The position numbers and the translations under genes are program-made. From a virus, in the IMG/VR virus record IMGVR_UViG_3300043464_002550, positions 1 to 24,020 of that record: a stretch of DNA of 24,020 nucleotides, one strand, 5' to 3'. Numbering within the stretch: position 1 is the first letter of the stretch; every line of letters starts with the position of its first letter. Shown piece after piece: positions 1 to 24,020 of the stretch. Under the pieces are notes generated by a model that worked only from the letters and a program-made list of their open reading frames with translations, was not told the DNA's origin and did not search any database.

Positions 1-2
1 TC

Positions 3-164
3 TCATACGATCTATTGAAAAATATGAGTAGATTCTCCGCTGTTCAGGACTGTATGCGAAGATATTTGTACGATCAGATGGTTTCTCCGTTAATTTATAT
101 TGAGCCGAATAACTGGGAAACAGCAATATTTCTTCCTGTACAAAACATGAGGAGCTACGCTTAA
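3..164 (+). CDS. C-terminal end of an unidentified tail/baseplate-region protein (5' truncated)
   Basis: An open frame enters from the window edge and ends at TAA 162-164, giving 53 visible residues. They include the segment SPLIYIEPNNWETA and end NMRSYA. The stop overlaps the ATG of the next gene (TAATG), so the two are probably translationally coupled and in one tail operon. I do not recognise the family from this fragment. The position just upstream of a tail-tube-like gene suggests a structural or tail-completion protein, but that is inferred from context only. Confidence 0.7.
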   Translation, partial: SYDLLKNMSRFSAVQDCMRRYLYDQMVSPLIYIEPNNWETAIFLPVQNMRSYA

Positions 165-949
165 TGGCAATAAATCCGCAAAGAACGCTGAACATCAGCA
201 ACTTCCTTTCTCAAGCCAGAAAGAGTGGCTTCTCAAGACTCAATCGAATTGCCATCAATATCAAGCCGCCAGCAGAGCTTGTTGAGATTCTGAATTATAA
301 AGAAAAGGATAACTATCTTACTTATTATGCAGAGTCTGTAAGTTATCCTGGACAAGAACTATTGACCACCGACTTATACTATGGTGGTCCACCGATGAAC
401 GTTCCAGTTCGCAGCGATTACAAAGATGTAACGATTTCATTTATTGTGGATGATGACATGCGTCAGAAAATGTTCTTCGACGCATGGCTAAACTTTGTAA
501 ACCCAAAAGAAAACAAATACGATTTTAGATATCGCGATGATTACATTGGAGAAATAGACATTCTTCAAATTTCTGAGGATGGTAATCGAGTCTCATATGG
601 CATGAGACTTTACGAAGTGTTTCCAATTAATCTTGGTGAAATCAAAGGATCGTGGGCAGAACAAGAACCAATTAGACTTGACGCCACATTCTCATATCGT
701 TACTGGAGAAGTTTGAATGCTGACGCATATGAGAGAAGTGATGATGATGCGCCAGAAGTTTTAGAGAGCATTGATGTTGTTGGAAATCGCCGCGATAGAG
801 AAGTCTTAGATAGCATTGATGTGAATGGAAGAAGACGACGTGGAGATGGAAGTGAAGTCTTAGAAAGTATTGATGTGAGAGGAACTAGAAGAGAAACCGA
901 AATATTAGAAAGTATTGACGTCACTGGAAGAAGAAGACGAGGTGGCTGA
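164..949 (+). CDS. T4 gp19/gp54-like tail tube or tube-initiator protein with C-terminal ESIDV repeats
   Basis: A 261-residue protein. Residues about 85-185 resemble the T4 gp19-type tail-tube fold. The segment FPINLGEIKGSW followed by RLDATFSYRYWR matches the end of T4 gp19 (PTNVGELQLDW, then a strand ending DYWE). Such proteins form the inner tube through which DNA passes, or the baseplate ring that starts tube polymerisation; which of the two applies here cannot be settled by eye. After the tube-like part there is a basic, low-complexity tail at residues 198-261 made of four copies of E-[VI]-L-[ED]-S-I-D-V-x-G-x-R. T4 gp19 has 163 residues and lacks this extension. The gene starts at the ATG overlapping the upstream stop and precedes gp26. 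Confidence 0.8.
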   Translation: MAINPQRTLNISNFLSQARKSGFSRLNRIAINIKPPAELVEILNYKEKDNYLTYYAESVSYPGQELLTTDLYYGGPPMNVPVRSDYKDVTISFIVDDDMRQKMFFDAWLNFVNPKENKYDFRYRDDYIGEIDILQISEDGNRVSYGMRLYEVFPINLGEIKGSWAEQEPIRLDATFSYRYWRSLNADAYERSDDDAPEVLESIDVVGNRRDREVLDSIDVNGRRRRGDGSEVLESIDVRGTRRETEILESIDVTGRRRRGG

Positions 950-967
950 TAACTTATGGAGTGAATT

Positions 968-1690
968 ATGGCTATACCAAAAATTGATTTGCCGACATAT
1001 AAACTTAGAATTGAGTCATTAGATAAAGAAATTACTTTTAGACCATTCGTGGTGAAAGAAGAAAAGATTCTTTTAATGGCACTTGAGTCAAAAGATTATG
1101 AAACAAGTTTAGATGCCATTAAGCAAATTGTGAAGAATTGTGTGTTAGAAGATATTGATGTTGAATCATTACCTTTATATGAGATTGAGTATTTGTTCTT
1201 AAATTTAAGAGCAAGATCAATCGGCGAAGTTGTGACTCTAGAATACGTTTGCGAAAACGTCGTTGCAGAGAACAAGAGATGTAAAGGTCGTATGGAGATG
1301 AATGTGGACTTGCTACAAGTAGCAATTGATCACAAGCCAGTCCAGAATATGATTCAGTTATCAAATGGCGTTGGTATTAAATTGAATTATCCGACAATCA
1401 GTGTTTCGAAAGTATTGATTGAGAAGCTGAATTCAAAAGATGCACCGACTGAGATTCTTAAACAATGTACAGAATATCTTTTTGATGAGAATCAGGTTTA
1501 TAGAATTGATGAAATGCAGCAAGGTGAGTTTGATGAGTTTGTGAATAACTTAACAACTGAACAATATCGAAAGATTAAAAAGTTTTTTCTTGACATGCCT
1601 ATTTTGAAATTTGAAAATGAATTAGTCTGTAAGAAGTGTGGTAAGAATCACACCATCAGGCTGGAGGGTCTCCTCGATTTTTTCGTATAA
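968..1690 (+). CDS. 26: Baseplate hub assembly protein, T4 gp26-like
   Basis: A 240-residue protein of the T4 gp26 baseplate-hub assembly family (T4 gp26 has 208 residues). The N-terminus (ITFRPFVVKEEKILLMALES) and the Cys pairs C95/C105 and C221/C224 (CKKCGKNH), which look like a zinc ribbon, are as I recall them for T4-like homologues. The ATG has a good ribosome site (TATGGAGTGAATT). The protein ends LLDFFV immediately after a run of six T residues. The same run lets the ribosome enter the gp51 frame, which is open across the junction. The gene sits between the tube-like protein and gp51, where tail assembly chaperones are found in other phages. Confidence 0.85.
   Translation: MAIPKIDLPTYKLRIESLDKEITFRPFVVKEEKILLMALESKDYETSLDAIKQIVKNCVLEDIDVESLPLYEIEYLFLNLRARSIGEVVTLEYVCENVVAENKRCKGRMEMNVDLLQVAIDHKPVQNMIQLSNGVGIKLNYPTISVSKVLIEKLNSKDAPTEILKQCTEYLFDENQVYRIDEMQQGEFDEFVNNLTTEQYRKIKKFFLDMPILKFENELVCKKCGKNHTIRLEGLLDFFV
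1678..1684 (+). promoter_or_regulatory. Candidate programmed -1 frameshift site joining gp26 to gp51
   Basis: In the gp26 frame the heptamer reads T TTT TTC, a classic X XXY YYZ slippery site, six bases before the gp26 stop (TAA 1688-1690). The -1 frame is open from 1645 to the gp51 stop at 1879-1881. A shift would give a fusion of about 304 residues running DFF-RISLRNENLKTYF and then into gp51. The fused segment reads like the continuous start of the gp51 domain. Confidence 0.65.
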
Positions 1691-1722
1691 GCCTTCGTAA
1701 TGAGAATTTGAAAACATACTTC

Positions 1723-1881
1723 ATGACTAATTTTGCATTGATGCAACATCATGGATATAGCCTAACGGAACTTGAGCAAATGATTCCTTGGGAAAGAGCA
1801 ATGTATGTTTCTTTAGTGGCGCAACACGTCAAAGAAGAAAATGATAAGATAAGAGAACGACAACTACAGAGAAAACGATAA
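1723..1881 (+). CDS. 51: Baseplate hub assembly catalyst, T4 gp51-like
   Basis: A 52-residue frame starting MTNFALMQHHGYSLTELEQ and continuing MIPWERAMYVSLV, typical of gp51-like proteins of T4-like phages as I recall them. The C-terminus is a charged helix rich in K, R, E and Q. The first ATG in this frame (1723) has no Shine-Dalgarno sequence in front of it. The frame stays open upstream to 1645, overlapping the end of gp26. Expression as a gp26-gp51 frameshift product is therefore at least as likely as independent initiation. The stop TAA overlaps the ATG of the next gene at 1881. Confidence 0.75.
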   Translation: MTNFALMQHHGYSLTELEQMIPWERAMYVSLVAQHVKEENDKIRERQLQRKR

Positions 1882-3296
1882 TGGCAATTGGCGTATCTAA
1901 CATCGAAAGACTTCGCAGCAATTTTGCAGATAGAGGCGATTTCTATCAGAACGATTTCTCATCTAGATTTGGTGGTGGTCCTTTCCGAAATCCTTTCGGA
2001 AGTCCATTTGGAAGTCCATTTGGTGCCTCATTTCCAAGCGCAGCCACAATTGGCAACACCTTTAGAGATGATGCAGGCGACATGGTCAAGAAAGTTGTCT
2101 CCAGCGATACAAAATCAATCAACAATTCAATTGCAGGATCGTTGAATCAAAGGATTCAAGATCAGATTGAAAAGAGCGAACCAACATACACCAAACCTGG
2201 AGATGTTACTGCAGACGCAATTATGTCAATGGATCAGGCTGAGGAATTTATATCAAAACTTCAGGAAGATCAAGAAAGTGCCAAACGAATCAATACGACT
2301 CGATTGACAGAAGATTCTGGAATCAAAAATGTTGCAGCAGCACTTCAAACAACTGAAGATAGTACATTGGCTGGATTGGGTCAATTTGGATTAGATAGCA
2401 GCACATTAGAAACATTAAGAAATTTAAATCTGACTGGACTCGACTTTTCTGGCGTTGGTATGGGTGCAGGATATACTCCAATTGAAATTAACCAACCTAT
2501 TACCGAGGCAGATACAACTTCAGATACTGCTCAAATACCAGCTGTGTCTCAGGAATTTAATGATGTTGTCAGCGAGATGTTCGATAATCAAGATGCTGCC
2601 CCAGAGGACTACAAACTTTCCAAATTAAACGTGACATATACAAAAGTTTCTCCTGAATTAGAAGAAGATGATCTTGAAGAAATCGAATCAATTGATGTTT
2701 CTGGAACTCTGGCTGGTGCCAAAGAAGAAGATGATCTAGATGAATTAGAATCGATTGATGTGAGAGGAAGATTGGCTGGAGATGAAGATGAAGAAATTGA
2801 TTCTGTCGATGTAAGTGGATATCGAGAAGGAGAGGGGCAGGGTCCCGATCTCGGAAGAGATGAATATGAATATGGAAATGATCCATGGGAAAGATTCAAA
2901 GCACTCTATGCCGACTTCTATGGCGGTGGAAGAGCTGGCGAAGTTTTGTCTGAATATAATCGCAGAGAAGAAGCAGGAGACTTTAGTTCAATCACAAGTC
3001 CAAAAAATCTCAGTCTAAGAAAAGAATCTGATACATTAAGTCCAATGAGTCAAGATGCAAACATGATCTTAAATGCTAAAAGAGAAAAAGATCAATTGAT
3101 GGCAATTACTGATATGATGAAAACAACTCAAGAAGATAAACCATCACAACCAATTGTGATCAATAATTCTAAAACAATAACAACAAGACCACAAGGCGAT
3201 TCAAGAACAGGCAAAGTGTTTACTGATGATAACACATTCAATCGCTTATCAATGGCTGACTCAAATCATCCGCAGTATACGGGCTTTCGCGGATAA
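1881..3296 (+). CDS. Virion structural protein of the tail region, with ESIDV repeats (function unknown)
   Basis: A 471-residue acidic, low-complexity protein. The N-terminus (about residues 28-55) is rich in Gly, Pro and Phe, with repeated FGSP units. Residues about 260-316 carry three copies of the motif (E/D)-S-(I/V)-D-V-x-G, the same motif as at the end of the tube-like protein two genes upstream, here separated by acidic spacers (EEDDLDE) instead of basic ones. The C-terminus contains VINNSKTIT and a polar tail, which is common in phage virion proteins. It follows gp26/gp51, where a tape measure or hub protein is expected, but no long hydrophobic coiled coil was seen. I do not assign gp27, gp28 or gp29. 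The start is the ATG of a TAATG overlap. Confidence 0.65.
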   Translation: MAIGVSNIERLRSNFADRGDFYQNDFSSRFGGGPFRNPFGSPFGSPFGASFPSAATIGNTFRDDAGDMVKKVVSSDTKSINNSIAGSLNQRIQDQIEKSEPTYTKPGDVTADAIMSMDQAEEFISKLQEDQESAKRINTTRLTEDSGIKNVAAALQTTEDSTLAGLGQFGLDSSTLETLRNLNLTGLDFSGVGMGAGYTPIEINQPITEADTTSDTAQIPAVSQEFNDVVSEMFDNQDAAPEDYKLSKLNVTYTKVSPELEEDDLEEIESIDVSGTLAGAKEEDDLDELESIDVRGRLAGDEDEEIDSVDVSGYREGEGQGPDLGRDEYEYGNDPWERFKALYADFYGGGRAGEVLSEYNRREEAGDFSSITSPKNLSLRKESDTLSPMSQDANMILNAKREKDQLMAITDMMKTTQEDKPSQPIVINNSKTITTRPQGDSRTGKVFTDDNTFNRLSMADSNHPQYTGFRG

Positions 3297-3320
3297 AAAA
3301 AGGGGGACCGAAGTCCCCCT
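3294..3320 (-). terminator. Intrinsic terminator of the gp32 transcript
   Basis: On the - strand the sequence folds as AGGGGGAC-TTCG-GTCCCCCT, an 8-bp stem closed by a C(UUCG)G tetraloop, followed directly by a run of seven T. It lies between the convergent 471-aa gene and gp32. On the + strand no T-run follows, so it mainly serves the - strand. Confidence 0.9.
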
Positions 3321-3348
3321 GAAAACATCTACGGTTTTCTAAAGAAAA

Positions 3349-4245
3349 TTACTCAGCAGCAAGTTTCTCGAAGAATGCCATGTCATCATCTTCGACAGTG
3401 ACATCTTCAGCAGTGACCTTCTTGGCAGGAGCAGAGCGAATGACAGGAGCGGCTGCTTCCTCATCATCAACTCGTTTGGCAGTTGCACCAGCAACTCCAC
3501 CAGCACCAAGAACCTTGTCCAATTTAGCCTTGAGTTCATCATAGGACTTGAAGTTATCAGGCTTCAAGAAATCCTTGAGTGAATGGGCAGACTTCCAGAC
3601 CTGCTCAATCTTCGCATCATCACCACTCAACAATGGAGCAGGAGCCTCAAACTCCGACTTGTCATAGTTGCGATAGCCTTCGACGTTGCGAATCTTGACC
3701 TTGAAGTTTGCACCCTTCCAGAAATCAAACGGATTCATTGGGGTCTCATCAGCAAACTGTGGCTCAAGTTGTTCCTTGATCTTATCAAAGATCTTTTTGC
3801 CGAACTTGAACAAGAAAACCTTGCCCTCATTCTGCGGACGCTTTGCGTCAGAAACAACAAGGATGTTTGCGATGTAGGTCAACTTACGCTTCTGCTTACG
3901 AGCAATTTCCTTGTTGGCTTCAATGCCAGAATTCCAAAGAACTGTGTTGTACTCAGAAACAGGGTCAGTCTTGCCAAGTGTTGTGAGAGAATTCTCAATG
4001 TACCAACCACCTGGACCTTGGAAACCGTGCGACCAAATCTGCACCCAAGGCAAACCATCTTCACCGTCTACTGCTGGTGTATCAAGAAAACGAATGACAG
4101 CGTATCCGTTACCAGCGGCATCAACCTCTGGTTGCCAGAAACGATCATCAGCATTTGATTTACCACCACCAGTGGATGAAGAGGCTTCGACTGCTTTCTT
4201 CAATTTATCAAGGGAGGAACCCTTCTTAAGATTAGATAGACTCAT
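3349..4245 (-). CDS. 32: Single-stranded DNA-binding protein, T4 gp32-like, lacking zinc ligands
   Basis: A 298-residue homologue of T4 gp32 (301 residues), the ssDNA-binding protein of replication, recombination and repair. Seen: a basic N-terminal LAST-like segment, then DDRFWQPEVDAAGNGYAVIRF, SHGF, GGWYIE, YIANILVV, NEGKVFLFKFGKKIFDKI and an acidic C-terminal tail (VEDDDMAFFEKLAAE), the tail that contacts other replication proteins in T4. T4 gp32 binds zinc through one His and three Cys. The His is kept (H73), but the protein has no cysteine at all. The ribosome site is GGAG nine bases before the ATG. A promoter lies about 70 bp upstream and a UUCG terminator follows. Confidence 0.95.
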   Translation of the reverse strand: MSLSNLKKGSSLDKLKKAVEASSSTGGGKSNADDRFWQPEVDAAGNGYAVIRFLDTPAVDGEDGLPWVQIWSHGFQGPGGWYIENSLTTLGKTDPVSEYNTVLWNSGIEANKEIARKQKRKLTYIANILVVSDAKRPQNEGKVFLFKFGKKIFDKIKEQLEPQFADETPMNPFDFWKGANFKVKIRNVEGYRNYDKSEFEAPAPLLSGDDAKIEQVWKSAHSLKDFLKPDNFKSYDELKAKLDKVLGAGGVAGATAKRVDDEEAAAPVIRSAPAKKVTAEDVTVEDDDMAFFEKLAAE

Positions 4246-4312
4246 TTGTATAACTCCGTATAGCGTTGTATGAATTGTATATCGACTTGTCCACTTTCTT
4301 CATTACCATATC

Positions 4313-4341
4313 ATTATATAGCATTTCTGTCTCCAAGTAAA
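4313..4341 (-). promoter_or_regulatory. Sigma70-like promoter for gp32
   Basis: On the - strand TTTACT (4336-4341) and TATAAT (4313-4318) are separated by exactly 17 bp. The site lies over the 3' end of gp59 and about 70 bp upstream of the gp32 ATG, so gp32 can be expressed apart from gp33-gp59. Two further sites in the window have the same two hexamers and spacing. Confidence 0.7.
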
Positions 4342-4919
4342 GTTTCTTTTGTGAGAGCCTTGTACTTGTCAACATTCACATTCAAGAATGATCCGTATTT
4401 GCGAATCTTTCTTGATACTTTGGGATAGATGATGTCATCAGAAATCTTCTTGTCCCAAATTCGAATAAAGTCGAAGATGTTATTCAAGATTACCATTGTT
4501 TCAATAGTAACATCATTCTGAAGAAAAGCAGTTAGCAATTTAGGGAACTGCCCATCTTCGACTTTAAATAGTTCGTTGAAATTGTCTTTGCTTGCAATCT
4601 TCTCAAGATCCTCAACGTAGATCTTGCTCATGGAATCCGTCTTTCGTTTCCATTCTCTGTAGGTAGATTCAGCTTCTTCCTCAAGTAGAGACTTGGTCCA
4701 ATTATCGTCACTGTGTACAAAATTAGCAACCAAAAATGGAACCATCTCATCGTCGCGATACTTCCTCGCAAGACGGTGGAATAGAAATTTGTCACGACGT
4801 TTTTGAAATGCATCTACAGATACTCGTGTCTTGCCATCGTAGTGAAAGAAATTATAATTTTCTGAATTGAAATGCAACTTGATGGCTTGGTAGGTGCAAT
4901 ACAAATCGTACCCATTCAT
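4314..4919 (-). CDS. 59: Loader of replicative DNA helicase, T4 gp59-like
   Basis: A 201-residue homologue of T4 gp59 (217 residues), which loads the gp41 helicase onto gp32-coated forks. The N-terminus YDLYCTYQAIKLHFNSENYN followed by GKTRVSVDAFQKRRDKFLFHRL matches the family pattern (T4: RVSDAAYQKRRDKYFFQKL). The rest is mainly helical. The ATG overlaps the stop of gp33 (ATGA), and gp32 lies just downstream. The gp33-gp59-gp32 order is a T4 hallmark. Confidence 0.9.
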   Translation of the reverse strand: MNGYDLYCTYQAIKLHFNSENYNFFHYDGKTRVSVDAFQKRRDKFLFHRLARKYRDDEMVPFLVANFVHSDDNWTKSLLEEEAESTYREWKRKTDSMSKIYVEDLEKIASKDNFNELFKVEDGQFPKLLTAFLQNDVTIETMVILNNIFDFIRIWDKKISDDIIYPKVSRKIRKYGSFLNVNVDKYKALTKETLLGDRNAI

Positions 4920-5137
4920 ATCGGAAGTTTGCTACCCTTTGGAAGATATCTCAAATCCATTGCTTCACCCTGAATGATGCTTTTTAGAGAATCATTGATC
5001 AGAGTTGCAGCAACTTCAATCTCTAAATTATTTCGTTCGCAATAAGTTGTCACTGCATCCATGTGATCAATTTTCTCTTTGATTGCCATTTCCATGATCA
5101 TCATTGAGAAATTATTCTTTTCTTCTCTATTAGCCAT
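4916..5137 (-). CDS. 33: Late transcription coactivator, T4 gp33-like
   Basis: A 73-residue protein starting MANREEKNNFS. The core (HMDAVTTYCERNNLEIEVAA followed by TLINDSLKSIIQGEAMDLRYLP and the end GSKLPI) matches gp33 of T4-like phages, which bridges host RNA polymerase and the sliding clamp for late transcription. An upstream ATG at 5155 would add six residues. I prefer the ATG at 5137 because it lies one base after the stop of the upstream gene and has GAG eight bases before it. T4 gp33 has 112 residues; the short form is usual outside enteric T4 relatives. The stop overlaps the start of gp59. Confidence 0.85.
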   Translation of the reverse strand: MANREEKNNFSMMIMEMAIKEKIDHMDAVTTYCERNNLEIEVAATLINDSLKSIIQGEAMDLRYLPKGSKLPI

Positions 5138-5138
5138 A

Positions 5139-6161
5139 TTAGATCTCATATGCATTCAAGGAATTGTTCAATTGTTGAGTCACGCGAACAAATGTCGTGC
5201 GCTTACTCAACTCCCTCAATTCACTTGCTCCAACATAGGTGCATGCTGAACGCAAACCACCTAAAATATCTTTCATTGTTCTACTGACTTCACCACGATA
5301 TGGAATCTCAACTGTCTTGCCTTCAGAGGCGCGATAGTTTGCCACACCACCATTATGTAAATCCATGGCAGTGTCAGAACTCATGCCATAGAACTTGTTA
5401 TCACCAAAAGGAGATGCTCCACCTTCTTTGTGTCCAGCAAGCATTCCACCAAGCATCACAAAGTCGGCTCCCGCAGCAAATGCTTTCACCACGTCTCCAG
5501 GAACGGTACACCCTCCGTCCGCTATAATATGACCCTTGAGACCATGAGCAGCATCTGCACATTCAATAACCGCACTCAACTGCGGGTAGCCGATACCTGT
5601 TTTCTTTCGTGTTGTACAAACAGAACCAGGACCAATACCAACCTTCACAACGTCTACACCTGCGAGAATTAATTCTTCAGTCATCTCTGGTGTGACAACA
5701 TTTCCCGACATGAGCACAATGTAAGGATAACGATCGCGAAAACGCTTTACGAATTCTACAAACTGTTGTGTGTAACCATTCGCAACATCAATACAGACGC
5801 GCATGTGTGGCTGTCCAACAATGCTGAAAACGTTACTAAACTTTTCAACATCTTTATCACTGATACCAAGAGAGTAGATTGTACTATTCAGTTTCTTCTG
5901 GAAATGGTTAATTAACTCAACGTCTTTATAATGTTTTGTGAGAGCAACCATGCAACGATGTTTGTTTAGTTCATCGTCCATTCCGAACGCACCAACACCA
6001 TCCATGTTAGCCGCCATGATTGGAACACCATACCATGAATTGCCACTTCGGAAAGTAAAAGTTCTTTCTAACTTTACTTGGCTACGAGATTCTATTGTAG
6101 ATCTTTTAGGAACAATCAAAACATCTTTATAATCTAACTTCACATCTTCAATGATACGCAT
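5139..6161 (-). CDS. guaC: GMP reductase (GuaC)
   Basis: A 340-residue TIM-barrel enzyme very similar to E. coli GuaC (347 residues) along its whole length: [53 protein letters not shown] with catalytic C182, [60 protein letters not shown] reductase converts GMP plus NADPH to IMP and ammonia. It lacks the CBS domains of bacterial IMP dehydrogenase. It sits immediately upstream of gp33, two bases from its start, so it is probably co-transcribed with the replication block and may rebalance purine pools. The ribosome site is GAGG. All key residues seem present. Confidence 0.95.
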
Positions 6162-6167
6162 AAAACC

Positions 6168-6794
6168 TCAATGATAAAAGATATGTGCTCCAATCTTTGC
6201 AATAAGTCGCTTTTCTTCAGCCCATGCTGGGTCAACATAGTCAGCATGGAAGTACATTGCAGGACCAATTATACCGTATCTCTTCTTAGAAATCAATATA
6301 TTCTCTGCAATTTGCAAAGACTCTGTCCATGCGGAGCGACTACGAATTGCTTTCTTGTCTTGACATACCCAAGAGAATTGGCAAGTTCCTCTGACTTTTT
6401 GATAAACTACACCACAAACTGAACGAGGAAACTGTTTGCTCTTGACACGATTCATCGTGACTTCAGCCACTGCAATTTTACCAGCACGTGGTTCTGACCC
6501 TGCTTCGAAATAGATGTTCTTGGCAAGACATTCGACTTCACGCATCACCTTTTGTTTTTTGTCATATGAGAGTTCAAGAAACTCCATGCGGTGATTCATT
6601 TCTTTCATTTGTGAAGTGAGAAGAACATTTGCTTCACGCTCTAGTTCTAATTGTTGCATTGTTCGATCGTAGATTTCGAATGGCACGAACAACCCAAAGA
6701 ACACGGCAGCAAATAAGCCACCCCAGAGCATAAAGAAATTGTGGTTGCGATCAAAATATTTTTCTACATTACAAAGTATATCTACTGCATTCAT
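6168..6794 (-). CDS. Membrane-anchored SleB-type cell wall hydrolase (probable lysis enzyme)
   Basis: A 208-residue protein starting MNAVDILCNVEKYF. A hydrophobic segment at about residues 20-40 (FFMLWGGLFAAVFFGLFVPF) is followed by a short coiled coil (QQLELEREANVLLTSQMKEM). The C-terminal half is a SleB/cortex-lytic hydrolase domain: EVECLAKNIYFEAGSEP with the probable catalytic Glu97, AVAEVTMNRV, CQFSW, and the end AMYFHADYVDPAW. The family cleaves peptidoglycan glycan strands. The anchor suggests a membrane-tethered endolysin or a periplasmic enzyme. A further ATG at 6809 is in frame, but GGAG lies nine bases before the 6794 ATG. It is downstream of the tmRNA terminator. Confidence 0.8.
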   Translation of the reverse strand: MNAVDILCNVEKYFDRNHNFFMLWGGLFAAVFFGLFVPFEIYDRTMQQLELEREANVLLTSQMKEMNHRMEFLELSYDKKQKVMREVECLAKNIYFEAGSEPRAGKIAVAEVTMNRVKSKQFPRSVCGVVYQKVRGTCQFSWVCQDKKAIRSRSAWTESLQIAENILISKKRYGIIGPAMYFHADYVDPAWAEEKRLIAKIGAHIFYH

Positions 6795-6820
6795 GTTTCG
6801 AGTCTCCATTATTGCAGTGG

Positions 6821-6852
6821 AAAGAAAAGGTTGGTGGTTCGCACCACCAACC
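6821..6852 (-). terminator. Intrinsic terminator after the tmRNA
   Basis: On the - strand a perfect 10-bp stem GGTTGGTGGT / ACCACCAACC closes on the loop GCGA and is followed by TTTTCTTT. It lies just downstream of the tmRNA coding piece and upstream of the SleB-type gene. Confidence 0.9.
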
Positions 6853-7146
6853 CAGACCTTTCTGTTACCGAGCGGTCAACTCTTTGTACTCAGTGTGCTT
6901 ATTAAGCAGCAAGAGCCATAGGTGTAAATGAATCATCGTTTGCATTTACGTTTTTTGCGCTGATTAAGTCAGTCGCCTCACTGGTAGCCTTTGGTTTATT
7001 ACTTGCCCTGTCGAAGCCAAATTCATCCCCATAAGATAGCCACCACGTACATTGCTGAAGAGGTGATGGGCATTTGGTGGAGATGTCGGGGGTCGAACCC
7101 GAGTCCAGAACACCTTTAGTCAGAGGTTCACTACCATTAATCAATC
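6853..7146 (-). ncRNA. ssrA: Circularly permuted (two-piece) tmRNA
   Basis: Read on the - strand, the tRNA-like 3' part comes first: a T arm (CTCGGGTTCGACCCCCGA), then CATCTCC, discriminator A and CCA (7077-7075). A 44-base spacer (7074-7031) follows. The 5' part then starts GGGGATGAATTTGGCTTCGA at 7030. GGGGATG pairs with CATCTCC, with G-U as the third pair, the alanine identity element. CTACCA in the 5' part pairs with TGGTAG upstream of the T arm (helix 2). The resume GCA at 6943-6941 opens the tag ANDDSFTPMALAA, ending TAATAA at 6904. The tag resembles proteobacterial tags (ANDENYALAA) and ends in the protease signal ALAA. tmRNA frees stalled ribosomes and tags their products. The left and right boundaries are approximate. 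Confidence 0.92.
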
Positions 7147-7295
7147 AAGAATTGTGGCTTTGTCTGTTCGTTGAGTTGCTTTTGCTGTTGTTCCAAATGA
7201 GCCTTGTATTGTTCATTTGTCATTGCATGCAAGCCAATGCAGTAACCAGTTGGACTACGTCCACAGCCACATTTAATTTGTTTCACGTCTTCCAT
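7137..7295 (-). CDS. Small CDGSH-like metal-binding protein
   Basis: A 52-residue protein: MEDVKQIKCGCGRSPTGYCI, then GLHAMTNEQY and a Gln-rich helix. The pattern CxCxxS(x4)CxGxH resembles the CDGSH iron-sulfur motif (CxCxxS/T(x3)PxCDGxH), one residue shorter and without the Asp, so it may bind Fe-S or zinc. GGAG lies seven bases before the ATG. Its last bases overlap the presumed 5' end of the tmRNA acceptor piece, so mRNA and tmRNA precursor are probably one transcript cut by host RNases. The product is inferred from the motif only. Confidence 0.7.
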   Translation of the reverse strand: MEDVKQIKCGCGRSPTGYCIGLHAMTNEQYKAHLEQQQKQLNEQTKPQFLID

Positions 7296-7348
7296 ATTAT
7301 ACTCCTAATCTTTTAAAAAAGGTAGTATTATTTAGCCAGCAAGAACTT

Positions 7349-7597
7349 TTAGGCATTCTGCTTTTCTGCTTCACAGCGGCTGAAGAGATATCTCTTTGCT
7401 GTGCGCATTTCTGAATTGTTCAAAAAACCATCACCGTTCTTATCAGCATTATCAAAGAGTGACTTTGTAAGTGTGCAGTAACGATTAATGTCATCGAAGG
7501 AAACTTTGCCATCCTTGTCAAAGTCATATTGTGCTACGCGATCTTGCGCCAATACTGGTGCAGAAACGAGAGCGAATGCTAGAATTAATTTCTTCAT
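7349..7597 (-). CDS. Secreted EF-hand calcium-binding protein
   Basis: An 82-residue protein with a clear signal peptide (MKKLILAFALVSAPVLAQ, probable cleavage after LAQ or ALA-like VLA). Two EF-hand loops follow: DFDKDGKVSFDD (about residues 24-35) and DKNGDGFLNNSE (about 51-62), with Asp/Asn at positions 1, 3 and 5 and Gly at 6. The second ends in the usual Glu; the first has Asp at position 12. It should act in the periplasm or outside the cell and bind calcium. The start at 7597 is chosen over an upstream in-frame ATG because of the signal peptide and AGGA seven bases before it. Such a protein is unusual in a T4-like phage; its partner is unknown. Confidence 0.8.
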   Translation of the reverse strand: MKKLILAFALVSAPVLAQDRVAQYDFDKDGKVSFDDINRYCTLTKSLFDNADKNGDGFLNNSEMRTAKRYLFSRCEAEKQNA

Positions 7598-7608
7598 TTT
7601 GATTTCCT

Positions 7609-7713
7609 TTAGTAAAGTATATTTGTAAAAGTAATTAACAACCAAAATGCTCCGAAACAAATCAACGGAATTAACACAATCCCCCATTCCTTTAAAAATC
7701 GCAGAGCCTTCAT
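7609..7713 (-). CDS. 34-residue single-pass membrane peptide
   Basis: A short frame between the peroxiredoxin and the EF-hand gene: MKALRFLKEWG, then a hydrophobic stretch VLIPLICFGAFWLLITF, then TNILY. It has a basic N-terminus and one membrane segment, like many small phage membrane peptides. It starts five bases after the peroxiredoxin stop without a strong ribosome site, so translation would depend on coupling. It fills the gap between two well-supported genes in the same direction. Function unknown. Confidence 0.5.
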   Translation of the reverse strand: MKALRFLKEWGIVLIPLICFGAFWLLITFTNILY

Positions 7714-7717
7714 GATA

Positions 7718-8290
7718 TTAAGCAGCGTTCAAAGTGCTTTCGCCAACCTGACGATTGCACTGGCAAAGTTCACCTGTCTGTAGCGCATCAAGAACACGAA
7801 GTGTCTCATCAGCGTTACGACCGACATTTAGATTATTCACAGTAACATGCTGAATGACATTTTCTGGGTCAACAATAAATGTTGCACGAAGTGCAGCACC
7901 TGCTGGCTTGTAGAAAACACCAAGTTGTTGAACAAGACCTTGTTCCTCATCATGCCACTCATCACTGCGTGCAGTGTCAGCAAAGAACCAAGAGGTAGTT
8001 GCTTTGAGACCTTCATGCGCATTCTTCCATGCGAGTTTGCAGAATTCATTGTCTGTAGAGCCAATGAGAAGAACTGCGTCACGGTCCGCAAAGTCCTTGT
8101 TCAATTTATCGTATGCCACAATTTCTGTTGGGCAAACAAAAGTAAAATCTTTTGGATAGTAAACGATGACCTTCCACTTACCTTCAAAACATTTTTCTGT
8201 AATCTTTTGAAAGGCATTGTCAGGTGTGAGAGCACCTGGCTTCACGCCAGTGATAACAAATTGTTCTAACTTATCTCCAACTGTCTTCAT
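7718..8290 (-). CDS. 2-Cys peroxiredoxin (AhpC/TSA family)
   Basis: A 190-residue thioredoxin-fold peroxidase. The peroxidatic site is DFTFVCPTE with C53; the C-terminal GELCQCNRQ holds Cys at 176 and 178, one of which should be the resolving Cys. The segments FCKLAW, LGVFYKPAGAALRATFIVDP and NVGRNADETLRVLDALQTGE are typical of AhpC-like enzymes. It would reduce hydrogen peroxide or organic peroxides with electrons from a host reductase; no AhpF, AhpD or thioredoxin gene is seen nearby. GGAG precedes the ATG by seven bases. The leader has a hairpin and a tandem repeat. It looks complete and functional. Confidence 0.93.
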   Translation of the reverse strand: MKTVGDKLEQFVITGVKPGALTPDNAFQKITEKCFEGKWKVIVYYPKDFTFVCPTEIVAYDKLNKDFADRDAVLLIGSTDNEFCKLAWKNAHEGLKATTSWFFADTARSDEWHDEEQGLVQQLGVFYKPAGAALRATFIVDPENVIQHVTVNNLNVGRNADETLRVLDALQTGELCQCNRQVGESTLNAA

Positions 8291-8413
8291 AGTAAACTCC
8301 TGTAGAACTAAAACCTATACGAAACCTATACACAAGCGTATATATGCATGGCGCGACATAAAATCGCGATGCAAGCGATAATTTAATACGATCGAAACGA
8401 TTTATTTGGACTA
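8291..8413 (-). promoter_or_regulatory. Leader region upstream of the peroxiredoxin gene
   Basis: A 123-base gap. It holds two copies of AAACCTATAC (8311-8320 and 8322-8331, one 11-bp turn apart) close to the ribosome site. Further upstream is an imperfect hairpin at 8346-8372: GCAT-GG-CGCGA, loop CATAAAA, TCGCG-ATGC. The repeats could be an operator and the hairpin an RNA leader element. No convincing -35/-10 pair was found. Confidence 0.4.
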
Positions 8414-8578
8414 TTAGGCGACGATGCCGTATTCTTCGCGGAGAATCTTCTTGTATGGCTTACCGTCTTTCATCAATTCAGAAACAAGAAGAAGGCGATC
8501 GCGCAATTCCCATCGACCATCACGCTGTAAGCATTCGATGATCACACTTAATTCATATTCATTAATTGGAAGGTCCAT
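8414..8578 (-). CDS. Small conserved-type protein of unknown function
   Basis: A 54-residue protein from ATG 8578: MDLPINEYELSVIIECLQRD, then GRWELRDRLLLVSELMKDGK, ending EEYGIVA. It is two or three amphipathic helices, with no known motif. In-frame ATGs exist up to 8614; I chose 8578 because GAGG lies nine bases upstream. It overlaps the end of the glycine-zipper gene by 17 bases. Function not recognised. Confidence 0.6.
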   Translation of the reverse strand: MDLPINEYELSVIIECLQRDGRWELRDRLLLVSELMKDGKPYKKILREEYGIVA

Positions 8579-8966
8579 AATATCCATCCTCATATGCTTC
8601 ACGCTCAAGTTCACGTTGTTGACGATTCAAACGATTCACGCAACCAGAAATCCACTGATTACGGAGTCTGCTGTCATGCTCATAACGATATGGAACTTCA
8701 TGACGACACCAACGGCGAAAGTCATCGTGTCCCATTCTTGTAAATGCTCTGCGATCATTAGAACTTAGAACACGCTCACCCATACGATATCCGATGATTG
8801 CACCGATAACTGTAGCAGCCTTGCGACCGTCACCGTCGCCGATTGTGCTGCCAAGTGCGCCTCCAGCAATTGCACCGAGGAGCTGTTCGGTTGTAGGCTC
8901 TTCTTGCGCCATGATGCTTGGTGATCCAAGAAGGAGGGCTGCAGTGATAACAGGTAAATATTTCAT
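8562..8966 (-). CDS. Secreted glycine-zipper protein
   Basis: A 134-residue protein starting MKYLPVITAALLLGSPSIMA (signal peptide; no lipobox Cys). A glycine-zipper/2TM-like block follows at about residues 30-65: LLGAIAGGALGSTIGDGDGR and KAATVIGAIIGYRMGERV. The C-terminal part is charged and holds two Cys (RWCRHE and SGCVNRL), which could form a disulfide. Glycine-zipper domains of the SlyB/17-kDa-antigen type pack in the outer membrane or periplasm. GGAG lies eight bases before the ATG, and a strong promoter is just upstream. A role in envelope modification or superinfection exclusion is possible but unproven. Confidence 0.72.
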   Translation of the reverse strand: MKYLPVITAALLLGSPSIMAQEEPTTEQLLGAIAGGALGSTIGDGDGRKAATVIGAIIGYRMGERVLSSNDRRAFTRMGHDDFRRWCRHEVPYRYEHDSRLRNQWISGCVNRLNRQQRELEREAYEDGYYGPSN

Positions 8967-8998
8967 TCTTGTATCTCCCAATTAACCCAGACATTCTT

Positions 8999-9027
8999 AT
9001 TCTATCGCAATCAAGTGATAATGTCAA
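8999..9027 (-). promoter_or_regulatory. Sigma70-like promoter for the glycine-zipper gene
   Basis: On the - strand a perfect -35 TTGACA (9022-9027) and TAGAAT (8999-9004) are 17 bp apart, ending about 30 bp before the gene's ATG at 8966. This is the strongest consensus promoter in the window. Confidence 0.75.
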
Positions 9028-9691
9028 CCTTTTTACGATATGCAAGAATATACTTATTCAACTCTTGTTTCCAATTAAAGAGTTCATCTCCTTCTACAAC
9101 AAGAGTCTGACAGAAGTTTGCCGTGTCTACACCAATCAGAATGACAACTCGGTCCACTGGAATGGAAGACATCTCAGTAAACATTGTGGCATAGGCTGCA
9201 CCTTGCATGAAGTAATTTCCAATCTGTTCTTTCTTCTTCAGGCGCACAGAAGTCTTAAAGTCGATGACAGAAAGAATTCCATTATGCTCAGCAATACAGT
9301 CTACGGTCCCTGCGAGTTTGAGTTTATGCGAGAATAATGGAGACTCAAGGCAATGAATGTTGTCCACTTTTTCTGAGAGTTCTTCTTTCATGCGCACAAA
9401 GAGCGACTTAACGTTTGGAAGCATCTCGATATTCGAAACATCTTCGTTCTTTAAAAACTTCTCAATGACTTTGTGAACAGAAGTTCCGCGTGTTGTTGCT
9501 TTGCGAGAAATCTCATTGGCTTTCGTTTCACCAACTCTTGCTCTCCACTCTTTGAGTCCTTCTTTGTTATAATCTGATAGAACAGTTGTGACAGAAGGAT
9601 ATCTTTCACCAGTCGGAGAAACGTACATTCGAGTTCCATCAACTGTTTCTCTCAACAGTTGCGGAAAGTTGTGTTCAATGTGTGTAAACAT
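9011..9691 (-). CDS. PD-(D/E)XK family exonuclease (RecB/Cas4-like)
   Basis: A 226-residue protein from ATG 9691 (MFTHIEHNFPQ). Features: YPSVTTVLS, a helix with RGTSVHKVIEKFL, then LAGTVDCIAEHNG followed by LSVIDFKTS, the D...DxK core of the PD-(D/E)XK nuclease fold, and NYFMQGAAYATMF with the conserved Q and Y of RecB-like nucleases. Similar proteins are common in T4-like phages of aquatic bacteria and probably act in DNA degradation or recombination. The upstream in-frame ATG would overlap the preceding gene; the 9691 ATG lies two bases after that gene's stop and has GAGG upstream. Confidence 0.82.
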   Translation of the reverse strand: MFTHIEHNFPQLLRETVDGTRMYVSPTGERYPSVTTVLSDYNKEGLKEWRARVGETKANEISRKATTRGTSVHKVIEKFLKNEDVSNIEMLPNVKSLFVRMKEELSEKVDNIHCLESPLFSHKLKLAGTVDCIAEHNGILSVIDFKTSVRLKKKEQIGNYFMQGAAYATMFTEMSSIPVDRVVILIGVDTANFCQTLVVEGDELFNWKQELNKYILAYRKKVDIIT

Positions 9692-9693
9692 AA

Positions 9694-10320
9694 TTAAAAA
9701 TCCTCTGGTAAAGTTTCCCAAAGCACTGGACCCTCATACCACGCTGTCAACGAGTATCGAGTTCCAGTTATCACAGGAGTCACTTCATGTGGTTCAATTG
9801 AAGTAAAGAAAATCGTATCGCCTTGCTCTAAAAAATCTACAGGTGCGTTAGAATCATCATCAAATATTAAATTGCAACCAGTGTAATCTTCTTTTTTAGA
9901 TAACTGAGTGACCGAAGAAATGATTCGTTGCGGATTCTGATAATTAATAATATCTCTATGACGTTTGTAGAAGCCACCATCTGTTTCAGAATTATATTCA
10001 GCAATCTGAAGAAACCGTAACGGGAAAACACTCCAACCAAAGTTTGCCCACAACACGCTATAAAACAATTTCTGAAACGCAAAATTTGTTACAGGATTCT
10101 TATGATCGCAAAAAACGATGCGACCCTTTCTTGCATCTTCATCAGTTATAGCAACAATCTTGTTTCCTTCTGATTCATTTAAGTCAGCCACAGAAGCATT
10201 TACATACGTCTGCGTTTTATAGTGTTCGATTATTCTATCGCATTCTTCAGCAGAAAACAATTTTTTATGGATGTAAAATCTTTTTCTCAATTCACCAAGA
10301 AGTTCATCATGACTTGTCAC
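9694..10320 (-). CDS. 2-oxoglutarate/Fe(II) oxygenase, prolyl-4-hydroxylase-like
   Basis: A 208-residue protein from GTG 10320. The double-stranded beta-helix signature is present: H121-R-D123 (FYKRHRDI), distal H178 (EPHEVTPV) and R188 (GTRYSLTAWYEG) for 2-oxoglutarate. The N-terminus has LFSAEECDRIIEHY, as in prolyl hydroxylase-like enzymes of phages. Substrate unknown; protein or nucleobase hydroxylation are both possible. I prefer the GTG start because AAGGAG lies ten bases before it; ATGs at 10353 and 10344 would overlap phoH more and lack a site. The gene overlaps the end of phoH. Confidence 0.85.
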   Translation of the reverse strand: MTSHDELLGELRKRFYIHKKLFSAEECDRIIEHYKTQTYVNASVADLNESEGNKIVAITDEDARKGRIVFCDHKNPVTNFAFQKLFYSVLWANFGWSVFPLRFLQIAEYNSETDGGFYKRHRDIINYQNPQRIISSVTQLSKKEDYTGCNLIFDDDSNAPVDFLEQGDTIFFTSIEPHEVTPVITGTRYSLTAWYEGPVLWETLPEDF

Positions 10321-11077
10321 TAGATTTACTCTCCTTGTTCTCATACTTCTCAACAGCCACCAAGAAGTCCTTCACAAGACTACTGCGGACGATATCCTCA
10401 GTTGTAAACTCAATATTGGTGAAGGACTGCATAGTCTTGGCGACTTCGTGAAACTTCCGAAGTCCACTCTTGTCTTTGCTATTGCGATAAAGATCTGTTT
10501 GTTTGTAATCACCACAGAAGATAATCTTCGAACGATGACCAACTCGAGTCATAATTGTCGTCAATTCTTCCCAAGTCATATTCTGACATTCGTCGACGAT
10601 GATCACAGCATCATCGAAACTCATTCCGCGAATGAAACTGGTAGAAATGAATTCAATACGACCACATTCTTTCATCGCATCATAAGCATCACGACGACCG
10701 AATAACGTATGACAGATCTGCATATAAGGTTGTTCATACAAACTCATCTTTTCTTCTACGGATCCTGGAGTAAATCCAAGATCGCGAGACTGTACAGCAG
10801 AGCGAACAATCACGATGCGATGAAACGGTGACGAGCGATCAAGGACTTCTTCAATTGCTTTGTAGCAAGCAATGAATGACTTACCAGTACCTGCTGAACC
10901 ACAAAGCATGGTAAAGTAATCTCCTCGCGCATATGTTTCAAAAAACTTTGCTTGGTTTGGAGTGAGTGGTTCGAACTTCTTGAGTTCTGCTGCTTTGATT
11001 CGCGGCGGCTTTTTCTCGATAGTTTCTGATGTGATTTCTATGTAACTGGCTGAATTGCTATTTTTCTTTTTTGACAT
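10307..11077 (-). CDS. phoH: PhoH-like ATPase
   Basis: A 256-residue P-loop ATPase. Walker A is GSAGTGKS (residues 60-67), Walker B VIIVDECQN (about 158-166), then a sensor-like segment KIIFCGDYKQTD. LTPNQAKFFETYARGDYFTM before the P-loop and RSAVQSRDLGFTPGS after it are typical of phage PhoH. The N-terminal 30 residues are polar and probably disordered. PhoH is widespread in marine phages; it has been linked to phosphate stress and RNA metabolism, but its role in phages is not settled. The ribosome site is AAGGG. Confidence 0.93.
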   Translation of the reverse strand: MSKKKNSNSASYIEITSETIEKKPPRIKAAELKKFEPLTPNQAKFFETYARGDYFTMLCGSAGTGKSFIACYKAIEEVLDRSSPFHRIVIVRSAVQSRDLGFTPGSVEEKMSLYEQPYMQICHTLFGRRDAYDAMKECGRIEFISTSFIRGMSFDDAVIIVDECQNMTWEELTTIMTRVGHRSKIIFCGDYKQTDLYRNSKDKSGLRKFHEVAKTMQSFTNIEFTTEDIVRSSLVKDFLVAVEKYENKESKSSDKS

Positions 11078-11079
11078 GA

Positions 11080-11391
11080 TTATCCCTTCATGACTTTGTG
11101 TTTCTTTAGAATCTCATCCGTCTTAATTCGTTTTGTTGATTTGCGCAAAACACGATCAGCCAATGGGCTGCGAGGATTTTGTTCTGCGATCTTACTCATC
11201 ACTTCTTTCCAAGTGTTGTCTGTTTTCTTTCCAGCAAGGTCGCCAGTTCCAGTGTAACTGAATAGCGGTGCTTCGCTGTAATATCTTTCTAGGTGCGGAT
11301 TGTCTGCCTTAAACTGATCATAGGCAGAAACAGACATCGTATGTTCTTCAATTTTCTTTGTTTTTGTATTCAAAAACTCATAATTCGGCAT
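11080..11391 (-). CDS. Conserved phage protein with FmdB-like N-terminus
   Basis: A 103-residue protein. The N-terminus MPNYEFLNTKTKKIEEHTMS has the strand pattern of FmdB-type proteins but lacks their CxxC zinc knuckle. The C-terminal half (KKTDNTWKEVMSKIAEQNP, then SPLADRVLRKS, ending in a basic helix) has the form I recall from a protein found in many aquatic T4-like phages. Function unknown. It lies two bases before phoH and three bases after the HAD gene. Confidence 0.75.
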   Translation of the reverse strand: MPNYEFLNTKTKKIEEHTMSVSAYDQFKADNPHLERYYSEAPLFSYTGTGDLAGKKTDNTWKEVMSKIAEQNPRSPLADRVLRKSTKRIKTDEILKKHKVMKG

Positions 11392-11394
11392 AAA

Positions 11395-12012
11395 TCACCC
11401 AGTGTATCTTTTTGATTTTCCGTCTGGCTTAACATGGTGAGCAACAAACTTCACATTTGGAAATTCGTCTTTAAGAGCGAGAAAATGATTTAGATTTTCT
11501 TCGCTATCATCGTGGAGACTCACGTGATTGTAGTCGCCTTTTGCTAATTGATCGCGAATGATTGCAGTTTTCTTTTGTGCAACAGTTCCGTCGCCTTTCA
11601 TATTACCTGCACGATAGACATGAATGTTATCAATGTCGACATTCTGTTTTCTGAAAGCGTCTAAGAAACGATCCTTGTCATCGAAATCTGCGCGTGCAGT
11701 ATTGATGATGACTCTACCGCCATTTTCTTTTGCGCGGTCGTGAAGTCTGCGCATCTTTTCAAGCATGCGCTGATTTGGAACAGACTCTGTATCAAACTTC
11801 TCTGCAGAACGGAATTCCGTATAGTCATAACGATGACCATCTGGAAGGTTGTGAGTGTTATATTCTGAGTTGGACAAGGATTGAACAACCTTGTCTCCTT
11901 TCATCACACGCACCTTTGCTGTGGTGTGAAAGAGTGTGTCATCCACGTCGAAAACGTGGAGTCCACCACCTGGATTATTCTGTTCTTGTATAAAAGAAAG
12001 GAAGTCTAGCAT
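11395..12012 (-). CDS. HAD-superfamily phosphatase
   Basis: A 205-residue protein from ATG 12012. HAD motif I is VFDVDDTLF with D22 and D24. Motif II is probably the Thr of INTARADF, motif III a Lys in QKKTAIIRDQL, and motif IV the acidic LHDDSEEN. A cap-like insertion follows motif I. The arrangement resembles the phosphatase domain of phage polynucleotide kinases, without the kinase half. It would hydrolyse a phosphate ester; substrate unknown. A GTG at 12078 would extend it into the upstream gene. TATAAATA, identical to the T4 late -10 element, sits at 12018-12025 but also encodes the end of that gene. Confidence 0.8.
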   Translation of the reverse strand: MLDFLSFIQEQNNPGGGLHVFDVDDTLFHTTAKVRVMKGDKVVQSLSNSEYNTHNLPDGHRYDYTEFRSAEKFDTESVPNQRMLEKMRRLHDRAKENGGRVIINTARADFDDKDRFLDAFRKQNVDIDNIHVYRAGNMKGDGTVAQKKTAIIRDQLAKGDYNHVSLHDDSEENLNHFLALKDEFPNVKFVAHHVKPDGKSKRYTG

Positions 12013-12016
12013 ACCT

Positions 12017-12571
12017 TTATTTATACCAGTTCGGAACCTCTCGGTTCTTCCAAGTGGCAAATCGTTTCTTGTAGACACGATAATAATTGTGGTATGCAGC
12101 GATTGAGTCTCCAGGAACCTTTACATCTTCTGGCATTGCTTGCGGAGGCTCTGAGAATATTCCTGTTCGAGCAATATTGTCAGGAGCGAAACTCAGTTTC
12201 TGAATCACCAACGAGGACTTGTGCTGCTTATCATTCGCGCCACCGTAACGATGACGATATTCCTGACAGAGTTCAGAAGCCATATTCCAGAGCCACTGAT
12301 AGTGATCGAAAGACTCACGAACCCAAATAGCAGAAGGATGATTCCAACTCACTGCATGATACATGGTATCTTCGCGATACTGATCCAACTTCCAGCGATG
12401 AATCTTGCGATTGTTTTTGCTTTTGTCGAAATAATGATTGCCATCTAGAATGCGATGTGCTGTTGAAAGTAATTGCGCATACTCAACGATCATCTTGACA
12501 ACGTGTTTGTCGCAATGTTCCCGAGCGCAGATCTTCGTATCACGATTTAGATAAAAAATGTTCATTTTCAA
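12017..12571 (-). CDS. Conserved phage protein of unknown function
   Basis: A 184-residue protein. The N-terminus NIFYLNRDTKICAREHCDKH and VVKMIVEYAQLLSTAHRILDG is a pattern I recall from a conserved protein in many T4-like phages; it has Cys and His residues that could bind metal. The middle is SWNHPSAIWVRESFDHYQWL and the C-terminus NYYRVYKKRFATWKNREVPNW. I do not know a proven function; a distant likeness to pyrimidine-dimer glycosylases is possible but weak. It overlaps the upstream gene by 32 bases. Confidence 0.75.
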   Translation of the reverse strand: MKMNIFYLNRDTKICAREHCDKHVVKMIVEYAQLLSTAHRILDGNHYFDKSKNNRKIHRWKLDQYREDTMYHAVSWNHPSAIWVRESFDHYQWLWNMASELCQEYRHRYGGANDKQHKSSLVIQKLSFAPDNIARTGIFSEPPQAMPEDVKVPGDSIAAYHNYYRVYKKRFATWKNREVPNWYK

Positions 12572-12803
12572 TTCTCAGTGTTCTGTTTTCATCATGCCAA
12601 AACTCTTCAATTGCTTTCTTAGCAAATTCCATTTCAATATATCTACCAAGGATCATTTCTCCAGTAGAGTCTAGTGGTGATGGAACCTTTGCACCCCAAA
12701 GCATTGAATGCGCATAATTGAAAGCATGTCCTACAACCTTACCATCACTCTCATTGAAATAGTAATGATTATTCAAATCAGCCTTTCGCCATTGACGAGC
12801 CAT
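12540..12803 (-). CDS. Conserved-type hypothetical protein
   Basis: An 87-residue protein: MARQWRKADLNNHYYFNESD, HAFNYAHSMLWGAKV, GRYIEMEFAKKAIEEFWHDE. I recall similar small proteins in other T4-like phages, but no function. No catalytic motif is evident. Its ATG overlaps the stop of the upstream gene (TAATG), and its 3' end overlaps the next gene, so it belongs to a tightly coupled operon. Confidence 0.7.
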   Translation of the reverse strand: MARQWRKADLNNHYYFNESDGKVVGHAFNYAHSMLWGAKVPSPLDSTGEMILGRYIEMEFAKKAIEEFWHDENRTLRIENEHFLSKS

Positions 12804-13042
12804 TAGTTTAATCTACTCTTTGTAAATTGAGTCAACGTCTTCACTTGATTACGATTATCAGAAATAGCATCAACCATTTCGTTATAATCGTTTTCAGATA
12901 ATATTGTTTTGTAAATCTGCATTGCGATCATAACATAGATTGCAGCAATTGCAAAAGGCTCTCTGCCATCTTCAATTAACTTTCCTGTAATCGTATACAT
13001 TTGATCACTGATCTCGCACAAAATTTGTGATTGCTCATCCAT
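12803..13042 (-). CDS. Small helical hypothetical protein
   Basis: A 79-residue protein from ATG 13042 (MDEQSQILCEISDQMYTITG). It is predicted helical, with a mildly hydrophobic segment FAIAAIYVMIAMQIYKTIL that might be a membrane or core helix. An upstream in-frame ATG at 13111 would lie inside the GIY-YIG gene; the 13042 ATG is one base after that gene's stop. The ribosome site is weak (AAGAAG). Function not recognised. Confidence 0.65.
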   Translation of the reverse strand: MDEQSQILCEISDQMYTITGKLIEDGREPFAIAAIYVMIAMQIYKTILSENDYNEMVDAISDNRNQVKTLTQFTKSRLN

Positions 13043-13043
13043 A

Positions 13044-13742
13044 TTATTCTTCTTTCCAGAAACTATCCCACAGAGCGATAACACTCTCAATATCATCCAC
13101 ATTGACAGCAACTTTCTGAATTTTACCGTCAGGAAACGTCTCTCTATGCCCTTCAGTTTTTAGCCAAGAAATCAAAGCCTCTTTAAGAGCATCAAGTTTT
13201 TTACCATCTGACAAATTAATTTCGAATGTAACTTTGATGGGCGATTCTTCATCAATAGGATCCCACCAAAACATCATATACATTTGATTTTTTGCGTTAC
13301 TTAAAACAAACGTTGTACTTGAATTGATCTTAACTTCGCGAACTCTGTTCTTAAAAGATTTATAGTTATCAACATACCAATCTGGAAAATTCGCAAAATT
13401 ATCAAATCGAGCACTTTCAAAATTAGAAAGCATTGAAGAAAGAGAAGCCATAACAAAACACTCCTTATAATGACCTGAAACAGAATTGTTTTCAGGATCG
13501 TTGATGTGGATCAAATAAGATTCAAGTAAGAATGATTGCCAGTCTTGTTTGTTCTCAAACTTTTCAAGATTTCGAGCAACAATGTAACAATCTTCAGAAT
13601 CGAATCCTTTTTCAATAACATGCGCCCAGCATCGATCGCCATTTCCTTTGCCAGTGTAATATGGCTTTAGAGTATCGCGATTCACATACTGATAGACATA
13701 TTGTCCCAGCGATGAAAAGAATTCGCCTGATGGTTTATGCAT
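13044..13742 (-). CDS. GIY-YIG-like (LEM-3 type) protein, possible nuclease
   Basis: A 232-residue protein. Residues 13-42 read GQYVYQYVNRDT, PYYTGKGNGDRCWAHV, a GIY-YIG motif of the LEM-3 type (YVY...PYYxGKGxGxR...H), with a candidate catalytic Glu in FLLESYLI (about residue 74). The C-terminal half (IKVTFEINLSDGKKL and the Trp-rich end) is not recognised. It may be a homing-type or repair nuclease. No ribosome site is seen; the terminator hairpin of the upstream gene ends just before the ATG, so it probably depends on read-through. Confidence 0.72.
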   Translation of the reverse strand: MHKPSGEFFSSLGQYVYQYVNRDTLKPYYTGKGNGDRCWAHVIEKGFDSEDCYIVARNLEKFENKQDWQSFLLESYLIHINDPENNSVSGHYKECFVMASLSSMLSNFESARFDNFANFPDWYVDNYKSFKNRVREVKINSSTTFVLSNAKNQMYMMFWWDPIDEESPIKVTFEINLSDGKKLDALKEALISWLKTEGHRETFPDGKIQKVAVNVDDIESVIALWDSFWKEE

Positions 13743-13772
13743 ATAGAAAATGGGGCGGGTTTCCCCGCCCCA
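13743..13772 (-). terminator. Intrinsic terminator after the DNA-binding protein gene
   Basis: On the - strand TGGGGCGGG and CCCGCCCCA form a 9-bp GC-rich stem with the short loop GAAA, followed by TTTTCTATAT. It lies 13 bases past the stop of the 13785-14228 gene and directly abuts the GIY-YIG start. Confidence 0.85.
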
Positions 13773-13784
13773 CTCAGTTAAGTC

Positions 13785-14228
13785 TTACTCCGAATAAGAC
13801 TCACTCAGACCGAGTTCAGCCTTGAGCGAGGCAAGTTCATTATCATTCACTTCCTCAATATCAAGAGTCGGAATCGAACCGTCATCAACGGCAACCTTCG
13901 GTGTTGCAGTCTTCACAGTGCGAACGGACTTGACGACCGAAACGCTCTTCGCCTTCGAGGGCTTCGCAGCCTTCGGAGCAGCCACCATCGTTTTAGCAAG
14001 AGCAGCAGCGTTGTCAAGACGATAGGCAGTCACCTTACGACCATCACGCTCGGTCTCAATTTGAGCACCAAAGTCGCGACGGAGGATGCAGATGAACACC
14101 ATCACCGTAGTTGGCGAGCAAGAAAGAGTGCTCACCATCTTGTCGAAAGAAAACGGTTTGCCGTCCTTCAACATCTCATACACCTGAATGACCTTCTTGG
14201 AAGGCTTCGTGAATCGAACATTACTCAT
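13785..14228 (-). CDS. Putative winged-helix DNA-binding protein
   Basis: A 147-residue protein from ATG 14228 (MSNVRFTKPSKKVIQVYEML). The N-terminal 75 residues look like a winged helix: a first helix, then FSFDKMVSTLSCSPTTVMVF as helix-turn-helix, and GAQIETERDGRKVTAYRL as wing. A basic Ala/Lys/Pro/Val linker follows, then an acidic end (DDGSIPTLDIEEVNDNELAS). It could be a phage regulator. GGAG lies eight bases before the ATG and a good promoter about 40 bp upstream; a GC-rich terminator follows, so it is an independent unit. Base composition is GC-richer than the genes to its left. Confidence 0.7.
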   Translation of the reverse strand: MSNVRFTKPSKKVIQVYEMLKDGKPFSFDKMVSTLSCSPTTVMVFICILRRDFGAQIETERDGRKVTAYRLDNAAALAKTMVAAPKAAKPSKAKSVSVVKSVRTVKTATPKVAVDDGSIPTLDIEEVNDNELASLKAELGLSESYSE

Positions 14229-14267
14229 AACAATTACTCCATAACAAATTAACAACGGACAAGAAAC

Positions 14268-14296
14268 ATTATACTACGAAAAATCGCAAAAGTAAA
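14268..14296 (-). promoter_or_regulatory. Sigma70-like promoter for the DNA-binding protein gene
   Basis: On the - strand TTTACT (14291-14296), 17 bp, TATAAT (14268-14273). The segment TTTACTTTTGC and the TAG before TATAAT also occur at the promoter at 21933-21961, which suggests a shared extended element. Confidence 0.75.
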
Positions 14297-14325
14297 CCAG
14301 GCAAGAATAATACTCACGGCTTGAC

Positions 14326-14391
14326 CTACTTCGATGCCCACGCCATAAACCTGCGCCAGACCCAAGCCAACACCCGTTCAAGTACGCTCAC
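14326..14391 (-). CDS. Possible 21-residue microprotein with GTG start
   Basis: A short frame, GTG at 14391 to TAG at 14326, encoding (M)SVLERVLAWVWRRFMAWASK, a basic amphipathic helix rich in Trp. The GTG overlaps the stop TGA of the upstream small gene and is preceded by AGGAGG seven bases away, a near-perfect ribosome site. It is too short for confident calling; the strong site and the coupled start are the only support. Confidence 0.4.
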   Translation of the reverse strand: MSVLERVLAWVWRRFMAWASK

Positions 14392-14543
14392 GGCTTCACC
14401 TCCTCGCGAGCAACGAGAGCAGCCTGGAGCATGCGAGCCTCGAGCACCAACGGTGCTATCTGCCTCGCGCGCAGCATCAGAAGTCCTTCTATGAAAAGAA
14501 GGTCGCATTCCAGTTCCTTCTTCGACTTTTCTTGATTGTCCAT
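14388..14543 (-). CDS. 51-residue helical protein of unknown function
   Basis: MDNQEKSKKELECDLLFIEG, then LLMLRARQIAPLVLEARMLQ and AALVAREEVKP. It is probably a single long amphipathic or coiled-coil helix. The ATG overlaps the stop of the upstream gene (TAATG), and its own stop overlaps the GTG of the next frame. It is part of a run of very small, GC-rich, coupled genes. Function not recognised. Confidence 0.6.
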   Translation of the reverse strand: MDNQEKSKKELECDLLFIEGLLMLRARQIAPLVLEARMLQAALVAREEVKP

Positions 14544-14809
14544 TAGATTCGCTCGCTAGGACGGGGATACCCGTTGCCGTCGTAGAAGTCGTTGTAATCG
14601 GGGTTGTAGTTCGCAGCATCGTTCATGTCGCGATTGACAAGCCACTCGCGCAGACGAGTCCATCGCGCCTTCTTACCATCAGTCAGACTCTTGCGAGTCA
14701 GGACCGAATCCACCCGAGCAAGCGCATCAGTAGCACTGACCTCGCAAGCCACAACCAGAGCCTTGATGTCACTGGCACTCGCCAACGCAAGAGGATTCGT
14801 GGTACTCAT
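14543..14809 (-). CDS. 88-residue protein of unknown function in the GC-rich island
   Basis: MSTTNPLALASASDIKALVV, then ACEVSATDALARVDSVLTRK, KARWTRLREWLVNRD and an Asn/Asp/Tyr-rich end (YNPDYNDFYDGNGYPRPSER). Helical N-terminal two thirds, disordered tail. The start overlaps the upstream stop (TAATG). Codons are GC-rich compared with the tail and tRNA-region genes. No family recognised. Confidence 0.65.
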   Translation of the reverse strand: MSTTNPLALASASDIKALVVACEVSATDALARVDSVLTRKSLTDGKKARWTRLREWLVNRDMNDAANYNPDYNDFYDGNGYPRPSERI

Positions 14810-15192
14810 TAGGCGAGACCTCGCTCAGCGTTCATCGCAGCAACCTGCTCAGCCGTCCATATGACACCCTTCGTCGACTTCTTCGTCGCCTTCTGAGCGC
14901 GAGCAAACTCACGCTGCTTCAGAGCCTCGAGCCGAGCCTCAGCCTTCGCGATTCGGGCAGCCACACGCTCCGCACGCTTCGCGTCACGAGCAGCCTTCGT
15001 CGCCGCACGAGCATCTTCCTTCACGACGCGATTAATCTGCTGCTCGCGCCGAACGTCCGAGCGCAAACTCTTCATAAGTTGACGCGACTCTCGAATCGCA
15101 TGACGCATTTTCTTGATATCGTCGAGCATGTTCTTCACAACCTCACGCTCACGCACCAGAATGTCCTTCATTTCATTTACCGTAAAACCCAT
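14809..15192 (-). CDS. Coiled-coil, Ala/Lys/Arg-rich protein
   Basis: A 127-residue protein from ATG 15192 (MGFTVNEMKDILVREREVVK). From about residue 8 to 105 it is a continuous helix with heptad-like spacing, basic and rich in Ala, Arg, Lys and Glu (AARDAKRAERVAARIAKAEA), ending in TAEQVAAMNAERGLA. It could be a nucleic-acid-binding or scaffold-like coiled coil. GAAG and AGGAAG lie upstream of the ATG; an in-frame start at 15303 would add a hydrophobic segment but has no site. The stop overlaps the next ATG. Confidence 0.65.
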   Translation of the reverse strand: MGFTVNEMKDILVREREVVKNMLDDIKKMRHAIRESRQLMKSLRSDVRREQQINRVVKEDARAATKAARDAKRAERVAARIAKAEARLEALKQREFARAQKATKKSTKGVIWTAEQVAAMNAERGLA

Positions 15193-15399
15193 AATCTTCT
15201 TCCTTCCTATTTCGCGGGGGGGAACAATTTCCTCAACCCATAGATATATTATCGTCGAAATCACTAAAAAGAGCAAGAGTAAAAAAGTGAACGAAATCAA
15301 CAACTTACCTGATCGATAAAATTTCGTGTAAAATCAATAGGTTACGAGGGAACGTTCCCGATCGGGAATTCCTTTAGAATCAACAACTTACGAGATCCT
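15193..15399 (-). promoter_or_regulatory. Palindrome-rich spacer with 14-bp direct repeats
   Basis: A 207-base gap with no gene. It contains AATCAACAACTTAC twice (15295-15308 and 15378-15391) and three overlapping perfect palindromes between them: GGGAACGTTCCC (15348-15359), TTCCCGATCGGGAA (15355-15368) and GGAATTCC (15365-15372). On the - strand GATAAT lies further downstream with only a poor -35. It may be an operator or a recombination/insertion scar. Confidence 0.45.
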
Positions 15400-15579
15400 C
15401 TATACCGAACGGAGAGCCTCCGAGAGGAGGGCTAGAACGACGAGGAGGGTGACTAGGGATCCGACGAAAAGGGCGTGGGAGCGGCTCATCTTCGGTTTCT
15501 CTCGATGGGGGCATCTTCCCTGCTGCCAATCGCACCATTCATCTCGATTTCGATCAAGACCACAATACTCGCATTTCAT
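15400..15579 (-). CDS. Small zinc-ribbon membrane protein
   Basis: A 59-residue protein: MKCEYCGLDRNRDEWCDWQQ, GRCPHREK, then a membrane segment ALFVGSLVTLLVVLALL. The Cys pattern CxxC(x9)C(x6)CxH suggests a zinc-binding head on the cytoplasmic side of a single-pass membrane helix. The ATG overlaps the stop of the upstream glycosyltransferase (ATGA). Its second half is GC-rich like the island downstream. Function not recognised. Confidence 0.6.
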   Translation of the reverse strand: MKCEYCGLDRNRDEWCDWQQGRCPHREKPKMSRSHALFVGSLVTLLVVLALLSEALRSV

Positions 15580-16598
15580 AGATATACCTCTTGGAATTTC
15601 TTCATGACGTTTTGCGGAGTGAATGGCTCGACAATTTTCTTGAAATCTTGTTTTGGGCGATCGCGGAAGTTAACAATCAGATTGTAACATTCTTGAGCGG
15701 CACCGCACCAAATTTTTCTAGCGTCTTCATTATCTTCGGTTCCATATAAACAATTGTAATCATTTAGAATGTGAGCATGATTGCGATCAAATCCACCCTT
15801 CCATGCGATGACTGGTTTGTTATGGAATAAAAATTCCGCAATTGAAAGACCAAAGGATTCACCCAACCACCTTGCATGAATCATCGCATCACAAGCATTG
15901 ATGAAGTTTGAGATTTTAGTTCTATCGAATATAGAATTCAAATGAATCACATTTGGATGATCAATGAACTTAACCGTATTCAAAAACAAAAACACAATGT
16001 CATCACGCTCGCTGACAATCTTCTTGATGACTTCATATACAAACGGAATGTCGAATGTATTGAATCCACCATGACGACCAAAAACTAATTTGTTCTTTGA
16101 AATGCCAAGAACTTCTCGAAGATTGTAAGATGGCTCTGGAAGATCAACCACATATGGAACAAATGGTTTGAGTGGCGCGTTGTATGTTTTTGCGACATTA
16201 TCTGAAAGCCATTCAGAGATGTATGCATAAACATCTCCGTGCGGTTCATACCATTGAAACACACTATGAACACCAAACTTGGTCGACTTCACTTCAAGTT
16301 GCTTCTTTCTTGTTACTTGTTCGTAAAGATATCCAGCGCGTTGGCTGTAGCAGAAATCATACTTCGAAGCAATCTCATTCAGATGCTCTTCTGAGTCGTA
16401 TTGTAGCACATTGAAATGATTTTTAAATTCATCAACAACGTCTGGATGAGAACCAACGTCTAATCCAGAAGGACTAACAGAACTATAGACTATTGCACTT
16501 TCATTACCAAGAATCTCTTGGTTGTATCGAGCATAATCATATGTGGAGTTGGTTGTTCCACGAAAGTTTAATTGCTCACATTGGAATAGGATCTTCAT
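15576..16598 (-). CDS. GT-B fold glycosyltransferase (GT4-like)
   Basis: A 340-residue protein. The C-terminal half has the GT4-type pattern: KLVFGRHGGFNTFDIPFVYE (start of the donor domain), IVFLFLNTV, and MIHARWLGESFGLSIAEFLF followed by HNKPVIAW, which contains the EX7E-like Glu pair contacting the nucleotide sugar. The N-terminus MKILFQCEQLNFRGTTNSTY resembles acceptor domains. It would transfer a sugar to an unknown acceptor: surface glycan, virion or DNA. The last bases overlap the zinc-ribbon gene, and its ATG overlaps the end of the 73-aa gene upstream. Confidence 0.82.
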   Translation of the reverse strand: MKILFQCEQLNFRGTTNSTYDYARYNQEILGNESAIVYSSVSPSGLDVGSHPDVVDEFKNHFNVLQYDSEEHLNEIASKYDFCYSQRAGYLYEQVTRKKQLEVKSTKFGVHSVFQWYEPHGDVYAYISEWLSDNVAKTYNAPLKPFVPYVVDLPEPSYNLREVLGISKNKLVFGRHGGFNTFDIPFVYEVIKKIVSERDDIVFLFLNTVKFIDHPNVIHLNSIFDRTKISNFINACDAMIHARWLGESFGLSIAEFLFHNKPVIAWKGGFDRNHAHILNDYNCLYGTEDNEDARKIWCGAAQECYNLIVNFRDRPKQDFKKIVEPFTPQNVMKKFQEVYL

Positions 16599-16797
16599 AA
16601 CTATATGTGATGTTCCATTGCTGTTGAATTGATGTCTTAACTACGCGACGAGTTGATGGCGCAGCACCAAAGTCTCTTTCATAAACAGTTTTGCCTTTAT
16701 CTGGACTTTCGTAGATCTTTGGCTTCTGATCGTTCACACCACCAACCTGATGTGCGCCATCGAAATCATTTGGGTAATTCAAATTCAATTGTTTCAT
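16576..16797 (-). CDS. 73-residue protein of unknown function
   Basis: From ATG 16797: MKQLNLNYPNDFDGAHQVGG, KPKIYESPDKGKTVYERDFG, TRRVVKTSIQQQWNITYSYE. Polar, probably small beta-rich or disordered; no motif recognised. GGAG lies five bases before this ATG, so the longer in-frame start at 16836, inside the tRNA, is rejected. It overlaps the glycosyltransferase start by 23 bases. Confidence 0.65.
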   Translation of the reverse strand: MKQLNLNYPNDFDGAHQVGGVNDQKPKIYESPDKGKTVYERDFGAAPSTRRVVKTSIQQQWNITYSYEDPIPM

Positions 16798-16812
16798 AAT
16801 GTCTCCATAAAA

Positions 16813-16886
16813 TGGTAGCGGAGCCAGGAGTTGCACCTGGAATTGAGGATTATGAGTCCTCTGTGATGCTGTTTCACTACCCCGCA
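16813..16886 (-). tRNA. tRNA-Met(CAT) with unusual elbow and 1:72 mismatch
   Basis: Cloverleaf of 74 bases with encoded CCA. Anticodon loop CTCATAA on stem GAGGA/TCCTC. D stem GTGA/TCAC with a loop AACAGCA lacking GG. T stem CCAGG/CCTGG with loop TGCAACT (G55 instead of T55). The first acceptor pair is T1/T72, a mismatch such as initiator tRNAs have, but the initiator GGG/CCC anticodon-stem pairs are absent. Confidence 0.8.
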
Positions 16887-16897
16887 GTAGTAGTATC

Positions 16898-17614
16898 TTA
16901 TATAGTCAATGTTTTCTCGTGTCCAACGCGAACTTTAGGATTCACCCAAAGATCAAATCCTGCTGCGCGTGCATCTAAACACCACGCAACATCTTCGCTA
17001 CACATGTCAGAAACATTCTGACCCACTGACAATTTTCTTGGTGCAAACCAAGGATATGGAAGTTTCTCAAACACGCCTTGTTTAATTAACACCCAACCAA
17101 ATCCAATATAGTCTGCTTTGAATGGATTTTGCTTCAACTCAAAGTCTTTGACTCGCAAGAATTGGAAGTATCCATTGGTCAAGAAATAACTGTTGTCCAT
17201 CTTTTCAACAACAGGTGTAAAGTAATTTCCGTTTGGTGCTCCAGGCTGGGCATACCATCCAGAAGCAACGTCTTTGTCCATTTCGTAGAGTTCTAAGAAC
17301 TGTTGTGGACTAAATCGAATATCTGAATCAATCCACATCATGTAATCATATTCAAGACCGTTGAATGGCTTTTGCCACTCGCCGCGCATCACGTCTGCTC
17401 CAGCAACAAGACATCGCGCAGCATTCACCATGCTAGAATATTGCTGACTGATCTGAACCTCTGCTCCTGCTCTCGTAAGAGTCATCACCAATTCGGTGAA
17501 AGAGCAGAGAAAGTCTCCAGAATAATTACGCCCTGGAAGGCACAGAACTATCTTTTTGTCTTGTATCTTTTTCACTTTGTTTTTTGCCAAAGATGCGTTC
17601 CCAGTTATCATCAA
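16898..17614 (-). CDS. GT-A fold glycosyltransferase
   Basis: A 238-residue protein. KKIVLCLPGRNYSGDFLCSF starts the Rossmann-like fold. YDYMMWIDSDIRFSP holds the DxD metal/nucleotide-sugar motif. Later come FGWVLIKQGVFEKL, MCSEDVAWCLDARAAGFDLW (with a probable catalytic acidic residue) and a terminal His in VRVGHEK. This pattern is frequent in aquatic T4-like phages. The donor and acceptor are unknown. The ATG at 17614 overlaps the small gene 17526-17672 by 89 bases; a GTG at 17575 just before the conserved core is an alternative start. Confidence 0.82.
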   Translation of the reverse strand: MMITGNASLAKNKVKKIQDKKIVLCLPGRNYSGDFLCSFTELVMTLTRAGAEVQISQQYSSMVNAARCLVAGADVMRGEWQKPFNGLEYDYMMWIDSDIRFSPQQFLELYEMDKDVASGWYAQPGAPNGNYFTPVVEKMDNSYFLTNGYFQFLRVKDFELKQNPFKADYIGFGWVLIKQGVFEKLPYPWFAPRKLSVGQNVSDMCSEDVAWCLDARAAGFDLWVNPKVRVGHEKTLTI

Positions 17615-17672
17615 ACTGTTTTCGCGGAATACTCAAAGGTCGTGGTTTGCTTCCTTTACCACCAGTGCTCAT
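17526..17672 (-). CDS. 48-residue small phage protein of unknown function
   Basis: MSTGGKGSKPRPLSIPRKQF, then DDNWERIFGKKQSEKDTRQK and a short polar end. Very polar and basic. I recall small phage proteins starting with a similar GGKGS..PR pattern and containing NWxxIFGKK, function unknown. The ATG overlaps the stop of the HNH gene (ATGA), and its 3' part overlaps the glycosyltransferase start in another frame. Confidence 0.65.
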   Translation of the reverse strand: MSTGGKGSKPRPLSIPRKQFDDNWERIFGKKQSEKDTRQKDSSVPSRA

Positions 17673-18241
17673 GCTACATTTCTCCAAACTCGACTATGTT
17701 TAGGAATGCTTGCTCTCAAAAATTCCATTTGGTCTGCAAGCACTCTACGATTTTTCAATAAGATTCTTTCGTGCACAGTTGGAGCATACGGAACATAAAG
17801 AAGATGCATCTTTGCTTCTTCTGGTGTTTTCCAACCTTTGCGATGATTACAGGGACGGCAAGCAGTGACACAATTCGTCCACTGGTTGCTACCTCCACGC
17901 GACTTTGGCATCACGTGATCAATTGTAAGTTGGCTGGTACTAAACTCATCTCCACAATATGCGCAGATATGTTGATCACGCGCATAAAGAGTCATACGAT
18001 CTGCAAACACCGTCTGCTGATTGTAGAACTTGTCGCCCAATAGCGGACCACTAACACCGATGATTGATTTGATATCAATCTTAGATTGTTCACCAACAGA
18101 ATTATGCCCACCAAACATCGTCTTGATGGTGCTACCGATTTCCCATAGAACTTTCTTTTTGGCGTAATAACACGCAGCCGATTCCATATCGACCCAGTCT
18201 TTGGGCATGCCGCCTTTGTCTACGACGAGTACCAGTGACAT
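17669..18241 (-). CDS. HNH endonuclease
   Basis: A 190-residue protein. The HNH core is C93AYC96, then LTIDHVMPKSRGGSNQWTN with the catalytic D108-H109 and N123, then CRPCNHRKG (second zinc pair and last His). The N-terminal 85 residues form a domain I do not recognise. It resembles free-standing HNH proteins often encoded in phage genomes, as homing endonucleases or genome-processing nucleases. It begins one base after the dehydrogenase gene and overlaps the next small gene. Confidence 0.88.
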   Translation of the reverse strand: MSLVLVVDKGGMPKDWVDMESAACYYAKKKVLWEIGSTIKTMFGGHNSVGEQSKIDIKSIIGVSGPLLGDKFYNQQTVFADRMTLYARDQHICAYCGDEFSTSQLTIDHVMPKSRGGSNQWTNCVTACRPCNHRKGWKTPEEAKMHLLYVPYAPTVHERILLKNRRVLADQMEFLRASIPKHSRVWRNVA

Positions 18242-18242
18242 A

Positions 18243-19094
18243 TTACTCTAATCCACCATCCAGAATCTCAAGTTTATTAAAACGACCGCCATCGCGGATC
18301 TCATCATTTATATATGTCGCCTCTGTGAGAAGCCACAATGTTGAACCATAAGAGTCTGCATAATTGATCAATGCTGAAGTGTCCTTCGGGAAGCAAGATC
18401 CACCGAATCCGAGTTTGCCATCTGGTCCAGGAACTCGCCAGTGTGTATGACCAAGACGTTTATCAAGCACTGCAATCTCTGCAATGCGACCGTAGTCAAC
18501 GCTGACCTTGTCACAAAGTTTCTTAAATTCATTCGCGAAGATAACTTTAGTTGCCAAGAAGCAGTTTGCGAGATATTTAAACAACTCGGCTTCTTTTGTG
18601 CTGCGTTGAATCACGTGAGCAACGTTATCAACCTTGGTATTAAACTCATAATATAATTGTGCCATCACGGTGCCTAATCCAGTATCATCTGCACCAAGAA
18701 TAATTAATGGCTGATGACGGAAGTCGTTATATGAATTTGCTTCAGTTAGAAATTCTGGATTGAATCCGATTACCATGTTATGGCGCTCAGCAAGTTCTTC
18801 AGTTGTGCCTGGAGTTACAGTTGACTTGATGACGACATACTTACGACGATCTAAGTTTGCGATCTTTGCAACAACATCCTTAACAATTGAGGTGTCGCAT
18901 TCACCATTTTCTTTCATCGGTGTCGGAACGCAGACGAAAATAATGTCTGACCAATCAACAAATGAATTGAGTGTTTTGATCGTGCGCTTGCTTTCGTTAG
19001 TATCCCATACATGAACATCAAAGACACCTTTGAAGTTCTCATACATTGCACCACCAACGAAACCACCACCAACAATGCCAACTTTATAACTCAT
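18243..19094 (-). CDS. UDP-glucose/GDP-mannose dehydrogenase-like enzyme, short form
   Basis: A 283-residue NAD-dependent sugar-nucleotide dehydrogenase. The Rossmann motif is VGIVGGGFVGGAM (residues 5-17). FVCVPTPMKENG, VIKSTVTPGTTEEL and GFNPEFLTEANSYNDF are family signatures. The catalytic Cys is C234 in LGFGGSCFPKDTSALI. It should oxidise a UDP-hexose to the uronate. Usual UDP-glucose dehydrogenases have about 390-450 residues; this one ends shortly after the central helical domain and lacks the C-terminal UDP-binding domain. GGAG precedes the ATG. Its neighbours are two glycosyltransferases, which fits a glycan-modification role. Confidence 0.87.
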   Translation of the reverse strand: MSYKVGIVGGGFVGGAMYENFKGVFDVHVWDTNESKRTIKTLNSFVDWSDIIFVCVPTPMKENGECDTSIVKDVVAKIANLDRRKYVVIKSTVTPGTTEELAERHNMVIGFNPEFLTEANSYNDFRHQPLIILGADDTGLGTVMAQLYYEFNTKVDNVAHVIQRSTKEAELFKYLANCFLATKVIFANEFKKLCDKVSVDYGRIAEIAVLDKRLGHTHWRVPGPDGKLGFGGSCFPKDTSALINYADSYGSTLWLLTEATYINDEIRDGGRFNKLEILDGGLE

Positions 19095-19110
19095 AACTTA
19101 CTCCATAAAT

Positions 19111-19195
19111 TGGTGCCCAGAAGAGGACTCGAACCTCCATGCCTTTCGGCAGTGGCTTCTAAGACCACCGTGTATACCATTCCACCATCTGGGCA
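19111..19195 (-). tRNA. tRNA-Leu(TAG)
   Basis: Acceptor TGCCCAG/CTGGGCA with encoded CCA. Anticodon loop CTTAGAA. Long variable arm as for class II tRNAs. Canonical T loop TTCGAGT. Confidence 0.93.
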
Positions 19196-19208
19196 ATAAT
19201 TTAAATTT

Positions 19209-19298
19209 TGGCGGAAGGGGTGAGATTCGAACTCACGGTCCCCGTAAAGAGACGTCAGTTTTCAAGACTGATGCATTCAACCGCTCTGCCACCCTTCC
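19209..19298 (-). tRNA. tRNA-Ser(TGA)
   Basis: Acceptor GGAAGGG/CCCTTCC, discriminator G, encoded CCA. Anticodon loop CTTGAAA. Long variable arm typical of serine. Canonical D and T loops. Confidence 0.93.
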
Positions 19299-19619
19299 TT
19301 AATTTCTATACTTATTATACTCTTTCATGATGAAAATATCAAGCGCATGAACAATCTTACTGATTCTATGAGACTGATTGTTTTCTGCTGCATGATTTGA
19401 TTCATGATTTAACAAATGCAATTTATAAATCAGATCCTCAAATGTTATCTGCTTTGATCTAATCTTGCTCAAGATTTCGCGATAACGTTCTGCCAACTCC
19501 TTCATTACAGTCGGATGTGGAATGCCAGAAGCAGAAGCACCTTTGTTTTCTAATGCATCACACAGCATATCAACATGCGGCTGTAAATCTTCGAATCTTA
19601 GTTTTTTCTGTTCGCTCAT
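19299..19619 (-). CDS. Hypothetical helical protein between tRNA genes
   Basis: A 106-residue protein: MSEQKKLRFEDLQPHVDMLC, HPTVMKELAERYREILSKIR, ITFEDLIYKLHLLNHE and a helical C-terminus. Mostly helical, His-rich, no membrane segment, no motif recognised. It fills the space between tRNA-Gly and tRNA-Ser; its stop abuts the tRNA-Ser 5' end. No ribosome site is seen in front of the ATG. Confidence 0.6.
   Translation of the reverse strand: MSEQKKLRFEDLQPHVDMLCDALENKGASASGIPHPTVMKELAERYREILSKIRSKQITFEDLIYKLHLLNHESNHAAENNQSHRISKIVHALDIFIMKEYNKYRN
19314..19342 (-). promoter_or_regulatory. Possible promoter for tRNA-Ser/tRNA-Leu and the dehydrogenase
   Basis: On the - strand TTGATA (19337-19342), 17 bp, TATAAT (19314-19319), about 15 bp before the tRNA-Ser 5' end. 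It lies within the 3' end of the upstream gene. Confidence 0.5.
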
Positions 19620-19624
19620 AAAAT

Positions 19625-19698
19625 TGGAGCGGGATGCGAGAATCGAACTCGCGCGCGATCCTTGGCAAGGACCCAGGCTACCATTACATCAATCCCGC
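19625..19698 (-). tRNA. tRNA-Gly(GCC)
   Basis: Acceptor GCGGGAT/ATCCCGC with encoded CCA. Anticodon loop TTGCCAA. D loop with GG and T loop TTCGATT canonical. Its first base is shared with the stop codon of the upstream gene. Confidence 0.93.
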
Positions 19699-20279
19699 TA
19701 CTTATAATATCCTGGATGCTGTATATTGAATGAAATAGAAATTCTATGCGTGTTACTCATGTTTCTCTCGACTTCATGGGGAATCCAAGAAGGAAACATC
19801 ACAATCATTCCATTTTTAGGAGTGTAGAAAACCTGTTTGAAAAATAATGGAGATGTATCACAAATAAATGGATAATGTTTTTGTGGACTTGTATCGTTAT
19901 AGAATACAATCTTACCACTATTTTCTTGCACTGAAATATAAATTGTTCCAGAGAAAGCAGAGACAGGATGAAGATGCGCCCTATTACTATTTCCAGGTTC
20001 ATTAATATTGATCCATACATTACCTAACTGTAAAACTAAATTAGGATCAATGTCCATAGACATGTCTGAAATCTTTTGATTCAGAATATTTTTTACGATT
20101 GCTAACTCATCATACTCAGACAAATTTATGTCACGGCTTTGCCATCCACCATCATTGCTCAATACTCTGTTTGGAAAATTTGATTCTCGCAACTGTAGAC
20201 ATTTGCGAGCAGCTGCACCGAAATCGAATTCAGTGTAGTCATACCAAATTGGAGTAACAAACCAGTTTTCTCTTTGCAT
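19698..20279 (-). CDS. Putative 2OG-Fe(II) oxygenase
   Basis: A 193-residue protein from ATG 20279 (MQRENWFVTPIWYDYTEFDF). The cupin-like core has H102-L-H104-P (NRAHLHPVSAFSGTIYIS), distal H168 (FPSWIPHEVERN) and R179 (HRISISFNI), the pattern of the phage/marine family of putative 2OG-Fe(II) oxygenases with an N-terminal PxxWxYDY-like motif. The usual HxD is HxH here, so activity is not certain. Upstream in-frame starts would lie in tRNA-Val and are rejected. The stop overlaps tRNA-Gly. Confidence 0.8.
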   Translation of the reverse strand: MQRENWFVTPIWYDYTEFDFGAAARKCLQLRESNFPNRVLSNDGGWQSRDINLSEYDELAIVKNILNQKISDMSMDIDPNLVLQLGNVWININEPGNSNRAHLHPVSAFSGTIYISVQENSGKIVFYNDTSPQKHYPFICDTSPLFFKQVFYTPKNGMIVMFPSWIPHEVERNMSNTHRISISFNIQHPGYYK

Positions 20280-20291
20280 AGTGTTATATAG

Positions 20292-20366
20292 TGGTGCGGG
20301 ATGAGAGGGTCGAACTCCCGACATTCGCCGTGTAAAGGCGCTACTCTACCACTGAGTTAATCCCGC
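20292..20366 (-). tRNA. tRNA-Val(TAC)
   Basis: Acceptor GCGGGAT/ATCCCGC, discriminator A, encoded CCA. Anticodon loop TTTACAC; the first anticodon-stem pair is weak. D loop with GG and T loop TTCGACC are canonical. Confidence 0.92.
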
Positions 20367-20367
20367 A

Positions 20368-20991
20368 TTAAAATTTATTTGTGATCCACATATTGCCTGC
20401 AACAGAGATGCGAACTCCATCACTGGTTGTAAATGGGTATACACAATGGAGCATTTGATTTGGGAACATCAGAATTCTTCCCTCGTCTGATTTGTTGATC
20501 CAAAGTGTCATCGTACTTACACCGTTTGTCAGTGTTGAATATGTGAATTCAAATGCAGCCTTTTTTAGATTATCATTTTTCTTTGTATAATAATCTACTT
20601 TTAATTCTTCATCAATATCATATGGAATGTTAACCCAAATGACAAACGATGCCTTACCACCATGATTGTGATTTGGATTATACTCACCACGTCGCTGATG
20701 ATTCACCCAAACATCATTCACAATTGGAATCTGATCATTGTTTAAATTTGTCTCCACACCAAATGTATGTCGCCATACGCTATACATTTCTAGAAGATAA
20801 GAACATAGTTGCGGATGCTCTTGGTGTGGATACTGATACTCTTCTTTGATATATGCAACAAGACTGTCGTTATACTTTACTCTTTTATTTCTCTCGTCGA
20901 GCACACGCTGCTTCAGATCCTGAAAAATATCATTTGGAAGCCTTCCATCTAGAATTCCAGGATTCCAAGGGTTCAATACTGAATATTGCAT
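20368..20991 (-). CDS. Putative 2OG-Fe(II) oxygenase-like protein
   Basis: A 207-residue protein. The core shows NPNHNHGGKASFVIWVNIPY with H108 and H110, then MFPNQMLHCVYPFTTSDGVR with H182, followed by R194-ISVAGNMWI. This His...His...Arg layout is that of double-stranded beta-helix oxygenases and resembles the neighbouring oxygenase, with HxH instead of HxD. The N-terminal half (helical, DVWVNHQRRGEYN just before the core) is similar to other aquatic-phage proteins. Substrate unknown. Moderately sure of the fold, less of the activity. Confidence 0.72.
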   Translation of the reverse strand: MQYSVLNPWNPGILDGRLPNDIFQDLKQRVLDERNKRVKYNDSLVAYIKEEYQYPHQEHPQLCSYLLEMYSVWRHTFGVETNLNNDQIPIVNDVWVNHQRRGEYNPNHNHGGKASFVIWVNIPYDIDEELKVDYYTKKNDNLKKAAFEFTYSTLTNGVSTMTLWINKSDEGRILMFPNQMLHCVYPFTTSDGVRISVAGNMWITNKF

Positions 20992-21005
20992 AATACTCTC
21001 TAAAT

Positions 21006-21081
21006 TGGCGTCCTCGGCAGGACTCGAACCTGCGACCCACAGCTTAGAAGGCTGTTGTTCTATCCTCTGAACTACGAGGAC
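21006..21081 (-). tRNA. tRNA-Arg(TCT)
   Basis: Acceptor GTCCTCG/CGAGGAC, discriminator G, encoded CCA. Anticodon loop CTTCTAA. Canonical D and T loops. Confidence 0.93.
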
Positions 21082-21088
21082 TTAAAAT

Positions 21089-21162
21089 TGGAGCGGGATG
21101 AGAGAATCGAACTCTCGACCGAAGATTGGAAATCTGCTGTTTTACCATTAAACTAATCCCGC
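21089..21162 (-). tRNA. tRNA-Gly(TCC)
   Basis: Acceptor GCGGGAT/ATCCCGC with encoded CCA. Anticodon loop TTTCCAA; one C/T mismatch in the anticodon stem. Canonical D and T loops. It shares the acceptor stem with tRNA-Gly(GCC), suggesting duplication. Confidence 0.92.
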
Positions 21163-21166
21163 ATTC

Positions 21167-21251
21167 TGGTGCGACTGGTCGGACTTGAACCGACATGGCT
21201 AACGCCGACAGATTTTAAGTCTGTTGTGTATACCGATTCCACCACAGTCGC
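21167..21251 (-). tRNA. tRNA-Leu(TAA)
   Basis: Acceptor GCGACTG/CAGTCGC with encoded CCA. Anticodon loop CTTAAAA. Class II variable arm; canonical T loop TTCAAGT. Confidence 0.93.
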
Positions 21252-21256
21252 GAAAA

Positions 21257-21823
21257 TTATTTCAACGACTCCATAATGTCATTGTATACTTGATCTTGCT
21301 TGTCGTGAACAAGTTCCCAAATATTCTCAGACCAAAGATCAGAATAAACTTCACTTTGTTCATCTTGATCAAGTTCCTTGAGCGACGGAACCATTTGCTC
21401 CATCATCTCTGTAATTTCGCCTTCTTCACCCCACTCACACCCATCAACCATACCATCCTTGTTGTAAACATAAACACCAAAGAAGTTTGGCATTTCGTCT
21501 TCATACATGATAGAAGCGATGAAGTCTGGATCAGCAGAAGCAATTTGCTCAAAGAGCCATTCTAATCCTGCTTGCGGAAAACTCCAAGCAGAAACTGTAT
21601 TGAAATAATCTTCTCCGCGATCTTCGAAGTAACACCACTTCGGTCCGACGTTCTGAAGATTCCATTCGTAGAGATTGCTGGTCTCACGATCAATACCGAA
21701 GATGTCACTGAACCACTCATAGCCATCTCCAGTTCGAACACGCGAGTATAGTTCTTGCAACTTTGCTTTGCCAGCATCGTTGAGTTTCTCAAAACGAACA
21801 TGAGTGTTTACATGATTAGCCAT
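21257..21823 (-). CDS. Conserved phage/plasmid-type protein with ferredoxin-like N-terminus (DUF1281/Api92-like), unknown function
   Basis: A 188-residue acidic protein. The N-terminus MANHVNTHVRFEKLNDAGKA and the pattern YEWNLQNVGPKWCYFED, then SAWSFPQAGLEWLFEQIA, resemble the DUF1281/Api92-like family found in phages and plasmids, which has a ferredoxin-like domain. The C-terminus is an acidic helical tail (LDQDEQSEVYSDLWSENI). No catalytic residues are evident. GGAG lies seven bases before the ATG. Family assignment is by eye. Confidence 0.7.
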   Translation of the reverse strand: MANHVNTHVRFEKLNDAGKAKLQELYSRVRTGDGYEWFSDIFGIDRETSNLYEWNLQNVGPKWCYFEDRGEDYFNTVSAWSFPQAGLEWLFEQIASADPDFIASIMYEDEMPNFFGVYVYNKDGMVDGCEWGEEGEITEMMEQMVPSLKELDQDEQSEVYSDLWSENIWELVHDKQDQVYNDIMESLK

Positions 21824-21844
21824 AATAATCTCCAGTCATAAAAA

Positions 21845-21921
21845 TGGTCGGACATGCAGGATTCGAACCTGCGACCTTCTGCTCCCAAAGCAGACGCACT
21901 ACCAGGCTGTGCTAATGTCCG
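21845..21921 (-). tRNA. tRNA-Pro(TGG)
   Basis: Acceptor CGGACAT/ATGTCCG with encoded CCA. Anticodon loop TTTGGGA. Canonical D loop with GG and T loop TTCGAAT. Confidence 0.94.
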
Positions 21922-21932
21922 ATTGTTTATAT

Positions 21933-21961
21933 ATTATACTATAGTAATTTGCAAAAGTAAA
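21933..21961 (-). promoter_or_regulatory. Sigma70-like promoter upstream of tRNA-Pro
   Basis: On the - strand TTTACT (21956-21961), 17 bp, TATAAT (21933-21938), ending 12 bp before the tRNA-Pro 5' end. It shares TTTACTTTTGC and the TAG before TATAAT with the promoter at 14268-14296. Confidence 0.75.
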
Positions 21962-21969
21962 GTTAAATT

Positions 21970-22046
21970 TGGTGGGACCACTTGGACTTGAACCAAGAAT
22001 CAACAAATTATGAGTTTGCTGCATTAACCAATTATGCTATGGTCCC
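21970..22046 (-). tRNA. tRNA with CAT anticodon (Met elongator or Ile2)
   Basis: Acceptor GGGACCA/TGGTCCC with encoded CCA. Anticodon loop CTCATAA. D loop with GG and T loop TTCAAGT canonical. The T-arm and variable region look more like Ile2 (lysidine-modified, reading ATA) than elongator Met, but this cannot be settled by eye. Confidence 0.9.
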
Positions 22047-22050
22047 AATT

Positions 22051-22392
22051 TTAAATGGCAAAAGATGTCCCACAACCACAAGACCCTTGCATATTTGGAT
22101 TTTTAATTACAAATGAACTGCTGAATAGTTTCTTTTCAAAATCTATTATAACACCATCAACATATGGATAACTGAATGGGTCAACAATCACTTTGATATT
22201 GTGTTGCTCAATCATTGTATCATCTTCTTGAATTGTGTCTTCAATGCTAAAACCATATTGCATGCCAGAACAACCACCACCCTCAGCATGAATGCGAAAA
22301 AGAAGGTTAGGTGTATTCCAGGCATTGCGATGATCCTTGATCATTGCCTCTGTGATTTTATCTGCTGCAGATTTTGTAAGTGTAATGTTCAT
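22051..22392 (-). CDS. A-type iron-sulfur cluster carrier (IscA/ErpA/HesB-like)
   Basis: A 113-residue protein of normal family length. The three cluster-binding Cys are present: C41 in HAEGGGCSGMQYGFSI, and C105 and C107 in GSCGCGTSF. VDPFSYPYVDGVIIDFE is also typical (usual form: D..S...L.G..IDY). These proteins accept Fe-S clusters from IscU-like scaffolds and pass them to target enzymes. It lies between two tRNAs. It could supply a phage or host Fe-S enzyme; phage-encoded homologues are known from aquatic phages. Confidence 0.92.
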   Translation of the reverse strand: MNITLTKSAADKITEAMIKDHRNAWNTPNLLFRIHAEGGGCSGMQYGFSIEDTIQEDDTMIEQHNIKVIVDPFSYPYVDGVIIDFEKKLFSSSFVIKNPNMQGSCGCGTSFAI

Positions 22393-22411
22393 AATCTAAG
22401 ATCTTATGTAA

Positions 22412-22488
22412 TGGCGACTCGGACGGGACTCGAACCCGTAACCTCATGCGTGACAGGCATGTGAACTAACCAATTGTTCTACCGAGCC
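22412..22488 (-). tRNA. tRNA-Asp(GTC)
   Basis: Acceptor GGCTCGG/CCGAGTC, discriminator G, encoded CCA. Anticodon loop CTGTCAC. Canonical D and T loops. Confidence 0.94.
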
Positions 22489-22490
22489 AA

Positions 22491-22567
22491 TGGTGGGACA
22501 AGATGGATTCGAACCATCGACCTCAGTCTTATCAGGACTGTGCGCTAACCAACTGTGCCATTGTCCC
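22491..22567 (-). tRNA. tRNA-Ile(GAT)
   Basis: Acceptor GGGACAA/TTGTCCC with encoded CCA. Anticodon loop CTGATAA. Canonical D and T loops. It lies two bases from tRNA-Asp. Confidence 0.94.
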
Positions 22568-22572
22568 GAAAT

Positions 22573-22647
22573 TGGAGTTGCAGGTGGGTAATGCTCCCAC
22601 TTAAACAGATTTTGCAGATCTGCGCTTATCTTATCAGCCACTGCAAC
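22573..22647 (-). tRNA. tRNA-Cys(GCA) with non-canonical elbow
   Basis: Acceptor GTTGCAG/CTGCAAC with encoded CCA. Anticodon loop CTGCAAA on stem CAGAT/ATCTG. T stem GTGGG/CCCAC is perfect, but the T loop is AGCATTA instead of TTCRANN, and the D loop GATAAGATA lacks GG. All stems pair, so it does not look decayed. Confidence 0.82.
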
Positions 22648-22649
22648 AA

Positions 22650-23315
22650 TCAAGTGATCTTAATCCAATGTCTTTCTTGAGGTAGAGTTACATCTCCAAT
22701 AGAGATTGGGAAACTGACGCTCATTCTCTTCATAAGACTTGTTGCACGATGATAGACACGCATTGGAACGAAAATCGCATCACCAGGAAGAAGAACTTCA
22801 TCAATGACTGGTTGTTCTGGTAAGAAATTCATATTTCTTGCACCCATCACACCTTCATCCCAAACTTCAAATCTTGTTTCACCTTCCATCTGAACAATCA
22901 GATTGTGTGAAGTATCCCAGTGAATACCCCATCCATTTTCATTTTCGCTCAAATTGAGATAAATGTGAGCATCTGCGCATGCGCGTGTATTTGTAAATGC
23001 TTGTTCTAATTGTCCACAAATTTCGTTGATTTCTTTGTTAACTCTTGAACAATCAGAAAAATAACAATGATGTTTTTTAATCACTTCATTCAAAAGAGTT
23101 GGTGGGTAGGTGTTGACATCAGACATCCAACTTTGTCTATCCCACTGATAACCTTCACCATTGTTCAGAACTTGAAATCGCGATGGATTAATAAATGGAC
23201 GAAGATTTAAAAGATTTTCAAGGTCTTGCCATGAAAAGATCTTTGTGAATTCTTGTCGAAATACGGCAGGTTTCAGTTCCTTGACTGCTTCTAGAACATT
23301 TTGCCTAATTTGCAT
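22650..23315 (-). CDS. JmjC/cupin-like Fe(II) oxygenase
   Basis: A 221-residue protein. The iron-binding facial triad appears as H132-W-D134 in GWGIHWDTSHNLIVQMEGET and H189 in GDAIFVPMRVYHRATSL, followed by MSVSFPI. This is the layout of JmjC/Cupin_4 oxygenases, including ribosomal-protein hydroxylases of the RoxA (YcfD) type. The N-terminus FTKIFSWQDLENLLNLRPFI and SRFQVL also fits that family. The substrate may be a protein; unknown here. The stop lies just before tRNA-Cys. Confidence 0.82.
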   Translation of the reverse strand: MQIRQNVLEAVKELKPAVFRQEFTKIFSWQDLENLLNLRPFINPSRFQVLNNGEGYQWDRQSWMSDVNTYPPTLLNEVIKKHHCYFSDCSRVNKEINEICGQLEQAFTNTRACADAHIYLNLSENENGWGIHWDTSHNLIVQMEGETRFEVWDEGVMGARNMNFLPEQPVIDEVLLPGDAIFVPMRVYHRATSLMKRMSVSFPISIGDVTLPQERHWIKIT

Positions 23316-23384
23316 TTGTATCTCGTATATGAGTGAAAGATGTCATCTATTTATCAGCCTACTAAAGCGAAATTCCATATCTAT

Positions 23385-23666
23385 TCATGTTTTGATACCT
23401 TTATCTAAAGGTGTTACTGGAAAAACATCAGGTGCGGGTTCATTGGTGTTTTGTTCAACTACTATTAGCACCAATTCATCTATTTTTTTACCAGGAATCC
23501 AACAACCCTTTTCCACAATCTTATCTTTCTTAGAAACCCAATAAATGAATTTATCAGAATGCATTCTTGCAGGACATGGATCCCAAGTATGAACGACTTG
23601 AGTTTCTGTGTCGCGATTATAAAAGAACGCAACATCTCCGTTAGGAGGCAAATCAATTATTGGCAT
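23385..23666 (-). CDS. 93-residue protein of unknown function
   Basis: From ATG 23666: MPIIDLPPNGDVAFFYNRDT, THTWDPCPARMHSDKF-like segment (VVHTWDPCPARMHS), KIVEKGCWIPGKKIDELVLI, ending in a Pro-rich tail. Probably a small beta-rich domain with two Cys. GGAG lies seven bases before this ATG; the longer in-frame start at 23690 has none. A candidate structured RNA lies about 35 bases upstream. No family recognised. Confidence 0.62.
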   Translation of the reverse strand: MPIIDLPPNGDVAFFYNRDTETQVVHTWDPCPARMHSDKFIYWVSKKDKIVEKGCWIPGKKIDELVLIVVEQNTNEPAPDVFPVTPLDKGIKT

Positions 23667-23698
23667 AAAATATCTCCATGGTGTTAACATATAATTCC

Positions 23699-23780
23699 AA
23701 AAAGTGCTGGATGGGATAGTTGGGTTTGCTCACTCCAGGCATCCGATGAAGGCGACACATTACTGCTCGCCACATCCAGC
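23699..23780 (-). ncRNA. Candidate structured RNA or 5' leader element
   Basis: Between tRNA-Arg and the 93-aa gene. On the - strand GCTGGATG (23780-23773) pairs over 60 bases with CATCCAGC (23713-23706), enclosing a perfect GGCGA/TCGCC hairpin and further partly paired sequence. The closing stem is followed by AC and five T, as in a terminator or attenuator. No tRNA cloverleaf can be drawn and no ORF fills it. I do not recognise the class. Confidence 0.5.
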
Positions 23781-23826
23781 GATCCTAAATTAGTTGCTTC
23801 CTCTTTTTTGTACTATGGATCCAATT

Positions 23827-23903
23827 TGGTGCCCCTTGAAGGACTTGAACCTCCGACCTCAACCTCCGTAGAGTTGCGTTCTAATCCACTGAACTAAAGG
23901 GGC
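23827..23903 (-). tRNA. tRNA-Arg(ACG)
   Basis: Acceptor GCCCCTT/AAGGGGC, discriminator A, encoded CCA. Anticodon loop CTACGGA on stem CAACT/GGTTG. Canonical D loop with GG and T loop TTCAAGT. It would need host TadA to make inosine at position 34. Confidence 0.93.
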
Positions 23904-23906
23904 AAA

Positions 23907-23981
23907 TGGTGCCAAGTGTTGGTATCGCGCCAACCTATCAAGTTCTTCAGACTTGCGCTAATCTATCTCAGCTAACTTGGC
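23907..23981 (-). tRNA. tRNA-Phe(GAA) with non-canonical elbow
   Basis: Acceptor GCCAAGT/ACTTGGC with encoded CCA. Anticodon loop CTGAAGA on stem CAAGT/ACTTG. T stem GTTGG/CCAAC is perfect, but the T loop is CGCGATA and the D loop GAGATAGATT lacks GG. Confidence 0.83.
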
Positions 23982-24020
23982 GAATTCTTTTACAGGGCAG
24001 ACCTTTGTTACCTGTCTATG

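Follow-up and report, generated by a model that had tools for sequence, protein, structure and literature searches.

Results

A three-way-junction RNA in a viral tRNA array

The window, i.e., the whole stretch of 24,020 nucleotides that was analyzed (positions 1 to 24,020 of IMG/VR virus record IMGVR_UViG_3300043464_002550), contains a tRNA array in which a gap at 23691-23826 harbors no ORF of at least 50 aa. The element described here lies in this gap, 46 nt downstream of a gene for tRNA-Arg(acg) detected by tRNA search (23827..23903, minus strand). It is followed by a 93-aa frame from the ORF list that lacks a Pfam match (23388..23666, minus strand, ATG at 23666). The first-pass annotation had noted an 8-bp stem, a GGCGA/TCGCC hairpin, and five T on the minus strand at this site, all of which were found in place by direct reading; the ORF-free setting inside the array was likewise as described.

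On the minus strand (23780..23706), the element forms a three-way junction composed of the 8-bp closing stem P1, a GNRA-capped stem P2, and a stem P3 with a conserved loop. This structured RNA measures 75 nt from P1 to P1 (23706..23780, minus strand), an assignment based on its fold, covariation, and a covariance-model match. P1 pairs the 5' strand GCTGGATG (23773..23780, minus strand) with the 3' strand CATCCAGC (23706..23713, minus strand); read on the plus strand, GCTGGATG occupies 23706-23713 and CATCCAGC occupies 23773-23780. The P2 hairpin (23751..23771, minus strand) reads GGCGAGCA-GUAA-UGU-G-UCGCC, with its GNRA tetraloop at 23760-23763, and is followed by the joining segment J2/3 (23738..23750, minus strand) with the nearly invariant CGGAUGCC. 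P3 (23714..23736, minus strand) consists of GG/CC, an AU bulge, and 3 bp, closed by the loop GAGCNANYCCA (23721-23731). A run of five T seen by direct reading 3' of P1 (23699..23703, minus strand) is not conserved family-wide. The minus-strand fold of 23703-23780 reached -31.5 kcal/mol (z -3.99), and none of 200 dinucleotide shuffles was as good; the plus-strand fold of the element was weaker (z -2.28, 4 of 200 shuffles as good). The first-pass annotation had not recognized P3, the GUAA tetraloop of P2, or the inter-stem sequence as the most conserved part.

Relatives among uncultivated viruses

Exact copies of a 23-nt interior piece of the RNA are present in four other IMG/VR contigs, where both stems carry compensating changes. 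Pattern scans combined with covariance models revealed the RNA in 40 further IMG/VR contigs, giving 27 distinct sequences overall, 26 of them full length. Covariance model R1, searched against 52 sources (the window and 51 of 84 candidate loci), recovered all 41 loci including the window, with E values from 1.8e-24 to 1.8e-11; its match in the window spans 23706-23787 on the minus strand and scores 105.8 bits. True members accounted for 26/52, 39/48, 38/38, 37/49, and 39/58 stretches in the successive IMG/VR pattern scans, and the 19 new loci of the 39/58 scan were checked with a second covariance model, R2. Because the last two scans (37/49 and 39/58), which used looser or differently placed patterns, added no true member, the family looks complete in the IMG/VR collection as far as the patterns used reach.

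Beyond this collection, a scan of GTDB genomes returned seven stretches, all of them chance matches without the structure, and blastn against INPHARED, PLSDB, and E. coli genomes yielded no homologue. In nine genomes of isolated phages, R1 gave no significant match (one hit, E 2.2). Exactly one copy of the RNA was present in each of the 32 records searched whole, and a search by DNA similarity detected no second copy in the window's own record. Locus L067, a chance match, was removed from the alignments. Five loci with a P2 insertion (L003, L059, L064, L066, and L068) were left out of alignment A3 and restored in A4, and L057, which is cut by its contig end, was kept outside the conservation and loop counts of 26 rows.

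Stems covary around a nearly invariant core

The stems were scored on 21 distinct rows as P1 with 8 bp, P2 with 8 bp and one bulge, and P3 with 2+3 bp around the AU bulge. Pairs were formed in 98.2% of cells, and 11 of the 21 pairs were changed on both sides in relatives (5/8 in P1, 3/8 in P2, and 3/5 in P3). Cells changed on both sides numbered 59, compared with 17.2 expected, and 0 of 500 shuffles reached the score; structures slid along the alignment left only 29 to 46% of cells paired. Compensatory base changes are thus present in all three stems, as is characteristic of a structured RNA, and the check for them that the first-pass annotation had proposed came out in favor of its candidate, with extensive changes and stems kept. 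P1 varies from 5 to 17 bp among relatives, the longest being that of L074. G-U cells far outnumbered A-C cells (32 versus 1, or 7 versus 1 when one constant pair is subtracted), which fixed the RNA strand as the minus strand of the window, as had been suggested.

Conservation was higher in the core loops than in the stems. Mean column identity was 97% in the P3 loop and 92% in J2/3, compared with 79 to 81% in the P1, P2, and P3 stems and 47% in the 5' flank; 8 of 11 P3 loop columns and 9 of 13 J2/3 columns were invariant across 26 rows. The core around CGGAUGCC...GAGC...CCA is nearly invariant across the family. The P2 loop, matching the GNRA expectation, was GUAA in 24 and GCAA in 2 of the 26 distinct full rows.

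Several other pairings and readings were considered. An alternative P3 pairing, GGAU/AUCY, showed zero changes on both sides and was rejected; the retained pair (A3 columns 52-74) has some. An extra covarying pair (A4 columns 54-74) is based on three rows only, and GGAUGCC may form a pseudoknot with the P3 loop, in columns that hardly vary. A short coding gene was also discarded, as each of the six frames contained a stop in at least 7 of the 26 distinct rows.

Genomic settings

Twenty loci, the window included, lie in tRNA arrays, 7 lie by a split tmRNA, and 14 have neither setting (L005 was counted as a tRNA array through its identity with L003). In all 17 arrays measured, which are T4-like, the next gene downstream was tRNA-Gln, at a distance of 6 to 11 nt in 15 of them; L005, whose motif is identical to that of L003, and L047, where the contig ends, do not enter these spacings. 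In six arrays, the upstream tRNA ends 5 to 6 nt before the RNA. The window has no tRNA-Gln after the RNA and carries the 93-aa frame there instead. The placement in tRNA arrays could be mere inheritance inside one phage group. At six tmRNA loci, the RNA is situated just 5' of the acceptor piece, and in L024 it is flanked by the acceptor and coding pieces, within the intervening segment of a permuted tmRNA gene (L024:1083-1497, plus strand).

The remaining loci belong to podovirus-like or unassigned phages with very different gene content. Carriers are unrelated, as illustrated by a T4-like gp32, by a podovirus-type internal virion protein, helicase, and primase, and by a T7-type polymerase and primase-helicase. 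Neither a tRNA nor a permuted tmRNA was detected in 9 of 22 records, many of them partial. The self-contained fold is thus conserved independently of neighboring genes.

Among 24 loci scanned for promoter-like sites, only 3 reached p<0.05, where about one is expected by chance. One of the loci, L066, has a promoter-like, near-consensus TTGACT-16-TATAAT six bases 5' of P1 and a T run directly 3' of P1.

Other RNAs and genes in the window and in carrier contigs

In several T4-like arrays, a second, larger structured RNA (176 to 254 nt) was found upstream of the small RNA (L004:3326-3503, minus; L010:2276-2489, minus; L011:1615-1794, plus; L013:2393-2646, minus; L031:3264-3439, plus; L054:1103-1282, plus). 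Among its six sequences, 21 of 41 predicted pairs were changed on both sides, and no Rfam match was obtained. The window retains only its 3' end, at about 23792-23809 on the minus strand. A third conserved and probably structured stretch of ~120 nt occurs directly 5' of tRNA-Ala (L004:3583-3705, minus; L033:2357-2478, minus; L021:1097-1218, plus; L006:9204-9326, minus). It likewise lacks an Rfam match, and 5 of its 24 predicted pairs were changed on both sides in four sequences. Three carrier contigs contain Rfam RF02939, the COG2908 RNA (L021:3935-3979, plus; L013:10775-10819, minus; L006:4552-4596, minus), and in L064 the RNA is followed by a tRNA-like 3' half with a T arm (8214-8265, plus), whose tRNA-Sec match of 20 bits is below the cut-off.

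The window also encodes a permuted two-piece tmRNA with the tag ANDDSFTPMALAA (6811-7167, minus strand) and a tRNA at 23910-23981 (minus strand) that was detected by Rfam, missed by ARAGORN, and read manually as having the anticodon GAA (Phe). Five host-like metabolic genes, all on the minus strand, code for an Fe-S biosynthesis protein (22051-22392), a JmjC/cupin protein (22650-23315), a 2OG-Fe(II) oxygenase (20368-20991), a peroxiredoxin-type protein (7718-8290), and an IMP dehydrogenase/GMP reductase (5139-6161).

Searches against known RNA families

At gathering cut-offs, Rfam 15 covariance models placed no family on the motif, and their matches in the window were tRNAs and the tmRNA only. 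At E values up to 10, the motif remained unmatched by Rfam, including riboswitches, ribozymes, manA, wcaG, ROOL, and GOLLD; a further search at E values up to 3 likewise left the motif unmatched, and snoR30 in L064 reached E 0.37, below its cut-off. Models for tRNA and tmRNA detected the neighbors of the motif in the window and not the motif itself. These results agree with the first-pass view of an unassigned structured RNA, perhaps a phage noncoding RNA, that is neither a tRNA nor a known riboswitch, and show no match to the manA and wcaG classes it had named for checking. No description of this RNA was found in the literature searched; most subscription papers lie outside that coverage, and an earlier report is possible.

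Discussion

A probable trans-acting small RNA

We consider it rather likely, judging from sequence comparisons, that the element belongs to a new family of small stable RNAs (~75 to 95 nt) that phages encode and that act in trans and probably have their own job during infection. A trans-acting RNA fits the conserved core, the single copy per record, the occurrence in unrelated phages, and what look like two modes of expression. Judging from the spacing to neighboring tRNAs, the RNA of T4-like phages would be excised from the tRNA/tmRNA precursor by the enzymes maturing the adjacent RNAs. Its ends would be set by 3' processing of the upstream tRNA and by RNase P at the 5' end of tRNA-Gln, a cut after which a short 3' tail, often rich in U, would remain. 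Certain other phages may transcribe the RNA from a sigma70-like promoter of its own. More tentatively, the closed P1 may protect the RNA ends, and the invariant core may bind one conserved host partner (a protein, an RNA, or a small molecule) that would be present in several bacterial groups. The RNA might then regulate host machinery, possibly that of translation or RNA processing, or serve as its decoy.

Candidate targets in E. coli were compared directly: similarity and complementarity to 16S, 23S, and 5S rRNA and RNase P RNA did not exceed 40 mononucleotide shuffles, and mimicry of or antisense to these RNAs was rejected since the best scores fell inside the shuffle range. A suspected resemblance to RNase P RNA was equally unsupported. 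A 12-nt complement in L099 was set aside as well: the surrounding stretch has no annotated tmRNA gene, and the letters involved are variable among family members.

A bolder version, to which we assign a modest chance, is that a trans-acting RNA with an aptamer-like or catalytic core, common to unrelated phages, captures a host molecule as an anti-host or anti-defense RNA. The captured molecule may be a signaling nucleotide, a defense nuclease, or a translation factor, and such an RNA would be the counterpart of protein sponges.

It seems improbable that the RNA is a self-cleaving ribozyme separating the pieces of phage polycistronic transcripts, with the invariant core as its catalytic center. 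The compact junction, freely varying stems, and GNRA loop would suit a ribozyme, as would the location between RNAs that need separation, including the two split-tmRNA pieces in L024. However, many loci have no neighbor needing separation, no known Rfam ribozyme matched at E values up to 10, and the conserved positions exceed what small ribozymes usually need.

Since downstream genes differ and a T run is absent at 14 of 25 loci, a cis-acting role is unlikely, be it as a riboswitch or as an attenuator of the next gene with P1 and the T run as terminator. The family does show aptamer-like conservation, a run of at least four T follows P1 at 11 of 25 loci including the window (hand count), and a glutamine riboswitch is located at the split tmRNA gene of phage Melnitz (PMC9004378). 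Yet the downstream neighbors (tRNA-Gln, tmRNA, a Cas4-type exonuclease, unnamed genes, and in L058 a frame on the opposite strand) have nothing in common, and no Rfam riboswitch matched. A strand-exchange switch was rejected, as only 15 of 26 rows allow full alternative pairing between GGAUG and the P1 3' strand, whereas the inner five P1 pairs are complete in 26 of 26. The first-pass idea of an attenuator for the 93-aa gene fares no better: adjacency of this gene to the RNA is not conserved, and its single relative found, a 17-residue match in L002, is in a locus without a copy of the RNA. The conserved terminator and conserved downstream gene of an attenuator were thus not observed. Overall, the structured phage RNA proposed at first pass is supported, whereas the attenuator idea is not.

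Finally, a tRNA-array spacer or processing signal without its own function, e.g., a degenerate tRNA or an intrinsic terminator, is very improbable: the position is one where a tRNA could sit, but the RNA is conserved in phages without detectable tRNAs, its core loops are more conserved than its stems, and in the window it is matched by neither tRNA nor tmRNA models.

The RNA adds a compact, strongly supported family to the short list of noncoding RNAs known from phages. Its nearly unchanged core across phage lineages points to a conserved host partner, and its size of ~80 nt allows easy synthesis, pull-down, and probing. The old question of the role of non-tRNA RNAs in phage tRNA clusters thereby becomes directly testable.

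Comparison with known phage RNAs

Known phage RNAs include ROOL, hundreds of bases long, and the T4 stable RNAs C and D (species 1 and 2), which are stable non-tRNA RNAs from the T4 tRNA precursor. The new RNA is likened to RNAs C and D by description, and its blastn search of INPHARED, a collection with many T4-like phages, returned no relevant match. In the OM43 phage Melnitz, a glnA (glutamine) riboswitch is found at the split tmRNA gene (PMC9004378); both RNAs adjoin a two-piece phage tmRNA, whereas the RNA described here has no glnA match and also occurs far from tmRNA. The manA and wcaG RNAs are structured RNAs of T4-like phages from marine samples; manA commonly lies in the 5' UTR of a metabolic gene, and wcaG is presumed to act as a regulator of adjacent genes (PMC2864571). 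The new RNA matches neither model and shares with them its structured nature and its occurrence in T4-like phages. ROOL and GOLLD are described as structured RNAs of phages or prophages with unknown function, often close to tRNA islands, with GOLLD extending over hundreds of bases (PMC12286853). The RNA reported here is, by comparison, likewise a phage structured RNA near tRNAs, without an Rfam match and far shorter.
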